Assembly: GCF_021390395.1 (NCBI RefSeq)
Contig: NZ_JAJUWT010000009.1
Location: 248,001 to 312,000 of the forward strand
Source: Saccharothrix sp. S26
GTDB lineage: Bacteria > Actinomycetota > Actinomycetes > Mycobacteriales > Pseudonocardiaceae
Length of the DNA: 64,000 nucleotides
Direction of reading: 5' to 3'
Shown here: one piece after another, positions 1 through 64,000 of the stretch
How the letters are laid out: every line of letters starts with the position of its first letter
Numbering within the stretch: position 1 is the first letter of the stretch
Translations under genes and position numbers: made by a program
Notes under the pieces: model-generated
The model's input: the letters and a program-made list of their open reading frames with translations, nothing else
The model's database searches: none
What the model was told of the DNA's origin: nothing

Positions 1-1311
1 GGCGAGGACGGGGTGGTCGTCGCGTGCGCCGCCGGGTTCTCGCACCTGGCCGTGGACCTCGGCGCGATCGAGGTGGTCAAGCGCGAGTTCGCCGAGCTGC
101 TCGCCGACCCCGCGCGGCGCCAGGTGGGCCCGCCGCGCCACCAGCCGCTGGACCAGGCCGAGCTGGAGGCCACGCCGGTCGAGCGGCGCCGCACCCGGGC
201 CGCGCTCGACTACGTGCGGGAGCAGTCGTTGCGGATACCCCGGTGCCTTTACGCGTTGCCGGGCGCACGGCCGACCGGCGAGTCACTGGCGGTGGAGCTG
301 TCGTCCCCGGCGGCGGCGATGGCGGTGCGGCAGGTCGCGGCACGCACCCGGGCCAGCCGGTCGGCCGTCGTGCTCAGCGCCGTCTGCGCGGTGCTCGCCC
401 GGCGCACCGGGTACCGGGAGCTGGTGTTCCCGCTGCTGTCGAGCAACCGCTTCGACCGCCGCCTGGCCGGGTACGTCGGCACGTTGGCGCAGGGCGCGCT
501 GGTGACGGTCGAGGTCGGTGATCGCGGCTTCGACGCCTTGGCCAAGCACACGTGGACGGCGGTGCTGGAGGCCAGCAGGCACGCCAGGTACGACGGCGCG
601 GAGCGGGCCGCGATGGGTGAGCGGATCGAGCACGAACGGGGTCTGCGGTTCCTCTACGACCCGTTGTTCAACAGCCTCGTGCCGGAGTCCTGGTCCGGCG
701 CCAACGCGGGGGTGAAGCACCGCCCGGAGCAGATCACCGCCGCGTTGGCGCGGACCGAGCTGACCCGGCGCCCGGTGCACCGCAACGGCACGCCGGTGAG
801 GTTCGGCCTGACCGGCGTGGACGACCGCCTGCGGCTCGACCTGTGGAGCGCGGACACCGGCCTCGTGCCGCAGGCGGAGGTGGAGTCGTTGTTGCTGGCG
901 GTCGAACGCCTCCTCGTCGGTGCCGCCGGCGGTGACCTGACCGCCGACCGCATCCGCGACCTGGTCGGCCTGGAGCCGATCGCCCGCACCCCGGACTGGG
1001 TGCTGGTCGACAACTGCTGGGTCGACCTGGCCGAGACGCAACGACTCCTGGACGAGGCCCTCGCGCCCTCGACGGCCCGGATCTTCCGCTCGGCCGGGGA
1101 CCACGACCTGGTCGCCTACCTGACCGCCACCGACGCGATCACCACCCCGGAGCAGGCCCACGCCCGCTGCCTGGCCGCGTTGCCGGACCACCTGAACACC
1201 CTGACCCCTCGCCACTACGTCCTGTGCCCCACCGCCCCGGAGGACCCGGCGGACGTCGCCGCCTGGCCGGCACCGCTGAGCAGCGGCACCGGGCGGATCC
1301 CGGCCGAGTGA
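1..1311 (+). CDS. Condensation-domain-like protein, 3' part of gene
   Basis: The frame is open from base 1, so the true start lies upstream; 436 residues are visible. FSHLAVDLGA (visible residues 13-22) sits where NRPS condensation domains have HHxxxDG. The second His and the Asp are kept, the first His is Ser and the Gly is Leu. A helix resembling AVVLSAVCAVLARRTG and the general layout also fit the condensation/acyltransferase fold. No adenylation or carrier domain follows, so this is either a stand-alone protein or the last domain of a larger one. Peptide-bond, ester or acyl transfer activity cannot be decided, and the altered motif leaves open a non-catalytic role. It converges on the ABC-F gene across a strong hairpin. 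Confidence 0.6.
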   Translation, partial: GEDGVVVACAAGFSHLAVDLGAIEVVKREFAELLADPARRQVGPPRHQPLDQAELEATPVERRRTRAALDYVREQSLRIPRCLYALPGARPTGESLAVELSSPAAAMAVRQVAARTRASRSAVVLSAVCAVLARRTGYRELVFPLLSSNRFDRRLAGYVGTLAQGALVTVEVGDRGFDALAKHTWTAVLEASRHARYDGAERAAMGERIEHERGLRFLYDPLFNSLVPESWSGANAGVKHRPEQITAALARTELTRRPVHRNGTPVRFGLTGVDDRLRLDLWSADTGLVPQAEVESLLLAVERLLVGAAGGDLTADRIRDLVGLEPIARTPDWVLVDNCWVDLAETQRLLDEALAPSTARIFRSAGDHDLVAYLTATDAITTPEQAHARCLAALPDHLNTLTPRHYVLCPTAPEDPADVAAWPAPLSSGTGRIPAE

Positions 1312-1333
1312 TCCGGGGCGACGGGCCCACCCC

Positions 1334-1363
1334 GAGGGGGACGCCGGGCCCGGCGTCCCCCTC
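1334..1363. terminator. Bidirectional hairpin terminator
   Basis: A perfect 15-bp inverted repeat (GAGGGGGACGCCGGG and its complement) lies between two convergent genes. It is GC-rich and lacks a clear T tract, as is common in actinomycetes. It probably ends transcription from both sides. Confidence 0.75.
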
Positions 1364-1366
1364 CGC

Positions 1367-2962
1367 TCACAGGGCCAGGCGGGGCCAGGACTCCGTGTCG
1401 CGCAAGAGTTGCCGGTCGTGGGTGGCGATCACCACGGCGGCCGGGGTGGAGTCCAGGGCGGCGGTCAGTTCGTCGACCAGCGCCGCCGACAGGTGGTTGG
1501 TCGGCTCGTCCAGCAGCAGCACGTGCGGCCGGGAGGCCAGGACCAGCGCCAGGTCCAGCCGCCTCCGCGCGCCGACCGACAGCTCCGCCACCGGCCGGTC
1601 CCGGTCGTGGGAGGCGAGCAGGCCCAGGTCGGCCAGGCCCGGTCCGGCCGTCCCGCAGCGGGCCAGTCGTTCGTCGTGCAGCTCGGCCGCCGTGCGTCGG
1701 CCGGGCGGGTCGGATTCCTGGCCCAACCACCCGACCCGCCCAGACCGCGTGCACGTGCCCGTGCTCGCCCCCACCCGGCCGGCCAGCACGGCCAGCAACG
1801 TCGACTTGCCCGCGCCGTTCGGGCCGGTGACCACGAGCCGGTCGCCCGAGCGCACGGCCAGGTCGACCGGGCGGGTGAGCCTGCCGGCCACGGTGACGCC
1901 CTGCGCCCGCAGCAACGTCGCGCCGGGGTGCTCGGGCAGCTCCGGCATGGCGAACCGGGTCGGCGGCGGCGGGACCTCCACCACGTGCGCGTCCAGCTCT
2001 TCCTGCCGCCGGTGCACCGCGCGCACCAGGCCCGGCGCCCGCGTCGCGCGGGTGTGCCTGCCGTGGCCCTTGTCGGGCCGCCAGTTGTCGCGCAGCCGGT
2101 TCCGCGCCGCGGACAGGTCGTCGGCCAGCCGCTGCCGCTCGGCGACCTGCTCGGCGTGCAGTGCCTCCCACCGGGCGCGTTCGGCCCGCCGGGCCTCCAG
2201 GTAGCCGGCGTAACCGCCGCCGTGGACGCGCGGCCGGCCGTCGCTGGACGGGTCGAGGTCGACCACCGCGGTGGCCACGTCGGCCAGCAGCGCCCGGTCG
2301 TGGCTGACCAGCACGACCACGCCCGGGTGGGCGCGCAGCCGTTCGGTGAGGTGGTCCAGCCCGGCCGCGTCGAGGTGGTTGGTCGGCTCGTCCAGCAGCA
2401 GCACGGCGTGGCCCGCGCCGAGCAGGCACGCCAGCCGCACCCGGTGGCGCTGCCCGACCGACAGGGTGCCGAGCGTCCGCGCCCGGTCGGCCACGGCGTC
2501 CAGCGCCGCCAGCGACACCTCGACCCGCCGGTCGGCGTCCCACGCGTCGAGCGCCTCGGCCTCCGCGAGCACGGCGGCGTAGGCGTCGTCCGCGCCGGGG
2601 CGTCCGGCGGCGAGCGCGTCGGTGGCGCGTTCCAAGCGGGCCAGGACGTCGCGCACGCCGGCCAGTTCGAGGTCGATCAGGTCGCCGACGGTGTGCGTGG
2701 CGTCGAGCGGGATCTGCTGGTCGGCGACGCCGACCGAGCCCGCGCGGCGCACCTCGCCGCGGTCGGCGGGCAGGTCACCCGCGAGCACGCGCAGCAGGGA
2801 GGTCTTGCCGCGGCCGTTCTCGCCGACCACGGCGAGCCGGTCACCGGCCGCGGCGACGAGGTCGACGCCGGCGAGCACGGGCCGGCCGCCGAAGGAGAGG
2901 TGCACGTCGGACGCGCGGACGTGCGCCGCGCGCACGAGCGCGGGCGAAAGCTGGGACGCCAT
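1367..2962 (-). CDS. ABC-F family ATP-binding protein (probable ribosome protection)
   Basis: 531 residues with two ABC domains and no membrane segments, the ABC-F architecture. Domain 1 has the P-loop GENGRGKTS (about 47-55), signature LSVGQ (about 170) and DEPTNHLD. Domain 2 has GPNGAGKST (about 374), signature LSVGA and DEPTNHLS. The charged linker (about 240-330) is where antibiotic-resistance ABC-F proteins reach the peptidyl-transferase centre. The family displaces macrolides, lincosamides, streptogramins or pleuromutilins from the 50S subunit, or acts as translation factors; which drug applies here cannot be read from sequence. The ATG start follows a purine-rich site, and a seven-codon leader ORF plus hairpin lie 85 bp upstream, suggesting translation-dependent attenuation. 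The first P-loop has Arg where Ala or Ser is usual. Confidence 0.9.
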   Translation of the reverse strand: MASQLSPALVRAAHVRASDVHLSFGGRPVLAGVDLVAAAGDRLAVVGENGRGKTSLLRVLAGDLPADRGEVRRAGSVGVADQQIPLDATHTVGDLIDLELAGVRDVLARLERATDALAAGRPGADDAYAAVLAEAEALDAWDADRRVEVSLAALDAVADRARTLGTLSVGQRHRVRLACLLGAGHAVLLLDEPTNHLDAAGLDHLTERLRAHPGVVVLVSHDRALLADVATAVVDLDPSSDGRPRVHGGGYAGYLEARRAERARWEALHAEQVAERQRLADDLSAARNRLRDNWRPDKGHGRHTRATRAPGLVRAVHRRQEELDAHVVEVPPPPTRFAMPELPEHPGATLLRAQGVTVAGRLTRPVDLAVRSGDRLVVTGPNGAGKSTLLAVLAGRVGASTGTCTRSGRVGWLGQESDPPGRRTAAELHDERLARCGTAGPGLADLGLLASHDRDRPVAELSVGARRRLDLALVLASRPHVLLLDEPTNHLSAALVDELTAALDSTPAAVVIATHDRQLLRDTESWPRLAL

Positions 2963-3007
2963 GAAGGAACTGCCTCCGGTGAAGGTGATGAGCGGGAAGG
3001 ACGAAGG

Positions 3008-3032
3008 CCGGTAGCGCGAACCGCGGTACCGG
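3008..3032 (-). promoter_or_regulatory. Leader hairpin, possible attenuator of the ABC-F gene
   Basis: Read on the minus strand, CCGGTA and TACCGG enclose a second stem (CGCG-GTT-CGCG), separated by one C/C mismatch. It lies between the leader ORF stop and the ABC-F start and is followed by a pyrimidine-rich stretch. This is the right place for a terminator or ribosome-site sequestering stem controlled by ribosome stalling on the leader. Confidence 0.5.
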
Positions 3033-3047
3033 TGGAGGCGTCGTCCC

Positions 3048-3071
3048 TCAGAGGAAGAACAGGTGCTGCAT
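3048..3071 (-). CDS. Leader peptide (uORF) MQHLFFL upstream of ABC-F
   Basis: Seven codons, ATG to TGA, encode MQHLFFL on the same strand as the ABC-F gene. No Shine-Dalgarno sequence precedes it, but TACCCT (3082-3087) lies 7 nt before GTG-ATG, so the transcript may be leaderless and start at this ORF. Short hydrophobic leaders of this kind stall ribosomes in the presence of peptidyl-transferase or exit-tunnel drugs and switch on downstream resistance genes. Assignment rests on position, length and the hairpin that follows; there is no sequence family to match. Confidence 0.5.
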   Translation of the reverse strand: MQHLFFL

Positions 3072-3159
3072 CACGTGCCCGAGGGTAGGGCGGGCCGTGG
3101 CCGTGGCGCACCCGGATTTCGCCGGGCGGCGGGTGCGTCCGGCCACCGGGTGCCCGGCG

Positions 3160-3756
3160 TCACGCGGGGCGGAACGCGCGCAGCACGGCGTCGACCAGCG
3201 CGTCGGCGAACCCGTCGTCCAGCGGGCCGGAACGCAGCAGCCAGCGCTGGGCCAGCGGCGCGTACAGCAGGTCGAGCACGAGGTCGAGGTCGGCGTCGGC
3301 GGCGAGCTGGCCCGCGTCCTGAGCGCTGCGCAGCAGCCGCAGCTTCGCCGCGCGCATCGGCTGCTCCATCTTCTCCCGGTAGAGCGCGGCGAGGTCGGGG
3401 TCGTTGATGATCTCGGTGTTCAACGCCCGGATCGGGGCTTCGAACGCGGGGTCGGCGAACTCGGCCGCGGTCGCGCGCAGGACGGCTTTGAGGTCGGCTT
3501 CGACGTCGCCGGTGTCCGGCAGCTCGATGCCGCCGTCGGGGTGCTCGCTCAACGCCAGCAGCGAGTCGAACACCACCGCGCCCTTGGACGGCCACCAGCG
3601 GTAGATCGTCTGCTTGCCGACGCCGGCGCGCGCGGCGATGGCCTCGATGGTCAGCTTGGCGTACCCGAGCTCGCCGATGAGCTCGCGCGTCGCGGTCAGG
3701 ATCGCGACGCGGGACCGTTCGCTGCGGCGGGTGCGGTTCGGCGTGGGGCTGGCCAT
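3160..3756 (-). CDS. TetR family repressor
   Basis: 198 residues. The N-terminal helix-turn-helix covers about residues 35-58, with the typical IAARAGVGKQTIYRWWPSK recognition segment; the C-terminal half is the variable ligand-binding part. The ATG at 3756 is preceded on its strand by TAGAGT six bases upstream, so the message is probably leaderless. It is divergent from an SDR gene, and two AGACG/CGTCT inverted repeats lie between them, suggesting that it represses both itself and the SDR. The ligand is unknown but is likely the SDR substrate or product. Confidence 0.9.
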   Translation of the reverse strand: MASPTPNRTRRSERSRVAILTATRELIGELGYAKLTIEAIAARAGVGKQTIYRWWPSKGAVVFDSLLALSEHPDGGIELPDTGDVEADLKAVLRATAAEFADPAFEAPIRALNTEIINDPDLAALYREKMEQPMRAAKLRLLRSAQDAGQLAADADLDLVLDLLYAPLAQRWLLRSGPLDDGFADALVDAVLRAFRPA

Positions 3757-3776
3757 GGCGGCACTCTACTGGAACG

Positions 3777-3789
3777 AGACGGTTCGTCT
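3777..3789. promoter_or_regulatory. TetR operator half-palindrome 1
   Basis: AGACG-GTT-CGTCT, with arms matching the second operator 40 bp away. It abuts the -35 box of the SDR promoter and lies upstream of the TetR start, so binding here could affect both directions. Confidence 0.6.
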
Positions 3790-3818
3790 TGACTCGTGCC
3801 CGAGCGTGTGCCTACAGT
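3789..3818 (+). promoter_or_regulatory. Promoter of the SDR gene
   Basis: TTGACT (3789-3794) and TACAGT (3813-3818), 18 bp apart, match the housekeeping consensus well. Transcription would start near 3825, just before operator 2. Confidence 0.6.
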
Positions 3819-3830
3819 ACGCGTCGACCG

Positions 3831-3848
3831 AGACGAGACGTCTCGTCT
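3831..3848. promoter_or_regulatory. TetR operator palindrome 2
   Basis: AGACGAGACGTCTCGTCT is a perfect 18-bp palindrome located just downstream of the predicted SDR transcription start, a classic repression site. It shares arms with the 3777-3789 repeat. Confidence 0.7.
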
Positions 3849-3866
3849 AGATACTGGGGAGCTGTC

Positions 3867-4697
3867 ATGACGCGCGACCACACCGACCCTCGCACCTGGT
3901 TCATCACCGGCGCGTCCCGCGGCCTGGGCCGTGCGTTCACCGAGGCCGCGCTCGCGGCGGGCGACCGGGTCGTCGGCGTCGCCCGCGACGTCACACCGCT
4001 GGCCGACCTGGTCTCCGCCTCCGGCGGCCGGCTCGTCGCCTTCCCGTTGGACGTCGCCGACCGGCAGGCGGTCGTCGCCGGGGTGCGGCGTGCCTTCGCC
4101 GAGTTCGGCCGGCTCGACGTCGTCGTCAACAACGCGGGCGGCGTGGTGCTGGGCATGGTCGAGGAGGTCACCGAGGAACAGGCCCGCGCCCACTTGGACA
4201 CCAACTTCTTCGGTGCCCTGTGGGTGGACCAGGCGGTGGTCCCGCTGCTGCGCGAGCAGGGCTCGGGTCACATCGTGCAGGTCTCCTCCATGGGCTCGGC
4301 GGGCGGCTTCGCGGCGACCGGCCTGTACAGCGCGGGCAAGGCGGCGCTGGACGCGGTGAGCGAGGCGTTGGCGATGGAGGTCGAGCGCTTCGGGATCAAG
4401 GTGACGATCCTGCAACCGGGCGGCTACCGAACCGACCTGTTCACCCGCGGCCTGACGATGACCGACGAGAACCCCGCCTACGCGCCGCTGCGCACCTGGC
4501 TGCACGGGTTGTGGGCCGAGTCGGAGGACTGCGACCCGCGGCTCGCCGCGGCCGTGCTGATGCGGGTGGTCGACCTGCCCGAGCCGCCGAAGCGGCTGGT
4601 GCTGGGCGGCACCGCCTACGACATGGTCGGGCAGCTGGCGCAGTCGCGCGCGGACGAGCTGGCCAAGTGGGAGCACCTGAGCCGCGAGGCGGGCTGA
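3867..4697 (+). CDS. Short-chain dehydrogenase/reductase
   Basis: 276 residues, Rossmann fold. The cofactor loop TGASRGLG is near the N-terminus, NNAG follows beta-4, and the catalytic YSAGK sits after the conserved Ser, so all classical SDR residues are present. The start is the ATG at 3867, preceded by GGGGAG at the right spacing; an in-frame extension upstream would run into the operator and is rejected. The sequence most resembles the broad classical group annotated as oxidoreductases of small carbonyl compounds; the substrate is not predictable. Probably induced when the divergent TetR protein leaves its operators. Confidence 0.88.
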   Translation: MTRDHTDPRTWFITGASRGLGRAFTEAALAAGDRVVGVARDVTPLADLVSASGGRLVAFPLDVADRQAVVAGVRRAFAEFGRLDVVVNNAGGVVLGMVEEVTEEQARAHLDTNFFGALWVDQAVVPLLREQGSGHIVQVSSMGSAGGFAATGLYSAGKAALDAVSEALAMEVERFGIKVTILQPGGYRTDLFTRGLTMTDENPAYAPLRTWLHGLWAESEDCDPRLAAAVLMRVVDLPEPPKRLVLGGTAYDMVGQLAQSRADELAKWEHLSREAG

Positions 4698-4767
4698 GGC
4701 GTCCGGCGGGTTCCGCCGCCGCCGCGGAGGAGGATGATTCACCTGGCGGCGGTCGTGGGAACGGGGT

Positions 4768-7700
4768 GTGCCGGTGGTGGGGCGGACGGCTCGGCGGGTG
4801 TTCGTCAGCCACACGTCCGAGCTGCGCCGCCAGCCGTCCGGCCGGTCGTTCGTCGACGCCGTCGAGTCGGCGGTGGCGAAGGCCCGGGACGCCGTGGTGG
4901 ACATGGCGTACTTCCCGGCCCGGGACCGGCCGCCTGCCGCGGTGTGCGTCGAGGCCGTGGCGGCGGCGGACGTCTACGTCCTGGTGGCGGGCTTCCGGTA
5001 CGGCTCGCCGGTGCGCGACCGGCCGGAGGTGTCCTACACCGAGCTGGAGTTCGAGGCGGCCGGCGAGTCGCGCTTGCCGCGCCTGGTGTTCCTGCTCGGT
5101 GACGACACCGAAGGACCGGCCGAGCTGATGCGGGACCTGGAGCACGGCCCCCGGCAGGAGCGGTTCCGGCAGCGGTTGCGCGACAGCGGGCTGACCGTCG
5201 CCACGGTGTCCTCACCCGGTGAGCTGGAAGCGGCCGTGCTGCACGCGTTGCTGGAGTTGCCGCGGCCCGGTGCCGCCGGCGTGCGCGTGGGCGTGCCGGC
5301 GATGCTCGCCGACGGGTTCCAGGCACGGGAGCAGGTCGAACGGCTGGACCGTCACGGCGGCGCGACGCTGGTGCTGTCCGGCAACGGCGGCATGGGCAAG
5401 ACGCAACTGGCCGCGCACCACGCCGCCCGGCGGTGGGCCGACCCGGACCTGCGCCTGGCGATGTGGGTGTCGGCGAGCACGCGCGAGTCGGTCCTGTCGT
5501 CCTACGCGGAGGCCGCGAGCCGGGTGCTGGGCACGGCGTTCCCGAACCCGGAGGTGGCCGCGCTGCGGCTGCGCGAGTGGCTGGCCGGCTCCGGTGAGCG
5601 GTGGCTGGTCGTCCTGGACGACCTGCGCAGCCCCGAGCACCTGCACGACCTGTGGCCGCCGACCTCCCCGCACGGGCAGGTGCTGATCACCACGCGTCGC
5701 CGCGACCCCAGCCTGCTGCGGGCGGACCGCGAGCTGGTCGAGGTCGAGGTGTTCACCGCCGACGAGGCCGCGGCCTACCTGGCGGCGAAGCTCGCCCCGA
5801 CACCGCACCTGTCACCGGGCGCGGCGGAGCTGGCCGAGGACTTGGAGCGCATACCGCTGGCCCTGGCGCAGGCCGTGGCCTACCTGGTCAACCGCGACCT
5901 GACGTGCGCGCGGTACCGCGACCGGCTCGCGGATCGACGCCGCACGCTGCGCGAGGTCCTGCCCGGACCCGACGAGTTCACCGACGACCACCGCGACGTC
6001 CTCGCCGCGACCTGGACGTTGTCGGTGGAGCTGGCCGACGGGCTCGACCCGGTCGGCGTGGCGGGTCACGTGATGCGGGTGGCGTCGCTGCTGGACCCGG
6101 CGGGCATCCCGGCCGAGGTGTTCGCCACCGGGGCGGTGACCGCGCACCTGAGCCGTGCGACGGGCCGTGAGGTGGACGCGGACGACACCAGGGACGCGTT
6201 GTGGTGCCTGCACCGGTTGAACCTGCTCACCTGGGACCGGGCGGCGCGGCACCGGGAGGTGCGGATGCACGCCTTGGTGCAGCGCGCCGCGCGTGAGGCG
6301 TTCGCGGCGGACGGGGGCGTGCTGGACGAGGTCGTGGACGCCGCCGCTCAGGCCCTCGACGAGGTGTGGCCGGAGTTCACCCGGGACGCGGACCTGGTGT
6401 CGGCCCTGCGCGCCAACACGGCCGCGTTGCGGGCGGTCGCGGAGTCCGAGTTGTGGGCGGTGGGCGCGCACGGGGTGCTGTGCCGGGCCGCCGACAGCCT
6501 CGGTGCGGCGGGCGCGGTCGATGACGCGCGGGTGCAGTTCGAAGCGTTGCGGGAACAAGCGGAGCGCCACCTGGGTTCGCGGCACGTCGAGACGCTCGTG
6601 ATCCGCGCGAAGGCCGCGCAGTGGCTCGGCGAGACCGGTGACTTCGCCGGCGCGGCGGCCGCGACCGAGCAGGTGCTGCGGGACTGCGTCGACGTGCTGG
6701 GCCCCGATCACCCGCACACCCTCACGGCACGGGCCAACCTCGCGGTGTGGCTCGGCCAGAACGGCGACCTCGCCGGCGCCACCGCGACCACCGAGGAGCT
6801 GGTGCGGCGGGTCGGCCAGGCGGTCGGGCCGGACCACCCGGACGCGTTGATGGCGCGAGCCAACCTGGCCACCTGGCATGGCGAGGCGGGCGACACCGCG
6901 GCCGCGGTGACCGAGCTGGAGCAGTTGGTGGCCGACGCGACGCGGGCGCTGGGGCCCGACCACCCGCACACCCTCGTCAGCCGGGTCAAGCTGACCCGCT
7001 GGCTGGGCCAGGCCGGGCACGAGACCGCCGCCGCCCGGACCGAACAGCTGTTGGAGGACTTGATCAGGGTGTCCGGTCCGGACCACCCCGACACCCTCGT
7101 CACCCGCAGCAACCTCGCCCAGTGGCGGGGCGAGAGCAGCAGGGACGCGGCGGGCGCGGCCACCGAGCTGGCAGGGGTGGTGCGGGACATGACGAGGGTG
7201 TTGGGCCCCGGACACCCCGACACCCTCACCGCGCGCGACCACCTCGCCCACTGGCGGGGCCGTTCCGGTGACTCGGCCGGCGCGGTGGCGGCGTACGACG
7301 CGCTGGTGGAGGACTGCACCCGCCTCCTGGGCGCGGATCACCCGGCCACGCTGAGGGCACGCCACAACCGGGCGGGGCACCTGGGCGACGCCGGTGACGT
7401 GGCCGGCGCGCGAGCGGCCGCCGAACAGGTGCTGGCCGACAAGCTCAGGGTGCTGGGCCCGGACCACGTGCACACGCTGAGAGGACGGCACGTGCTCCTC
7501 TGGTGGCAGGCCAACGCGGGCGACCGGCCCGGCGCGGAGGCCGCCTGCGAACGACTGGTGGCCGACCTGACGCGGGTGTTGGGGCCGGACCACCACGACA
7601 CGCTGTACGTCCGAGCGTCGGGCGCGAGGCTGCGGGCCGATGGCGGCGACCCGACCGCCGCGATCACCCTCGCGGAACCGCTGCTGGAGGACATGATCCG

Positions 7701-7917
7701 GGTGCTGGGCCTGCGCCACCACGACACCGTCGCGGTGCGCCGCCTGCTCGCCCACTGGCGAGGTCTCGCCGCGCGCCCCCGCCTCGACGACCGGTCCGGG
7801 CTCACCGACCGCTTCTGGCCCGGCGACCGATCCGGACTCACCAACCGGCTCGGGCACGGCGACAGGCCCCGGCGCAACCGATCCCGACCCGGCGACCAGC
7901 CTGGACTGACCGACTGA
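4768..7917 (+). CDS. STAND protein: DUF4062 / NB-ARC / tetratricopeptide repeats
   Basis: 1049 residues. Residues 9-115 form a DUF4062-like domain (RRVFVSHTSELR, then YVLVAGFRYGSPV). The NB-ARC module follows: P-loop GNGGMGKTQ (about 205-213), Walker B WLVVLDDL, sensor QVLITTRR and the GxP-type IPLALAQAV. A winged-helix part (about 420-560) precedes about ten 42-residue TPR units (about 590-1000) with the recurring signature GPDHPDTLxxRxNLAxW. STAND ATPases of this layout act as signal switches, and relatives serve in regulation or anti-phage defence. The last 50 residues are Arg/Gly/Asp-rich and grade into the repetitive DNA downstream, so the C-terminus may be an added tail. GTG at 4768 is the first start after a GGGA purine run. 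Confidence 0.85.
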   Translation: MPVVGRTARRVFVSHTSELRRQPSGRSFVDAVESAVAKARDAVVDMAYFPARDRPPAAVCVEAVAAADVYVLVAGFRYGSPVRDRPEVSYTELEFEAAGESRLPRLVFLLGDDTEGPAELMRDLEHGPRQERFRQRLRDSGLTVATVSSPGELEAAVLHALLELPRPGAAGVRVGVPAMLADGFQAREQVERLDRHGGATLVLSGNGGMGKTQLAAHHAARRWADPDLRLAMWVSASTRESVLSSYAEAASRVLGTAFPNPEVAALRLREWLAGSGERWLVVLDDLRSPEHLHDLWPPTSPHGQVLITTRRRDPSLLRADRELVEVEVFTADEAAAYLAAKLAPTPHLSPGAAELAEDLERIPLALAQAVAYLVNRDLTCARYRDRLADRRRTLREVLPGPDEFTDDHRDVLAATWTLSVELADGLDPVGVAGHVMRVASLLDPAGIPAEVFATGAVTAHLSRATGREVDADDTRDALWCLHRLNLLTWDRAARHREVRMHALVQRAAREAFAADGGVLDEVVDAAAQALDEVWPEFTRDADLVSALRANTAALRAVAESELWAVGAHGVLCRAADSLGAAGAVDDARVQFEALREQAERHLGSRHVETLVIRAKAAQWLGETGDFAGAAAATEQVLRDCVDVLGPDHPHTLTARANLAVWLGQNGDLAGATATTEELVRRVGQAVGPDHPDALMARANLATWHGEAGDTAAAVTELEQLVADATRALGPDHPHTLVSRVKLTRWLGQAGHETAAARTEQLLEDLIRVSGPDHPDTLVTRSNLAQWRGESSRDAAGAATELAGVVRDMTRVLGPGHPDTLTARDHLAHWRGRSGDSAGAVAAYDALVEDCTRLLGADHPATLRARHNRAGHLGDAGDVAGARAAAEQVLADKLRVLGPDHVHTLRGRHVLLWWQANAGDRPGAEAACERLVADLTRVLGPDHHDTLYVRASGARLRADGGDPTAAITLAEPLLEDMIRVLGLRHHDTVAVRRLLAHWRGLAARPRLDDRSGLTDRFWPGDRSGLTNRLGHGDRPRRNRSRPGDQPGLTD

Positions 7918-8026
7918 TCCCGGCTCGACAACCACGCCGCGCGCCGCCACCCCTCCCAGCTCCGCAACCCGCCCCAACTCGGCGGCCAATCCGAGCGCGG
8001 CCACCAAACCGGCTCCGCGACCGGCC

Positions 8027-8250
8027 CGGGCTCAGCGGCCGATCCGGGCCTGACCACCGATCCCCGCGCTCCGCGACCGGTCCCCCGGCCGAATCCCGGG
8101 TCGGCGACCAGTCCGGGTTCGGCGATCAGCCCGGCTTGGCCGATCCCGGCCCGACACCCGCCCCCGCTCCGCGACCGATCCGAGCCCGACGACCAACCGC
8201 AGCCCGGCGACCAGTCCGGCGCGGCGACCGAACTGGCTCGGCGACCAGTC
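8027..8250. repeat. 224-bp tandem repeat, copy 1
   Basis: First unit of a direct duplication. Read by eye it differs from copy 2 at only two positions (near 8199-8203). The length is not a multiple of three and no frame is consistently coding, so this is not a protein repeat. Within the unit, shorter motifs of the type GGCGACCAGTCCGG recur, giving a nested minisatellite appearance. Confidence 0.85.
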
Positions 8251-8478
8251 CGGGCTCAGCGGCCGATCCGGGCCTGACCACCGATCCCCGCGCTCCGCGA
8301 CCGGTCCCCCGGCCGAATCCCGGGTCGGCGACCAGTCCGGGTTCGGCGATCAGCCCGGCTTGGCCGATCCCGGCCCGACACCCGCCCCCGCTCCGCGACC
8401 GATCCGAGCCCGACGACCAGCCCCAGCCCGGCGACCAGTCCGGCGCGGCGACCGAACTGGCTCGGCGACCAGTCCGGG
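8251..8478. repeat. 224-bp tandem repeat, copy 2
   Basis: Second unit, followed by four bases of a third. The 7918-8598 interval holds only this repeat and the response regulator's 5' region. Related short motifs also make up the last 130 bp of the upstream STAND gene. Confidence 0.85.
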
Positions 8479-8598
8479 ATCGAGGGTTCCGGTGGGTTGC
8501 CGGTGGACGGTTCCGCGCACGTCGGCGGTGAGCCGTTCGGCGTAACGGTTGGTATACCGTGGGCCGCGAGGTCGTGTCGAGAGCGAGGAGTTCCACCG

Positions 8599-9288
8599 GT
8601 GTCGCGGTTGCTGCTCGTGGAGGACGACGCGACGCTGGCCGAAGCGCTGTCGCGCGCGTTGCGCGGGCTCGGCCACGAGGTGGAGGTGGCGGACACCGGC
8701 GAGCGGGCGCTGGAGGCCCTAGGCGACCGGCGCACGTCGACGGACCTGGTGCTGCTGGACGTGATGCTGCCCGGCGTGGACGGGTTCGAGGTGTGCCGTC
8801 GCATCCGCGCGACCGACACCGTCCCGGTGATCCTGCTGACCGCGCGCGGTGACGCCGTGGACGTCGTGGTGGGGTTGGAGTGCGGTGCCGACGACTACGT
8901 CGTGAAGCCGGTCGAGCCGCGGGTGCTCGACGCGCGGGTGAAGGCGATCCTGCGCCGGGCCGCGCCCGCGCCGTCGCCGAAGCCGCACGTGCACACCGTC
9001 GGCGACCTCGAACTGGACACCGTCGCGATGGTGGTGACCCGTGCCGGGGTCGAGCTGAACCTCACCTCCACGGAGCTGCGCCTGCTGATCGAGTTCGTGC
9101 AGCACGCGGGCCAGGTGCTGAGCAGGCAGGTGCTGCTGAAGCGGGTGTGGGACTACGGGTTCGCGGGCGACTCGCGCCTGGTGGACGCCGCCGTGGCCCG
9201 CCTGCGGGCGAAGATCGAGCCCGAACCGGCCAACCCCGTGCTGCTGCGCACCGTGCGGGGGTTCGGCTACCGCCTGGTCAAGCCGTGA
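8599..9288 (+). CDS. OmpR/PhoB family response regulator
   Basis: 229 residues. The receiver domain has the acidic pair ED (8-9), phospho-acceptor Asp54 in LVLLDVMLPG, and the KP pair near residue 105. The C-terminal winged helix (about 130-225) ends RTVRGFGYRLVKP. GTG at 8599 follows GCGAGGAG; the longer upstream frame lacks a site and runs into the repeat region. The TGA overlaps the kinase GTG (GTGA), so the two are translationally coupled. Together with the kinase and the downstream VanY-like gene this resembles VanRS-type cell-wall sensing, although the ligand is unknown. Confidence 0.93.
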   Translation: MSRLLLVEDDATLAEALSRALRGLGHEVEVADTGERALEALGDRRTSTDLVLLDVMLPGVDGFEVCRRIRATDTVPVILLTARGDAVDVVVGLECGADDYVVKPVEPRVLDARVKAILRRAAPAPSPKPHVHTVGDLELDTVAMVVTRAGVELNLTSTELRLLIEFVQHAGQVLSRQVLLKRVWDYGFAGDSRLVDAAVARLRAKIEPEPANPVLLRTVRGFGYRLVKP

Positions 9289-10709
9289 CGTGGCGGCCGG
9301 GGCTGCGGGCCGCCATCGTGCTCACCGTCGCGGTTGTCACGCTGGTCACGACGGTCGCCATGGCGTTGACGACCTACCAGTTGCAAGCGGGGGCCGCGCG
9401 GGAGCGCTTCGCCTCCTCGGCACAGGCCGCGTTCGACTCCGACGCCCAGCAGGCGCACCAGTTCCTCGTCCGCAGCACCGCGTTCGAGTCCGCCGTGGGC
9501 GGGGTGGCCGAGTACATGCGGGCCAGGCTCGGCCTGACGTGGGCGTTGGTCAACTTCACGCCGACATCCGGCCCCGTCTCCACCTCCGACGACGGTGGGT
9601 ACGCGCCGGTGGCCGGCACGGGCGGGACGTTCCCCGGCCAGTTGCCCGCGCCCGAGGTGGACCGGGCTCGGCAGCAACGCGGTTCGGTGCGCTACCACGC
9701 GGACACCCCGGACGGGCCGCAGCTGGTGATCGTCGGCGAGGTGGAGCCGGGGTTGCTGCTGGCCGAGTTCTACAACACCCGCGGCCTCGACCGCGAGCTG
9801 GCCACCCTGCGCGACCGGTTGGCCGTCGTGGCGGCCGTGGTGGCGCTGCTCGGGGGCGCGTTGGGCGTGCTCGCGGCCCGCGTCGTCCAGCGCCGGGTGC
9901 GGACCGCGGCCGAGGCCGCCCGGCGCTTCGGGGACGGCGCGCTGGACACCCGGCTGCCGGTGCGGGGGCGTGACGAGCTGGCCGACCTCGCCGGGTCGTT
10001 CAACGCGATGGCGCAGCGGCTCGGCGAGTCCATCGAGCAACTGCGGCGCAAGGACCGGCAGCAGCGGCGGTTCGTCGCCGACGTGGCGCACGACCTGCGC
10101 ACGCCGCTGGCGTCGATGATCGCGGCGGCGGACGGGCTGGGCAGCCCGGACGCCGCCGACCGCGCGCGGTCGGCGGAACTGCTCGGCGCGCAGGCCCGGC
10201 GGCTCGGGGCGCTGGTCGAGGACCTGCTGGAGGTGTCGCGGTTCGACGCGGGCGCGGCCGAGCTGCGGCCCGACGTCGTGGACCTGGCCGCGCTGGCCGA
10301 GGACGCCGTCCGGCTGAGCGCGCCGGACGTGGACGTCCCGGTCCGGCGCACGGGTGACGTGGTGCTGTTCGGCGACCCGCGCCGCCTGCACACGATCGTG
10401 CGCAACCTCGTGACCAACGCGGTCCGGCACGGCGAACCGCCGGTCGAGGTGATCGTCGACGGCACGCGGCCCGACGAGGTGCGCGTGGTCGTCGCCGACT
10501 CCGGACCGGGTCTGCCCGCCGACCTGGTCCCGGTGGTCTTCGACCGCTTCGTGCGCGGCGACCGCGCCCGCAGCCGCACGGAGGGCAGTGGTCTGGGGCT
10601 GGCCATCGCCCAGGAGAACGCCCGGTTGCACGGCGGCCGGCTGGACGTGCGCAACGACGGTGGAGCGGTGTTCACGCTGACCGTGCCGCGCGGTGAGCCG
10701 CCGCGCTGA
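9285..10709 (+). CDS. Membrane sensor histidine kinase
   Basis: 474 residues. Transmembrane segments at about 9-29 and 178-200 flank a periplasm-side sensor of about 150 residues with no recognised fold. HAMP follows (about 200-255), then the HisKA motif VADVAHDLRTPLAS with His269. The catalytic domain has the N box NLVTNAVRHG, G1 VADSGPGLP and G2 GSGLGLAIA. The GTG start overlaps the regulator stop, fixing the start. It phosphorylates the preceding response regulator. Confidence 0.93.
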   Translation: MTWRPGLRAAIVLTVAVVTLVTTVAMALTTYQLQAGAARERFASSAQAAFDSDAQQAHQFLVRSTAFESAVGGVAEYMRARLGLTWALVNFTPTSGPVSTSDDGGYAPVAGTGGTFPGQLPAPEVDRARQQRGSVRYHADTPDGPQLVIVGEVEPGLLLAEFYNTRGLDRELATLRDRLAVVAAVVALLGGALGVLAARVVQRRVRTAAEAARRFGDGALDTRLPVRGRDELADLAGSFNAMAQRLGESIEQLRRKDRQQRRFVADVAHDLRTPLASMIAAADGLGSPDAADRARSAELLGAQARRLGALVEDLLEVSRFDAGAAELRPDVVDLAALAEDAVRLSAPDVDVPVRRTGDVVLFGDPRRLHTIVRNLVTNAVRHGEPPVEVIVDGTRPDEVRVVVADSGPGLPADLVPVVFDRFVRGDRARSRTEGSGLGLAIAQENARLHGGRLDVRNDGGAVFTLTVPRGEPPR

Positions 10710-10719
10710 TCGCCGTTGT

Positions 10720-10741
10720 CACACAACGCGCACACAACACG
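10720..10741 (+). promoter_or_regulatory. Tandem 11-bp direct repeats, probable response-regulator box
   Basis: CACACAACGCG is followed directly by CACACAACACG. OmpR-family regulators bind direct repeats spaced by one helical turn, and this pair lies upstream of the VanY-like gene, 10 bp after the kinase gene. It is therefore a likely site for activation of the third gene by the two-component system. Confidence 0.5.
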
Positions 10742-10802
10742 CATGGCACGGGGACATCCCGCGGGCAGTGTCGGACCGGTCCGGACCGGCACGACAGTGA
10801 GG

Positions 10803-11396
10803 ATGTCCATGTTCTGCCCTTCGGTGAGCGCACGTGCGGACGGTGACCGGCGATCGGGCCGACAGGCCCTGGCGGCGGTGGCCGGCGTGCTCGTGGTGGC
10901 GCTGTCGGCCTGCTCCCCCGAGTCCCCGATCGGGGCCCCCTGGCACGCCAAGGGGCGCGCGGCCGAGGACGGCAGCATCCCGGCCGACTCCAGCATCTCC
11001 CCCTACGACTCCGATCACCCCGCCATCGCCCGGCTGGACCCGGAGCTGCTGTCGGCGGTGCGGACGGCGGCGCAGGACGCTCGCGCGGCCGGCGTGGAGT
11101 TGCGGGTCACGTCGGGGTGGCGCAGCAAGGCCTACCAGCAACGCCTGCTCGACGACGCGGTCACCCGGTACGGCAGCCTGGAGGAGGCGCGGCGGCTGGT
11201 CAGCACGCCGGAGAAGTCGGCGCACGTGACCGGTGACGCCATCGACATCGGCCCGACCGACGCCGCCGACTGGCTGATCCGCCACGGTCGGGACTACGGC
11301 CTGTGCCAGACCTACGCCAACGAGATGTGGCACTTCGAGCTGTCGACCGCGCCGGGCGGCGAGTGCCCGGTCCCCCGCGACGACGCCGCCGGCTGA
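10803..11396 (+). CDS. VanY-like D-alanyl-D-alanine carboxypeptidase, lipoprotein
   Basis: 197 residues from ATG 10803. The signal peptide ends in a lipobox LSAC (about residues 35-38), so the mature enzyme should be anchored outside the membrane. The M15 peptidase zinc motif SAHVTGDAIDIG (about 139-150) and the second motif EMWHFEL near the C-terminus provide the expected His, Asp, Glu and His residues. VanY-type enzymes remove the terminal D-Ala from peptidoglycan stem peptides. Adjacency to the two-component system and the direct repeats in front suggest regulated cell-wall trimming. ATG 10809 is an alternative start. Confidence 0.85.
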   Translation: MSMFCPSVSARADGDRRSGRQALAAVAGVLVVALSACSPESPIGAPWHAKGRAAEDGSIPADSSISPYDSDHPAIARLDPELLSAVRTAAQDARAAGVELRVTSGWRSKAYQQRLLDDAVTRYGSLEEARRLVSTPEKSAHVTGDAIDIGPTDAADWLIRHGRDYGLCQTYANEMWHFELSTAPGGECPVPRDDAAG

Positions 11397-11406
11397 CCGA
11401 CACCCG

Positions 11407-11730
11407 TCACGAGCCGTCCGACGCGGCTTCCGGGCCGCATGGCTTCTCCAGCGGTCCGAGGTCGCGCCAGTTGAGCGACCACACCGCGACCTCGCCGCCC
11501 CGGACGTGCACCTGCGGGGGCACGCCGGCCAAACCGGCGGTCGGGTCGACCGGCGGCGCGGGCAGGGCGCCGAGGGTGGCTTCCAGCGCCGGGCCGAACT
11601 CCGGCGGGACGTCCCGCTTCGGCAGGGACGGCGGCGTGGTCGGGGTGGCGTCGCCTGGGCACGTGACGCGGACCGGGTCGCCCACCGCACCGTGCGCGTC
11701 GACGTGGATCCGCCAGACCGGGCGCGTCAT
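11407..11730 (-). CDS. Hypothetical protein
   Basis: 107 residues, starting at ATG 11730 (MTRPVWRIHVDAHG). No signal peptide, membrane segment or known domain is recognised. Third-position GC is high and the gene fits the gap between two oppositely oriented neighbours, which supports real coding. The frame extends much further upstream but loses coding character and overlaps the ArsR promoter, so the shorter start is preferred. Confidence 0.5.
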   Translation of the reverse strand: MTRPVWRIHVDAHGAVGDPVRVTCPGDATPTTPPSLPKRDVPPEFGPALEATLGALPAPPVDPTAGLAGVPPQVHVRGGEVAVWSLNWRDLGPLEKPCGPEAASDGS

Positions 11731-11832
11731 CGGGCTCTCGGGTCCGTCGTGCGGCAGGCCGGCCGAACGCGACCAGCAAGCCCGTGCAAGGGGCGTAGAC
11801 GCGCAGTGCCCAAGATCCGTCCAAGGTATTCC

Positions 11833-11864
11833 TTGACACGAATATTCTGCCTGGTGAATACTTC
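11833..11864 (+). promoter_or_regulatory. Promoter and operator-like repeats of the ArsR-SRPBCC gene
   Basis: TTGACA (11833-11838) is followed 17 bp later by GAATAC. The perfect palindrome GAATATTC (11840-11847) lies in the spacer, and a related GAATACTTC follows. Transcription would begin within a few bases of the ATG at 11870, giving a leaderless message. The palindrome is a plausible site for autoregulation. Confidence 0.45.
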
Positions 11865-11869
11865 GAGCC

Positions 11870-12676
11870 ATGGAACGGATCGCATCAGCACTGGGGGACG
11901 CGGCGCGGTGGCGCATCGTGCAACTCCTCGCCGAGCGGCCCCGTTCGGTCGGCGAGCTGGCCGAGCTGACCGGCTCCCGCCAACCGCAGACGACCAAGCA
12001 CCTCCAGACGCTCGCCCGCGCCGGCCTGGTCACGGTCACGCCGCTCGGGCAGCGCCGGGTCTACGCGCTGGAGACCGAACCCCTGTCGGAGCTGGCGCGG
12101 CGGTTGCTGGCGCTGGTCGAGACCGGTGAGGCGCACGCGGGCGAGCGGGATGTCATCGCGCGCTACCGCGCCGCCATCGAGGCGGAGACCGCGGCGGCCG
12201 ACCGGGACCGGTGGGCCGATGGGCGCACGTTCTCGTTCGAGCGCCTGCTGGCCGCGGACCGGGACGTCGTGTGGCGGCACTGGGTCGACCCGGCCCTGCT
12301 GGCGTCCTGGTGGGCGCCGCCGTCGATGACGATCACCGACTGCGTCGTGGAGCCGAGGACGGGCGGACGGGCCGTGCTGGACTTCCGCGACGCCGAGGGT
12401 CGGTACCGCTCCGAGGGCGTCGTGCACGCTGCGGAGGAACCGGCACGGCTCGTGTTCGACCTCTCGGTGCTGGACGCGGCGGGTGCGGTGTCGTTCACCG
12501 GCCACTACGACGTGGCACTCACCCAGGACGACGGCGGCACCCTGCTGCGGCTCGACCTGCGCATCACCGAGACGACCGTCGAGGCCGCTCCCCACATCGC
12601 CGGGATCGGCACCGGCTGGGGCCAGGTCCTCGACAACCTCGCCGCCGCTGTCGGCGCGTCGAAGCACACCACCTGA
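11870..12676 (+). CDS. ArsR-type HTH regulator fused to an SRPBCC (AHSA1) domain
   Basis: 268 residues. The winged helix occupies about 1-90, with the LTGSRQPQTTKHLQTLARAG recognition region. No ArsR metal-binding cysteines are seen. Residues about 110-260 are an AHSA1/SRPBCC fold (FERLLAADRDVVWRHWVDP, then SWWAPPS), a hydrophobic-ligand pocket. The fused arrangement suggests that a small organic ligand, not a metal, controls DNA binding. A RibD-like reductase follows after 33 bp, almost certainly co-transcribed; this pairing is common in actinobacteria. Confidence 0.85.
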   Translation: MERIASALGDAARWRIVQLLAERPRSVGELAELTGSRQPQTTKHLQTLARAGLVTVTPLGQRRVYALETEPLSELARRLLALVETGEAHAGERDVIARYRAAIEAETAAADRDRWADGRTFSFERLLAADRDVVWRHWVDPALLASWWAPPSMTITDCVVEPRTGGRAVLDFRDAEGRYRSEGVVHAAEEPARLVFDLSVLDAAGAVSFTGHYDVALTQDDGGTLLRLDLRITETTVEAAPHIAGIGTGWGQVLDNLAAAVGASKHTT

Positions 12677-12709
12677 ACACCACGCACGAACGGACAAGGA
12701 AAAGCGATC

Positions 12710-13309
12710 ATGACGAACCCCACCGGCCGCAAGGTCACCGCGAACATCAGCCTCACCCTCGACGGGCGCTACCACGGCCCCGGCGGGCCCGGCGACCTCG
12801 GCGCGATCGTGCCGTACGCGGTCACCGAGGTCGCGCGCCGCCACCTCGCCCGCATCTGGGAGAACGCGACCACGGCCGTGCTGGGCCGCCGCAACGCCGA
12901 GGGCTTCCTGGGCTTCTGGCCTTCGGTCGCCGACGACGACAACGCCGACCCGCGTGACCGCGGCTACGCGAAGTGGCTGGTCGACGTGGAGAAGGTGGTC
13001 CTGTCGAGCAGCCTGGACCAGGCGCCGTGGGAACGCGCCCGCGTGGTGAACGCCCCCGCCGCGGAGGTCGTCACCCGGCTCAAGGCCGACGACGGGGGCG
13101 AGATCCTGGTGAACAGCAGCGCGAGCGTCATCAAGCCGCTGCTGGCGGCGGACCTGGTCGACCGGCTGTACCTCATGATCTGCCCCGAGATCGCCGGCGG
13201 CGGGCCGCGGCTGTTCGACGACGGCCTGCCGGGTTCGAAGTGGACGGTCACCCACCAGGAGATCGGCGAGCTGGGTGAGCTGGCCCTGGTCTACGACCGC
13301 GTGCGCTGA
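12710..13309 (+). CDS. Dihydrofolate reductase-like (RibD C-terminal) family protein
   Basis: 199 residues: N-terminal KVTANISLTLDGRYHGPGG, LGRRNAEGFLGFW in the nucleotide-binding region, and the C-terminal pattern LVDRLYLMICPEIAGGGPRLFDDG typical of the RibD_C/YyaP group. These fold like dihydrofolate reductase and likely bind NADPH. The physiological substrate is unknown; riboflavin genes are not nearby. Second gene of the operon with the ArsR-SRPBCC regulator, with an AAGGAAAAG site before ATG 12710. Confidence 0.85.
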   Translation: MTNPTGRKVTANISLTLDGRYHGPGGPGDLGAIVPYAVTEVARRHLARIWENATTAVLGRRNAEGFLGFWPSVADDDNADPRDRGYAKWLVDVEKVVLSSSLDQAPWERARVVNAPAAEVVTRLKADDGGEILVNSSASVIKPLLAADLVDRLYLMICPEIAGGGPRLFDDGLPGSKWTVTHQEIGELGELALVYDRVR

Positions 13310-13319
13310 CGGTCGACCC

Positions 13320-14165
13320 TCAGGTCAGCTCGAACGTGGGGTGCACCCAGTAGTTGCTGTCGTGCCACGTCTCGGTGGGGAATCCGCCGCCGTAGGAGTA
13401 GACACCGGCAGCCCGCCCCATCGTGTAGGGCGCGATCACCATCGCCGCGCTGAAGTAGTCCTCCGTCGAGGCGTACCCGCCCACCGGGGCGAAGTAGGAG
13501 ACGACGTACTCCTGCCCCGCCGCCACCGGGACGCGGTTCGGGAACCGCACGTAGCTCACCGCCGTGTCCGACCCGGACACGGTCTCGGCGAGCAACGTCC
13601 CGGTCGCCGACCACAGGTGCACGGTCAACGGCCCGGTGTACGTGCCGCGGTGGACCATCGCGCCGGCGACGTACCCGGCGCGGTCGAAGCTCAGCCGCAG
13701 GCCCAGTTCCACCGCGGCCTGGTCCGGGTCGTCGCGCTCGGGCCGGTTCGGCAGCCAGGGCAGGGACAGCGTGCAGTACGGGCAGCGCAGGGCCGGCGGC
13801 GCGGCCGTGCCGCCGGCGAAGAACTCGTACGGGCCGTAAGCCTCGCTGACGTCCCGCGAGCTGGACGCACGCAGGTGGTAGGTGACCGGGCCCGGCTCCA
13901 CCGGGGTGTAGTGGTGCAGCCAGCTCTCGTTGTGGTGCTCGGTCGGCAGCCACGTCCGGCCGTCGTCGAAGCTGATCTCGACGCCGGTGACGTCACCGGA
14001 CTCGCCGTTGACGGCCGTGCCGGCGATCAGCACCGGCACGCCCACGGCGACCGTGGAGCCGTGCGTGGGCGTGTAGACCGCGGTCACGGGCGCGGCCTGG
14101 GCCGTTCCGGTCAGCAGCGGGCCGATCAGGAGCAGGGCGGCCGCCACGGCGAGGATTCGCTTCAC
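13320..14165 (-). CDS. Secreted protein with DUF4082-like C-terminal domain
   Basis: 281 residues from GTG 14165. A Sec signal peptide (about 1-28, ending TAQA) is followed by an Ig-like region (GSTVAVGVPVLIAGTA) and then a module with LRLSFDRAGYVAGAMVHRG, FPNRVPVAAGQEYVVSYFAP and YSYGGGFPTETWHDSNYWV. This pattern is typical of DUF4082, found in extracellular actinobacterial proteins and sometimes linked to carbohydrate binding. No catalytic motif is visible. It ends 10 bp from the convergent RibD-like gene and lies downstream of the sugar ABC operon on the same strand, with an 83-bp gap. Confidence 0.7.
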   Translation of the reverse strand: MKRILAVAAALLLIGPLLTGTAQAAPVTAVYTPTHGSTVAVGVPVLIAGTAVNGESGDVTGVEISFDDGRTWLPTEHHNESWLHHYTPVEPGPVTYHLRASSSRDVSEAYGPYEFFAGGTAAPPALRCPYCTLSLPWLPNRPERDDPDQAAVELGLRLSFDRAGYVAGAMVHRGTYTGPLTVHLWSATGTLLAETVSGSDTAVSYVRFPNRVPVAAGQEYVVSYFAPVGGYASTEDYFSAAMVIAPYTMGRAAGVYSYGGGFPTETWHDSNYWVHPTFELT

Positions 14166-14248
14166 GTCCCGGGGATCGATCACCCTCGGCCGCCCGTTAC
14201 AGCGTCGGAGGTGTCCCGGGCGGGATTGCGCCGGACGGCCGCGCCCGT

Positions 14249-15304
14249 TCAGCCGTCGAGCAACCGGCCGTCCTGCGCGTCGTAGAACAGCAGGCGGCCC
14301 GGGGCAGCGGTGACGGTGAGCGACCGGCCCAGGGCGGGTTCGTCCTGTTCGGGCACGGTCAGGCTGATCAGCGTGCCGTCCGGGCAGTCGAGCGTCACCA
14401 GGGAGGACACCCCGAGGTTCTCCACCGCGGCCACGCGGCCGGTGATGCCGTCGTCGGCCACGGACAGGTATTCCGGCCGCACGCCCACCACGACCGGCGT
14501 GCCCTCGGCCAGGCCCGGCGGGCACGGCAGCCGCGCCCCGGCGCACTCGACGCGACCGTCACGGACCCTGCCGTCGACCAGGTTCATCGGGGTCGAGCCG
14601 ATGAAGTTGGCCACGAACGTGTCGCCGGGCCGCTGGAACACCTCTCGCGGCGTGCCGAGCTGGCGGATCCGGCCCGCCTCCATCACCGCGATCCGGTCGG
14701 CCAGCGCCAACGCCTCGGCCTGGTCGTGCGTCACGAAGACGGTCGTGAGCGCCAGGTCGTGCTGCAACCGCTTGAGGAACGTCCTGGCCTCCAACCTCAG
14801 CCGGGCGTCCAGGTTGGACAGCGGCTCGTCGAGCAGCAGCACGTCGGCGCCGGCCGCGACGGCCCGGCCCAGCGCCGCGCGTTGTTGCTGGCCGCCGGAC
14901 AGCTGCCCCGGCCTGCGGTCCAGCAGCGCCGACAGGCTCAGCCCTCGGGCCACGTCGGCGGCGGCTTCCCGTTGCCGCTCCTTGGGGGCGCGGCGCACGC
15001 GCAGCGGGTAGGCGATGTTCTCGGCCACGGTCATGTGCGGGAACAACGCGTAGTCCTGGAACACCATCGCCACCCCGCGCCGTCCCGGTGGCAGCGCCGT
15101 CACGTCCCGCGACCCGATCGCGACCGTGCCCGTCGCGGGCGGCTCCAGCCCGGCGATCGTGCGCAGCAACGTGGTCTTGCCGCAGCCCGACGGGCCGAGC
15201 AGCGCGAACAGCTCCCCGTCGGTCACCCGCAGGTCCAGTGCGTCCACCGCGCGCACCCCGTTCGGGTACACAGTGGACAGTCCCGTGACGTCGATGCCGG
15301 CCAT
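14249..15304 (-). CDS. Sugar ABC transporter ATPase (UgpC/MsmK type)
   Basis: 351 residues. P-loop GPSGCGKTT (about 38-46), Q-loop MVFQDYALFP, signature LSGGQQQRAALGRA, Walker B VLLLDEPLSNLD and the switch His in VFVTHDQAEA are all intact. A C-terminal TOBE region (about 240-350) follows, as in CUT1 sugar or glycerol-phosphate importers. It is the last gene of the operon; its ATG overlaps the permease stop by one base (TGATG). It energises the adjacent permeases and may also serve other importers that lack an ATPase. Confidence 0.93.
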   Translation of the reverse strand: MAGIDVTGLSTVYPNGVRAVDALDLRVTDGELFALLGPSGCGKTTLLRTIAGLEPPATGTVAIGSRDVTALPPGRRGVAMVFQDYALFPHMTVAENIAYPLRVRRAPKERQREAAADVARGLSLSALLDRRPGQLSGGQQQRAALGRAVAAGADVLLLDEPLSNLDARLRLEARTFLKRLQHDLALTTVFVTHDQAEALALADRIAVMEAGRIRQLGTPREVFQRPGDTFVANFIGSTPMNLVDGRVRDGRVECAGARLPCPPGLAEGTPVVVGVRPEYLSVADDGITGRVAAVENLGVSSLVTLDCPDGTLISLTVPEQDEPALGRSLTVTAAPGRLLFYDAQDGRLLDG

Positions 15305-16125
15305 CAGCTCTTGATCCCCCCGTGGAACCGGAACCCGTAGCGCTTGCTGACGACCAGGTACAGCACGACGACCGGGATCGAGTACAGCAGCGAGAACACC
15401 GGGATCACGGTCAGGTCGGCGCTGCCGCCCTCGTCCTGCAACGTCCGCATGAGCACCGCCGCGGGCTGTTTGCCGACGTCACGCAGCAGCAGGAACGGCA
15501 ACAGGAAGTTGCCCCACGCGTTGACGAACGACCACACCAGGATCGTGGCGATGCCGGGCCGGGCGATCGGCAGCACGACGTGGCCCAGCACCTGCCGCGG
15601 TGACGCGCCGAACACCCGCGCGGACTCCTCGTACGAGCGCGGCACGGCGTCCACGAAGTCCTTCAGGATGAAGATGGCGGCGGGCAGCATCCCGCCCGCG
15701 ATGGCCAGCGCCGTGCCGAACCGCGAGTCGATGAGCCCGAGCTGGAGCATCAGCACGAACAGCGGCACCATGGCCGCGGTGCCGGTCACCACGCTGGACA
15801 GCAACAGCAGCAGGTACAGCAGCGCGTCCCGGCCGGGGATGCGCACGCGGGACAACGCGTAGGCCGCCAGCGCGGCGAACGCCGTGGTCACCGCCGTCGC
15901 GACCAGGCACAGCACCAGCGAGTTGACCAGCGACCGCAGCGCGAACGGGTGGCGCAGGGTCGCGTGCACGTTCGACAACGTCCACTCCGGCCAGCGCAGG
16001 CCGAACCCCGGCCGCGCGTCGAACGGCGCACCCGCCAGCCACAGCATCGGCACCGCGAAGAACGCCAGCACCACCGCGACCAGCACGGAGAAGCCGATGC
16101 GGCGCACCACCCACCCCGGCGTCAC
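15304..16125 (-). CDS. ABC transporter permease, MalG/UgpE type
   Basis: 273 residues, six predicted membrane helices, with the EAA-loop pattern EESARVFGASPRQVLGHVVLPIARPG that docks on the ATPase (shown here over fewer than 20 residues at a time: ESARVFGASPRQ, VLPIARPG). GTG 16125 overlaps the stop of the preceding permease (GTGA), indicating translational coupling. It forms the inner-membrane channel together with the MalF-type partner. A longer upstream frame would overlap the whole preceding gene and is rejected. Confidence 0.9.
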   Translation of the reverse strand: MTPGWVVRRIGFSVLVAVVLAFFAVPMLWLAGAPFDARPGFGLRWPEWTLSNVHATLRHPFALRSLVNSLVLCLVATAVTTAFAALAAYALSRVRIPGRDALLYLLLLLSSVVTGTAAMVPLFVLMLQLGLIDSRFGTALAIAGGMLPAAIFILKDFVDAVPRSYEESARVFGASPRQVLGHVVLPIARPGIATILVWSFVNAWGNFLLPFLLLRDVGKQPAAVLMRTLQDEGGSADLTVIPVFSLLYSIPVVVLYLVVSKRYGFRFHGGIKS

Positions 16126-17009
16126 GCGCGCCCGCGCAACAGCCGCAGGTACACCAGCGCCACCACCAGGTTCCCCACCAGCAGCAACGACGACATCGCC
16201 GACGCGTACCCGAGCCGACCGCTCTCCAGCGCCTGCCGGTAGATCAGCACGGGCAGCACCTCCGACTCGTGGTTGGGGCCGCCCGCGGTGAGCAGGAACG
16301 GCGTGAAGTCGTTGGCCGTCCACAGGCTGATCAGCAGCGTGTTGGTCAGCACGTGCCCGCGGATGTGCGGGAACACCGCGTCCCGGACGGTCTGCCACCC
16401 GCTCGCGCCGGCGAGCCGGGCGGTCTCCAGGTGCGACGGCGGCACGGCGGCCAGCGCTGAGGTGTACAGCAGCAGCGAGAACGCCGTGCCGCGCCAGGTG
16501 TTGAACACGATCAGGCTCGCCATCGGGTACTGCACCAGCCACGCCGTCCCCGGTCGGTCGAGCAGCAGGCCGAGCGTGCCGCCGTCCCGGCTCAGCACCG
16601 CGAACCACAGGTAGGCCACGACCGGGCCGGGCAGGATCCACGCCAGCAGCACGAACCCCTCGACGGTGCGGCGCAGCCCGGTCCGCACCCGGCGCAGCAG
16701 CCAGGCGAGCGCGAAGCCCAGCGCGTTCTGCCCGACGACCGCGGAGCCGAGCACGAACAGCGCGGTCAGCCACAGCGAGTTGCCGAACAGCGGGTCGCGC
16801 AGCGCGGTGGTGAAGTTGTCCGCGCCGACCACCCTCGGGTCGGCGGCGGCCGGTCCGGTCAGCCGGTAGTCGGTGATCCCGATGTAGAGCGTCCACAGCG
16901 CCGGGAACACCAGGAACACGCCGATCAGCAGCAGCGCCGGCGCGACGAACCCGATGGCCCGGGCCGTGCCGATCCCGGCGGGGTCGCGTTCAGCCGCCCG
17001 TGACGGCAT
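16122..17009 (-). CDS. ABC transporter permease, MalF/UgpA type
   Basis: 295 residues with about six membrane helices, including GFVAPALLLIGVFLVFPALW at the N-terminus. The EAA-type loop contains ETARLAGASGWQTVRDAVFP. The start at 17009 lies inside the end of the binding-protein gene (20-bp overlap), and the stop overlaps the next permease. Partner of the MalG-type permease in one importer. Confidence 0.9.
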   Translation of the reverse strand: MPSRAAERDPAGIGTARAIGFVAPALLLIGVFLVFPALWTLYIGITDYRLTGPAAADPRVVGADNFTTALRDPLFGNSLWLTALFVLGSAVVGQNALGFALAWLLRRVRTGLRRTVEGFVLLAWILPGPVVAYLWFAVLSRDGGTLGLLLDRPGTAWLVQYPMASLIVFNTWRGTAFSLLLYTSALAAVPPSHLETARLAGASGWQTVRDAVFPHIRGHVLTNTLLISLWTANDFTPFLLTAGGPNHESEVLPVLIYRQALESGRLGYASAMSSLLLVGNLVVALVYLRLLRGRA

Positions 17010-18381
17010 CTTCGCCGACCGCCTCGACCAGCGCCTCGTGGTAGGAGCGCGCCGCCTCGTCCGGGCTGCGGCCGGACACCACGTCGGCGGTCGCCTGCTG
17101 CAACGCGGCCGACACCTTCGGGTAGTCCGCGAGGCCCGGCCGGTAGCGGGTGATCGGCAGCACGCGTTCGGCGACGAAGCGCAGCATCGGGTCGCCCGCC
17201 AGCACCTCGTCGTTCACGTCGGTGCGCTGGGTGACCTGCGCGCCGCCCGCCAGCGCGGACTTGACCGCCTCGGCCGAGTTGAGGAACTCCACCAGCTCCC
17301 ACGCCTGGCGGGGGTACTCCGTGTTCGGGTTGACCACCCGGACACCGCCGCCGGACGTGCTCACGAAGTCCTGGCCGCCGACGCCCGCGCCCGGCACCCG
17401 CGCGGGGATCAGCGCCCAGCCGACCGCCGTGTCCCGGTCGGCCATCTTGGCCACGCCGGTGCGCGGCTCCACGACCGAGCGCCAGAAGTAGTCGCTCTCC
17501 AGCAGGATGCCGATCTTGTCGGCGGCGAACAGCGCGAACGACCGGTCGCGGCCCTTGGCCTCCTGCTGGAGGACCGGGTCGCCGAGCCCCTCGCGGTAGA
17601 TGCGCTGGTAGAGCGACAGGACTTCCTTGACGCCCGCGGTCGCGCCCTGCCACTTGCCGTTCTCGTGCACGGTCGTGCCGGTGCCCGCCAGCGCGGGCAG
17701 CACGCCCTGCATGGTGGTGGCCTCGCCCATCGCGGTGCCGGCGTCGAGCTGGATCGGCCAGACGCCGGGCAGCGCCTTGAGCTTCGCGGCGGTGTCGAGC
17801 AGGTCGTCCCAGCTGCGAGGCTGCCAGTCGGTGGGCAGACCTGCCCGTGCGAACAGCTTCTTGTTGTAGAACAGCACCCGCCCGTCGGTGCCCATCGGCA
17901 CGCCGTAGCGCTTGCCGTCGAACTCGCCGAGCCCTTGCACGGCGTCGGGGATCCGCCGCCAGCCGTCCCACGCGTCGACCTCGGCCGCGCCGACGACCTC
18001 GGCCAGCGGTCGGATGTGGCCCGCCTGGGCGAACTCGCCGAGCCAGATGCCGTCCAGCTCGACGACGTCGCCGCCACCGCCGGTCTGGAAGTCCAGCGCG
18101 ACCTTCGTCTTGAAGTCCTCGTCGCCCGCGCCGTTCTGCTCGAACCGCACGGTGGCGTTGACGCCCTTGGCCCGCTGCGCCTCGGTGAACCGCGGGATGA
18201 CCCAGTTCGCGATCCAGTCCGCGCCACGCGCGTTCTTGCCGCCCGCCACGGCGTTGGCGGTGATCGTGAGCGTGACGTCCTTGGCGTCGGCGTTGCGCGC
18301 GGGGTCGGCCTGCCTGCTCTGGCCGAGGCACCCGGCGAGCAGGCCCGCCACCGACAGCAGCACGATCGTGGTCCGCCTCAT
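16990..18381 (-). CDS. Extracellular sugar-binding lipoprotein of ABC transporter
   Basis: 463 residues from ATG 18381, with GGGGGA (18386-18391) as ribosome site. A start four codons earlier is possible. The signal peptide ends in lipobox LAGC, so the protein is lipid-anchored. The mature part shows family-1 solute-binding features: YGVPMGTDGRVLFYNKKLF, and aromatic residues in the binding cleft. First gene of the operon; it delivers the sugar (probably an oligosaccharide or polyol) to the permease pair. No regulator gene is attached to this operon. Confidence 0.88.
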   Translation of the reverse strand: MRRTTIVLLSVAGLLAGCLGQSRQADPARNADAKDVTLTITANAVAGGKNARGADWIANWVIPRFTEAQRAKGVNATVRFEQNGAGDEDFKTKVALDFQTGGGGDVVELDGIWLGEFAQAGHIRPLAEVVGAAEVDAWDGWRRIPDAVQGLGEFDGKRYGVPMGTDGRVLFYNKKLFARAGLPTDWQPRSWDDLLDTAAKLKALPGVWPIQLDAGTAMGEATTMQGVLPALAGTGTTVHENGKWQGATAGVKEVLSLYQRIYREGLGDPVLQQEAKGRDRSFALFAADKIGILLESDYFWRSVVEPRTGVAKMADRDTAVGWALIPARVPGAGVGGQDFVSTSGGGVRVVNPNTEYPRQAWELVEFLNSAEAVKSALAGGAQVTQRTDVNDEVLAGDPMLRFVAERVLPITRYRPGLADYPKVSAALQQATADVVSGRSPDEAARSYHEALVEAVGEDAVTGG

Positions 18382-18493
18382 CGCGTCCCCCACGGGAGTT
18401 CACGCCATCACGTCACCCCCTCAACATGGCACTCCGACCGCCCGGCCGCAGCACGTCCGGCCCACATCACCCGTTTGACGGCCCACCCGGGCC

Positions 18494-18524
18494 TTGTGAT
18501 GGTCAGGTGATCGGTATATACCGA
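18494..18524 (+). promoter_or_regulatory. PadR promoter with palindromic operator
   Basis: TCGGTATATACCGA (18511-18524) is a perfect 14-bp palindrome directly before the PadR gene. TTGTGA (18494-18499) and TATACC (18517-18522) are 17 bp apart, putting the transcript start at about the ATG at 18529. The palindrome covers the -10 box, so autorepression is likely. Confidence 0.55.
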
Positions 18525-18528
18525 ACGC

Positions 18529-18867
18529 ATGACCGACGCGGCGTTGCGGGAACCGACGTTCCTGATCCTCACGGCGCTGGCCGCCCGCCCGCAGCACGGT
18601 TACGGCATCCTGCTCGACGTCGAGGAGATCTCCGGCGGCCGCGTCAAGCTGCGCGCCGGCACGCTCTACACCGCGTTGGACCGGATGACCGCGGACGGCT
18701 GGGTGCGGGTCGACCGGGAGCAGGTCGTGGACGGCAGGCTCCGCCGCTACTACCGGCTGACCGACGAGGGGGCAGCCAGGCTGGAGGTCGAGGTGCGCAG
18801 GATGCGGGCACACACCCGGGCGGCCGAGCGCCGCTTGCGGCTCAGGCCGGCCGGTGGCACGGCGTGA
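18529..18867 (+). CDS. PadR family transcriptional regulator
   Basis: 112 residues. The winged helix (about 5-85) has the family hallmarks: FLILTALAARPQHGYGILLD, GRVKLRAGTLYTALDRMTADGW and YRLTDEGAARL. A short dimerisation helix follows. Probably a leaderless transcript. Its TGA overlaps the start of the next gene (GTGA), the standard layout for a PadR repressor with the membrane protein it controls. Confidence 0.9.
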   Translation: MTDAALREPTFLILTALAARPQHGYGILLDVEEISGGRVKLRAGTLYTALDRMTADGWVRVDREQVVDGRLRRYYRLTDEGAARLEVEVRRMRAHTRAAERRLRLRPAGGTA

Positions 18868-19787
18868 GCGGGCTGGAACGGCGCTACCGGCGGCTGTTGT
18901 CGTGGTTCCCGCGCGATCACCGCGAGCGGCACGGCGAGGAGATGCTCGTGGTGCTGATGTCGGGCGCGGGTGAGCGGGAGCGACCGACCGCGCGGGACTT
19001 CGCCGACCTGCTGTGGGCCGCGGTGCGGCTGCACGCGCGGCGGGTGGTGGCGGCCGACGGCGGCGTCGACCCGCGGGACGTGCTGGCGGTCGTGAGCCTG
19101 CTCGGGCCGTTGGCGCTGGTGACCGGCGCGACCACCGGGCTGCACGAGGTCGCGTGGTGGGTCAGGGCGGGCGCGTTGACGCAAATGCCGTGGTCGACCC
19201 AGTTCCCGGACGCGCCGGTGTGGCTGCTGTGGGGCGTGGTGGCCGTGTTGGTGCTATGGGGATCGCGCCGTGCCGCCGCGGTCGTGGCGTGGGTGGCCAC
19301 GGCCGGTTTCGTGCTCCTGGCGGCGTTCTACCCGGCCCAGCACTGGTGGCTCGGCGTGGACGCGGGGTGGGTGTTGGTCGGCCTGCTGACCGCGGCCGCG
19401 CTGACGTGGTCGCCGGGGCCGGTGCGCGGCCGTGAGCTGGTCGGCGGGCGGGCCGTCGTGGTGCTGGCCGTGACGGTCGCGGTGGCGGTGGGCTTGGGCG
19501 TGCTGGGACACCGGCTCTTGCCCGCCGAGTTGCTGCGGGTCGTCGTGCTGGTCGGCGGCACGCTGGCGGCGTGCGGCTCGCGGTCGCGCGTCGGCCGCCG
19601 GTCCGCGCTGGTCCTGCTGCTGCCGGTGGTGACCGCGGCGCTGGGCGTGGCGCAGTGGCTGGTGTTGGGCCGGATCCCGGTCGCGGCGGAGGTCGCGCTG
19701 TTCTACGGCCTGCCGGTCGTGGCGCTGCTGGCGCTGGGCGGGCTGCCGCGCCGCATCAGGCGTCGCCCCGACCAACCGGTCACGTGA
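18864..19787 (+). CDS. Multi-pass membrane protein paired with PadR
   Basis: 307 residues from GTG 18864. The N-terminal cytoplasmic part (about 1-65, YRRLLSWFPRDHRERHGEEM) is common in proteins encoded next to PadR regulators. Seven or so hydrophobic segments follow (about 80-300). No transport or enzyme motif is seen. Translational coupling to PadR suggests the two respond to the same membrane or antibiotic signal. Confidence 0.75.
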   Translation: MSGLERRYRRLLSWFPRDHRERHGEEMLVVLMSGAGERERPTARDFADLLWAAVRLHARRVVAADGGVDPRDVLAVVSLLGPLALVTGATTGLHEVAWWVRAGALTQMPWSTQFPDAPVWLLWGVVAVLVLWGSRRAAAVVAWVATAGFVLLAAFYPAQHWWLGVDAGWVLVGLLTAAALTWSPGPVRGRELVGGRAVVVLAVTVAVAVGLGVLGHRLLPAELLRVVVLVGGTLAACGSRSRVGRRSALVLLLPVVTAALGVAQWLVLGRIPVAAEVALFYGLPVVALLALGGLPRRIRRRPDQPVT

Positions 19788-19827
19788 GCGGCTGACGCGC
19801 GCGGCCGCTCGGCTAGGCTCTTCGCCC

Positions 19828-20880
19828 ATGCCAGGCCGCGCGCTCGCCGAGGTGTACCGCAGGTTCGGCGAGGTCGGAACCTCTGCGTTGCACGGGCGCG
19901 TCGCCGTCGCCGTGAGCCGGTCCGCGGAGGCGCTGCGCGCCATCGAGGCCGCGCCCGCGCGCAAGCGGAGCCCCGCGGTGATCCTCGCCGCGCTGCACGA
20001 CCTCGCGCTCGCCGGACGTGCGCCGGCGCTGGCCGCGGCCTACGCCGCCGGGGACGGCGACGCGGCCGCCGACGCGGCGATCGACACCCTGCTGGGGCTG
20101 ACCGACTCCGTCGTGGCCGTCGCGGTGCGCCGGTCGCCGCGGACCGACGAGACCGGGCGGTGCGCCGTGCTGTACCCGGCGATCGCCGAGGCGGCACGCC
20201 GGGTGGGCGCGAGCGCGGTCGGCCTGGTCGACGTGGGGTGCGGGGCCGGGTTCAACCTCGCCGTCGACCGGGTCGGCATCACCTACGACCGCGGCGGACC
20301 GCTGGGCGACCCGTCGTCCCCGGTGCGGCTGACGTGCTCGGTCGTGGGCGACCGGCCCGTGCCGGTGGTGGCGGTGCCGCGGGTCGCCGCCCGGATCGGG
20401 ATCGACCGCGACCCGCTGGACGTGACCGACCCCCGGGACGCCCGGTGGTTGCGCGCCTGCGTGCCGCCGGATCACGCGGAGCGCCGGGCACGGCTCGACG
20501 CGGAGATCGCGGTGACGGCGGCGGCCCCTCCCCTGCTGTTGCGCGGTGACGCCGTGGACCTGGTGCCCGACGCCCTCGCCCGGGTGCCGGCGGACACCCT
20601 GCCCGTCGTCACCACGACGTGGGCGCTGTCGAGCCTGACCCCCGAGCACCGGCTGCGCTTCGTGCACCGCCTCCACGACCTGGCGGCAGACCGGGTGGTG
20701 GCGTGGGTGTCGGCGGAAGGGGTCGGGGTGGCGCCGTCGGTGCCGACGCTGGGCGACCGACCCGCCTCCGGCCACAGCCTCGTCGGACTGGCGGTGTGCG
20801 ACGGGTCGGCGCGGCACGTCGAGGTCGTCGGCCGCTGCTGGTCGCGGGGCCGCTTGCTGGCGTGGTTGGCGGGCTCCTAG
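19828..20880 (+). CDS. DUF2332 family protein
   Basis: 350 residues. The N-terminus (YRRFGEVGTSALHGRVAVAVSRSAEAL) and the segment SAVGLVDVGCGAGFNLAVDR match the actinobacterial DUF2332 group. The GCGAGFN element resembles the SAM-binding loop of methyltransferases, so a methyltransferase-like fold is plausible, but no substrate is known. TAGGCT (19814-19819) stands eight bases before the ATG, suggesting a leaderless message. Confidence 0.8.
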   Translation: MPGRALAEVYRRFGEVGTSALHGRVAVAVSRSAEALRAIEAAPARKRSPAVILAALHDLALAGRAPALAAAYAAGDGDAAADAAIDTLLGLTDSVVAVAVRRSPRTDETGRCAVLYPAIAEAARRVGASAVGLVDVGCGAGFNLAVDRVGITYDRGGPLGDPSSPVRLTCSVVGDRPVPVVAVPRVAARIGIDRDPLDVTDPRDARWLRACVPPDHAERRARLDAEIAVTAAAPPLLLRGDAVDLVPDALARVPADTLPVVTTTWALSSLTPEHRLRFVHRLHDLAADRVVAWVSAEGVGVAPSVPTLGDRPASGHSLVGLAVCDGSARHVEVVGRCWSRGRLLAWLAGS

Positions 20881-20944
20881 TCTCGGACGGGGGTGGGCCA
20901 CCGCCGGGTGTCCTCCGGATCGGACGGCGGACGGGGAGTCGCGG

Positions 20945-23900
20945 GTGGGACAGCACGATCGGCCGGCGGCCTGGAACCAGGTCGGCGGTGACGTCCACGG
21001 GCCGAGCGTGCAGGCCGGGGTGATCGAGGGCGACGTCCACATCCACGTCGGCGGGCCGCCGGTCGCCGCGCCGGGCGGGCTGCCGGGCAGCGTGCTGTCG
21101 CTGATGAGCGCGCAGGTGCGCGCGGCGGTGGAGCTGCCGTACCGATTACCGGGAGCGCGACGGCCGTCGTTGGCCGCGGTGTACGTGCGGCAGGACTTGA
21201 GCGCGGGCGGGGAGGAGCCGCACGCCGGGCCGTCGCGGCCCACGCCGATCCTGGACGGGCACGGGCGGCTGGTGGAGGTGCCGCGCCCGCCCGCCCCGCG
21301 GGTGGCCGTGCGGCCGCCGGCGCGGGCCGTGGAGGACGCGCTGGACGGTGACGAGCACCTGGTGATCACCGGCGGCGCGGGCCAGGGCAAGTCGACGTTG
21401 TCGCTGCGGCTGGCCGCGGACCTGGCCGCGCGGTGGTGCGGCGAGCCGGACGGCCTGCCGTCGGTCGAACCGCTGGTGCCGTTGCGGTTGACCGCCCGCG
21501 AGCTGGCGGCCCGGCTGGACCTGCCGTTCTCCCAGGCGTTGGCGGACAGCGCGCAGGCCGAGTACGGGGCGTTGTTGCGCGGGCCGGTCAGCGCGGACCT
21601 GCTCGGCGACCGGGTGGCGGGCCGGCGGTGGCTGCTGCTGGTGGACGCGCTGGACGAGGTCGCGGTCGGCGCGGACCGGGACCGCTTGGCGTCGGTGCTG
21701 GCGGCGTGGGCGTCGGGCGGGCCGTACCGGATCGTGGTGACGACCCGGCCGGTGGAGGGCGCGGCGTTGGCGCCGCTGTACCGGATCGGTGCGGCGCGCT
21801 ACGAGCTGCTGCCGTTCGACGGCGGGGCGCTGCGGTCGTTCGCACGCCACTGGTTCGCCGAGGAGGGCGAGGAGACCGCGGACCGGTTCCTGCGCCAGAT
21901 CCGCGAGGCGCACCTGGACGAGTTGGTGCGGGTGCCGTTGCTGGCGACGATCGCGGCGATCGTGTTCGCCCGCGGGGGTGACCGGCCGCTGCCGGACAAC
22001 CAGTACGAGCTGTACGAGGCTTACCTGGCGTTCCTGCGGTCGGCGCGGGCGTCGAGCGGGCCGTTCGAGCCGTGGCAGGACGGCTTGCTGGAGCACCTGG
22101 GCCGCACGCGGTCGGAGACCGACACGTCGTTGGTGTCGGCGGCCCGGTCGTGGGTGGCCGAGCACGTGCCGGCGGACGCGCTGCCCGCCGACTGGCCCGA
22201 GGCGCTGACCGCGTTCCTGGTCTCGGTCGGCCCGCTCGTGATGCGCGGCGAGGACCTGCGGTTCCTGCACCACAGCTTCGCCGAGCACCTGGCGGCGACG
22301 TCGCTGGCCCGCGAGTTCCCCGCGCGGTTCACCCCCGAGGACGACGGGTTCGCGCGGACCGTGCACGCGGCCCGGCCCAAGGAGCGCGGCCGGTTCGCCC
22401 GGTCGGTGCTGCTGCACTACACCCGGCTGCGCCCCACCGAGGCCGACCCGCTGGTGCGGTGGCTGCACGGCGGTGACGCGGAAGCCCACCTGCTGGCCGC
22501 CCGCCTGCTCGCCAAGCGCGTGCCGGCCGGCGGTGACGTGGTGGACGCGTTCCTGACCACGGTGTGGGGCTGGGCGATGACCACCCAGTACCCCGGCTCG
22601 GACATCCTCGCCCAGGCGGGCCGCGCCACCCACCACCCCGGTCTGGCGGACTGGCTGGTCGCGCTCATGCGCGCCGACCACGCGCCCGCCGACTCCCGCA
22701 TCGAGGCGGCGTCGGCCCTGGCGACCCGGTTGGGCGGCCCGCACACGGCCGAAGCCGTCGCCCTCCTGACCGGGATGGTGGACGACCCGGCCGCGTCGGT
22801 GCCCGAACGCCTGGCCGCCGCCGAGGCGTTGGCGGAGTGCGGCGCGGCCGAACGGGACGCCTCCGCCCGCGGCCTGCGGTCCGTGCTGGCCAACCCCCTG
22901 GCCTCCGGCTACGCCTGCCGCACCGCCGCCGTCGTGCTGGCCGCGTTCGGCCCGCAGGAGCGGGCGTTCGCGGTCGCCGCGCTGTCCCGGTTGACCACCG
23001 ACGACGAGACCCCGCCGGACGACCTGGTCGAAGCCGCCACGGGACTGGTCGAGATCGGCGCGGAGTTCCACGAGCACGGGGCCGAGGTGTTCCGCGCCGT
23101 GCTGCGCGACCCCGTCGACAGCACAGCCGGTCGCCGTGACGCGGCGCTCGGCCTGGCCTCGCTCGGCCCGGACCTGGCCGCCGAAGCCGCCGACGCGCTC
23201 ACCTCCCTGATGACCGACCCACGTCGTTCGATCTTCGACCGCGGCGTGCTCGCCCACGCGCTGGGCGAACTGGGGCCGCAACACCGCGGCGTCGCCGCCA
23301 CGTGGCTGACGACGACGCTGGAGCAATCCGGGCTGGCGATCGAGGACCGTTGGCACGGCGCCACCAAGTTGGGCGACTTCGGGCCGGAAGCCGCGGAGAT
23401 CGCCGCCGCGCACCTGCGCCGGGTGATCGCCGACGGCCGAGCGAACACGAACATCGCCACCTGGTGCGCCAAGGAGCTGGCCGACCTCGGCCCGCGGCAC
23501 CGCGAGGAAGCCGCCCGTGAACTGTGGCGGGTGGTCACGGAGTCGCACGGCTCCCAGCTGGACCGCACGATCGCGTTGTCCATCCTCGCGGACCTCGGCG
23601 AGCCGCACCGGGCACGGGCGGTGGAGCTGCTGCGGCAGCGGTGCGCCGACCGGAGCCTGCCGCCGGAGGACCGGCACTTCGCCGGCGAACGGCTGGTGCG
23701 GGTGGGACCGCAGTTCCACGCCGAGGCGAAGGCCGCGCTCCTGACGCTGGCCCGGACGTCGTTGGACACGGCCGTGGCGCTGCGGGCGTGGCACACCGTG
23801 CGCGACCTCGACACGGCGCTCCAGCGGGAGGCGATGGACGCGTTCCTGGCCGCCACGCGGTCGGTGGACCCCGACGTGGTCGGTCAGTTCACCAATGCCT

Positions 23901-26095
23901 CGTCGTTCGCGACCTCCGACGCGGACCACCAGCGACTCGCCCGCGCCCTGGTGCCCGTGCTGGGCAACGCCGCCCACAGCTACCGGACCCGCACCAGCGC
24001 CGCCGAAGCCCTGATCCGCCTCGGTCGACCGTTCCACCGGGCCGCGGTGGAGGGTCTGCGCGAGCTGATCCGCTCGACCGGGGTTCCCGCCTTCGACTTC
24101 CCGTTCATGGTCATGCGCGGGCGCGATCTCGGTGTGGCGCACCGCGCCGCTCTCGCCCGAACGCTGCGGGAGGTGCTGTCCCGGGAGTACCGCACCGCGG
24201 CGGGTACCTGGCGCGTGGTCAAGGCCCTCGACCGGCTCGGCCACGCCGACGGGGAGGACGTGGTGGCCGCGCTGCGGTCCATCGTCTTCACCGGCCTGGA
24301 CGACGTGCGGGCTCGCGGTGAGGCCTTCGTCATGCTGGCGCGGCCGGCTCCCGGCGACCGCGCGCGCATCGTCGCGGAGATGCCCCTGACCCGCGATGCG
24401 GTGCTGGGGCTCACCCGGGAAGGGGTCGACGTCCTGCCGCGGCTCAGGGAGGTGGTGTCGGACCGCGATGCGCTCGGCGAGGAGCGGCAAGCCGCCGCGG
24501 CCTTGCTCCACGACCTCGCGGTCGCCGACCGGGACCGCGCGCTCGACGTGATCCGAGGCCGTGCCGACGACGTGTTCCTCGACGCGGCCTCGCGCTGCGA
24601 CGCGCACCAGGCCCTGGCGGGGTGCGACCGGGGAGCGGTGGAGCGTGCCGTGGCCTTCTACCGGCGAACGGTCGAGTCGGACGACGAGCTGCCCTGGCGG
24701 CGGCACCACGCCGCCGGGCGGCTCGCCACGGCCGACCGCCACCTCGCGGGCACCGCGCTCGGGTTCCTGCGCGGGCGCGCCCACGACCCGGAACTGACAG
24801 CGGCAGAGCGCGCGTCCGGCGCGGAATGGTTCGCTTGGGCCGGGCGGTCGGTGCACGGCCGGCTCGCCCTCGTGGTCGGTGCCCTGACCCGGCGGTTCCG
24901 GGTCGGCGAACCCGCACAGCGACTCATGGCCTGGCTGCCCAGGCGGGAGCGGACGGAAGCCGAGCGCGTGCTCTTGGCCGATCGCTCGCTGCCGGTGGAG
25001 GAGCGCGTGCCCGTGGCGGACGTCTGGGACGACCTGCCGTTGGCCGCCGAGGCGGAGGCCGAGGTCCGTGACGCGCTCGCCGCGCCGGAGACCTCGGCCG
25101 AGGACCGGGTGGCGGCGGCCGTGGCGCTGGCCGGGTTGTCGACCGACTTCCTGCCGGAGGCCGTGCGGGCTCTGGAGGCCATGTCGTCACCACGTGCGCG
25201 GAAAGCCCTGGCCGGGTTGACGCCCGTGACGTGGCAGCGGGTGGTGGACCGGGCGTTGGCGGAGGTGGCCGACGACGCCCTCCCGGTCCGGGATCGGGTG
25301 CGCGCGGCCCGCCTCCTCACTGAGGTCACGACCACGCTCCCCGTGCCCGTGGCGGAGTTCCTGCGTGCCGTGGTCCGCGACCCGCGCACGTCGGGTCGCG
25401 ACCGGGTGGAGTTCCGGTACGCGTTGCGGCACCACGACGGCCTCGGTCCCGTGCGGGCGATGCGGGACGACGAGCAGGCACCGACCGCGATCAGGTTGCA
25501 GGCGGCCGTCAAGCTCGTGCCGCACGACGTGGACGACCGCGCGGCGGCGGCCCGGGTGGTGCACGCGATCGCCACCGACCCGACCGTGCGGCCGGTGCTG
25601 CGGCGTCGGGCGGCGTACGAGTTGGCGCAGCTCGGGGTGGCGGGACGGGACCGTGCCACCGAGGTGTTGCTCGCGCTGATGGCCGACGCGACCGTGCCGG
25701 CCACCGTGCGGATCCGGTCGGGGCGCACGCTGATCGAGCAAGCGCCGGCGGCACGTCGCACGGCGTTGGCGGCCCTGCGCGGCCTGCTCGGCACGCCGGA
25801 CCCGCTGCCGCGCCGCCAGGCCCTGGAGGCGATCGGGCTGCTGGAGCCGACCGGAGCGGCGGTCGCCCTCGTCGCCCTGGCGCGGGACGAGGCGTTGTCG
25901 GCGGTGGCGCGGACGCGGTGCGCGGAAGCGGCGGTGGGGCTGTCGCCGGACGCCCGGGAGGGCGCGGCGGTGGCGGCACGGGCCGTGGCGCTGGACGAGT
26001 CCGCGCCCCGGCACGTCCGCGGGCGCGCCGCGGCGAACCTCGCCCGGTGGAGCGAGCTGTGCCGGGCGGACGCCCGGTCGGTGCTCGCGGGGTAG
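20945..26095 (+). CDS. Large NACHT-domain STAND NTPase with HEAT repeats
   Basis: 1716 residues from GTG 20945. The N-terminus has a Gly/His-rich segment (HGPSVQAGVIEGDVHIHV, about 19-36) of a type that recurs in actinobacterial STAND proteins. The NACHT module has P-loop GGAGQGKSTL (about 142-151), Walker B WLLLVDALDE (about 228-237) and IVVTTRP. A helical region with FLHHSFAEHLAA closes it. Residues about 560-1710 are tandem HEAT-like repeats of 35-45 residues with a variable surface. No effector such as a nuclease or TIR domain is evident, so the output is unknown. Related architectures serve in phage recognition or cell-death-like responses. No mobile element flanks it; a small acidic gene follows after 34 bp. 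Confidence 0.82.
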   Translation: MGQHDRPAAWNQVGGDVHGPSVQAGVIEGDVHIHVGGPPVAAPGGLPGSVLSLMSAQVRAAVELPYRLPGARRPSLAAVYVRQDLSAGGEEPHAGPSRPTPILDGHGRLVEVPRPPAPRVAVRPPARAVEDALDGDEHLVITGGAGQGKSTLSLRLAADLAARWCGEPDGLPSVEPLVPLRLTARELAARLDLPFSQALADSAQAEYGALLRGPVSADLLGDRVAGRRWLLLVDALDEVAVGADRDRLASVLAAWASGGPYRIVVTTRPVEGAALAPLYRIGAARYELLPFDGGALRSFARHWFAEEGEETADRFLRQIREAHLDELVRVPLLATIAAIVFARGGDRPLPDNQYELYEAYLAFLRSARASSGPFEPWQDGLLEHLGRTRSETDTSLVSAARSWVAEHVPADALPADWPEALTAFLVSVGPLVMRGEDLRFLHHSFAEHLAATSLAREFPARFTPEDDGFARTVHAARPKERGRFARSVLLHYTRLRPTEADPLVRWLHGGDAEAHLLAARLLAKRVPAGGDVVDAFLTTVWGWAMTTQYPGSDILAQAGRATHHPGLADWLVALMRADHAPADSRIEAASALATRLGGPHTAEAVALLTGMVDDPAASVPERLAAAEALAECGAAERDASARGLRSVLANPLASGYACRTAAVVLAAFGPQERAFAVAALSRLTTDDETPPDDLVEAATGLVEIGAEFHEHGAEVFRAVLRDPVDSTAGRRDAALGLASLGPDLAAEAADALTSLMTDPRRSIFDRGVLAHALGELGPQHRGVAATWLTTTLEQSGLAIEDRWHGATKLGDFGPEAAEIAAAHLRRVIADGRANTNIATWCAKELADLGPRHREEAARELWRVVTESHGSQLDRTIALSILADLGEPHRARAVELLRQRCADRSLPPEDRHFAGERLVRVGPQFHAEAKAALLTLARTSLDTAVALRAWHTVRDLDTALQREAMDAFLAATRSVDPDVVGQFTNASSFATSDADHQRLARALVPVLGNAAHSYRTRTSAAEALIRLGRPFHRAAVEGLRELIRSTGVPAFDFPFMVMRGRDLGVAHRAALARTLREVLSREYRTAAGTWRVVKALDRLGHADGEDVVAALRSIVFTGLDDVRARGEAFVMLARPAPGDRARIVAEMPLTRDAVLGLTREGVDVLPRLREVVSDRDALGEERQAAAALLHDLAVADRDRALDVIRGRADDVFLDAASRCDAHQALAGCDRGAVERAVAFYRRTVESDDELPWRRHHAAGRLATADRHLAGTALGFLRGRAHDPELTAAERASGAEWFAWAGRSVHGRLALVVGALTRRFRVGEPAQRLMAWLPRRERTEAERVLLADRSLPVEERVPVADVWDDLPLAAEAEAEVRDALAAPETSAEDRVAAAVALAGLSTDFLPEAVRALEAMSSPRARKALAGLTPVTWQRVVDRALAEVADDALPVRDRVRAARLLTEVTTTLPVPVAEFLRAVVRDPRTSGRDRVEFRYALRHHDGLGPVRAMRDDEQAPTAIRLQAAVKLVPHDVDDRAAAARVVHAIATDPTVRPVLRRRAAYELAQLGVAGRDRATEVLLALMADATVPATVRIRSGRTLIEQAPAARRTALAALRGLLGTPDPLPRRQALEAIGLLEPTGAAVALVALARDEALSAVARTRCAEAAVGLSPDAREGAAVAARAVALDESAPRHVRGRAAANLARWSELCRADARSVLAG

Positions 26096-26129
26096 CCTCG
26101 GGCATCGGCACGGCGAACGGAGCGGGGCG

Positions 26130-26405
26130 ATGAGCGGTGAGCGGGAACCGGTGATCGACGCCGAGGTCGTGGAGCACGAGCCGGTGCGGCCGGTGGTGCC
26201 GGGCGACTACACCGAGGACGGCGTGCCCACGTTCGAGCACGTCCGGGACCGGATCGAGAACCGGTTCGCCACCAGCGCGGGCGCGGGCGAGCTGGCCGAG
26301 GCCATCCCGGAGGCCAAGGCGGTCGAGGACGAGTTCGAGGCACGTCGCCAGGCCGGCCTCGACAAGCTGGACCAGATCCGCCGGTCGATGCGCGGCAACA
26401 CCTGA
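26130..26405 (+). CDS. Small conserved hypothetical protein downstream of NACHT gene
   Basis: 91 residues, acidic in the first half (IDAEVVEHEPVRPV), predicted helical in the second (FEARRQAGLDKLDQIRRSM). No signal peptide or membrane segment. It begins 34 bp after the NACHT stop on the same strand with a GGAGCGGGG purine run, so the two may be co-transcribed. The function is not recognised; a regulatory or adaptor partner of the STAND protein is possible but is inference from spacing alone. Confidence 0.55.
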   Translation: MSGEREPVIDAEVVEHEPVRPVVPGDYTEDGVPTFEHVRDRIENRFATSAGAGELAEAIPEAKAVEDEFEARRQAGLDKLDQIRRSMRGNT

Positions 26406-26602
26406 CCGATCCCGCAACCGGATCTTCCGCGCCCCGCGCACCGGCCGGGCTCGTGTCCGCGGCGCGGCCGGCCGAGCTGCGCGCGACCGTGCCGAGGCCC
26501 GTCATCGGCCTGGCGGCCCGATGCACCTGCCGCTGTCGGGGGGCTGCACCGCGCCGGACAGCCGGGCGCTGAGCGGCGCGGTCCCGCCCGGCGGGCGACG
26601 CT

Positions 26603-27946
26603 TCAGCAGGTCACGTCCCGCGCGGGCGCGGTGTCGAGCAGGTAGGAGTCCGCGGCGGTCCGGGTGCAGTCGTTCGCGTGGTAGACGCCGTGGCCCGGGC
26701 CGTCGAACGTGACCAGGTGCGAGCCCTTCGCCTGCCGCTGCACGTCGCGCGCCCACCGGTAGGGCGTGGCCACGTCGTAGCGGCTGGTCAGCAGCAGCAA
26801 CGGCGGGGCCGCGTCGACGTCGAGGCGGTGCGGCGGGTTCGAGGGGCGGTCGGTGAACCCGATGCACGTGGTGGCTTCCTCGTGGCCGAGCAGCGTGCCG
26901 CGCAGCGTGGGGGCGGCACGCAGCTCGGCCCGGCGCAACGCCCGGTACTCGCCGAAGTCGGCGAACCGCAGCGCGAAGTCCTGGCACACCACGGCGTAGC
27001 GCAAGGACTCGTAGTTCGGCTCGAACGCCGCCCGCGCGCCGCCGACGTCCGCGATGAGCGTGGCCAGGCTCTCCCACGTACCGCCGCGGACCTCGTAGTA
27101 CGCCCACGTGAGCAGCCCACGCCGTCCCAGCCCGATCTCGTCGGCCTTGTCCAGCGCCTCCTCCCACGCCGCGTGGACGTCCCGGCCGTGCAGGGCGCAC
27201 GTCGTGTTCTCGGCGCACCACGAGACGAACTCGCCGAACGCCTCCTCCACGGCCCGCGCCCGGTCCAGCACGAACGCGCGCAGGTCGACGCTGTGGTCGA
27301 TCACGCCATCCAGCACCATCGACCGCACCCGCGAGCCGAACAGCTCCGCGTACTGCTGGCCGAGCAGCGTGCCGTAGGAGATGCCGAAGAAGCTGATCCG
27401 CCGCTCGCCCAACGCCCGGCGCACCGCGTCCAGGTCCCGTGCCGACCGGGCCGTGTCGACGTGGTCGAACACCGGGTGACGGGCACGGCAGTCGTCGCGC
27501 ACCGCGCGGTTGTGCGCGGCCAGCGCGGCGAACGCGGCCTCGTCCGCCGGGTCGTCGCCCGGGTGGCGCGCCATCAGCTCGGCCGAGCAGCGGATCGCCG
27601 AGCTGTTGTTCGTGCCCAGCTGGTCGAAGCCGACGACGTCGAACCTGGCCCGCACCTCGGCGCTGAGGTAGGGCGCGCGGGCGAACTCCGCGCCCGAGCC
27701 GCCGGGACCGCCCGCGTCGACGACCACCACGCCGATGCGACGCGCCGGGTCGGTGGCGCGCACCCGTGACACCGCCAGGTCGACCTGCGGGCCGCGCGGG
27801 TCGGCCCAGTCCAGTGGCACGGACACCGTGCCGCACTCGGCTGCCGGTTGGTCCGGGCACGGCTGCCAGGAGATCGCGGCGGCACGCGCCTCGGGTGCGA
27901 CCACGAGCAGGCTCGCGGCCAGCGCGGTGACGAGCAACGTCCGCAT
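26603..27946 (-). CDS. Secreted alpha/beta hydrolase, TAP-type (tripeptidyl aminopeptidase family)
   Basis: 447 residues from ATG 27946, with GGGGGA as ribosome site. The signal peptide is about 1-23 (ending AARA). Oxyanion region DAGGPGGSGAEF, nucleophile elbow FFGISYGTLLG (Ser about 187), acid in LTSRYDVATPY and His in GHGVY define the catalytic triad. The C-terminal TAP-like domain with paired cysteines is present. Family members clip N-terminal peptides from secreted proteins or hydrolyse esters. The gene stands alone, divergent from the pectate lyase. Confidence 0.88.
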   Translation of the reverse strand: MRTLLVTALAASLLVVAPEARAAAISWQPCPDQPAAECGTVSVPLDWADPRGPQVDLAVSRVRATDPARRIGVVVVDAGGPGGSGAEFARAPYLSAEVRARFDVVGFDQLGTNNSSAIRCSAELMARHPGDDPADEAAFAALAAHNRAVRDDCRARHPVFDHVDTARSARDLDAVRRALGERRISFFGISYGTLLGQQYAELFGSRVRSMVLDGVIDHSVDLRAFVLDRARAVEEAFGEFVSWCAENTTCALHGRDVHAAWEEALDKADEIGLGRRGLLTWAYYEVRGGTWESLATLIADVGGARAAFEPNYESLRYAVVCQDFALRFADFGEYRALRRAELRAAPTLRGTLLGHEEATTCIGFTDRPSNPPHRLDVDAAPPLLLLTSRYDVATPYRWARDVQRQAKGSHLVTFDGPGHGVYHANDCTRTAADSYLLDTAPARDVTC

Positions 27947-28131
27947 GGAGTCCCCCAACCGTGAGCGGAGGCGTGCAGTCTGGCGAGATCGGCACGCCGG
28001 GCGCAACCCCGCGTCTCGACCGGTCGAATTCACATATCTGCGCGGCGACCACCCGAATGCACGCCACCGGTTCACGAGTATGACCATTTTGTTCACCCAC
28101 GTGACCGGGCGCCAATTTCCGCACGGGTCCG

Positions 28132-28160
28132 TTGACCTGCGGTGGTCGACCTCATAGCAT
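28132..28160 (+). promoter_or_regulatory. Promoter of the pectate lyase gene
   Basis: TTGACC (28132-28137) and TAGCAT (28155-28160) are exactly 17 bp apart. Transcription would start near 28167, giving an approximately 98-base leader. That leader begins with a small stem (GGGAAA-GGGT-TTTCCC, 28166-28181). The rest of 27947-28264 shows no gene. Confidence 0.6.
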
Positions 28161-28264
28161 CCGACGGGAAAGGGTTTTCCCAGTCCTGCGGCGCAATGAA
28201 GCACCAGGGACATCGTGTCTTCCACTGCGTCGGAATCGTTGTGCCTACGCCACGGAGACGAATT

Positions 28265-29653
28265 ATGCGCGTGAAACCCATGATTGCCTGCGTCGGCTTG
28301 TTGGCCGGTGCGTTGGTCGCGGTGGCGTCGTCCACCGCCCAGGCCGCGCCCACCCGCTACGAGGCGGAGAGCTCGCCCGCGGTCTGCTCGGGCTCGATCG
28401 ACACCGACTGGACCGGCTACTCCGGCAGCGGCTTCTGCAACGGCGCGAACTCCACGAGCGGCCACCTCCAGTTCACCGTGACCGCGCCGGCGGCCGGCAC
28501 GGCGACGGTGGGCGTCCGGTTCGCCAACGGCACCACCACCGCCCGACCGGCCAACCTGGTCGTGAACGGCGCGACCGCCCAGTCACCGTCGTTCGAGGGC
28601 ACGGGCGCCTGGTCGACCTGGGTGACCAAGACGTTCAGCGTGGCGGTCACCGCGGGCAGCAACACGATCCGGCTGAACCCGACCACCTCGGCCGGCCTGC
28701 CCAACGTCGACTACCTCGACGTCGAGACCGGCGGCGGCCCGCAGCCGCAGCCGCCCGGCGGGCTGGTCGGCTGGGCCGCGCAGGCGGGCGGCACCACCGG
28801 CGGCGCGGGCGGCGCCACGGTCACCGTGAGCACGTTCGCCGACTTCCGCGCGCAAGCACAGGCCGCGGGTGCCAGGACGATCCTGGTCAACGGCATGCTC
28901 AGCGGCACCGGCACGGTCGAGATCAGCGCCGACAAGACGATCCGGGGCGTCGGCGCGAGCTCGGGCATCTCCGGCACCACCCTCAACATCGAGGACATGA
29001 GCCCGGCCAACGTGATCATCCAGAACCTGAACATCCGCGGGAAGGTCGGCGGCGACGCGATCCAGATCGAGAGCGCCACGCACGTCTGGATCGACCACAA
29101 CACCATGTCCAGCACCATCGAGGACGACCCCGACCACTACGACGGCATGCTGGACATCACCCACGCGGCCGACTACATCACCGTGTCGTGGAACGTCATC
29201 CGCAACCACTGGAAGACCTCGCTGGTCGGCCACTCCGACGGCAACGGCGGTGAGGACCGCGGCCACCTGCGGGTCACCTACCACCACAACTGGTTCGACC
29301 GCACCTTCGAGCGCAGCCCGCGCGTGCGCTTCGGCGAGACCGTCCACGTGTTCAACAACTACTACACCGACATCGACCACAACGCGGACTCCTACGCCAT
29401 CGCCTCGCTCGAGGACGCCGGTCTCCTGGTGGAGGGCAACGTCTTCGAGAACGTGCGGCAGGCGTGCTGGTCGGCCAGCGGGTACGCGGATTCCGGCCCC
29501 GGGCGGCTGGTGGCGCGGGGCAACTCGCTGACCGCCTCCGGCCCGTGCGAGGTCAACGGCACCGTGGCCGCGATCCCGTACAGCTACACCGCCGAGGACG
29601 CCGGCTCGGTGAAGGCGTCGGTCACGGCGGGCTCCGGCGCGGGCAAGCTCTGA
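28265..29653 (+). CDS. Secreted pectate lyase, PL1 family with CBM35 module
   Basis: 462 residues from ATG 28265 (GGAG at 28254). Signal peptide about 1-28 (AQA end). Residues 30-150 form a CBM35-type module (YEAESSPAVCSGSIDTDW, ending VDYLDVE), which binds uronic-acid or other sugars. A Gly/Pro linker leads to the PL1 beta-helix (about 165-462). It carries the conserved HVWIDHNT, calcium-site Asp residues around DDPDHYDGMLDI, and the catalytic Arg region RTFERSPRVRFG. It cleaves polygalacturonate by beta-elimination outside the cell. Monocistronic with a strong promoter and a strong terminator. Confidence 0.93.
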   Translation: MRVKPMIACVGLLAGALVAVASSTAQAAPTRYEAESSPAVCSGSIDTDWTGYSGSGFCNGANSTSGHLQFTVTAPAAGTATVGVRFANGTTTARPANLVVNGATAQSPSFEGTGAWSTWVTKTFSVAVTAGSNTIRLNPTTSAGLPNVDYLDVETGGGPQPQPPGGLVGWAAQAGGTTGGAGGATVTVSTFADFRAQAQAAGARTILVNGMLSGTGTVEISADKTIRGVGASSGISGTTLNIEDMSPANVIIQNLNIRGKVGGDAIQIESATHVWIDHNTMSSTIEDDPDHYDGMLDITHAADYITVSWNVIRNHWKTSLVGHSDGNGGEDRGHLRVTYHHNWFDRTFERSPRVRFGETVHVFNNYYTDIDHNADSYAIASLEDAGLLVEGNVFENVRQACWSASGYADSGPGRLVARGNSLTASGPCEVNGTVAAIPYSYTAEDAGSVKASVTAGSGAGKL

Positions 29654-29663
29654 CCGCGCGCGC

Positions 29664-29698
29664 CAGGCGGCGACCGGCCCCCGACCGGTCGCCGCCTG
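29664..29698. terminator. Bidirectional terminator
   Basis: A 14-bp perfect stem (CAGGCGGCGACCGG) with a seven-base loop lies between the convergent pectate lyase and TPR genes. Confidence 0.8.
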
Positions 29699-29703
29699 TG
29701 CGC

Positions 29704-31788
29704 TCACGAAGTCGAGGAGCGGGCCTCGGCCAGGCACAGCTCCCGTTGGCGGTGCAGCTCGGCGACGTCGGCGTCGGGCAGCGCCAGCGCGCGGTCGAAG
29801 TCGCGCACCGCCGCCTCGGGGTCGTGGCGGGCCGCGTGCGCGATCCCCCGGTTCAGCAGCACGTCCGGGTCGTCGCCGACGATCTCCAGCGCGCGGGTCA
29901 GGTCGTCGACGGCCGCGTCGGGCCGCCCGCCGCGGAAGTGGGCGACGGCGCGGTTCACCAACGCCCCCGGGAAGCGCGGATCGGCGGCCAACGCCGCGTC
30001 GAGGTGCGCCAACGCCTCGTCCACGCGGTCGCGTTCCAACGCCACGGTGCCGCGCAGGGCGCGCAGCCGCGGTTCGCCGGGCCGCAGCCGCAACCCGGCT
30101 TCGGCGTCCGCGTCGGCGGCGTCGAGGTCGCCCGCCGCCAGCACCAGCTCGGCCCGGCTGAGCCGGGTGTCCACGTCGTCGGGCTCCATCTCCAGCACGT
30201 GGTCGAAGTCGGCCAGCGCGCCGTCGACGTCGCCGACCTCCAGCCGGGCCGTGCCGCGGTTGTAGTACAGCTCGGGAAACGGCGGGCCGAGGCGCACCGC
30301 GCGGTCGTAGTCGGCCAGGGCCGCCTCGAAGTCGCCGCCGCGGCGGTGCAGCTTGGCGCGTTCGCTGAGGTAGTCGGTGTAGTGCGGGTCCAGCTCGATC
30401 AGCCGGGTGAAGCCCTCGCGCGCCTCGTCCACGCGGCCCAGCGCGGCCAGCAGGCGGGTGCGGTTGTAGAGCAGCTGGGACCGGTGCAGCACCCAGTCGC
30501 CGTCGCCGAGCTCCTCGTCCAGCCGCGCCATGCCGTCCTCGACCAGGCGCAACGCGCGGTCGAGGTTGCCGCGGTGCATCTCCACCAGCGCCAACCCGTT
30601 GGCCTGGAACACCTCGTACGTGCGGCGCTCGGCGGGGTCGGGCAGCTGGGAGGCCAGCGCGTGGGCGTTGTTCTGCCAGCCGATCGCGGCCTCGTGGTCG
30701 CGCGGCTCGAAGAACCTCGTGTGCAGCATGGCGATGCTGTAGCTGGCGATCATGTGCACCTTGGGGTCCAGGAAACGCGCCCGCAGGTCCAGGTACAGCG
30801 CCAGGGACTCGTCGTGCCGCCCGAGCGCGACCAGGGCGGACGCCGCGTGCTGCGCGAACCGCAGGTACTGCTTCGGGTGCGCGTCGGGGTCGGTGACCGC
30901 GCGTCCCCGTTCGCCGAGGTCCACCACGGCGGCCGAGAAGCCGGTCTCGACGCACGCGCGGAACGCCCGGTCCAACGCCTCCCGGCCCGCGCCGCCCGGG
31001 TCGCCGCCGCGCTCCCGGTGCAACGCCAGCGCGCCGATCACCGTGCCCTGGCCCGCGCCCGGCTCCAGTTCGTCGGCGCGCTCGTCGTGCAGCCGGCGCA
31101 CCACGGCCGGGTCGGCGTCGCGGTAGGCGGCGAGTTCGGCCGGGTCGTCGCTGGTGCAGTCGGAGCGCACGTACGCGCGCACCAGCTCCTCCGGCGCACG
31201 CCGGTCGGGTGCGAGCGCGCCCGCCCGGTACGCCACCGCTTCCGGGAGCACGTCGGTCAGCTCGGCGTCCAGGTCGGCGTGGGCGGCGGACACGACGACG
31301 CGGGCCAGCGCGGGCGGGCAGCGGCGGGCCAGCAGGGCGATGAACTCGACCGCCGTCGGCTCGGCCTCGTGCACGTCCTCGAACACCACGCACAGCGCGG
31401 GCAACCCGGCCCGCGCGCGGGCACGGGCGTGCGCGACCAGGAACGTCACCACGCCCTGGCTCATGCACCGCACCATCTGCGCGCCGTAGAACCGGGTGCG
31501 CTGGTCGAACGGTGCCTCGTCGGCCAGCGTCGGCGGCGGCGGGCCGATCAGCTCGGCCAGCTCGGGGATGCCGTAGAGCAGCTCGCCGCGGTGCGCCTCG
31601 ACCAGCTCGGGGTGGCGGGCCGAGGCGTCGGGCAACACGGCGCGCAGCAGGTCGTCCACGCCGGTGTACGGGCCGCGCAGCCGTCGGTGGCACCCCACCA
31701 CGACCGGGTCCGCGCCGTCGAGGGCGTGCGCCAGGAACCGCTGCCGGTCGGCACGCCGACCGCCGTGGACCAACAGGTGCCCGGTCAT
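29704..31788 (-). CDS. TPR protein with degenerate ATPase-like N-terminus, RiPP-like locus
   Basis: 694 residues from ATG 31788, preceded by GGGGAA. The first 250 residues resemble the ATPase part of LuxR/MalT-type regulators: ALCVVFEDVHEAEPTAVEFI matches their Walker B region. However, the P-loop expected near residue 10 is replaced by HGGRRADRQRF, so ATP binding is doubtful. TPR units occupy about 290-690, with clear repeats such as YYNRGTARLEVGDVDGALADFD. No helix-turn-helix is present. The start overlaps the stop of the protease gene (ATGA), so it is translationally coupled to it. Likely a scaffold or sensor of the peptide locus; any role in modification or control is inference. Confidence 0.6.
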   Translation of the reverse strand: MTGHLLVHGGRRADRQRFLAHALDGADPVVVGCHRRLRGPYTGVDDLLRAVLPDASARHPELVEAHRGELLYGIPELAELIGPPPPTLADEAPFDQRTRFYGAQMVRCMSQGVVTFLVAHARARARAGLPALCVVFEDVHEAEPTAVEFIALLARRCPPALARVVVSAAHADLDAELTDVLPEAVAYRAGALAPDRRAPEELVRAYVRSDCTSDDPAELAAYRDADPAVVRRLHDERADELEPGAGQGTVIGALALHRERGGDPGGAGREALDRAFRACVETGFSAAVVDLGERGRAVTDPDAHPKQYLRFAQHAASALVALGRHDESLALYLDLRARFLDPKVHMIASYSIAMLHTRFFEPRDHEAAIGWQNNAHALASQLPDPAERRTYEVFQANGLALVEMHRGNLDRALRLVEDGMARLDEELGDGDWVLHRSQLLYNRTRLLAALGRVDEAREGFTRLIELDPHYTDYLSERAKLHRRGGDFEAALADYDRAVRLGPPFPELYYNRGTARLEVGDVDGALADFDHVLEMEPDDVDTRLSRAELVLAAGDLDAADADAEAGLRLRPGEPRLRALRGTVALERDRVDEALAHLDAALAADPRFPGALVNRAVAHFRGGRPDAAVDDLTRALEIVGDDPDVLLNRGIAHAARHDPEAAVRDFDRALALPDADVAELHRQRELCLAEARSSTS

Positions 31789-32987
31789 ACTCGTTCCCCT
31801 TCCGGGATCGGCGCGGGTGACGCGGTGGCGCGGGTGCGCCGCTTGCGCCGGGCCAGGTGCGCCACCAGCGCGAGCTGGCCGACGTTGATCGCCAGCGAGA
31901 CCACCGCGTCCCAGAAGTACAGGTCGTGCCGCCCGCCGGTGAGGTTGCGGGCGATGATCTCCACGTAGGCCACGACGACGGGCAGCGAGCCGAAGGCGGT
32001 CAGGGCGAGCATCACCGCCACGCCCAGCACGACGAACGGCCCGTACCAGCGGCCCGCGCGGCGGTCGTGCTCGGTCCAGCGGTCCTCGTCCACCAGCCGG
32101 TCGGGCCGGTCCAGCAGCCGCCACAGCCGGTTGCGCAGCAGGCCCACGCTCGCGTCGTGCAGGTCGTGGCAGCGCAGCGCGGTCGCGAACACGTAGTACA
32201 GGTCGGTCCTGAGGTAGAGCTGGAACTGCCAGACCAGCCGCATCACCACGGTGAAGCCCAGCGCCACGCACATGGCGCCGAACCACGACAGCCCGCCGCC
32301 CGCGGCACGCGTGACGTGGGCCAGCAGGCCGAGGGCGGCCAGCACCACCACGTCGATCGCCATGCCGGACAGGAAGGGCAGGTAGCGCTTGGCCGCGGGC
32401 ACGCTGAACAGACCGTTCATGCTGGTCTCGAAGACCACGTACAGGTACCGGTTGCTCATGCCCAGCTTGCTCGGCAGGCCCAGCCTGCGCCCGGCCAGCG
32501 TGTGGTAGCCCTCGTGCAGGAAGATCAGCGGCAACTGGCCGAACGTGATCACCAGCTGCACCACCAGGGTCGAGCCGGTGAAGAAGAACTGGCCCGGGTC
32601 GGGCACCACGTCGGCGTGCTCCGCGCCCACGACCAGCCACGCCACCGTGACGCCCGCGTAGAGCAGCCAGGCCAACGGCGAGAACACCGCCCGGCCGAGC
32701 CACCCGAAGCGCACCGGCCGGGTCACCACCGCCTCGTCGCCCTCGCGCACGAAACCCAGTTCGCGCATGGCTTCGAGGAAGTCGTCCACGTCCACGGCCT
32801 CGCCGAACTCGGCCTCGTACCAGTCGGCCGCCGCCGTGGGGCTGTGGCCCTCGGTCATCCGCCGCAGCAGCGCCGCGCCGTCCGCGGGCAGCACGGCGTA
32901 CGCGCCGGTGTCCAGCCGGCCGACCACGACGTCCTCGCCCTCGGGGACGAAGCTCAAGTCGTGGAACGGCACCGGTGTCCCGCCCAT
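31785..32987 (-). CDS. PqqD-like domain fused to M50-type membrane metalloprotease
   Basis: 400 residues. Residues 1-80 match the PqqD/RRE fold that grips RiPP leader peptides (YAVLPADGAALLRRM, then FLEAMRELGFV). The rest has about six membrane helices with HEGYH (about 156-160), an HExxH zinc motif inside a helix as in M50 site-2-type proteases. A later LPFLSGMAID may supply the third ligand. This predicts one membrane protein that recognises a short peptide and cuts it. The gene lies 55 bp after a 33-codon peptide gene and overlaps the TPR gene. B. subtilis YydH is a known M50 protein in a peptide operon, but an RRE fused to the protease is unusual. No radical-SAM, YcaO or lanthionine enzyme is adjacent. 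Confidence 0.75.
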   Translation of the reverse strand: MGGTPVPFHDLSFVPEGEDVVVGRLDTGAYAVLPADGAALLRRMTEGHSPTAAADWYEAEFGEAVDVDDFLEAMRELGFVREGDEAVVTRPVRFGWLGRAVFSPLAWLLYAGVTVAWLVVGAEHADVVPDPGQFFFTGSTLVVQLVITFGQLPLIFLHEGYHTLAGRRLGLPSKLGMSNRYLYVVFETSMNGLFSVPAAKRYLPFLSGMAIDVVVLAALGLLAHVTRAAGGGLSWFGAMCVALGFTVVMRLVWQFQLYLRTDLYYVFATALRCHDLHDASVGLLRNRLWRLLDRPDRLVDEDRWTEHDRRAGRWYGPFVVLGVAVMLALTAFGSLPVVVAYVEIIARNLTGGRHDLYFWDAVVSLAINVGQLALVAHLARRKRRTRATASPAPIPEGERV

Positions 32988-33042
32988 GAAGCCCCCTTCC
33001 CGCCGGAAGGGCCGCGCGCACGCGGCGCGCGGCCCCGGTCCG

Positions 33043-33144
33043 TCAGACCTCGACGCTGTACGGGCACTTGCAGGTGGCGGTGGTCAGGCGCACGTCGCCC
33101 GTCCGCCGGACGGTGATCTTCTTCATCTTCGTGGTCGTCTTCAC
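33043..33144 (-). CDS. Putative RiPP precursor peptide (33 aa)
   Basis: GTG 33144 to TGA, preceded by AGGAGGA (33148-33154), the best ribosome site in this part of the window. The peptide starts MKTTTKMKKITVRRTGDV, a basic leader-like half, and ends RLTTATCKCPYSVEV. It has two cysteines spaced by one residue and a run of Thr, residues typical of modified cores. It is followed on the same strand by the PqqD-M50 protease, which would be its processing enzyme. I do not recognise a described peptide class. An ordinary small protein cannot be excluded, but the leader/core asymmetry and neighbour argue for a precursor. Confidence 0.6.
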   Translation of the reverse strand: MKTTTKMKKITVRRTGDVRLTTATCKCPYSVEV

Positions 33145-33197
33145 GGGTCCTCCTCGGCTCCGGTGGCGCCGCCATGGCTGCGCGGCAGGGAATTCCT

Positions 33198-33227
33198 AAC
33201 ACCCGCGCGCGGTCGGTCCGCGGTGTT
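33198..33227. promoter_or_regulatory. Imperfect palindrome in the divergent peptide/XRE intergenic region
   Basis: AACACC and GGTGTT enclose a second arm pair GCGG/CCGC, giving a 30-bp dyad about 55 bp upstream of the peptide start. GGAATTCC (33189-33196) adjoins it. It is a candidate operator for the divergent XRE regulator. No confident -35/-10 pair was found in 33145-33452. Confidence 0.35.
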
Positions 33228-33452
33228 CAGAACGACTCCGGAACAACCGCAGAACAGTGGTGCCGAGGCAGTCGGTGAAATGCCGGTACGCCACCCGGAC
33301 GACCCGGGGAGCGCCCACGGCGCACAGCGGCGCGAACGCAATCCTCCGTTCGCCGAAGCGCTATTCCGGTGGACACCCGTTCAGCCGATGTACCCCTCCG
33401 GCCCCCGTGTCAGGATCTGTTCCTCGTTCCGCCGGTGAATGGAGGGTCACTC

Positions 33453-33911
33453 GTGCCGAACGCCCACAGACCGAGCGCGGGCGGCGACCCCGCGACCCAG
33501 CTCGGCCGGGAGCTGCTGCGCCTGCGCACGGCCCGCGGCCTGTCGCTGCGACGCCTGGCCCGGCTGCTGGGCATGACCGCCCACAGCGGCCTGGTCGACT
33601 ACGAGCGGGGCCTGCGGATTCCCCCGCGCGACCTGATGTCGGCCTACATCCGGGTGCTGTCGCCGCACGACGACGGGCTGCTGGAGGTCTACCGCGCCGC
33701 CCTCGACAGCCGCGCCGCCCGCCGCGTGGCCGCGTTCCGCCCCCTCGCGCCCGTGCCGGCCGAGGGCCGGGTCGCGCCGGACCACCTGGCCGAGCACCAC
33801 GTGCTCACCGGTCTCGCCCAAACGTTGGAGAACGTGGCCGACCAATTGCGCGTGCTGGCCGCCGCCTGGGTCGCACCCGGTCCCGAAGTGGCCGAAGGAA
33901 CCGGTTCCTGA
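33453..33911 (+). CDS. XRE-type HTH regulator
   Basis: 152 residues from GTG 33453 with GGAGGG seven bases before. The helix-turn-helix is at about 16-60 (LGRELLRLRTARGLSLRRL, then GLVDYERGLRIPP). The C-terminal part, about 65-150, is helical and could sense a ligand or dimerise. Divergent from the peptide/protease/TPR operon, so it is its likely regulator. A longer frame to 33369 lacks a ribosome site. Confidence 0.8.
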   Translation: MPNAHRPSAGGDPATQLGRELLRLRTARGLSLRRLARLLGMTAHSGLVDYERGLRIPPRDLMSAYIRVLSPHDDGLLEVYRAALDSRAARRVAAFRPLAPVPAEGRVAPDHLAEHHVLTGLAQTLENVADQLRVLAAAWVAPGPEVAEGTGS

Positions 33912-34001
33912 AGTCGGTTTCCCCATCCCCGGAAACCGGATCACGCATTTTTCGGGAACATTGCGCGGAAATGTTCTTCCCACCGCTCCCGACGGCCGAT
34001 C

Positions 34002-34037
34002 GCCCGGCCGGTGGACGTGATCGGCCACCGGCCGGGC
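34002..34037. terminator. Bidirectional terminator
   Basis: A 13-bp perfect stem (GCCCGGCCGGTGG and complement) with a ten-base loop sits between the XRE gene and the convergent haloperoxidase-like gene. Confidence 0.8.
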
Positions 34038-34046
34038 ATCGCGGTT

Positions 34047-35255
34047 TCAGCCCAGGAGCGAGGCGAAGCGGGCCAGGCCGAACCAGGCGACCCGCCGACC
34101 GAGCACCACTCCCTGCTCGTCCGCCGTGCGCGTGTGGATGCCGGACCAGACGCGGGCGTCGACGTTGTCCCGGGTGAGGTCGGCCCACCGCTGGTAGGTC
34201 CGGGTGACGCCGGGCGCGGTCGGGCTGGTCGCGCGGAACGGCTCCCGCGCGGACGGGCCGGCGAACGCGGTCAGCACCGCTTCGGCGGCGCCCGAGTAGG
34301 TGTTGTGGCCGCTCGGGTAGTCCGGGTGCGCGGGGGTGGCGTGCAGCGGGGTCCACTGCGGGTCGGCGGTGGCCCGGATCGCGGTGACCGGCCGCCAGCG
34401 CAGGTGGGCGTACTTCGAGTCCGAGGTCGCGATCTGGGTGTCCACCAGGATGACGTGGAAGGCGGCGACCAGCGCGGCCCGGCGGGCGGGCGGCCCGGAC
34501 AGCCCGGTGACGGCCGCGCGCAGCGGCTCGGTGTAGCCGACCAGCGAGCTCTGGAGCCAGAACTGCGCGGTCTCGGTCTGCGCCGCCGTGCGCGCGGTGC
34601 TGTTCGCGGCACCGTAGGCGCGCACCTCGGCCACGTCCGCCCGGTCGCGCGGCGAGTCGAGCGCGGGCGGCGGCGGTAGGCGGAACTGGTCGGCGCGCGC
34701 CAGCAGGAACGGCCGGGCGAAGCGGTTGCCCGCCTGCTGGGGCGGCGTGAACGACGGCGGCGTCGGCTGCCACACGCCCGGCGCGGGCGGCGGCACGTCG
34801 AACGGCGCGTTGACCGACGCCGGGTCCAGGCCGTCGCCCCGGCGCTCGGCCAACAGGTCCTCGGCCTCGCGGACGCCTTCGCTGACGCCCAGGTCGCGCT
34901 GTCCGCCGGGCGGGAGGCGGTCCAGCGTCGTGCGCAACGCCGCGTCCAGCTCCGCCCGGCGGGCCGGCGCCAGCGCCACCAGCGCGGCGTGCACCGCCGA
35001 GGCCACCGCCGCGTCGGCGCGGTCGCGCTGGGCGGTGGGGATCGCGCGCGCCGCGCGTGCGGCGGCGAGCCAGCTGATCGCCCACGTGCGGCTGTTGGTC
35101 GACTGCGTGGGCGCGCCGGCCGCGGCGACCGTCGCCGCGGTCACGTCGAACCACTCGGCCACCACGTCCGCCCGGCGTTGCGGCGAGCCGGCGGCCGGGG
35201 ACGCGCCCACCACCGCGAAGATCCCGACGAGCGCCAGGACAAGAACTCTTCTCAT
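34047..35255 (-). CDS. Secreted vanadium haloperoxidase/PAP2-type protein
   Basis: 402 residues from ATG 35255; ATG 35267 is an alternative, and neither has a strong ribosome site. Signal peptide about 1-23. The three motifs of the vanadate/phosphate site are in order: KYAHLRWRP (about 282), PSGHNTYSGAAE (about 315) and SGIHTRTADEQG (about 370) with its preceding Arg. The fold is shared by vanadium haloperoxidases and acid phosphatases; the substrate and metal cannot be told from sequence. Similar single genes are common in actinomycetes without a pathway context. Confidence 0.82.
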   Translation of the reverse strand: MRRVLVLALVGIFAVVGASPAAGSPQRRADVVAEWFDVTAATVAAAGAPTQSTNSRTWAISWLAAARAARAIPTAQRDRADAAVASAVHAALVALAPARRAELDAALRTTLDRLPPGGQRDLGVSEGVREAEDLLAERRGDGLDPASVNAPFDVPPPAPGVWQPTPPSFTPPQQAGNRFARPFLLARADQFRLPPPPALDSPRDRADVAEVRAYGAANSTARTAAQTETAQFWLQSSLVGYTEPLRAAVTGLSGPPARRAALVAAFHVILVDTQIATSDSKYAHLRWRPVTAIRATADPQWTPLHATPAHPDYPSGHNTYSGAAEAVLTAFAGPSAREPFRATSPTAPGVTRTYQRWADLTRDNVDARVWSGIHTRTADEQGVVLGRRVAWFGLARFASLLG

Positions 35256-35440
35256 GCCACAGAGCATCGGGACACCGGGGAAGGGCTGTCCACGCCGCCC
35301 ACATGGCGGGAGTGCCTTGCCACGCACCGCTACCGTCCTGGGGGTTCCCGCGTCACCGGAAAGTGTCGGTGTCTGACGTTCAGGGAACGGCAGGTTCCTG
35401 CCTCGGCGGCCGCTCCCGTGGTGGACACCACCGACCCGCG

Positions 35441-35815
35441 ACAGCCTGGCGGACGTACCGACGCGGCCTGGACGAGGTGTACTCGGCGATCGGCGCGGGC
35501 GACCTGGCGCCGGGGCCGGACGTGCCCGCCGGCGTGCCGGCCACCGCGGGCGGGGAGGTCGTCGGTGGCGTCCTGGTGCGCGACCACGCCGAGGTGCCCG
35601 AGCAGACCGGCCCGCCGTTCCTCGCCGCCGCCGTCGCCGAACGCGAGCCGGAGTGCGTCGACGAGATCGGCGGGTACCGGGTCGTGCCCGGCCACGGGGG
35701 GCGGCACCTCGCTCGCCGCGGCGGCGCTGCCGCTCCCGACGGGGCGAGGCCGGTGAACCGTCACGCTCGCCAACCAGCTCAGCTTCGGCACCGCCCTCCG
35801 CGTCGGGTTCGAGCG
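35441..35815 (+). pseudogene. Decayed coding remnant, family not recognised
   Basis: Third-position GC is near total in one frame through about 35700 (YRRGLDEVYSAIGAGDLAPG, later GGYRVVPGHGG). Coding character then moves to another frame (GTSLAAAALPLP) and, after a stop, to ANQLSFGTALRVGFERLRDR. No start codon with a ribosome site is found. The pattern fits a broken gene with at least two frame changes. I could not name its family. The rest of 35256-35852 shows no gene. Confidence 0.35.
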
Positions 35816-35852
35816 GTTGCGCGACAGACGCACCAACCAAGCGGCATCGGGG

Positions 35853-36680
35853 CTAATCCCCGACGCGGGCCAGCAGGTCGTCGGTCAACGTGGCCAGCCG
35901 ATCCGCGTCCCGCGGCGAGAACAACGCGCTGCGCACGTCGATCTCTTGGTCCGCGGTGAACGCGGTGAGCGGTGCGGCGGGAGGGTCGTCCAGCAGGCCC
36001 AGGATCGGGGGCACGACCGCGGTCGCCGGTTTCGCCGACGCCTTCTGCTGCTCGACGAACCGCGCGGTCGCCGGGTCGAACTCGCCCACGAACCCCGTGG
36101 ACGTCGTGCCGGGGTGGAACAGCACGTAGCGCACCGGCCCGTCGCCGTGCCGCTGGGCGAACGCCACGCCGTGCAGGTCGACCAACCGCCCTGACCGGAA
36201 CATGGCCGTGACGCCGTCGTAGGAGCGGGTGAGCTGGAGGTCGTCCCACGGGATCGGGGTGTCGTGGCCGGGGCCGGCGACGTTGACGATCACCGGCCGC
36301 TCGGCCCGCTCCAGCGCGGGCCGCAGCCCGTAGCCGAGCAGCAGCCTGCTCAGGTAGAACAACGCGAAGTTGTCCTCGAAGCCCTCCGCGGTCTCCCGCC
36401 GGGTCGTGCGGAAGTAGCGCGCGCACAGCACCAAGCCGTCGATGCGCGGGTGCGCGTCGAGGATCCGCTCGACCACCTGCCGGGTGGTCGACACCAGGCT
36501 CAGGTCCGCGCGGACGAACTCGACCGTGCCCGGAGCGCCGTCCGCCGCCCCGACCAGCGCCTCGCCCTTCGCCGCGTTCGTGCCGAGCGCCACGACGTGG
36601 TCCCCTCGGGAGAACAACGCCCGCGCGACGGCCGCGCCGATGCCGTCGGTGGCGCCCGTGATCACGAATGTCCTGCTCAA
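35853..36680 (-). CDS. SDR-family protein with substituted active site
   Basis: 275 residues. The cofactor loop TGATDGIG is intact and the protein aligns with retinol-dehydrogenase-like SDRs. Where these have YxxxK, this one reads MFRSGRL, i.e. Phe for Tyr and Arg for Lys, and NNAG is replaced by LCARYF. It may therefore bind NAD(P) without the usual catalysis. The start is TTG 36680, with GGGGG six bases before it; TTG 36686 is also in frame. It follows the dehydratase-C gene by 78 bp on the same strand, so it may work on the same peptide. Confidence 0.7.
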   Translation of the reverse strand: MSRTFVITGATDGIGAAVARALFSRGDHVVALGTNAAKGEALVGAADGAPGTVEFVRADLSLVSTTRQVVERILDAHPRIDGLVLCARYFRTTRRETAEGFEDNFALFYLSRLLLGYGLRPALERAERPVIVNVAGPGHDTPIPWDDLQLTRSYDGVTAMFRSGRLVDLHGVAFAQRHGDGPVRYVLFHPGTTSTGFVGEFDPATARFVEQQKASAKPATAVVPPILGLLDDPPAAPLTAFTADQEIDVRSALFSPRDADRLATLTDDLLARVGD

Positions 36681-36758
36681 AACCAACCCCCTGGGTGCTG
36701 TTCGCGAGTGCGGACACCACCTCCAACCGGTCGAAGATCGATCTGATTCCGGCCGCGG

Positions 36759-37721
36759 TCAGCGCGCGGCCGCTTCGTCGTGGAGGTCGGACAGGGTTCG
36801 GGCGGTGAGGGAGGCCAGTCGCGCCTCGGTGGCCGCCGAGAGGCCGAGCCGGTTGCACAGCAGGTGCGCGCAGCGCAGCACGACGTAGGGCACCACCGGG
36901 TCTTCGGGGCGCACGGCCCGCGCCAGGCCCGCGAACGGCGACAGCGAGTCCACCGGCGCGAAGTCGCCCCGCGCCCGCAGCCCGGTCAACGTCGCGTGCA
37001 GGGCGTGGATCGACAGCCACCAGGCCGCCAAGGGGTCGGTCGAGGCGGGGTCGGCGAGTTCTGAGGACGCCCAGGCCCACAGCCGCCGGGTCTGGTCGAG
37101 CAGGTCGTCCCGGGGTAGCGGCGCGGTCGGCTGCCGGGTGCGCACCGAGGCGAAGCGCGCGGCGGCCCGTTCGAGGTCCGGCTCGCACACCGCGACGGCG
37201 AGCGTGAGCATGGCCAGTGCCGCACCGGCGCGCCGCTCGGGCGGTGCGGCCAGCAGGCGCACGGCGAGGTGGCTGGAGTCGGTGAAGTGCCGTTCGACGG
37301 CGCGCAACGCCCGGCCTTCGCCGTAGGCGTGGTGCTCCGGCTCGTAGGCGACGAACTCCACCGTGTCGACCGGCCGCAGCCGTCGGTCCCACCGGGCCAG
37401 GCGCTCGTCCTCGGCCCGGCGGCGGGCGAGGGCCTCGTACTCGTGCTGGGACCAGCCGTCGGGCGGCGAGGGGTGCTCGGCGAGGTGCCGGGCGCACGCC
37501 CGGACCACCGCGACCCGGACGTCCCGCGGGTGCGCCTTGACCAGCAGCCGCAGCCGCACGTGCGGTCCGCCTTCCCAGTAGCGGAGGAAGAACCAGCCGC
37601 GCACGCGCCCGCCGCGGGACAGCTCCTCGCACAGCGGAGCGACCGCGCGGGTGACGAGGAGGTCCTGGTCGCCGCGGTGGAAGACGTGCGCGCCGACCCA
37701 GTCACGAACGGGCTCGGGCAC
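36759..37721 (-). CDS. Lantibiotic/thiopeptide dehydratase C-terminal domain protein (stand-alone)
   Basis: 320 residues from GTG 37721, with GAGAGGAGG eight bases before. The N-terminus DWVGAHVFHRGDQDLLVTRA and the segment GWFFLRYWEGGPHVRLRLLV are hallmarks of the Lant_dehydr_C (SpaB C-terminal) family. This family provides the glutamate-elimination half of split LanB enzymes or, in thiopeptides, the pyridine-forming cycloaddition enzyme. No N-terminal dehydratase half is nearby; the only one in the window lies 23 kb away. An in-frame ATG at 37916 has a very good AAGGAGG site but would add 65 residues of non-coding character. Substrate unknown. Confidence 0.78.
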   Translation of the reverse strand: MPEPVRDWVGAHVFHRGDQDLLVTRAVAPLCEELSRGGRVRGWFFLRYWEGGPHVRLRLLVKAHPRDVRVAVVRACARHLAEHPSPPDGWSQHEYEALARRRAEDERLARWDRRLRPVDTVEFVAYEPEHHAYGEGRALRAVERHFTDSSHLAVRLLAAPPERRAGAALAMLTLAVAVCEPDLERAAARFASVRTRQPTAPLPRDDLLDQTRRLWAWASSELADPASTDPLAAWWLSIHALHATLTGLRARGDFAPVDSLSPFAGLARAVRPEDPVVPYVVLRCAHLLCNRLGLSAATEARLASLTARTLSDLHDEAAAR

Positions 37722-38122
37722 GGCGCCGGCCTCCTCTCCGATCGGGCCGGCGGACCGGCGCCGGGGGTCCGCGCGGGTTCCGTGGCGCGCACGACCTCCA
37801 GTGCAGCACGGTCCGGTCGGCGTCCGAGGAGAAACCACCCGTGCGGGTAGCCCCCGTGCCACGCCGATGGGGGACGGCCGGGCACGTCGACAAGGGCCGG
37901 CGCACGCCTCCCACATGGTGAGCCTCCTTGGCCGGCGCGGGAGCCGGGTGTCAGCATCGAAGCGTGCCCACCGCAACCGCGCCCGCCACGTCCGCCGCCG
38001 GCCGGACTTGGTTCCCGAACACACGGAATTGACGGCGCACACCACCGCGACAACACCGAAGCCACTGCGGCGACAAGCCTCTGACCTGCCCAGGTCAATT
38101 TCCGCGCACCCGGAGGAAACCC
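37722..38122. other. Intergenic, no clear gene
   Basis: Divergent region between the dehydratase-C gene and the 42-codon ORF. It contains the minus-strand AAGGAGG/ATG pair (37916-37929) discussed with the dehydratase gene. Codon use is not typical of coding DNA. No operator palindrome stands out. Confidence 0.5.
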
Positions 38123-38251
38123 GTGACCGCAACGCTCTTGGCGCACTCGGCAGGCAGCAGCAGAGCCGTCGTGCCGGGAATCGGCATTTCCCGCCCAGTG
38201 GACCGCGGCACGGTTTCCCGAATCGGGAACCCGGCGGAGGTCGACCGGTGA
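38123..38251 (+). CDS. Small ORF (42 aa) coupled to flavin reductase
   Basis: GTG 38123 follows GGAGGA (38112-38117) by five bases. The ORF ends in TGA overlapping the reductase GTG (GTGA), a coupling seen for real genes. The product begins MTATLLAHSAGSSRAVVPG and ends RIGNPAEVDR. It has six Ser, three Thr and no Cys. It could be a peptide substrate for the divergent dehydratase-C protein, or simply a translational leader for the reductase. No family is recognised. Confidence 0.5.
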   Translation: MTATLLAHSAGSSRAVVPGIGISRPVDRGTVSRIGNPAEVDR

Positions 38252-38775
38252 CGGCCACGACCCGCGAGTCACGCGACCGCGCGTCCGCGGTGGACGCCGG
38301 GGAGTTCCGGCGGGTGTTCCGCCGCCACCCCGCCGGCGTCGTGGTCGTCACGGTCGACGCCGAGCGCGGCCCGGCCGGGTTCACCGCGACGTCGCTGACC
38401 TCGGTGTCGGCCGAGCCGCCGGTGGTCTGCTTCGGCATCTCCGCCGGCTCCTCCAGTTGGCCGCACGTGCGCGACGCGGCGAGCATCGTGGTGAACTTCC
38501 TGGGCGTGCACCAGGAAGACCTCGCCCGCCGGTTCGCCACGCACGGCGTGGACCGCTTCGCCGCGCCCACCCGGTGGCGTCGCCTCGCGGACGGCGAACC
38601 GGTCCTGGACGACACGGCGGGTTGGCTGCGGGCCGAGGTGGAGGCGCTCGTCCCGGTGGGTGACCACCACCTCGTGCTGGCCCGCGTCACCGCCACCGAC
38701 CTGCGTGAGGCCACCCCTCCCCTGCTCTACCACGACGGCCGCTACCACTCGCTCCAGGACGTGCCGTCGAGCTGA
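38248..38775 (+). CDS. Flavin reductase-like domain protein
   Basis: 175 residues from GTG 38248, with GGAGG seven bases upstream. FRRHPAGVVVVTVDAERGPAGFTATSLTS is the FMN-binding start of the flavin reductase/HpaC group (quoted here in two parts: FRRHPAGVVVVT and GPAGFTATSLTS). It is followed by PPVVCFGISAGSSSWPHV and a DGRYH ending. These enzymes use NAD(P)H to reduce free flavin for a partner monooxygenase or halogenase. No such partner is adjacent. Confidence 0.85.
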   Translation: MTATTRESRDRASAVDAGEFRRVFRRHPAGVVVVTVDAERGPAGFTATSLTSVSAEPPVVCFGISAGSSSWPHVRDAASIVVNFLGVHQEDLARRFATHGVDRFAAPTRWRRLADGEPVLDDTAGWLRAEVEALVPVGDHHLVLARVTATDLREATPPLLYHDGRYHSLQDVPSS

Positions 38776-39140
38776 GCCCTCCGAAACGAGACGTCGATTT
38801 TCCGGCTTCGCGCTCGCCGTCCCGGCTAGCCTGAACAGCGCAACGCGGGGCGCGCCCGTCGAATCGGACATCGACGAGCGCGAAGCCGGACATCGCGCAG
38901 TTCACCGCGCCCGCCCGAAGCACGCGACCCCGTGCCGGCCCTTGCGGTTGTTCGACCGCACGACACCGACGAACGGCCGCACGCGGCGAACCGCGACGGC
39001 ACGTCGGCGCGTCTCGATCGCCTTGCCATCAAAATTGTTTCGACGCAGACTCCTGAACGTTTCGACAGCCGGACACCGATGTCGGGCGCCGGGTGGCCTC
39101 GTGCGCTCCCCGCCCTTGCGAGCGTGCGGAGGAACTGCCC
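38776..39140. other. Intergenic, upstream region of secreted esterase
   Basis: No gene is seen. Two TTTCGAC direct repeats lie in an unusually AT-rich patch near 39035-39070 and may be regulatory. A GGAGGA site for the esterase ends the region. Confidence 0.4.
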
Positions 39141-40475
39141 ATGGGAGTCAAGAAAGCCCTGCTGTGCGCCGCCCTGGCGATCGCCGGGTTGGCGGGTGCG
39201 GCGGTGCTCGCCGTCACCTCGCCGCCGCCCGCGTCGGCGGCGAGCCTGACCCAGGTCACGAACTTCGGCACGAACCCGACGAACCTGCAGATGCACCTGT
39301 ACGTGCCGGACCGGGTGGCGGCCAAGCCCGCGATCCTGCTGGCGATCCACTACTGCGGCGGGACGGGACCGGGCTTCTACTCGCAGACGCGGTACGCGTC
39401 GCTGGCCGATCGGTACGGCTTCGTCGTGATCTACCCGACGGTGACCCGCAGCAGCAAGTGCTGGGACGTCTCCTCGCCCGCGGCGTTGCGCCGGGGCGGT
39501 GGCAGCGACCCGGTGGGCCTGGTGGCGATGGTCGACTACGTCAAGCAGCGCCACAACGGCGACCCTGGCCGGGTCTTCGCCACCGGCACCTCGTCCGGGG
39601 CGATGATGACCAACGTCCTGCTGGGCGACTACCCGGACGTGTTCCGGGCGGGCGCGTCGTTCGCCGGCGTGCCGTTCGCCTGCTTCGCCACCACCAACGG
39701 GTCCGAGTGGAACAGCCAGTGCGCCGGCGGCCAGTCGATCAAGACGCCGCAGCAGTGGGGCGACCTGGTGCGCGGCGCCTACCCCGGCTACACCGGACCG
39801 CGACCGCGGATGCAGATCTGGCACGGCACCAACGACGAGACCCTGCGCTACCCGAACTTCGGCGAGCAGGTCAAGCAGTGGACCAACGTGCACGGCCTGG
39901 GCCAGACGCCCACCTACACCGACACGCCGCAGTCCGGCTACACCCGCACCCGCTACGGCAGCAGCGGTGGCACGGCGCAGGTCGAGGCCATCAGCATGCA
40001 GGGCGTCACGCACAACATCCCCGTCGACGCCGCCCAGGTGATCCGCTTCTTCGGCCTCGACGGCACCACGCCGACGACCAGCACCAGCACCACCACGACA
40101 ACCACAACGACCACCACCACGAGCTGGACGACCCCCTCGACGCGACCGCCGACCAAGATCGACTGCCGGGTGAGGTACACGGTGAACGCCTGGAGCACCG
40201 GCTTCACCGCGGAGATCATCCTCTTCAACACCGGCAGTCTGGCCGTCGACGGGTGGGACCTCGTGTTCACCCTGCCCGCCGGGCAGACCATCACCAGCGG
40301 CTGGAACGCCACCTACTCGCCCACCAGCGGCACCGTGGTGGCGGGCAACGCCTCCTACAACGGCCCCATCGCGCCCGGCGGCGCCGTGTCCTTCGGCTTC
40401 CAGGCCACCCACACGGGCAACACCGACAAGCCGTCGTCGTTCACCTACTTCGGCAGGGACTGCGTCGTCGAGTGA
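39141..40475 (+). CDS. Secreted PHB depolymerase-type esterase with CBM2
   Basis: 444 residues from ATG 39141 with GGAGGA seven bases before. Signal peptide about 1-33. The catalytic domain (about 35-310) has the PHB-depolymerase/CE1 pattern: IHYCGGTGPGFY, nucleophile elbow GTSSGAMMTN (about 148) and IWHGTNDETLRYPN. A Thr/Ser-rich linker (about 312-340) joins it to a CBM2 module (about 345-444) with conserved Trp residues that bind crystalline cellulose or xylan. Probably an acetylxylan or feruloyl esterase working on plant cell wall; hydrolysis of polyhydroxyalkanoate is the alternative. Confidence 0.85.
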   Translation: MGVKKALLCAALAIAGLAGAAVLAVTSPPPASAASLTQVTNFGTNPTNLQMHLYVPDRVAAKPAILLAIHYCGGTGPGFYSQTRYASLADRYGFVVIYPTVTRSSKCWDVSSPAALRRGGGSDPVGLVAMVDYVKQRHNGDPGRVFATGTSSGAMMTNVLLGDYPDVFRAGASFAGVPFACFATTNGSEWNSQCAGGQSIKTPQQWGDLVRGAYPGYTGPRPRMQIWHGTNDETLRYPNFGEQVKQWTNVHGLGQTPTYTDTPQSGYTRTRYGSSGGTAQVEAISMQGVTHNIPVDAAQVIRFFGLDGTTPTTSTSTTTTTTTTTTTSWTTPSTRPPTKIDCRVRYTVNAWSTGFTAEIILFNTGSLAVDGWDLVFTLPAGQTITSGWNATYSPTSGTVVAGNASYNGPIAPGGAVSFGFQATHTGNTDKPSSFTYFGRDCVVE

Positions 40476-40531
40476 CGCGCACCGCCGAACGCCGCCGCCC
40501 ACCGCGTTCCCGTCACCCGGAGGTCCGGTCC

Positions 40532-41599
40532 ATGAAACGAAGGCACCTGCTCGCGAGCGCGGCCGCCGCGCTGACCCTGGCCGCCGCCGCGGTGCTCGCG
40601 GTCGGCACCGCCCAAGCCGACAGCGGCGTGAAGGTCATGCCGCTGGGCGACTCGATCACCGACGGCTTCAACGTCCCCGGCGGCTACCGCATCGACTTGT
40701 GGCAGAAGCTCGTCGCGAGCGGCCGCACGGTCGACTTCGTCGGGTCGATGACCAACGGCCCGAGCAGCCTGGGCGACCGCAACCACGAAGGCCACTCCGG
40801 CTGGACCATCGCCCAGATCGACAGCAACATCACCAACTGGCTGCGCACTTACACGCCGCGCACCATCCTGCTGCACATCGGCACGAACGACATGTACGGC
40901 GGCGACCCGGGCGGCGCGCCGCAACGCCTGAACACGCTGGTCGACCGCATCACCACCCTGGCGCCGAACGCGGACCTCTTCGTCGCCACGATCGTGCCCC
41001 TGTCGTCGGGCGACGCGACCGTCCGCGCCTTCAACGCCACCATCCCGCCGATGGTGCAGAGCAAGGTCAACGCGGGCAAGAAGGTGCACCTGGTCGACAT
41101 GTACCGGGCGCTGACCACCGCCGACCTCGCCGACGGCGTGCACCCCAACGCCGGCGGCTACTCGAAGATGGCCACGGCCTGGTACAACGCGCTGCTGTCC
41201 GTACCCGGCAGCATCGGCGATCCCGGCACCACGACGACCACCACCACCACCACCACGACCACGACCACGACCACGACCACCACCCAACCGGGCGGCACGT
41301 CCTGCACCGCGACCTACCGCCTGGTCAACTCGTGGGGCGGCGGCTACCAGGCGGAGGTCAAGGTCGCCAACACCTCCACCGGGGCGATCAACGGCTGGAC
41401 GGTCCGCCTGACGTTGCCGTCCGGCCACGCGGTCAACAACCTGTGGGGCGGCGTGAACACCGGCACGAGCGGCGCCGTGTCGGTCAAGAACGCGCCGTAC
41501 AACGGTTCCCTGCCCAGCACGGCGTCGACCACGTTCGGCTACGTGGCCAACGGCCCGAACGCCAACCCGCCGGCGGAGATCACCTGCACCAGCCCGTGA
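40532..41599 (+). CDS. Secreted SGNH-hydrolase (CE3-like esterase) with CBM2
   Basis: 355 residues from ATG 40532 with GGAGG eight bases before. Signal peptide about 1-30. The SGNH blocks are present: MPLGDSITDG (Ser about 38), HIGTNDM and the DGVHPN segment holding Asp and His. A pure run of 19 Thr links it to a C-terminal CBM2 (about 255-355). CE3 enzymes deacetylate xylan. Same strand and 56 bp after the previous esterase, and sharing its architecture, so the two are probably co-expressed in hemicellulose breakdown. Confidence 0.88.
   Translation: MKRRHLLASAAAALTLAAAAVLAVGTAQADSGVKVMPLGDSITDGFNVPGGYRIDLWQKLVASGRTVDFVGSMTNGPSSLGDRNHEGHSGWTIAQIDSNITNWLRTYTPRTILLHIGTNDMYGGDPGGAPQRLNTLVDRITTLAPNADLFVATIVPLSSGDATVRAFNATIPPMVQSKVNAGKKVHLVDMYRALTTADLADGVHPNAGGYSKMATAWYNALLSVPGSIGDPGTTTTTTTTTTTTTTTTTTTQPGGTSCTATYRLVNSWGGGYQAEVKVANTSTGAINGWTVRLTLPSGHAVNNLWGGVNTGTSGAVSVKNAPYNGSLPSTASTTFGYVANGPNANPPAEITCTSP
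41228..41284 (+). repeat. ACC/ACG microsatellite coding for a 19-Thr linker
   Basis: Nineteen consecutive Thr codons alternate mostly between ACC and ACG. Such tracts are prone to length change, so linker length may vary between strains. Confidence 0.9.
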
Positions 41600-41610
41600 C
41601 ACCGGGGCAC

Positions 41611-41644
41611 CGGGCGTCGCCGCGTCCCCGACCGGCGACGCCCG
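41611..41644 (+). terminator. Terminator of the esterase pair
   Basis: A 12-bp perfect stem (CGGGCGTCGCCG) with a ten-base loop begins 11 bp after the SGNH-hydrolase stop. Confidence 0.75.
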
Positions 41645-41993
41645 CCCCGCGCGCGGTGGCCCGACCACCACACCGGCACGGCCGGGTGGTGACAGGCGAA
41701 CCGCGCCGTCAGGGACAGCACCCCTTCACCCGGACGGTGGGCGCGCGTCGGGCGGACCGCGCACGGACCGTCTCCCCTGGCCGCACGAAGCCACCTGTGG
41801 GCGTGACTTCGCGCATCGTGCGAGCGCCCCGGGTTCCGGGCCGGTTCGCCGACCGGGGGCCGTTGTTACGGTCGGAGCCGTCCCAGGTCACCTCAGGGCC
41901 GGACGGCGGGGCGGCGGCGCGGTGTCCTCGCCCGGCGACCACCGGTTCGTCGCGGTGGGAACCGGCGTCCCTGACAACCCACAGGAGAACCCC
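41645..41993. other. Intergenic, upstream region of haloperoxidase-like gene
   Basis: No gene is seen. The region ends in an AGGAGAA ribosome site. No convincing promoter pair was found by eye. Confidence 0.4.
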
Positions 41994-43610
41994 GTGCCAG
42001 CGAAGGACGCCCTGAGCCGACGTGCGGTCCTGGCCGCTTTGGGCACGGCCGGCCTGACCACCGGCCTGCCCGGGCTCGCCGCCGCGGCGCCCGGTCGTGG
42101 CGAACCGCCCGACCTGCCGGAGTCCCGGGTCGAGCGGTCCTACCGCATCCGGGAGCGGGCCGCGGCCCGCCGGCGCTCCGCGCCGCTGCCCCTGCACCGG
42201 GACAACGGCGACGAGTCGGCCCACCCCGACCGCATCGGCAACTACGCCAAGGGCCTGCCGCACGACGAGCTGGGACGCGTGGACCGCGAAGCGTACGACA
42301 TCATGGTGGAGACGGTGTCCGGTGACGAGCCGGGCGACTTCGAGGGCATCCCCCTGGGCGGGCCGGTAGGCTTGACCAACCCCCACGCCGCCTTCACCCA
42401 CACCCTCGTGGGCGCCGACTCCCACCACCTCGGGCTGCGACCGCCGCCGTCGTTCGCCTCCGCCGCGACCGCCGCCGAACTGGTCGAGCTGTACTGGCAG
42501 GCGCTGTGCCGCGACATCCCGTTCGCCCACTACGACAGGCACCCGCTCACCATCGCCGCGTGCCACGACCTGTCCCGCCTCACCGACCACACCGGCCCGA
42601 CCACCGACCGGCGCGTCACCCCCGCGACCCTCTTCCGCGCCACGCTGCCCGGCACGCTGCGCGGCCCCTACCTCTCGCAGTTCCTCCTGCACGACGTGCC
42701 GTTCGGCCCGACCACGATCAGGCAGACCTACCGCGTCACCACGCCCGGCGACGACCACATGACCGAGTACGACGAGTGGCTGCGCGTCGTCCGCGGCCAA
42801 CCGCCCCGCGGCGAGAACGCCTACGACGCCACGCCGCGGTACCTGCGCAACGGCCGTGACCTCGCCGAGTACTCCCACCAGAACTTCTCCTACCAGCCCT
42901 ACCTGATGGCCGTGCTGCTGCTCATCACCCGGGGCCGCGACGCCTGGGACCGCAACAACCCCTACCTGCACTCCAAGACCCAGCCGGGGGTGACCTTCGA
43001 CTGGTCGCACCCGCTCGACGTCGTCGCCCGCGTCGCCGTCGCCGCGCAGAAGGCCTCGTGGTTCCAGAAGTGGTGCGTGCACCGCAGGCTGCGCCCGGAG
43101 GAGTTCGCCGGTCACGTGCACAACCACCGGCGCGGCAAGGCGTCCTACCCGCTGCACCCGCAACTGTTCGACTCCGAGGCACCGCACCGCGTCCACGCCG
43201 GGCACGGCTCGTTCCTGCTGCCGATGGCCTACCCCGAGGGCTGCCCGACCCACCCCTCCTACACCGCCGCGCACGCCACGGTCGCCGGCGCCTGCGCCAC
43301 GGTCCTCAAGGCCTTCTACGACGAGTCGTACGTGCTGCCCGACCCGGTCGAGCCGAGCCCCGACGGGTTGTCGCTGCGCCCCTACCGCGGCCAGGCCCTC
43401 ACCATCGGCGGCGAGCTGGACAAGCTCGCGTTCAACGTCGCCTACGGGCGCAACTTCGCGGGCGTGCACTGGCGTTCGGACACCACCGCCGGGCTGCACC
43501 TGGGCGAACAGGTCGCCGAGAGCATCCTCACGGACCTGAGGCTCACCCTGACCGAGCGGTTCGAGGGCTTCACCTTCACCCGCTTCGACGGCACCACCGC
43601 GATCGTCTGA
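41994..43610 (+). CDS. Tat-exported vanadium-dependent haloperoxidase-like protein
   Basis: 538 residues from GTG 41994 with AGGAGAA. The N-terminus carries a twin-arginine signal (SRRAVLAALG), so the protein is exported folded. Three vanadate-site motifs follow in order: KWCVHRRLRPEEFAG (about 358), CPTHPSYTAAHATVAG (about 417) and RNFAGVHWRSDTTAG (about 485). The size and motifs fit bromoperoxidase-like members more than PAP2 phosphatases. It would halogenate organics with peroxide and halide if active; no biosynthetic partner is adjacent. Confidence 0.85.
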   Translation: MPAKDALSRRAVLAALGTAGLTTGLPGLAAAAPGRGEPPDLPESRVERSYRIRERAAARRRSAPLPLHRDNGDESAHPDRIGNYAKGLPHDELGRVDREAYDIMVETVSGDEPGDFEGIPLGGPVGLTNPHAAFTHTLVGADSHHLGLRPPPSFASAATAAELVELYWQALCRDIPFAHYDRHPLTIAACHDLSRLTDHTGPTTDRRVTPATLFRATLPGTLRGPYLSQFLLHDVPFGPTTIRQTYRVTTPGDDHMTEYDEWLRVVRGQPPRGENAYDATPRYLRNGRDLAEYSHQNFSYQPYLMAVLLLITRGRDAWDRNNPYLHSKTQPGVTFDWSHPLDVVARVAVAAQKASWFQKWCVHRRLRPEEFAGHVHNHRRGKASYPLHPQLFDSEAPHRVHAGHGSFLLPMAYPEGCPTHPSYTAAHATVAGACATVLKAFYDESYVLPDPVEPSPDGLSLRPYRGQALTIGGELDKLAFNVAYGRNFAGVHWRSDTTAGLHLGEQVAESILTDLRLTLTERFEGFTFTRFDGTTAIV

Positions 43611-43629
43611 CGGCTGTCGCGGTGGTCGC

Positions 43630-45867
43630 TCAGGGGACGACGGTCTCGTAGATGCCCCGGCCGAAGGTGGCGGCGACGAGTCGGTGGTGGCGGCCGTCGT
43701 ACTCGATGTCGTCCACCGCGACCCGGGGCAGGCCGTGGCCCAGGCGCAGCCAGTGTCCGGTGGCGAGGGTGTTGCCGACGAACACGCCCTGGTCCGTGGC
43801 CGCGTAGAGCTGCCCCGCGCGGCCCAGGACGATGTCGTTGACCGGGGCGGAGGGCAGGTTGCCCGAGATGTCGGCCCACCGCGTGCCCGCCGAGCGGGTC
43901 ATCAGGACGTGCGGCAGGCCGGAGCCCGAGCGGTACCCCGACAGCGTCACGTAAGCCGTGGCCGGGTCGTGGTCGGACACCGCGACCCGGGTCACCCACG
44001 GTTGGCCGTCGAGCACCTTCGCCCAGGTGGCACCCAGGTCGCGGGTGAGCCACACGCGGCCGTCGTCGGTGCCCACCCAGATGGTGCGCGGGTCGGACGG
44101 CGCGGCGGCGACGGTGGTGATCGTGCCGTACGGGTAGGTGTCCTGGCCCGGGCCGCCGGTCAGGTCCGGGCTGATCGGGGTCCACGTCACGCCGTTGTCG
44201 GCGGAGCGGTTGAGCCGGTTGCCGCCGTAGTACAGGACGTCGGGGTTCGACGGGTCGAACTGCACCGGGGTGAACCAGTTGCGCCGCTCGGCGGTGGTCG
44301 CCGGGGTGAGGAACGCCATCGTGGTGCCGCCGTCGGTGGAGCGGAAGCAGTTGCCGTACTGGTAGCAGGCGAAGACGTTGTCCTCGGCGCGCGGGTTGAT
44401 GATGTTCTCCTCGCCGTCGCCGCCGAGGTACTCGTTGAACGCCGGACCGCCCCACGAGCGCAGCGAGCCGTTGTCCTGGGTGCCGCCGGAGACCCGCGTG
44501 ACGTCCTGCGGGGTGATCGCCACGCTGTAGAACTGCGTCCACGGCTCGTGCTCGGCCTTGGTCCAGCCACCGTCGCCGTCGGCGTCCGACCGGTACACGC
44601 CCCCGTCGTTGCCCAGGTAGACCCGCGCCGGGTGGCGGCGGTCCCAGACCATGGCGTGGTGGTCGACGTGGGTCGACGTGTCGTCCGCGGTCCACGTCCC
44701 GCCGCCGTCGTGCGTGGTCAGCAGCGCCACGCCGGCGACGTGCACGTGCCGGGCGTCGTCCGGGTCGACCCAGACCTTGCCGAACCACCAGCCGAAGCTC
44801 GACTGCGAGGACTTGAGCACGTCCGGTTCGGGCAGCCGCGTCCACCGGTCGCCCGCGTCGGCCGAGGCGTAGAAGCCGGCGAACGGGCCCGCGGTGCTGC
44901 TGACGATCGCGTACAGCCTGCCTGGCTCGGACGTCGAGACGCCGAGGCCGATGCGTCCGACGTCGGGACCGGCGGGCGGCAGGCCACCGGCGAGCCGTTG
45001 CCAGGTCAGGCCGCCGTCGACGGACCGGTACACGCCGGAGCCCTCACCGCCGTAGGTCCGCTTCACCGGGGTGCGCCGGTGGTCCCACAGCACCGCGTAC
45101 ACCCGTTGCGGGTCGGCCGGGTCGATCTGCACGTCGACCGCGCCGGTGAACTCGTTCGGCACGTCGAGCACCCGCTGCCACCGGCCGCCGGCGTCGGTGG
45201 ACAGGTACACCCCGCGGTCGCCGCCCGGGCTGTAGAGCGACCCGGTGGCGGCGACGAACAGCCGGTCCGGGTTCGCCGGGTCGATCGCGATGGCGCCGAC
45301 CGCGCCGGAGTCGCGCAAGCCGACGTGCCGCCACGTCGTGCCGCCGTCCGTCGAACGGTGGACGCCGGTCCCCTCGTAGGTCACGCTGCCGCCGCCCGGG
45401 TTCGGCTCGCCGGTGCCGACGTACAGCGTGCCGTCGCCCGCGGTGGCGACCGCGCCCATGGCCTGGGTGGCGTCGTCCGGCCACGCGGGCGCGAACGTGC
45501 GACCCGCGTCGGTGGACCGCCACAGCCCACCGCCGGCCGCGGCGGCGTACACGGTGTCGGGGCGACGCGGGTCCAGCGCGAGGCTCACGACCCGGCCGCC
45601 GACGTTGGTCGGACCGATCGACCGCCACCGCGCCCCGACCGCCGGGATCCGTTCGGCCTGGGCGGCGGCCAGGTCGTGCGCGTGCCGCGGGATGGTGTCG
45701 CCGCGGACGGCCTTCTGGAGGAACCGGTGCTCGGCCGGCGCCGACGGCCCCCGGACCGGCCGGTACTCGCCCGGCTGCCCGGTGCCGGGCCGATCGGCGG
45801 CGAGCGCGGGCACGGGCGAGAGCAGCATCAGCGCACCGGCGACGACCAGCAGGCGGCGAACTCGCAT
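43630..45867 (-). CDS. Secreted beta-propeller protein, BNR/VPS10-like repeats
   Basis: 745 residues from ATG 45867, with a GGGGG ribosome site. Signal peptide about 1-24. The mature part is built of repeated blades containing GGLWRSTDAGRTFAP, GVYRSVDGGLTWQRL and similar SxDGGxTW Asp-box motifs. These define BNR-type propellers of sialidases, xyloglucanases and sortilin-like proteins. No complete glycosidase active site is evident, so binding or a divergent hydrolase role are both open. Convergent to the haloperoxidase-like gene with 19 bp between stops. Confidence 0.8.
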   Translation of the reverse strand: MRVRRLLVVAGALMLLSPVPALAADRPGTGQPGEYRPVRGPSAPAEHRFLQKAVRGDTIPRHAHDLAAAQAERIPAVGARWRSIGPTNVGGRVVSLALDPRRPDTVYAAAAGGGLWRSTDAGRTFAPAWPDDATQAMGAVATAGDGTLYVGTGEPNPGGGSVTYEGTGVHRSTDGGTTWRHVGLRDSGAVGAIAIDPANPDRLFVAATGSLYSPGGDRGVYLSTDAGGRWQRVLDVPNEFTGAVDVQIDPADPQRVYAVLWDHRRTPVKRTYGGEGSGVYRSVDGGLTWQRLAGGLPPAGPDVGRIGLGVSTSEPGRLYAIVSSTAGPFAGFYASADAGDRWTRLPEPDVLKSSQSSFGWWFGKVWVDPDDARHVHVAGVALLTTHDGGGTWTADDTSTHVDHHAMVWDRRHPARVYLGNDGGVYRSDADGDGGWTKAEHEPWTQFYSVAITPQDVTRVSGGTQDNGSLRSWGGPAFNEYLGGDGEENIINPRAEDNVFACYQYGNCFRSTDGGTTMAFLTPATTAERRNWFTPVQFDPSNPDVLYYGGNRLNRSADNGVTWTPISPDLTGGPGQDTYPYGTITTVAAAPSDPRTIWVGTDDGRVWLTRDLGATWAKVLDGQPWVTRVAVSDHDPATAYVTLSGYRSGSGLPHVLMTRSAGTRWADISGNLPSAPVNDIVLGRAGQLYAATDQGVFVGNTLATGHWLRLGHGLPRVAVDDIEYDGRHHRLVAATFGRGIYETVVP

Positions 45868-46007
45868 CGGGAACCCCCAGGCGGTGGACCACGGCAAGGC
45901 CGTCGCGGACGCTAGGGGAAGCGGTGACACCGACGACACCGGTGATCGTGGGTGGTTCTTGACAGTTGACCCCGGCCCACTGGTCGGCGCCACGTCGAAG
46001 GCGGGTG

Positions 46008-46039
46008 ACCCCCGGCCGGATGGGGATCCGGCCGGGGGT
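46008..46039 (-). terminator. Terminator of the galactoside regulon
   Basis: A 14-bp perfect stem (ACCCCCGGCCGGAT) with a GGGG loop starts just after the stop of the secreted glycosidase gene. It ends the five-gene minus-strand operon. Confidence 0.8.
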
Positions 46040-46048
46040 GCTCCGACC

Positions 46049-48658
46049 TCAGCGCCGCGGCGTGACCGAGGTCGTCGCGACGAGCGGGGCGAGTTGGACC
46101 CAGTCGACGTTCGGACCCCAGCCGGTGGCGTTGCCGAAGGTCAGCGCGCCGCCGTCGGTGGTGAGGTCCAGCGGTGAGGTCTCGGCCCAGAACCCGTCCC
46201 AGGTGTAGTTGTGGCGGTAGGGCGCACGGGTCGTGCCGCCGCCCGCCTCGGTGGCGTCCAGGTACCTGGTGATCGCGTCGGTGTTGTACGGGTGGCCGGT
46301 GTTCTTCTCGGCCTGGGCGTACGCGACGGTCAGGTTGTACTGGCCCGCCTCGCGCAGCGCGTCCGGCCGGGCCACGGTCAGCGTGCCGCCGTTGCCGAGG
46401 TAGCCGACGTACGAACCGCCGGAGGCCCACCGGCCGGGCGCGGTCGCCGCCGCGCCGCCCAGCTGCCCGCTCTCCGCCTCGACCCGGACCGCGAGCCGGT
46501 CGGCCGCCGTGTCGCGGACCTGGGTGAGCGCGCCCAGGACCAGCGGGGTGCGGCCCTCGTTGGACAGCACCACCTCGGTGACGCCCGCCTTGAGGTGCAC
46601 CGTCGTGGTGCCCGTCCACGCGCCGGCCCGGTCGGTGGTCAGGTCGCCGCCGGCGACGCGGCGGTCGGACAGGGTCAGGCCGAGCTTGCCGCGACCGGCC
46701 CCGAACCACGTGGTGGACAACGCGTAGTAGCCGTCCTCGGCGGCCGAGACGTAGGTGGTGACCGCATCGCCCGGCGTCAAGACCACGGCGTTGGGCACGA
46801 GGGCGCGCAGGGCGCGGACCCCGCGGTCGACGGAGCCGCCGGTGCGGCGCGAGTCGGACAGCTGGTAGGTCACCCGCTCCGGGCTGGTGACCTCGGTGAG
46901 GTCGAGGCGGTCCAGCGCGACGTCCGAGGGCGCGCCGAGGAAACCGGTGGGTTCGCTGGTGCGCAGGGAGATGCGGTGCCGACCGGCGGTGAGCTGGACC
47001 GGCGTGTCGAGCCGGCCCCGGTACTGCCAGTTCAGCGTGGCGGGGAAGGTGAGGGTCGCGCGGTGGGAGTCGTCGACGTAGAGGGCCTGCCGGCCGACGA
47101 ACCCGCCCGTGCCGTACAGCACGCCCAGCCGGTACGTCCCGGTGCGCGGCACGTCGACCTCGACCGTGACGCGGGAACCGGCGTTGTTCATGTAGCCGAC
47201 GTCCTTGCCGCCGGACGTGGTGTACCGCCAGCCCGACGGGTCCGACTGGTCGACGACCCGGGCGTTCTCCACCAGGCCGGATTCGGCTTCGTGGCTCGAG
47301 GTCCACGGCGCGTTCGCGGCCGGGGCCGGCGCCAGGCCGGCCGGGGTGACGATCACCTGGTAAGCGGCCAGGGGGTCGCCGCCGGGCACCTTGACGGTGA
47401 TCTTGCCGTCGGAGACCCGGACACGGGAGGCCGCCACCACCGGCGGCTGGCCGGCGTCGCCCTCGTAGCCCGACCAGGTGGTCTTGGACACGCGCACGTC
47501 GACGTGACCGCCGAACGTCTTGCGGTCCAGGCCCGTGACGGCGACGTCCACCGGGTTGGCGGTGCCGCCGAGCAGGACGGTGGCCTCGGCGTCGCCGCGG
47601 TCGAGGGTGGCCAGGCCTTGCAGGGTGTCGCGGGTGCTGGGTTTGGGCGAGGTGACGCGGACCGTGTCACCGGACAGGTCGGCGTACCACTTGGTCAGCC
47701 ACCAGCCGCCGTTGGCGCGGCCCGTGCGCACGGCCTGGTCGCTGAGGTTGCCGGCCAGCGACCAGTACGCCATCTGCCCGTCGACCTTGGTGTCCTCCAG
47801 CATGGTGATCCACTGGATCAACTGGCCGGGCACGGAGGTGTCGCGGCGGTTGGTGTACTCGGTGATGTTGATCGGCAGCGGGCCGATGCCGAGGGACTTC
47901 TCCATGGCCCGGTAGTCGTCGTAGTGGGCGCGGTAGTGGTTGAGGGAGTCCGGGCTGAGCTCGTGCCAGGTGACGATGTCGGGCAGCACGTCGTTCGCCT
48001 TGGCGTAGGTGAGGAAGTCGCGCAGCCTGCCGGGGTTGTAACTGGCCTCGCCGGGTCCGTCGATGCGCGCGTTCGGCAGCACCGACTTGACGGTCCGGTA
48101 GACCTTGGTCCAGTCGGCGAGGAACCTGTCCTTCTTCGTCGCCCAGTCGCCGTACCAGATCCAGTCCGGCTCGTTGAAGATCGTCCACACGAACCGGTCG
48201 CGGTCGGGTCGGGCGGCGACCTTCTCCAACTGCGGGCGCAGCCGGGCGAGGTAGTCGTCGATGCCCAGGTCCTGGTAGGGCCAGGCGCTGTAGATGTCCT
48301 GGGAGTTGATGAAGACGTCGGCCCCTCCGGAGGCGAACAGGTCGTCGGCCACGACGAGCGCGTCACCGTTGGGGTGCTGCTCACCGTCCGGCGGCTTCTG
48401 GGCGATGGTGCGGGGCTTCATGCCCGCGATGAGGTCGCGCGAGGGCACACCGGGGTCGCCCAGGCCGTAGAGGATGCCGGTCGCACCGCCGCGGAACGCG
48501 CCGGTCGAGTCGGCGAGGTCCACGCGCAGGGTCTCGGCGGTGGGCGCGGGTTGGGCGGCGGCGGTCGGCGAGCCGGGGATCGGGGACAGGGCGGCCAGCA
48601 CCAGCGCGGCGGTCACCGCGACGGTGGTGGTCCGGGATCTTGCGGATCGGTGTCGCAT
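46049..48658 (-). CDS. Secreted clan GH-A glycoside hydrolase (GH39-like) with CBM35-type modules
   Basis: 869 residues from ATG 48658. Signal peptide about 1-38. The catalytic (beta/alpha)8 domain, about 45-330, shows TIFNEPDWIWYGDW, with the acid/base Glu of clan GH-A at about 161, and INITEYTN, with the nucleophile Glu near 264. Two beta-sandwich modules follow: one starting SSHEAESGLVENARVVD (about 460-590), CBM35-like, and one from RVEAESGQLGG (about 720-860). It is the last gene of the alpha-galactosidase/ABC operon, 38 bp after the binding protein. It probably releases oligosaccharides that the transporter imports. The exact GH family is not certain. Confidence 0.75.
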   Translation of the reverse strand: MRHRSARSRTTTVAVTAALVLAALSPIPGSPTAAAQPAPTAETLRVDLADSTGAFRGGATGILYGLGDPGVPSRDLIAGMKPRTIAQKPPDGEQHPNGDALVVADDLFASGGADVFINSQDIYSAWPYQDLGIDDYLARLRPQLEKVAARPDRDRFVWTIFNEPDWIWYGDWATKKDRFLADWTKVYRTVKSVLPNARIDGPGEASYNPGRLRDFLTYAKANDVLPDIVTWHELSPDSLNHYRAHYDDYRAMEKSLGIGPLPINITEYTNRRDTSVPGQLIQWITMLEDTKVDGQMAYWSLAGNLSDQAVRTGRANGGWWLTKWYADLSGDTVRVTSPKPSTRDTLQGLATLDRGDAEATVLLGGTANPVDVAVTGLDRKTFGGHVDVRVSKTTWSGYEGDAGQPPVVAASRVRVSDGKITVKVPGGDPLAAYQVIVTPAGLAPAPAANAPWTSSHEAESGLVENARVVDQSDPSGWRYTTSGGKDVGYMNNAGSRVTVEVDVPRTGTYRLGVLYGTGGFVGRQALYVDDSHRATLTFPATLNWQYRGRLDTPVQLTAGRHRISLRTSEPTGFLGAPSDVALDRLDLTEVTSPERVTYQLSDSRRTGGSVDRGVRALRALVPNAVVLTPGDAVTTYVSAAEDGYYALSTTWFGAGRGKLGLTLSDRRVAGGDLTTDRAGAWTGTTTVHLKAGVTEVVLSNEGRTPLVLGALTQVRDTAADRLAVRVEAESGQLGGAAATAPGRWASGGSYVGYLGNGGTLTVARPDALREAGQYNLTVAYAQAEKNTGHPYNTDAITRYLDATEAGGGTTRAPYRHNYTWDGFWAETSPLDLTTDGGALTFGNATGWGPNVDWVQLAPLVATTSVTPRR

Positions 48659-48696
48659 CAGTGCTCCACGGGGTTGTGGTTGCCGGGGACGGGCGG

Positions 48697-50043
48697 TCAG
48701 CGGAACAGCGCGTTGACCTGTTCGTTGGCCTGGGTCAACGAGGCGGGGTCGGCCTGGGAGGTCAGCACGGCGTCGATGGCGGGCCCCATGACGGCGGCGA
48801 CCTCCGGTGCGTGGTCGGTGATCGGGAACAGGTGGGTGGCGCCTTCGTCGAGGGGCTTGGTGAAGGCGGTGATGTCCACGCCCTTGGCGGCGAACGTCTC
48901 CTTGGCCACGGCGAGCGCCTCGGGCAGGGCCGGGAACACCACGGCCTTCTCCCCCACGGTCTTCTGGCACTCGGCGGAGGCGAGGTGCTTGACCCACTTC
49001 CAGGCGCCGTCGCGGTTGTCCGTGCCGGTGTAGATGGAGTCGGCCAGGCCGTTGAAGATGGTCGCGCGCTTGCCGGACGGGCCGGTCGGGGTGGGCGCGA
49101 CGCCGACGTCCACACCGTCGTGGCCGAAGTAGGCGTTGATCATCCAGGAGCCGTTGGTGCTCAACGCGTACTTGCCCGCGCCGAAGGCGTCGTTGACGCT
49201 GGAGCCGGAGCGGGCCGTGGCCAGGCTCGGCAGGTAGCCCTTGTCGATCAGGCCCCGGTACCAGGCCATGGTCTGCTGGAAGCGGGGGTCGTCGTAGTTG
49301 AACTCCGTGCCCCACGGGTTCTTGTCGGTGTAGGTCCAGCCGGTGCTCAGCGCGTACATGCTCCACATCTGCTGGCCCACGCCCGCGCCGTTGTTCTCGT
49401 CCAAGCCCAACCCGTGCACGGCCACCTTGGACTTGTCGAACCCGGGCTCGTCGCCGCGCACCCCGTTGGCGTCCACGGTGAGCCGGGCGATGAGCTTCTC
49501 GTAGGTGCCGCCGTCCTGCGGGTTCCAGGTGAGGTTCGCCAGGTCGGCCTCGGCGACGCCCGCGTCGGCGAGCATCTTCTTGTTGTAGAACAGCGCGACG
49601 GTGTCGAAGTCCTTGGGCAGGCCGTAGCGCTTGCCGTCCTGGGCGGTCCACAGGTCGGCCAGGCCCTCGGGGTAGACGTCGGTGGGCACGGCGTCGCGGG
49701 AGACGAACTCGTCCAGCGGCAGCAACTGGTTCTTGGCGGCGTAGGTCGGGTAGTAGTTGAGGTGGTTGGTGAACACGTCCGGAGCGGTACCCGCGACCAG
49801 GTCGGTGGTCAGCTTGTTCCAGTAGTCGGCCCAGCCGAACTGCTCGATCTTGACGGTGGTGCCGGGGTTGGCCTGCTGGAACGAGGTGGCGCACGCCTGG
49901 TAGGCGGGCAGTTGGTTGGCGTCCCACAGCCAGTAGGTGATCTCGCTGGAGCCGCTGCCGCCACCCGGCGCGCCCGCGCAGCCGGCGAGCGCCAACGAGA
50001 CGGCGGCGGCCAGTGCGGCCGGCTTGGACAACTTGTTGTGCAC
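48697..50043 (-). CDS. Sugar-binding lipoprotein of ABC transporter
   Basis: 448 residues from GTG 50043, with AAAGGAG nine bases before. Signal peptide ends in lipobox LAGC. Family-1 solute-binding protein features include FWGADYW-like aromatic motifs (here FGWADYWNKL), YGLPKDFDTVALFYNKKML and STNGSWMINAYFG. It delivers sugar to the two permeases encoded just upstream in the transcript. Given the alpha-galactosidase in the operon, the ligand is likely a galacto-oligosaccharide such as those of the melibiose or raffinose type. Confidence 0.88.
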   Translation of the reverse strand: MHNKLSKPAALAAAVSLALAGCAGAPGGGSGSSEITYWLWDANQLPAYQACATSFQQANPGTTVKIEQFGWADYWNKLTTDLVAGTAPDVFTNHLNYYPTYAAKNQLLPLDEFVSRDAVPTDVYPEGLADLWTAQDGKRYGLPKDFDTVALFYNKKMLADAGVAEADLANLTWNPQDGGTYEKLIARLTVDANGVRGDEPGFDKSKVAVHGLGLDENNGAGVGQQMWSMYALSTGWTYTDKNPWGTEFNYDDPRFQQTMAWYRGLIDKGYLPSLATARSGSSVNDAFGAGKYALSTNGSWMINAYFGHDGVDVGVAPTPTGPSGKRATIFNGLADSIYTGTDNRDGAWKWVKHLASAECQKTVGEKAVVFPALPEALAVAKETFAAKGVDITAFTKPLDEGATHLFPITDHAPEVAAVMGPAIDAVLTSQADPASLTQANEQVNALFR

Positions 50044-50079
50044 GGTGAAAACTCCTTTGTCCCACCCGCGTCGGGACGG

Positions 50080-50970
50080 CTACTTGATGCCGGAGAACTG
50101 GATGGAGTCGACGATCCGGCGCCCGAAGGCGACGAACAGCGTGATGACCGGCAGCGCCGCGAGCAGGGTGGCGGCCATGAGGCCGGCCCAGTCGGGACTG
50201 CCCTGCGGGGTCTGGGAGCGGAACACGCCCAGCGCCACCGTGAGGACGCGCACGCCCTCACCCTGGCCGACCAGCAGCGGCCAGAAGTACTCGTTCCACG
50301 CGGTGATGTAGGCCAGCAGCGCCAGCGTGGTCAGCGGGGCCCGGCTCATCGGCAGCACGATCCGGAAGAAGATCCTCGGGTGCCCGGCGCCGTCGATGCG
50401 CGCGGCCTCCTCGACCTCGCGGCTGATGCCGAGCAGGAACTGGCGCATGAAGAACACCGCGAACGGCGTCATGAAGAAGAACGGCAGCACGACGGCCGCG
50501 TAGGTGTTGAGCAGCTCGAGGTCGCGCATCAGCACGAAGTTGGGCAGCGCGGTGAAGATCGGCGGGATCATCAGCGCGGTGAGGAAGACGAAGAACACCG
50601 CGTCACGCCCGCGCCAGCGCAGCCGCGCGAACGCGTAGGCGGCCATCGAGCTGAACAGCACCTGGCCCGCGGTGATGAGGGTCGAGGTGAGCACCGAGTT
50701 CAGCAGGTAGCGCCAGAAGTCGATCGACGCGCCCGACCCGCCCTGCGCGCGGGCCTCCTCCAGCGACGCCAGGCCGAGCACGCGCTCGAACGCGCCCAGC
50801 GTGAACCCGGCGGGCAGCAGCGAGCCGGCGTCGGCCGCCAACGCCCGGTTGTCCGAAAGGGACACGCGCAGCATCCAGTAGAACGGGAACAGCGTGATCA
50901 GCACCAGCAGGGTCAGCACCACCCAGCCCAGCGCCCGCCGCCAGGTCGGGCCGATCGCGGTCGAGGTCAT
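50080..50970 (-). CDS. ABC transporter permease, MalG type
   Basis: 296 residues from ATG 50970 with AAGGAG. Six membrane helices; the EAA loop contains EVEEAARIDGAGHPRIFF and VLPMSRAP, which contact the ATPase. It starts 11 bp after its MalF-type partner. The unusually long periplasmic loop after helix 1 (about 45-95) is normal for MalG-like proteins. Confidence 0.92.
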   Translation of the reverse strand: MTSTAIGPTWRRALGWVVLTLLVLITLFPFYWMLRVSLSDNRALAADAGSLLPAGFTLGAFERVLGLASLEEARAQGGSGASIDFWRYLLNSVLTSTLITAGQVLFSSMAAYAFARLRWRGRDAVFFVFLTALMIPPIFTALPNFVLMRDLELLNTYAAVVLPFFFMTPFAVFFMRQFLLGISREVEEAARIDGAGHPRIFFRIVLPMSRAPLTTLALLAYITAWNEYFWPLLVGQGEGVRVLTVALGVFRSQTPQGSPDWAGLMAATLLAALPVITLFVAFGRRIVDSIQFSGIK

Positions 50971-50981
50971 CACCGGCTCCT

Positions 50982-51869
50982 TCAGTCCAGGTCCGAGCTG
51001 CCCGCGCGCAGCAGGCGCAGCTGCGCCACCGCCAAGCCGGCCAGGATGACGAACAGCACGACCGACAGCGCGGCCGCGTAGCCGAAGTCGAACTGCTGGA
51101 ACGCCTTCTCGTAGATGTAGAAGTAGATGACCCGGGTGGCGTCCACCGGGCCGCCCTTGGTGGTGACGGCGACGGTGTCGAAGATCTGGAACGAGCCGAT
51201 CACGGTCAGCACCAGCACCATGGCCAGCACCGGCCGCAGCAGCGGCAGCGTGACGCTGCGGAAGACCCGCCACTCCGACGCGCCGTCGATCGCCGCGGCC
51301 TCGTACACCGACTTGGGGATGGCCTGGAGGCCGGCGAAGAGCAGCAGGGCCGTGTAGCCCATGTGCCGCCACACGTTGACCAGCGCGATGGTCGGGATGG
51401 CCGTGGACGTTTCGCCGAAGAACGCCACCGGGTCGACGCCGACCCACGACAACACCGCGTTCACGATGCCCAGCTGGGCGTCGAGCATGTTGTACCAGAC
51501 CAGCGCGACCACGACGTTGGCGATCAGGTACGGCAGCAACAGCAGGCCCCGCACGAGCGACGACTTGGTCAGCCGGTGCATCAGCACCGCGATGAGCAGC
51601 GCCACGGCGGTCTGCACGCCGATGTTGATCACGACGTACTCGACGGTGACCAGCAGCGCGTTGCCGAACCTGGCGTCGCCGAACGCGGCCCGGTAGTTCT
51701 GCGCGCCCACCCAGTTCGGCGCGGCCAGCAGGCTGTAGTCGGTGAAGCTCAGGTAGAACGTCTGCAACGCGGGCCACGCGTAGAACAGCACGAAGCCGAA
51801 GCCCGCGGGCAGCAGGAACAGCAGGGCCACCCGGAGGTCGCCGCGCCGGGCCGGGTGTGCGGCGGTCAT
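50982..51869 (-). CDS. ABC transporter permease, MalF type
   Basis: 295 residues, six membrane helices. EAA loop: YEAAAIDGASEWRVFRSVTL. The ATG overlaps the alpha-galactosidase stop (ATGA), so it is translationally coupled to the enzyme gene. No ATPase gene belongs to this operon. A general multi-sugar ATPase, perhaps the one at 14249-15304, must complete the importer. Confidence 0.92.
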   Translation of the reverse strand: MTAAHPARRGDLRVALLFLLPAGFGFVLFYAWPALQTFYLSFTDYSLLAAPNWVGAQNYRAAFGDARFGNALLVTVEYVVINIGVQTAVALLIAVLMHRLTKSSLVRGLLLLPYLIANVVVALVWYNMLDAQLGIVNAVLSWVGVDPVAFFGETSTAIPTIALVNVWRHMGYTALLLFAGLQAIPKSVYEAAAIDGASEWRVFRSVTLPLLRPVLAMVLVLTVIGSFQIFDTVAVTTKGGPVDATRVIYFYIYEKAFQQFDFGYAAALSVVLFVILAGLAVAQLRLLRAGSSDLD

Positions 51870-54031
51870 GAGCGCTCCTCCCGCACCAGGTGCAGCAGCA
51901 GGGCCTGCTCGGGGTGCAGCGGCGGGACCTGGACACCCACCTCGGCCAGCTCCCGCCCGGACAGGCGCGCGCCGGTGGCCAGCCAGGGCACCCCGACCAG
52001 GGCCGTGGACGGCGGCAGGTCGGCGTGGTCGACGGGGCGGACGGTGAACCGGGCGCCGGGCGGCAAGCCGGGCAGGGTCACCCGGCCGGGCGAGGTGGTC
52101 GTCCCCGACGCGATCGCGACGACGGCGAACAACGCCTGCGCCTCGTCATCGGACACCACGCCGTGGACCAGGACCGCCGGGTCCGGCGAGTCCGCGCGCA
52201 CCACCCGCCCACGGTGCAACCAGCCGCGTACCCGCTGGTAGAACCGCACCCAGCGCGCCAGCTCGGCCAGCTCCGCCGGGTCGGCCGCGACCAGGTCCCA
52301 CTCGATGCCGAAGTGGCCGAACAGCGCGGTGATCGCGCGGAAGGCCAGGTCGTGCCTGCGCCCGGTGGTGTGCGACCGGGCCGCGCCGACGTGCGAGCCG
52401 ATCAGCTCGGGCGGCAGCAACAGCCCGGTCCAGCGCTGGATGCCCTGCCGGTCCAGGGCGTCGATGCAGTCGCTGGCCCACACCCGGTCGGTGCGCTCCA
52501 GGATGCCCAGGTCCACCCGCGACCCGCCGGAGGAGCAGGACTCGACCTCCAGGCCGGGGTGGCGGCGGCGCAGCTCGTCGAGCAGGCCGTAGGCGGCCAG
52601 CGTCTGGGCGTGCACCGCGGCACGACCGGTGCGCGAGTCGCCCGCGTCGACCAGGTCGCGGTTGTGGTCCCACTTGAGGTAGGCGATCCGGTACTCGGTC
52701 ACCAGGGCGTCCAAGCGCTCCAGCAGGTGGGCCCGCACCTGCGGGCGGGTCAGGTCGAGCACGTACTGGCCGCGCACCAGCGGCGGACGGCGGGCACCCG
52801 TGGACAGGATCCAGTCGGGGTGCGCCCGCAGCAGGTCGGAGTCGGCGCTGACCATCTCCGGCTCGACCCACAGCCCGAACTCCAGGCCCAGCGAGCGGAC
52901 GTGGTCGACCAGCGGGTGCAGGCCGTCGGGCCACACCGACTCGTCGACGTACCAGTCGCCCAGACCCGCGGTGTCGTCACGCCGGTTGCGGAACCAGCCG
53001 TCGTCGAGCACGAACAGCTCCGCGCCCACCTCCGCGCCGCGGTCGGCCAGGGCGCGCAGCCGGTCGAGCTCGTGGTCGTGGTACACCGCCTCCCACGTGT
53101 TGAGCACGACGCGACGCGGGCCGCCCGGGTGGTGGGGCCTCGACCGCAGGTGGCGGTGGAAGCGGGCGGACAGCTCGTCCAGGCCGTCGCCGCAGGAGCC
53201 GAACACCTCGGGGGTCGTGTAGGTCTCCCCCGGCGCCAGGCGCACCTCGCCGTCGAGCAGCAGCTCGCCGCCGCCGATCACGGCCTCGCCGGTGGGCACG
53301 CGTTCGGCGTAGGTGCGGTGGTTGCCGCTCCAGGCGACGTGCACGCCCCACACCCGGCCCCGGCGGAACCCGAACCCGCGCTCCCCCGCGACCAGGACCA
53401 GCGTGGCGTCCGACCCGGTCCGACCGCGCCGGCTGTCCCGCACGTGCGCCTCCACGCCGAACGGCCTGCGCTGCGGCGTGCGCTCGCGCCCCCAGCGCCC
53501 GGTGAGGTCGAGCAGCTCGTCGGCGCGCGCGGGCAGGGGCAGGGCCAGCACGAGCCCGTCGAGGGTGTAGGTGGTGTCACCGGTGTTGCGCACGGTGGCC
53601 CGCAGCCGCACCAGACCCGCGGGCGTCAGCCCGATCTCCAGGTCCAGGGCGAGCCCGGCGTCCAGGTCGGTGGCGTGGACCAGGCACGAACCGCCGTCCT
53701 CGACCACGCTCTCGACGGAGAACAGCGGCGACCAGTCGCGGCCGTCCCGGTGGCCCCGCAGACCGGGTGCGCCCGGCCAGGCGGTCGCGTGCTCGGGGAT
53801 CACCGCCACGGCCGCCGGCTCGTCGGTCGCGTTCGGCACCACCGCGGGCACGCTGACCGAGGCCAACGCCTCCACGTCGGCGTCCGGACCGAGGTCGACG
53901 CCCCAGTGCAGGACGTGCGGCAACCGGGAGCCCTCACAGCGCAACACCAGGCTGACGCCGTCGGCGCGCAGGTGGACGATCCGGTCGGCGACCTCGACGG
54001 CCGGTGCGGTGACCAGCGGAGCACGGGACAC
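51866..54031 (-). CDS. Alpha-galactosidase, GH36 family
   Basis: 721 residues from GTG 54031 with AGGAGGG. No signal peptide, so intracellular. An N-terminal beta-sandwich (about 1-300) precedes the barrel. Key motifs are NTWEAVYHDHE, LFVLDDGWF, the nucleophile Asp in YLKWDHNRD (about 454) and the acid/base Asp in WASDCIDALDRQ (about 519). It hydrolyses terminal alpha-1,6-galactosyl residues of sugars imported by the transporter encoded next in the operon. First gene of the operon, with a LacI operator at its promoter. Confidence 0.92.
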   Translation of the reverse strand: MSRAPLVTAPAVEVADRIVHLRADGVSLVLRCEGSRLPHVLHWGVDLGPDADVEALASVSVPAVVPNATDEPAAVAVIPEHATAWPGAPGLRGHRDGRDWSPLFSVESVVEDGGSCLVHATDLDAGLALDLEIGLTPAGLVRLRATVRNTGDTTYTLDGLVLALPLPARADELLDLTGRWGRERTPQRRPFGVEAHVRDSRRGRTGSDATLVLVAGERGFGFRRGRVWGVHVAWSGNHRTYAERVPTGEAVIGGGELLLDGEVRLAPGETYTTPEVFGSCGDGLDELSARFHRHLRSRPHHPGGPRRVVLNTWEAVYHDHELDRLRALADRGAEVGAELFVLDDGWFRNRRDDTAGLGDWYVDESVWPDGLHPLVDHVRSLGLEFGLWVEPEMVSADSDLLRAHPDWILSTGARRPPLVRGQYVLDLTRPQVRAHLLERLDALVTEYRIAYLKWDHNRDLVDAGDSRTGRAAVHAQTLAAYGLLDELRRRHPGLEVESCSSGGSRVDLGILERTDRVWASDCIDALDRQGIQRWTGLLLPPELIGSHVGAARSHTTGRRHDLAFRAITALFGHFGIEWDLVAADPAELAELARWVRFYQRVRGWLHRGRVVRADSPDPAVLVHGVVSDDEAQALFAVVAIASGTTTSPGRVTLPGLPPGARFTVRPVDHADLPPSTALVGVPWLATGARLSGRELAEVGVQVPPLHPEQALLLHLVREERS

Positions 54032-54060
54032 GCAGGCCCTCCTGGAATCGGTCGGGTCTT

Positions 54061-54078
54061 ACATTGAACGTTCCATGG
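54061..54078. promoter_or_regulatory. LacI-type operator at the alpha-galactosidase promoter
   Basis: ACATTGA-ACGT-TCCATGG has the same arms and four-base spacer as the better palindrome at 54134, with five of seven positions kept in the second arm. It lies 30 bp before the enzyme's start. Confidence 0.6.
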
Positions 54079-54133
54079 AAGATGTCAGCAGGGTCACGTT
54101 CGGGTCAACGGTGTCGCCGGTAACGAGTCCGCA

Positions 54134-54151
54134 ACATTGATCGTTCAATGT
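54134..54151. promoter_or_regulatory. LacI-type operator before the regulator gene
   Basis: ACATTGA-TCGT-TCAATGT is a perfect inverted repeat with a four-base spacer, 53 bp before the regulator start. Two operators 73 bp apart (seven helical turns) would allow looping and control of both directions. Confidence 0.7.
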
Positions 54152-54203
54152 GCCCGGGTCGTCACGTTCGGTGAATCATGACCGGGTGCAGGGAGGTGGC
54201 CTC

Positions 54204-55232
54204 GTGCCCAGAGGCGGATCGGACCAGGGGAAGCGACGCGTCAGCATCGTCGACGTCGCCGCCGCCGCGGGCGTGTCCCGGCAGACCGTGTCCAACGTGC
54301 TCAACGGCCGCGACGAGTACTACTCGGCCGTGACGCACGAGAAGGTCACGGCCGCCATGCGGGAGCTGGGCTACCAGCCCAACCGCGCGGCGCAGACCCT
54401 GCGCTCCCGGCGCACCATGCAGCTCGGCTACCACATCTTCGGCGAGCAGCTGGACCGCGCGCAGGGCTTCACCCTGCACTTCCTGCTCTCCCTGGTCAAA
54501 GCCGGCGCCGACGTCGACCACCAGGTGCTGGTGTTCACCCACCGCCGCGACGACCCGCTCGGCGTGTTCAAGGACCTCGTCGCCCGGCACGCCGTGGACG
54601 CCGTCATCCTGTCGGAGTCCAGCGTCGAGGACGAGCGGGCGCGCTTCCTCGCCGACAGCGGCATCCCCTTCGCCTGCCTCGGCCGCCTCGCGCCCGACCT
54701 GCCCCAGCACTGGGTGGACGTCGACAACGCGGCGGGCATGAGCGCGGTGGTGGACCTGCTCGTCGCCGAAGGCCACCGGCGGTTCGCCTACCTCGGGCCC
54801 GACGGCGACCAGTACTGGAAGGCCGAACGCCTCGACGGCTTCGTCCGGCGCACCGCCGACCACGGGATCCGGGTGCCCAAGACGTCGCTCTTCCGCGGCC
54901 CTCACCAGGACATCCGCCGCCGCACGCGGCAACTGCTCGGCGGCAAGAACCCGCCCAGCGCCATCGTGACCGGCAGCGACGCCATCGCCGCCGTGGTCGT
55001 CAACGTCGCGCACTCCCTGGGCCTGCGGGTCGGCACCGACCTGGCGGTCACCGGCTTCGACGGCGGCGCCGTCGAACTGGTCACCGAACCCACCCTGACC
55101 ACCGCCCGCATCCCCGTCGAACGCATCTCCCGCGAACTGGTCGCCCGCTGCCTGCGCCAGGTCGAGCACGGACGCGACGACGAACCCGGTCTCCTGCTGC
55201 CCACCGAACTCGTGCGCGGCGGCAGCGCCTGA
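54204..55232 (+). CDS. LacI family transcriptional regulator
   Basis: 342 residues from GTG 54204, with AGGGAGG before it. The helix-turn-helix VSIVDVAAAAGVSRQTVSNV (about 12-31) and hinge region (YQPNRAAQTLRSRRT) are typical. The periplasmic-binding-protein-like effector domain follows, with IVTGSDAIAAVVVNVAHSLG near its end. Divergent from the alpha-galactosidase operon, with matching palindromes between. It most likely represses the operon until an imported galactoside or its product binds. Confidence 0.92.
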   Translation: MPRGGSDQGKRRVSIVDVAAAAGVSRQTVSNVLNGRDEYYSAVTHEKVTAAMRELGYQPNRAAQTLRSRRTMQLGYHIFGEQLDRAQGFTLHFLLSLVKAGADVDHQVLVFTHRRDDPLGVFKDLVARHAVDAVILSESSVEDERARFLADSGIPFACLGRLAPDLPQHWVDVDNAAGMSAVVDLLVAEGHRRFAYLGPDGDQYWKAERLDGFVRRTADHGIRVPKTSLFRGPHQDIRRRTRQLLGGKNPPSAIVTGSDAIAAVVVNVAHSLGLRVGTDLAVTGFDGGAVELVTEPTLTTARIPVERISRELVARCLRQVEHGRDDEPGLLLPTELVRGGSA

Positions 55233-55298
55233 CCAGGTGCTCGCCGGTCCGGCGGCAAAGCCCGTCCGGGCCGACCGCGGTGCCGGTACCGTCCGGTC

Positions 55299-55784
55299 AT
55301 GGCCGGTGGTGGTTTCGTGGAGGTGCACCCGGCGGGGCGTGGGCCCAACGTGGTGTGGCGGGTGGTCAGCGTGGTGATCGCGGGCGTCGGGCCGGTGATC
55401 GCGGCGTTCGGGTACGGCGACGACGGGATCGAGTCCGGGCAGTTGGTCGTCGGCGGGGTGCTGTCGTTGTTCCTCGTGCCGGTCGGGATCGGGGTGTGGC
55501 GCGGGGCCACGCGGGCCCGGCGGCGGTTGTTGCGGCTCGACGCGGTCGGGTTGCCCGCGACCGGGTTGGTCCTCGCGACGAGGAGCGACGGTGGCGAGAT
55601 GCCGGAGATCGTCGTCACCGTGCGGATCAGCGGGCCGGACGTGCCGGCGTTCGACACGACCGTCACCGTCCGCTTCGACCCGGTCATCCGGCCCGGCTAC
55701 GAGCTGACGGTGCTGGTCGACCCGGACGACGGCACGTTCCTGATCCGCGACTTCGACGACGCCGACTTCGTGCCGGGGAGCTGA
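55299..55784 (+). CDS. Small membrane protein, function unknown
   Basis: 161 residues. Two hydrophobic segments (about 20-40 and 47-66, LVVGGVLSLFLVPVGIGVW) are followed by a cytoplasmic or extracellular beta-rich part (VVTVRISGPDVPAFDTTVTV, ending RDFDDADFVPG). No domain is recognised. ATG 55299 fits the beginning of high third-position GC. Confidence 0.6.
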   Translation: MAGGGFVEVHPAGRGPNVVWRVVSVVIAGVGPVIAAFGYGDDGIESGQLVVGGVLSLFLVPVGIGVWRGATRARRRLLRLDAVGLPATGLVLATRSDGGEMPEIVVTVRISGPDVPAFDTTVTVRFDPVIRPGYELTVLVDPDDGTFLIRDFDDADFVPGS

Positions 55785-55823
55785 CGCCCCACCCGACGGC
55801 CGGAACGGCCCCTACCCGGTCGG

Positions 55824-56663
55824 GTGGGGATCGCGATCCTGTGCGCGCTGACGGGTGCGGTGCTGAGCGCGGTGGGCGCGGCACTGCAGCACAGCGGCGT
55901 GCGGGACGTCGGCGACCTCACCGTGCGCGGGTTCACCCGGCTCGCGCGCAACCGGCGGTGGTTGCTCGGGTTCTCGGTGCCGGCGGTCGCGGCCGTGTTG
56001 CAGGTACTGGCCCTGGCGTTGGCCCCGGTGACCGTGGTGGCACCGCTGGCCGTGCTGTCGCTGCCGATCATCGCGGCGATCGGGGTGCGCCGGGTGACGC
56101 CGGATTCCGCGGTGGCCGTCCTGGCGGCGACGGGCGGGGTGGCCGCGTTCGTCGCGGTCGCCGCGCGGTCCGCCGTGACGACGGACGTGGCGCCGGCCGT
56201 GGCGCTGCGGGCCGGTCAGGTGGTCGCCGTCGTGGTGTGCGCGTTCGTCGTCGTCGGCGCTTCGCGCAGCGGCACGGCGCGGGCGCCGGCGCTCGCGGCC
56301 GGCGCGGGTGTGGCGTACGGCCTGGTGGCCGTGCTGGTGCGGGACGTGGCGACCTCGTTGCCGAGGCTGTCGTGGGTGTCGTTCATCGGGCCGGCGGTGG
56401 CGTTCCTGGTCGGCGCGTCGCTGATCCGGCTGGGGTACGCGAGCGGCCCGGCGGACCTGGTGGTGGCCGGGCAGACGGTGGTGAACCCGATCGTCGCCGC
56501 GGGCATCGGCGTGGTGCTGCTGGACGAGACCCCGACCGCCGACCGGGGCGCGGTGGTGGCGCTGACCGGGAGCGCCGCCGTGTCGTTGACGGGCATCGCC
56601 GCACTCGCCCGCTTCCACCACCGTCGTCTCGCGGCGCGGGGCCGTGCGCCGACGGGCGGCTAG
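55824..56663 (+). CDS. DMT-type (EamA-like) multi-pass membrane protein
   Basis: 279 residues with nine or ten hydrophobic segments. The two halves each resemble the EamA repeat: LALALAPVTVVAPLAVLSLP in the first, and YASGPADLVVAGQTVVNPIV followed by LLDETPTADRGAV in the second. Such proteins are small-molecule exporters or, in a related branch, magnesium-transporter-like. The substrate is unknown. Its stop shares the tetranucleotide CTAG with the stop of the convergent small gene. Confidence 0.75.
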   Translation: MGIAILCALTGAVLSAVGAALQHSGVRDVGDLTVRGFTRLARNRRWLLGFSVPAVAAVLQVLALALAPVTVVAPLAVLSLPIIAAIGVRRVTPDSAVAVLAATGGVAAFVAVAARSAVTTDVAPAVALRAGQVVAVVVCAFVVVGASRSGTARAPALAAGAGVAYGLVAVLVRDVATSLPRLSWVSFIGPAVAFLVGASLIRLGYASGPADLVVAGQTVVNPIVAAGIGVVLLDETPTADRGAVVALTGSAAVSLTGIAALARFHHRRLAARGRAPTGG

Positions 56664-56833
56664 GCCGGGTCCATCCCGCCGGCGCTGTCGGGGGTCGACT
56701 CGTCCGGTGCGGTGTTGGCGGAGTCCGACTGGTCGTCGGCGTAGGTCGGCCGGGTGTGCTCGTCGGCGAAGTCCGGCTCCTCCTCCATGGCGGCCGCGGT
56801 GACGGGGTCTGGTTCGGGTGTGGTCACCGCCAT
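56660..56833 (-). CDS. Small acidic hypothetical protein
   Basis: 57 residues from ATG 56833 with an AAGGGA purine run. Strongly acidic and Asp/Glu/Ser/Thr-rich (EEEPDFADEHTRPTYADDQS), predicted disordered. No family is recognised. It is divergent from the NYN nuclease gene with 42 bp between starts. Confidence 0.5.
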   Translation of the reverse strand: MAVTTPEPDPVTAAAMEEEPDFADEHTRPTYADDQSDSANTAPDESTPDSAGGMDPA

Positions 56834-56875
56834 GGTGTATCCCTTCGCTGACGGCCCAAACCAGCAGGGGAGATC

Positions 56876-57709
56876 GTGCGCATCGGGGTGTTCTACGACG
56901 GGACGTGGTTCGCGTACCTGAGCGATTACTACGCCACCGCCCATCCGCGGGCGGCCCGGATCGCGCTGGACGGGCTGCACGACGCGTTGCGCTGGTACCT
57001 GCACACCGAGACCGGCACGGCCCTCGAAGACTGCGTGGTGCGGGAGGCGCACTACGTGCGCGGCCGCATCGAGACGCCGGCGGCGTCGTTCGACGGGGCC
57101 CTGGCCGCCGCCGGCGTCACCCGGCACGACCTCCCGCTGCACGGCGGCAAGGAGAAGGGCGTCGACGTCCACTTCGCGCTGGAGGCGTGGGAGCGCGCGA
57201 CCACCGTGCCGTTGCAGTGGGTCGTGCTGATCACCGGCGACGCCGACTTCACGCCGCTGGCCACCCGGCTGACCGGTCGGGGCGTGGGCGTGGTGGTGCC
57301 GGTCGTGGACGACCGGTCGGCCCCCGAGGCGCTGCCCGCCTGGACGCCCCGCAGTGCCGCGCCGCTGCGGGCGGCGGCGACGCTGACGCCGTCGTTCGAC
57401 GACCTGTTCGCGCCCGCCGACCGCGCCGACTACCCGTTGAGCCGCCCGTTCGTCCGGTCCAGCGAGGTGGTGGCCTCACCCGCGGGCACGCCGCGCGGCC
57501 GTCGGCGCGGGACGGTGACCGGGTGGAAGGCCGGGCAGGCGCACGGCTTCATCACCGACACCCGCGGCGGCTCGTGGTACGCCTCGCGCGACGACCTGCC
57601 GGTAGGCGTGGCAATGCTGCCCACCGGCACGGCGGTGTCGTTCACCGGGTCGCCGGTGCCGTCGCCGGGCCGCAAGTACCCCCGGGCGGAGTCCATCCGG
57701 TTCGAGTGA
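56876..57709 (+). CDS. NYN-domain (PIN-like) protein with cold-shock-like C-terminus
   Basis: 277 residues from GTG 56876 with AGGGGAG. The NYN domain (about 1-165) keeps the acidic set expected of Mg-dependent RNases: FYDG at the start, KGVDVHFALE in the middle and ITGDADFTPL (about 122). After a linker, residues about 200-277 resemble a cold-shock domain (GTVTGWKAGQAHGFITD, later GTAVSFTGSP), an RNA-binding fold. The combination predicts an RNA-binding nuclease. Target unknown. Confidence 0.8.
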   Translation: MRIGVFYDGTWFAYLSDYYATAHPRAARIALDGLHDALRWYLHTETGTALEDCVVREAHYVRGRIETPAASFDGALAAAGVTRHDLPLHGGKEKGVDVHFALEAWERATTVPLQWVVLITGDADFTPLATRLTGRGVGVVVPVVDDRSAPEALPAWTPRSAAPLRAAATLTPSFDDLFAPADRADYPLSRPFVRSSEVVASPAGTPRGRRRGTVTGWKAGQAHGFITDTRGGSWYASRDDLPVGVAMLPTGTAVSFTGSPVPSPGRKYPRAESIRFE

Positions 57710-57713
57710 CCGG

Positions 57714-58496
57714 TCAGCTCGCGGTGCAGGACGCCGTCGGGGCGGTGTTCGCGCCGCGCGACGAGGTGCTCGCACCCGTGGCGAGGCTGTCGTGGTAGCT
57801 CGCGCTGCGTGCCGTCACGGTCGACCCGCCGGTGGTGACGGCCTGCCCGTCGGCGAAGGTCCACGTGACGGTCCAGCCCTTGCTCGGCGACGTCCCCGCG
57901 GTGGGCCGGGTCGAAGTCGGCGACCACGTCGAGGATCGGGTCGGAGTCGCCGCTCCACGACCACGCCAGGTAGCCCGGACCGCGTGCCTGGGCCTCGCGG
58001 ACGATCGTCTTGTCGTCCACCTCGCCGGAGGCGAACCTCCACCCGAACTCGCCGACGACCAGCGGCCGGCCGTTGGCCTGGGAGCGGTTGAGGTAGTCCA
58101 CGATGCCGGAGGCGGTGTTGATCACCGAGTACATGGAAGCCGACGTGGTCCTCCTGGCCGTAACCGGTGGTGTCGTGCACCTCCAGCACGCGGATCACCC
58201 GGTTGCGGTTGCAGAGGTCGATCAGGGCGGGCACGTCCGTCGACGGCCCCCACCGCTTGCCGCTGCCCAGTACCACGCGCCCGCGGCCTTCATGTCGGCG
58301 AACGAACTCGTGCGGCCGGTGAACCAGATTGCGGGTGGTCGACACCGCGCATCACGAACGGCTGCCCGTTGGCCTCGACGATCCTGGTACCGCTGACGTG
58401 CCGCCCCACCGCGGCCTGGGCCTGCGGCAACACCGTCAGCCCGAAGCCCGCGCCGACGAGCAGCGCGGCCACGATCAGGGCGATCCCGCTTCTCAT
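57714..58496 (-). pseudogene. GH5 mannanase/cellulase-CBM2 pseudogene, multiple frameshifts and deletion
   Basis: Pieces in order: signal peptide and GH5 start (GRHVSGTRIVEANGQPFVM, from ATG 58496); FADMKAAGA in another frame; VVLGSGKRWGPSTDVPALID to VLEVHDTTGYG in a third. MYSVINTASGIVDYL and VVGEFGWRFASGEVDD follow in a further frame, then after one more shift a CBM2 tail (GWTVTWTFADGQAVTTGG) ending at 57714. The stretch between HDTTGYG and MYSV should contain about 100 residues, including the Asn-Glu-Pro acid/base site, and is missing. The gene cannot make an active mannanase. The retained VVGEFGW holds the nucleophile Glu. Confidence 0.85.
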
Positions 58497-58573
58497 GGCT
58501 CTCGACACCTCATGAGCCGATTCGTCCCGCTCCATGCCTGGGAGCGGTCCCGGATGGCCGCTATGTTCGAGCC

Positions 58574-59815
58574 GTGATCTCCGAAGCGGGCACCCGTGCC
58601 ACCTCCTCCTGGCCGCGGCTGTCCGACGTCGCGCGCGACGTGCTGCTGGAGGTGCTGGTCCACGGCCCGCTGTCCCGGGTTGAGATCGCCGCCCGGCTGC
58701 GACTGTCCCGCCCCGCCCTCACCCGGGTGGCCAAGGCGTTGGTGGCCCGGGGCCTGCTGGTCGAGGGCGACACCGGACCGCGCGCCACCGCCGGTCGGCC
58801 GTCCGAGCTGCTCCACGTGCGGGGCGCGGCCCACCGCTTCCTGGGCGTGAAGCTGACCGCCGAACGGCTCTTCGCCACCGTCACCGACCTGACGGCCACC
58901 CCGGTCGCGACGGCCGAGGAGCCGCTGCGCTCCTCCGCACCGGACGACGTCGTCGCGCAGATCGCGGACCTCGCGGGCCGCTTCCCCGGTGTCACGGGCA
59001 TCGGCGTGACGCTGGGCGGGATCGTGCTGGACGGCCTGGTGGCCCGCGACGAGTTCCTGCGCTGGCACGATGTGCCGCTGGAGGAGGCGGTGTCGCGGGC
59101 GACCCGCGTGCCCACCGCGGTGGACAACGACGTGCAGGCGCTCACCGCGGCCGAGCACTGGTTCGGTCCCGGCGCGGGCCTGAAGTCGCTGGCGGTGATC
59201 ACAATCGGCGCGGGCGTCGGCACCGGGCTGATCGTGGACGGCGGGCTCGTCACCGGCTCGCACGGCCTGCCGCCGCACTTCAGCCACACCCTGGTCGACG
59301 GCAACGGACCGCGGTGCGGCTGCGGCCGGCGCGGCTGCATCTCCAGCTACCTGATGACGCACGTGATGCTGCGCCGGCTGCCGGGTCGCCCGACCTACGC
59401 CGAGGCCGTCGAGCTGGCGCGCGCGGGCGACCCGGCGGCGCGGCAGGTGTTCGACGAGGCCGGTTACGCCCTCGGCGTGCTCATCGGCACCGTCGCCAAC
59501 GTCGTCGACCCGCAGAAGATCCTGCTCACCGGCGACGGCCTGCCGCTGTACGAGATCGCGTCGCCGCTCGTGCACGACGGCATCGAGGACACCTACGAGG
59601 GCGACCCCGACCAGGTCGTGCTCGACGTGCGGCCGTTCGACTTCAGCGAGTGGGCCCGGTCCGGCGCCGCGCTCGCGATCAAGGCCACGATCACCGGCAC
59701 CATCGGCGACCGGCCGCGTCAGGCGTTGCTCGACAGCCCTTCGAACACCGCCCGCGCCTCACCGCCGGGCCGGATGCCGAGGTCGGAGTCCAGCACCCGC
59801 CACAGCCGCTGGTAG
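58574..59815 (+). CDS. ROK family transcriptional regulator
   Basis: 413 residues from GTG 58574; TATGTT (58562-58567) six bases before it suggests a leaderless transcript. The N-terminal helix-turn-helix is at about 35-60 (IAARLRLSRPALTRVAKAL). The sugar-kinase-like ROK domain keeps VDNDVQALTAAEHWFG and the zinc motif CGCGRRGC (about 252-259). ROK regulators respond to sugars; the divergent GH5 gene, now broken, is the natural target. The 3' end overlaps the SARP gene on the other strand by 97 bp; the last 30 residues may be a late extension. Confidence 0.87.
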   Translation: MISEAGTRATSSWPRLSDVARDVLLEVLVHGPLSRVEIAARLRLSRPALTRVAKALVARGLLVEGDTGPRATAGRPSELLHVRGAAHRFLGVKLTAERLFATVTDLTATPVATAEEPLRSSAPDDVVAQIADLAGRFPGVTGIGVTLGGIVLDGLVARDEFLRWHDVPLEEAVSRATRVPTAVDNDVQALTAAEHWFGPGAGLKSLAVITIGAGVGTGLIVDGGLVTGSHGLPPHFSHTLVDGNGPRCGCGRRGCISSYLMTHVMLRRLPGRPTYAEAVELARAGDPAARQVFDEAGYALGVLIGTVANVVDPQKILLTGDGLPLYEIASPLVHDGIEDTYEGDPDQVVLDVRPFDFSEWARSGAALAIKATITGTIGDRPRQALLDSPSNTARASPPGRMPRSESSTRHSRW

Positions 59816-60534
59816 ACGTCGATCGCGCCCACCCGGTCGCCCAGGTGGATCAACGCGCGCATCAGCAGCACCTGCGTCGACTCCCGGGTCGGGTGGGCGG
59901 ATGCGTGGGGCGCGAGCAGGTAGACCGCCTCCTCCCACGCGCCCAGTGCGATCTTCGCCGCGGCCAGGTGCTCCACGGCGGCGATCCGGCGTTCCCGCCA
60001 CAGCGCGGCCACCGCCGTCATCGGCCCGGAGGGCACCAGCCCGACCAGCCCGTCGACCGGCCAGCACGACAACGCGGCGGTCAACGCGGTCACCGCGCCG
60101 CCCGGATCCCCTTGCTTCAGGCAGGTCACGCCGCGGCGCAGCGACCCTCCCGCGCACAGCACGTCCACCGCCTCGGCGGGCACGTCCAGCCGGTAGCCGT
60201 GGCCGACGTGCACCAGCAGGCGGGCCAGGCCCGCGTCCGCCGCGTCCAGGCAGCGCCGCAGCCGGGACGCGTACAGCTGGAGGTTCTTCACCGCGCTTCG
60301 CGGCGGTTCCTTCTCCCACAGGTAGTCCATCAGGCGCTCGGTGGACACGGCCGACCCCGCGTCCAGCGCCAGCGCGGCCAACAACGTCCGCGACTTCACC
60401 CCTCCGGGCACCACGTCGGCCGCCCTCGGCCCGCTCACGGCGGGCCCGCCTAACAGCCGGACGGCGACGTCCCGTCGCACGCGCGACGTCGTACAGATCG
60501 ACACCCCGGATCTCCCCACGTCGAACTCGATCAT
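59719..60534 (-). CDS. SARP-type activator (OmpR-like DNA-binding + BTAD domains)
   Basis: 271 residues from ATG 60534. TACCGT nine bases before the ATG suggests a very short leader. The N-terminal winged helix (about 15-105) contains LLAALALDAGSAVSTERLMD and LQLYASRLRRCLD, with GYRLDVPAEAVD at the domain end. The BTAD region (about 115-265) has VLLMRALIHLGDRVGAIDVY. SARPs switch on antibiotic clusters by binding heptamer repeats; such a repeat (60612-60629) lies before the divergent thiopeptide precursor gene. Pathway-specific activator of the thiopeptide cluster. Confidence 0.88.
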   Translation of the reverse strand: MIEFDVGRSGVSICTTSRVRRDVAVRLLGGPAVSGPRAADVVPGGVKSRTLLAALALDAGSAVSTERLMDYLWEKEPPRSAVKNLQLYASRLRRCLDAADAGLARLLVHVGHGYRLDVPAEAVDVLCAGGSLRRGVTCLKQGDPGGAVTALTAALSCWPVDGLVGLVPSGPMTAVAALWRERRIAAVEHLAAAKIALGAWEEAVYLLAPHASAHPTRESTQVLLMRALIHLGDRVGAIDVYQRLWRVLDSDLGIRPGGEARAVFEGLSSNA

Positions 60535-60611
60535 CCACCGCACACGGTAGGTCGTGGTCGGAGGTGTCCGACGGGAACCCGAACGCGGGCGACGACCGGG
60601 CGCCGCCACGC

Positions 60612-60629
60612 ATACCGGACGTATACCGG
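60612..60629 (+). promoter_or_regulatory. SARP box before the thiopeptide precursor
   Basis: ATACCGG occurs twice with an 11-bp period, the geometry recognised by SARP regulators. A weak -10 (CAGCGT, 60637-60642) begins eight bases after the second repeat, also as known for SARP promoters. The divergent SARP gene is its likely binder. Confidence 0.6.
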
Positions 60630-60842
60630 CAGGTGACAGCGTGCCGCTCGACGCCCGCGCCGTGGGCGGGCACCCGACGACCCCGCCGGAACCCGATTCG
60701 GACAACCGCACCGCCGCAGGCGACGCGGTCCGGTCGCCGCGACGGGGCGCGGGGCGGCCCCCGGCCGGGCCGACCAGCACCACCCGACGCGGCGGGCCGA
60801 CCGGCCGCGCCGCACCCCCCGTTCCGGAAAGGACGTGAACCG

Positions 60843-61010
60843 ATGGACCTGACCTTCGACGACTCGGAGCTCGACCTCGGCGACCTGGCGGTCACCGCGA
60901 TGCGCGACGCCGTGGCGCTGCCCGAGACCGGCGCCTCCGCGGCGGCGTGCTCGTGCAGCGGCACCTCGTGCTGTTGCTGCCAGCAGCCGCAGTTGCCGAC
61001 GCAGGGCTGA
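60843..61010 (+). CDS. Thiopeptide precursor peptide
   Basis: 55 residues from ATG 60843 with GGAAAGGA. The leader is acidic (MDLTFDDSELDLGDLAVTAM, then RDAVALPETGA). The C-terminal core contains CSCSGTSCCCC and ends QQPQLPTQG. Cys/Ser-dense cores of this type become azoles and dehydroamino acids, and two Ser form the central pyridine. A Ser shortly before AAAC may be the first core residue. The tail and CSC element resemble the lactazole precursor. The dehydratase gene follows after a hairpin, so this is the substrate of the cluster. Confidence 0.88.
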   Translation: MDLTFDDSELDLGDLAVTAMRDAVALPETGASAAACSCSGTSCCCCQQPQLPTQG

Positions 61011-61022
61011 GTCGAGCCGGAG

Positions 61023-61052
61023 CCGGGAGCGTCCGCACGCGGGCGCTCCCGG
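61023..61052 (+). terminator. Hairpin between precursor and dehydratase genes
   Basis: A nine-base perfect stem (CCGGGAGCG/CGCTCCCGG) continues with further pairs to a tiny loop. No T tract follows, so it may be a partial terminator or a processing/stabilising stem. Either would give much more precursor message than enzyme message. Confidence 0.6.
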
Positions 61053-61078
61053 CACCACCTTGAGGGGGGAGCACGCCG

Positions 61079-63484
61079 ATGGCCGGTGACCGCACCACCA
61101 CCGAACTCGCGCCGTACGCGCTGGTCCGGGTGGCCGCGCTGCCGCACCCCCGACCGGTCGCGTCGGGCTTCCGGGCGGGGCTGGACGCGGTGGTCGCGGC
61201 GCGGGTCCGGATCGCGGCGCTCGCACCGGACCTCGCCGACGCGTTGCACGACAGCGCGGGCGGCCACTCGACCGCGTTCCACCAGAAGGTCGTGCTGCCG
61301 TTGCGCCGCGATGTGCACAACGGCCGGGTTCCGCGCGCGACGGAGTTGGGCACGTTGCCGCAACGGGTGCCCTTGTTGGCACGCTGGTTGGCCGCGCACG
61401 AGGAGTTGAGCCGGGCGGTGGACGCGGTGCTGGCCGCGTGGCCCGGCGAGCTGGCGGCGTCACGCCGGTGGCTCGCGGAGGTGTGCGCGACCGATGCGCT
61501 GCGCCGCGCGAGCGCGCTGACCGGACCCGACCTGCTGCACGGCCTGGACCGCACCGCGCGGGGCCGCGGCGAGCCGGACCGCAAGGCGCGCAAGGCCGAG
61601 CCGACCGTGTTGCGGTACGCGTTGCGCGCCACCGCCAAGACCAGTCCCCTGTCCTGGTACACGCACGTCGGCTGGGGCGTGTGGGGCGAGGGGCCCTGGC
61701 CCGCCACCGAGCCGGTGTCGCACCCGGCGGTGCACCGCCTGCTGGTGACGCGGGTGGTCGACGCGCTGGGCCCCCGGCTGCCGCACCGGCTCGCGCCGGG
61801 GCTGCGCGAGCGTGACGGGCGGCTGCTGTTCCGCCGTGACGTCCCGGTCGAGGGCGTCGGCCGGGCGGAGGTGGTCCGGGAGGAGGAGGTGGACGTCGCG
61901 GCGACGCGCCCCCTGCGGTTCGTGGTCGAGGTCGTTCGGGCGGCCGGGCCGGACGGGCTGCCGCCGGACCGGGTCGCCGATGCCCTGGCGGCGAAGCTGA
62001 GCAAGCCGGACGCGGCGGCCGCGTTCGTGGCCAAGACCCTGGAGCTGGGGCTGCTCGTGCCGGTGTCCCCGATCCACCCGCAGGACCCGGACGCGGTGGG
62101 CTCGCTGGCCGCCTGGCTCGCGCCGACCGACGGCGAGGCGGCCGGTCGGTTGACCGCGCTGGCCGCGACCACCGCCGCCTTCGCCACCGCCGACCCGCCG
62201 ACCCGCGTGGCCGTGCTCGCGGAGCTGGCCGAGGGCTGGCGCGCGCTCGGCGACCGGTTCGGCGCGGACCTGACCGGTGTGACGCCGGTGGTGGAGGACG
62301 TCGTGCTGCCCGAACCGGTGCCCGTGCCGCCCGGCGCCGCGCCCGCGTTGACCCGCCTGACCCCGCTGCTGGTGGCGTTCGACCAGCACGTGCTGCTGCG
62401 CCGGCTGATCCGGACCCGGTTCGTGGAGCGGTTCGGCCAAGGCGGTGTCGCGACCCTGGCCGATTGCTCCGCGCCGCTGTCGCGGGCGTGGCAGGAGTCC
62501 ATGGACACCGACGCCCTGGACGACCCCGACGTGCGCGCCGTCCTCGACCTGCGCGAGAAGCTGGCCGGGCAGGTGCACGACGGCGTGGTGACCGACGACG
62601 TACTGGCCTCCGCCGCCGACCTGCTGCCCGCGTGGGCCACCCGCCGCACCGGCTCGTACGGCTTCTTCGCCCAGCCGACCCACGACGGGCGGCTCGTGGT
62701 CAACCGGGTCTACGCCGGGTTCGGCAAGTTCACCAGCCGCTTCCTCGACGTGCTGCCCGGCGCGCGGGACGCGGTGGCCCGCCAGGTGCGCCGCCACACC
62801 GTCGACCCGGTGCAGTTCCGGCCGGTGCGGGGCTTCAACGCCAACCTGCACCCGCTGCTCGGGGCGCGCGAGGTCGGTGAGGACGCCCGGTGGGCCGACC
62901 TCCCGGCCGACGAGCTGGACGTGCGGCACGACCCCGTGGCCGACGAGGTGCGGGTGACGCACCGCGGTGTCCCGCTCGACGTGCTCTACCTGGGTTTCCT
63001 GATCCCGCTGGCGCTGCCCGACCGGCAGGTGGCGTTGTACTCCGACCTCGCCTGCGGCTGGGTGGACCTCGACCGGCTGCGTGCCGCGACGACCGACGGC
63101 GGTGTGACCGCACGGGGTCGGCTGACCTACGGCGACGTCGTGCTGGCCCGCCGTTCGTGGGACTTCGCCGTGCCGCCCGCGGTGGGCGCGGAGGAGCGCT
63201 CGGCGCTCGACGTGGCCCTCTTGCGCGCCCGGCACGGGTTGCCGGAGCACGTCTTCGTCGGACCGGACCGGGGACCGGCGTCGGCCGACGCCTACCAACG
63301 CGCCCTCACGGCGGGCAAACCGCAGTACGCCGACCTGGGCGACCCGCTGCACCTGCGCTGCCTGCCGCGGCTGCTCGCGCGGTTCCCGGACGGCGTGCGC
63401 CTGACCGAGGCGCTGCCCGTGCCCGGAGCCGCCGGTGGCCGGGTGGTCGAACTGATCGCGGAAACGTACTGGAGGGCCTCGTGA
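61079..63484 (+). CDS. Thiopeptide/lantibiotic dehydratase, LanB N-terminal (glutamylation) type
   Basis: 801 residues from ATG 61079 with GGGGGGAG. The sequence follows the Lant_dehydr_N family: APYALVRVAALPHPRP at the start, LRYALRATAKTSPLSWYTHVGWG near 175-200 (quoted in parts: LRYALRATAKTSPLSW), and GSYGFFAQPTHDG with RGFNANLHPLLG in the second half. The length fits the split form, in which the eliminating domain is a separate protein. It would attach glutamate from Glu-tRNA to Ser/Thr of the precursor. Its TGA overlaps the next gene (GTGA). Confidence 0.88.
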   Translation: MAGDRTTTELAPYALVRVAALPHPRPVASGFRAGLDAVVAARVRIAALAPDLADALHDSAGGHSTAFHQKVVLPLRRDVHNGRVPRATELGTLPQRVPLLARWLAAHEELSRAVDAVLAAWPGELAASRRWLAEVCATDALRRASALTGPDLLHGLDRTARGRGEPDRKARKAEPTVLRYALRATAKTSPLSWYTHVGWGVWGEGPWPATEPVSHPAVHRLLVTRVVDALGPRLPHRLAPGLRERDGRLLFRRDVPVEGVGRAEVVREEEVDVAATRPLRFVVEVVRAAGPDGLPPDRVADALAAKLSKPDAAAAFVAKTLELGLLVPVSPIHPQDPDAVGSLAAWLAPTDGEAAGRLTALAATTAAFATADPPTRVAVLAELAEGWRALGDRFGADLTGVTPVVEDVVLPEPVPVPPGAAPALTRLTPLLVAFDQHVLLRRLIRTRFVERFGQGGVATLADCSAPLSRAWQESMDTDALDDPDVRAVLDLREKLAGQVHDGVVTDDVLASAADLLPAWATRRTGSYGFFAQPTHDGRLVVNRVYAGFGKFTSRFLDVLPGARDAVARQVRRHTVDPVQFRPVRGFNANLHPLLGAREVGEDARWADLPADELDVRHDPVADEVRVTHRGVPLDVLYLGFLIPLALPDRQVALYSDLACGWVDLDRLRAATTDGGVTARGRLTYGDVVLARRSWDFAVPPAVGAEERSALDVALLRARHGLPEHVFVGPDRGPASADAYQRALTAGKPQYADLGDPLHLRCLPRLLARFPDGVRLTEALPVPGAAGGRVVELIAETYWRAS

Positions 63485-64000
63485 CCGATGTCGTCTGCTA
63501 CTACCACGACCCGGTGAAGGCGCCGTTGCTGCGCGAGGCCGTGCTGCCCGCGCTCGCGGAGGCCGAGCGCGCCGGCGCGACCGGGCACGTGGAGCGGCAC
63601 TGGCTGCACGGGCCGCACGTGCGGGTGCGGTTGGACGGTCCGGACGAGGTCGCGGACCTCGTCGCGGCACGGTTGCGCGACCACCTGGCCACCTCACCGT
63701 CCACTGTGGACATGGAGCACGGCGTGCTGCTCGCGCAGGCCCGGCAGAACGGGATCGCCGAGCTGGTCCCGCCGCCGTACGAGCCGATCCACCCGGACAA
63801 CACCGTGGTCGTCGAGCCCACGGACCTCACCGCCCTGCGCCGGCTGCTGCTGTCCGACGTGCTGGTGAACCTGCGCACGCGGTGCCTGCGGCTGGGCGTG
63901 CCCGCGATCCGCGACGCCGTGGCCGCGGACGCCGACAGCCCCGCGCGGGTGCGGCTGGCCATCGTCGCGATGACGGCGCACGCGAGCCGGTTCCCGGCGG
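63481..64000 (+). CDS. Thiopeptide-type Lant_dehydr_C protein, 5' part
   Basis: GTG 63481 overlaps the dehydratase stop; the gene runs out of the window after 173 codons. The start VCYYHDPVKAPLLREAVLP and the segment HWLHGPHVRVRLDG match the dehydratase C-terminal/thiopeptide cyclase family. It is either the glutamate-elimination partner of the preceding enzyme or the pyridine-forming [4+2] enzyme; the missing C-terminus would help decide. The downstream cluster should also encode YcaO, E1-like and azoline dehydrogenase proteins. Confidence 0.8.
   Translation, partial: MTDVVCYYHDPVKAPLLREAVLPALAEAERAGATGHVERHWLHGPHVRVRLDGPDEVADLVAARLRDHLATSPSTVDMEHGVLLAQARQNGIAELVPPPYEPIHPDNTVVVEPTDLTALRRLLLSDVLVNLRTRCLRLGVPAIRDAVAADADSPARVRLAIVAMTAHASRFPA

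Follow-up and report, generated by a model that had tools for sequence, protein, structure and literature searches.

A peptide gene, an RRE-site-2-protease fusion and a TPR protein in a range of actinobacteria: what looks like a minimal peptide factory or signalling unit

Site-2 proteases usually have a transmembrane segment as their substrate, and Eep of the SHP-Eep-Rgg systems is an M50 protease; to our knowledge neither these nor the other RRNPPA systems contain an RRE. Epipeptides are modified by a radical SAM enzyme. In daptides a fusion of an RRE with a site-2 protease, MpaP/DapP, is the leader peptidase (PMC10036551), and the fusion considered here is therefore not new in itself. The three-gene set described below, found in a window of 64,000 nucleotides (the whole stretch of DNA analysed), resembles MpaP/DapP, compared by description, in that the RRE is N-terminal to an intramembrane site-2 protease and at least one short precursor ORF adjoins it, and as in daptides some clusters contain multiple precursors (PMC10036551). 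On the other hand the leader reads MKKIxVRKxGxVRLT where daptides, as described there, have ELExMEAP, none of 34 aligned peptides has the C-terminal Thr given as invariant in daptides (PMC10036551), and unlike in daptides a TPR gene lies downstream of the protease in 32/32 loci examined.

Other systems share single elements with the set. EpeP (epipeptides) and TglG/TmoG (pearlins) are also membrane proteases of the M50 type whose substrates are small ribosomal peptides, but the part of the source dealing with them describes no N-terminal RRE fusion, and they work with other precursors and other modifying enzymes, PEARLs in the case of pearlins (PMC10885120). The TMcin protease TmcP, of the site-2 clan, cleaves off a RiPP leader within the membrane; its substrate, however, has a transmembrane helix, and the excerpt describing it mentions no RRE (PMC13252029). 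The lasso B1 proteins (PDB 5v1u, 5v1v, 6jx3), solved with their leader, have the RRE fold and are the best structural match of residues 4-84 of the fusion, but the lasso RRE is a stand-alone protein, and the protease of lasso systems contains a transglutaminase-like domain (PMC10885120). A short peptide, processing by a protease and a TPR-fold protein also characterise the SHP-Eep-Rgg and RRNPPA systems, where the TPR-fold protein is the receptor; that receptor usually carries an HTH or Rap effector domain, and the systems described are from Bacillota (PMC9765709). BhaC1/AmmC1, compared by description, likewise bring together a TPR-containing protein and a RiPP scaffold peptide of predicted complementary charge, but they are known FMN enzymes acting on a C-terminal Trp (PMC9850906).

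All three genes of the set are on the minus strand of the window (Table 1), and the precursor gene with its ribosome binding site, the fusion with its HEGYH motif and the overlapping TPR gene were each found where the preliminary description had placed them. The protease and TPR genes overlap by 4 bases, ATGA at 31785-31788, in which a start and a stop codon overlap. The HTH_31 match of the divergent XRE-type gene (Pfam, E 1.9e-7) was obtained on a longer ORF, 33369-33911, and relatives of this gene occur in 4 of the 42 stretches compared. A PF14028 gene at 36759-37721 was considered as a core partner and rejected: a BLAST comparison of the called genes of the 42 stretches found relatives only in the window and at one further locus (L040), and none at the 91%-identical locus L009.

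Table 1. Positions of the peptide locus and of possible accessory genes in the window
Feature	Position	Strand	Details and basis
Precursor peptide gene	33043..33144	-	33 aa, GTG start; leader MKTTTKMKKITVRRTGDVRLT and tail TATCKCPYSVEV
Ribosome binding site GAGGAGGA of peptide gene	33148..33155	-	Read from sequence
Leader part, residues 1-21, strongly basic	33082..33144	-	Alignment of homologous peptides
Variable tail, core candidate TATCKCPYSVEV, with stop codon	33043..33081	-	Cys/Tyr count over tails
Hairpin just 3' of peptide stop, 12-bp uninterrupted stem, no T run	33008..33036	-	
RRE-M50 (site-2) protease fusion, 400 aa	31785..32987	-	Sequence and structure model
RRE domain, residues 4-84 of fusion	32736..32978	-	Model topology and fold comparison
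HEGYH zinc-binding motif, residues 158-162	32502..32516	-	Sequence; H, E and H invariant in alignment
TPR protein, 694 aa	29704..31788	-	Domain of about 240 residues, weakly AAA_16-like, and TPR superhelix
XRE-type HTH gene, divergent; possible regulator of the set	33453..33911	+	Pfam HTH_31 match
Flavin reductase-like gene (PF01613), possible accessory	38248..38775	+	5.3 kb away, opposite strand

The identification of the RRE depends on a structure model, because the domain matches obtained for the window protein from its sequence are too weak. Pfam PqqD gave E 0.0056, under the curated cut-off, and among 26 fusion members PqqD was weak in nine and NCBIfam lasso_PqqD_Strm weak in seven. In the predicted structure residues 11-76 form three strands followed by three helices, and modelled residues 4-84 match the lasso B1 RRE-leader complexes 6jx3_B and 5v1u_A at Z of about 10. 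Foldseek returned no match for the fusion model at E 0.001 or better, its first row being a lasso RRE (probability 1.00, E 0.098); the Z-scores come from a second, separate structure comparison. The model thus bears out the earlier assignment of residues 1-80 to an RRE. Modelled residues 92-394 match SpoIVFB, RseP and mjS2P at Z 7-8, values described by the tool as common. His158, Glu159, His162, Asp212 and Asp262 are invariant in the alignment of 26 sequences, and Asp262 is the presumed third zinc ligand. Pfam M50 did not match the window protein and was weak in 9/26 members (best E 8.9e-5). As judged from sequence and model, the fusion appears to have the features of a site-2 protease (M50), i.e., HExxH and a distal Asp within a membrane bundle, and the locus two of those of an RRE-dependent RiPP system, namely an RRE in a biosynthetic protein and an adjoining precursor with conserved leader and variable core.

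The precursor of the window, M(V)KTTTKMKKITVRRTGDVRLTTATCKCPYSVEV with a GTG start, belongs to a family of peptides of about 30 residues (range 26-41) that end in tails of 11-24 residues. Purine-rich stretches are also found upstream of homologous peptides. In an alignment of 34 peptides the leader is conserved and the tail variable; the net charge of the leader averages +5.6 (range 4 to 9), opposite to the mean charge of -12 in the first 85 residues of 26 fusions, and its alternating pattern would suit a beta strand. No transmembrane segment was seen by eye in the precursors, a point against their being cut by a site-2 protease. The preliminary description had expected a CxC core, but CxC was read by eye in only 12/37 tails, and what is conserved instead is the joint presence of Cys and Tyr, in 36/37 tails compared to 1.2 expected from composition. 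Seven of the 37 tails come from one genome; among distinct tails 31/32, counted by eye, have both residues. The tail of the most divergent member (L169) has neither. The genome L058 encodes seven tandem precursors with a near-identical leader and the core SAAQPLYxGxC. One Cys-rich peptide (1/34) matched the streptolysin-S family at E 0.0098, which was put down to its Cys composition and dismissed.

A conserved short ORF upstream of homologous fusions had been set beforehand as a check, and it was found in 32/32 TPR-linked loci with the leader MKKIxVRKxGxVRLT or variants of it. The proteases of these loci form one clade (support 100/98). A regular expression for the leader, run on both strands of 42 oriented stretches of about 12-20 kb each (open frames below 110 residues), matched in 19/42 stretches, always upstream of the protease and nowhere else. 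With a peptide profile, each of the 26 genomes searched that have a TPR-linked protease scored E 1.7e-10 or lower, and 20 genomes from the same genus or family that lack the protease never scored below E 0.03; only the negative side of this contrast is independent, as most of these very peptides had gone into the profile. The system occurs within the taxonomic order to which the window belongs and also outside it, in two genomes of the class and on a Streptomyces plasmid. A scan of genome contigs found one relative only, and a phylum search with the TPR alignment was swamped by generic TPR proteins (151/198 genomes). Outside the TPR clade, related proteases have a short ORF with a similar leader alongside in 28/32 loci, according to a profile for which 16 of the peptides at these loci served as seed. 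The findings as a whole suggest that RRE-site-2-protease fusions are a general module for several peptide classes and not for daptides alone.

The set looks like a minimal peptide factory or signalling unit shared by a range of actinobacteria. Among the PMC matches listed (titles and abstract starts), no paper is apparently on this peptide family or has the RRE-M50-TPR set as its subject. The preliminary description had not recognised the system; the set is apparently undescribed, but the fusion as such is known from daptides. In the one annotated relative examined the three genes are labelled 'hypothetical protein', 'hypothetical protein' and 'tetratricopeptide repeat protein'. Three genes of mostly 'hypothetical' annotation thereby become a testable peptide system, and the leader motif offers a handle for finding short precursor genes.

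Taken as a whole, the set is probably a minimal RiPP-like peptide maturation unit. A hairpin whose longest stem is at least 10 bp follows the peptide gene in 25/26 loci folded; that of the window has an energy z of only -1.5, and 2/100 shuffles reach its stem length. Since such a hairpin would reduce read-through after the peptide stop, the peptide may be made in excess over the enzymes. The acidic RRE would bind the basic leader in the manner of lasso B1 proteins, as the modelled fold suggests, and the site-2-type zinc protease would cut near the VRLTxxA boundary, so that at the membrane all or most of the Cys/Tyr tail of 11-24 residues is set free. We consider this leader-RRE-protease step very likely. 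The earlier idea of an RRE-guided membrane protease acting on the upstream peptide therefore stands as regards the short ORF and the RRE fold; binding and cleavage are what we infer from these. The acidic TPR protein, whose translation in the window is coupled to that of the protease, is complementary in charge to the peptide, and a role in holding the peptide is a reasonably probable step. It would most likely also share in tailoring the Cys/Tyr tail, for which an FMN enzyme with TPRs from the pearlin pathway, BhaC1, may serve as precedent by analogy, with reduced flavin perhaps supplied by the often co-encoded flavin reductase; flavin-dependent tailoring is rather doubtful as a step. In 14/27 genomes (hand count) the protease has a PF01613 gene no more than 6 kb away, and in 13/27 none is so close; the genomes carry 1-9 copies each. 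Hence the earlier claim that there is no classical modifying enzyme applies to the three-gene core but takes no account of this neighbour; among the recurrent clustered neighbours of the 42 stretches, which are partly identified, neither a modifying enzyme of a classical type nor an exporter was recognised.

It is conceivable, though unlikely, that the TPR protein acts as a hydroxylase in its own right, using FMN as BhaC1/AmmC1 do and oxidising the Tyr (or Cys) of the tail, with PF01613 recycling flavin and the protease cutting last. BhaC1 is a TPR-containing FMN enzyme without an obvious flavin-binding domain, and its charged TPR cleft is predicted to bind a scaffold peptide of opposite charge (PMC9850906); in the present set the signs are swapped, yet the two partners again complement each other, and the PF01613 linkage points the same way. 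However, that gene is not always present, and no NCBIfam, Pfam or PDB sequence match to such an enzyme was found among the matches listed, which are mostly TPR repeats.

A pheromone circuit is quite unlikely. The protease would then free a signal peptide, and the TPR protein, perhaps descended from a STAND/LuxR-type regulator through loss of the P-loop, would be its intracellular receptor, much as in SHP-Eep-Rgg or Phr-Rap of Bacillota but addressed by the RRE. A tiny peptide, an M50-type protease and a TPR protein fit this architecture, RRNPPA receptors bind their peptides in the TPR groove (PMC9765709), and the N-terminal domain of the TPR protein is weakly AAA_16-like in 19/23 members. Comparison of this domain with PDB sequences gave an empty result, and a profile comparison with three STAND regulators gave a probability of 14.6% over 61 columns. 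Possible regulators are at hand in the XRE-type gene beside the set of the window and in BTAD/SARP-like genes (cluster C2, named by eye) in 16/42 stretches; at a ThiF-type locus a single gene carries a BTAD annotation. On the other hand, domain searches recognised no DNA-binding domain and no HTH match on the TPR protein, no conserved importer was recognised among the clustered neighbours of the 42 stretches, and the RRE domains known from elsewhere belong to modification pathways. The near-invariance of Cys and Tyr in the tails likewise suggests chemistry rather than mere recognition.

That the short ORF is a regulatory uORF or attenuator of the protease operon, with a product functionless as a peptide, is very improbable. 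The conserved hairpin that follows it would suit such a role, but the leader is conserved at the amino-acid level, the 1 and 3 base changes relative to two close relatives being synonymous or in the start codon, and the enrichment of Cys and Tyr, the seven tandem copies in L058 and the matching fused RRE all argue for a functional peptide. Daptide membership was rejected, and a reduced daptide cluster is largely refuted and exceedingly improbable, as despite the common architecture (PMC10036551) the precursor motif and C-terminus differ and the hallmarks tested (ELExMEAP motif, C-terminal Thr, nearby PF00465) are absent save for a single marginal PF00465 (Fe-alcohol dehydrogenase) match within 10 kb in 1/29 genomes (35.7 bits, cut-off 31.3), the sole match in the window's own genome being on another contig.

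A bolder reading, less likely than not, is that of an actinobacterial class of signalling or redox peptides. In it an RRE would take the place of a signal sequence or transmembrane helix in directing a hydrophilic precursor of 26-41 residues to a site-2 protease, and a pseudo-STAND TPR protein would serve the released Cys/Tyr peptide as its dedicated receptor or as a tailoring enzyme dependent on flavin. The set would then belong, as a single branch, to a wider superfamily of RRE-site-2-protease peptide systems, in which other branches often pair with ThiF-type E1 enzymes. In one genome (G310) the TPR gene persists next to a decayed-looking peptide while the protease is missing, and the TPR protein may therefore have a role of its own.

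By its conservation among related sequences, the short ORF upstream of the RRE-M50 fusion, the window's 400-aa protease with an N-terminal PqqD-like domain, is a real gene. The three genes of the locus, whose positions and strand in the preliminary description agree with the window sequence, are listed below with two features of their surroundings in the 9.08 Mb host genome.

Features of the peptide locus and its neighbourhood in the window
Feature	Position	Strand	Remark
Peptide gene, 33-codon ORF	33043-33144	minus	GAGGAGGA site in front
RRE-M50 fusion gene, 400 aa	31785-32987	minus	
TPR protein gene, 694 aa	29704-31788	minus	start overlaps fusion stop
Pectate lyase with carbohydrate-binding module (Pfam)	28265-29653	plus	convergent with TPR gene
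Stand-alone PF14028 (Lant_dehydr_C) gene	36759-37721	minus	

An order-wide search matched the fusion in 52 of 397 genomes, with a closer group at about 41–94% identity (the window itself excluded) and a distant group at about 25–36%; a class-wide draw gave a match in 14 of 296 genomes. The 32 closer-group loci scored comprise 28 order-wide loci including the window, one from Saccharothrix sp. NRRL B-16348 (91% identity over the fusion, contig scan), two class-wide loci (43% and 38%) and one from a Streptomyces plasmid (39%). The preliminary description had looked to a conserved short ORF upstream of homologous fusions, and one with the leader pattern is present at all 32 loci, as is a TPR homologue just downstream of the protease. 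A peptide profile run on 47 genomes reached E 1.7e-10 or better in 26 of 26 with a TPR-linked protease, and no match better than E 0.03 in the 20 controls from the same genus or family; only the negative side of this test is independent, because most of the same peptides went into the profile. Genome G310 has no TPR-linked protease and gave E 2.5e-5; its TPR gene (L149, 7656-9731) has a decayed-looking peptide, MKKIRIRLPGPVPLAAAACLVPALVS, just upstream, with no protease between. Compared with two close relatives, the window peptide DNA shows 1 and 3 base differences, each either silent or within the start codon, and in other close pairs compared amino-acid changes are confined to the N-terminal extension before MKK/MKR. 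As for the PF14028 gene, a close homologue near the locus was found only in L040 among 42 stretches compared, and L040 holds a second, weakly similar relative.

In the peptide alignment the leader MKKIxVRKxGxVRLT is nearly fixed and followed by a variable tail of 11–24 residues. Both Cys and Tyr occur in 36 of 37 tails (1.2 expected from background composition), although these are not independent: 32 are distinct by reading (31 with Cys and Tyr), seven come from one genome, and the L028 peptide, identical to that of L026, was left out. The sole exception is plasmid-borne L169, the first branch within the TPR clade as the protease tree is drawn. The CxC core proposed earlier is found in 12 of the 37 tails by reading of the list, but the Cys and Tyr pair is the conserved feature. 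L058 (genome G157, 10437-11543, minus strand) has seven tandem peptide genes ahead of one protease-TPR pair, with near-identical leaders, a SAAQPLYxGxC core and unlike C-terminal ends, which suggests, from sequence, that selection keeps the part up to Cys. Net charge averages +5.6 for the leader (34 peptides) and −12 for the first 85 residues of the fusions (26 sequences). The TPR proteins are acidic (−33 in the window); their per-residue charge, averaged over 25, falls close to the tenth percentile for the 305 proteins predicted from the same genomic stretches, a set in which the TPR proteins are themselves counted.

Resting on sequence searches alone, domain calls for the fusion are weak: the window protein gives PqqD at E 0.0056 and no Pfam M50 match as a single sequence, and among 26 homologues weak M50 and weak PqqD matches occur in nine each and the NCBIfam lasso PqqD chaperone in seven. 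In the AlphaFold2 model (mean pLDDT 86.1), residues 11–76 form three strands and then three helices, the order defining an RRE (excerpt of PMC12710340). Residues 4–84 align with lasso B1-leader peptide complexes (6jx3_B and 5v1u_A, both Z 10.1) and residues 92–400 with SpoIVFB, RseP and the M. jannaschii site-2 protease (Z 7.4–8.0, a range flagged as common by the alignment tool). An alignment of 26 fusions shows no variation at His158, Glu159, His162, Asp212 or Asp262. On the predicted model and its solved-structure matches, the protein is an RRE joined to a site-2 protease, as first read. Such a fusion is already known from daptides (excerpt of PMC10036551) and is in itself not new. Neither the peptide family nor its TPR partner was found in open-access literature among the matches listed, and no NCBIfam model fits either (distant relatives also compared).

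Spacers between peptide stop and protease start were folded for 26 of 32 loci, and 25 hold an uninterrupted stem of at least 10 bp (L049 has 9 bp); shuffled spacers average 5.5–8.4 bp, and the mean energy z of real spacers is −3.1. The window hairpin has an energy z of only −1.5, and its 12-bp stem was equalled in 2 of 100 shuffles. Stem sequences differ from locus to locus, and therefore structure rather than sequence seems to be conserved. The hairpin is probably a read-through attenuator raising peptide over enzyme.

The TPR protein model has a pLDDT of 92, and residues 263–693 match TPR superhelices by structure comparison. Among 23 members, 19 show a weak AAA_16 match over the first ~240 residues (best E 1.8e-4; window E 0.12), and by eye the window protein shows no Walker A motif. 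Of 27 genomes, each with 1–9 copies of a PF01613 flavin reductase gene, 14 have one no more than 6 kb from the protease (counted by hand), and 12 of those 14 have it within ~2.5 kb. It is on the other strand in the window (5.3 kb away) and G290 (4.3 kb), and in nine loci among the 42 stretches it directly follows the TPR gene.

What is established here is the order of the genes, the conservation, the modelled folds, the hairpin and the co-occurrence. In the mechanism proposed, the RRE would bind the leader and the protease would cut near VRLTxxA, freeing a Cys/Tyr peptide. Daptides, whose leader is removed by an RRE-dependent intramembrane peptidase (excerpt of PMC10036551), are a direct precedent. 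The TPR protein would handle the peptide as a partner, in some species with flavin chemistry; the precedent is BhaC1, a TPR-containing FMN enzyme that modifies a scaffold peptide of predicted complementary charge (excerpt of PMC9850906). By analogy with RRNPPA systems (excerpt of PMC9765709), the TPR protein may instead be a pheromone receptor.

In the protease tree (60 rows) one branch (support 100/98) separates all 29 TPR-linked sequences from the rest. At the 32 loci outside this clade the protease is usually preceded by a ThiF-type E1 gene (a cluster of 26 loci; the one member compared with Pfam matched ThiF at E 1.9e-45). A related short ORF with an IxVRKxExxxxT-like leader was found at 28 of the 32 (25 and three more) and is missing at L158, L164, L167 and L168; this evidence is weaker because 16 of these peptides had served as seeds for the profile and, of the 25 scores, eight reach only 10–13 bits. 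L064-L079 and L152-L168 hold distant RRE-M50 proteases, mostly after a ThiF-type E1 gene and near peptides with IxVRKxE-like leaders. Several distant-group peptides end in PSDS/TDS/PDS or NPSG, motifs that might point to C-terminus activation. L068, L069 and L070 share the order ThiF-M50-DUF3105 (Pfam check of L069 only) and a ~40-residue peptide ending GCRND(V/L)CG ~1.3 kb upstream of the protease. A branch of the family lacks ThiF (L076, L078, L152, L162, L067, L072); its peptides are of the type MKKLxVRRLExVKTSA..C, and genes named by reading as HMG-CoA-synthase-like or phosphopantetheinyl transferase-like lie nearby in some loci.
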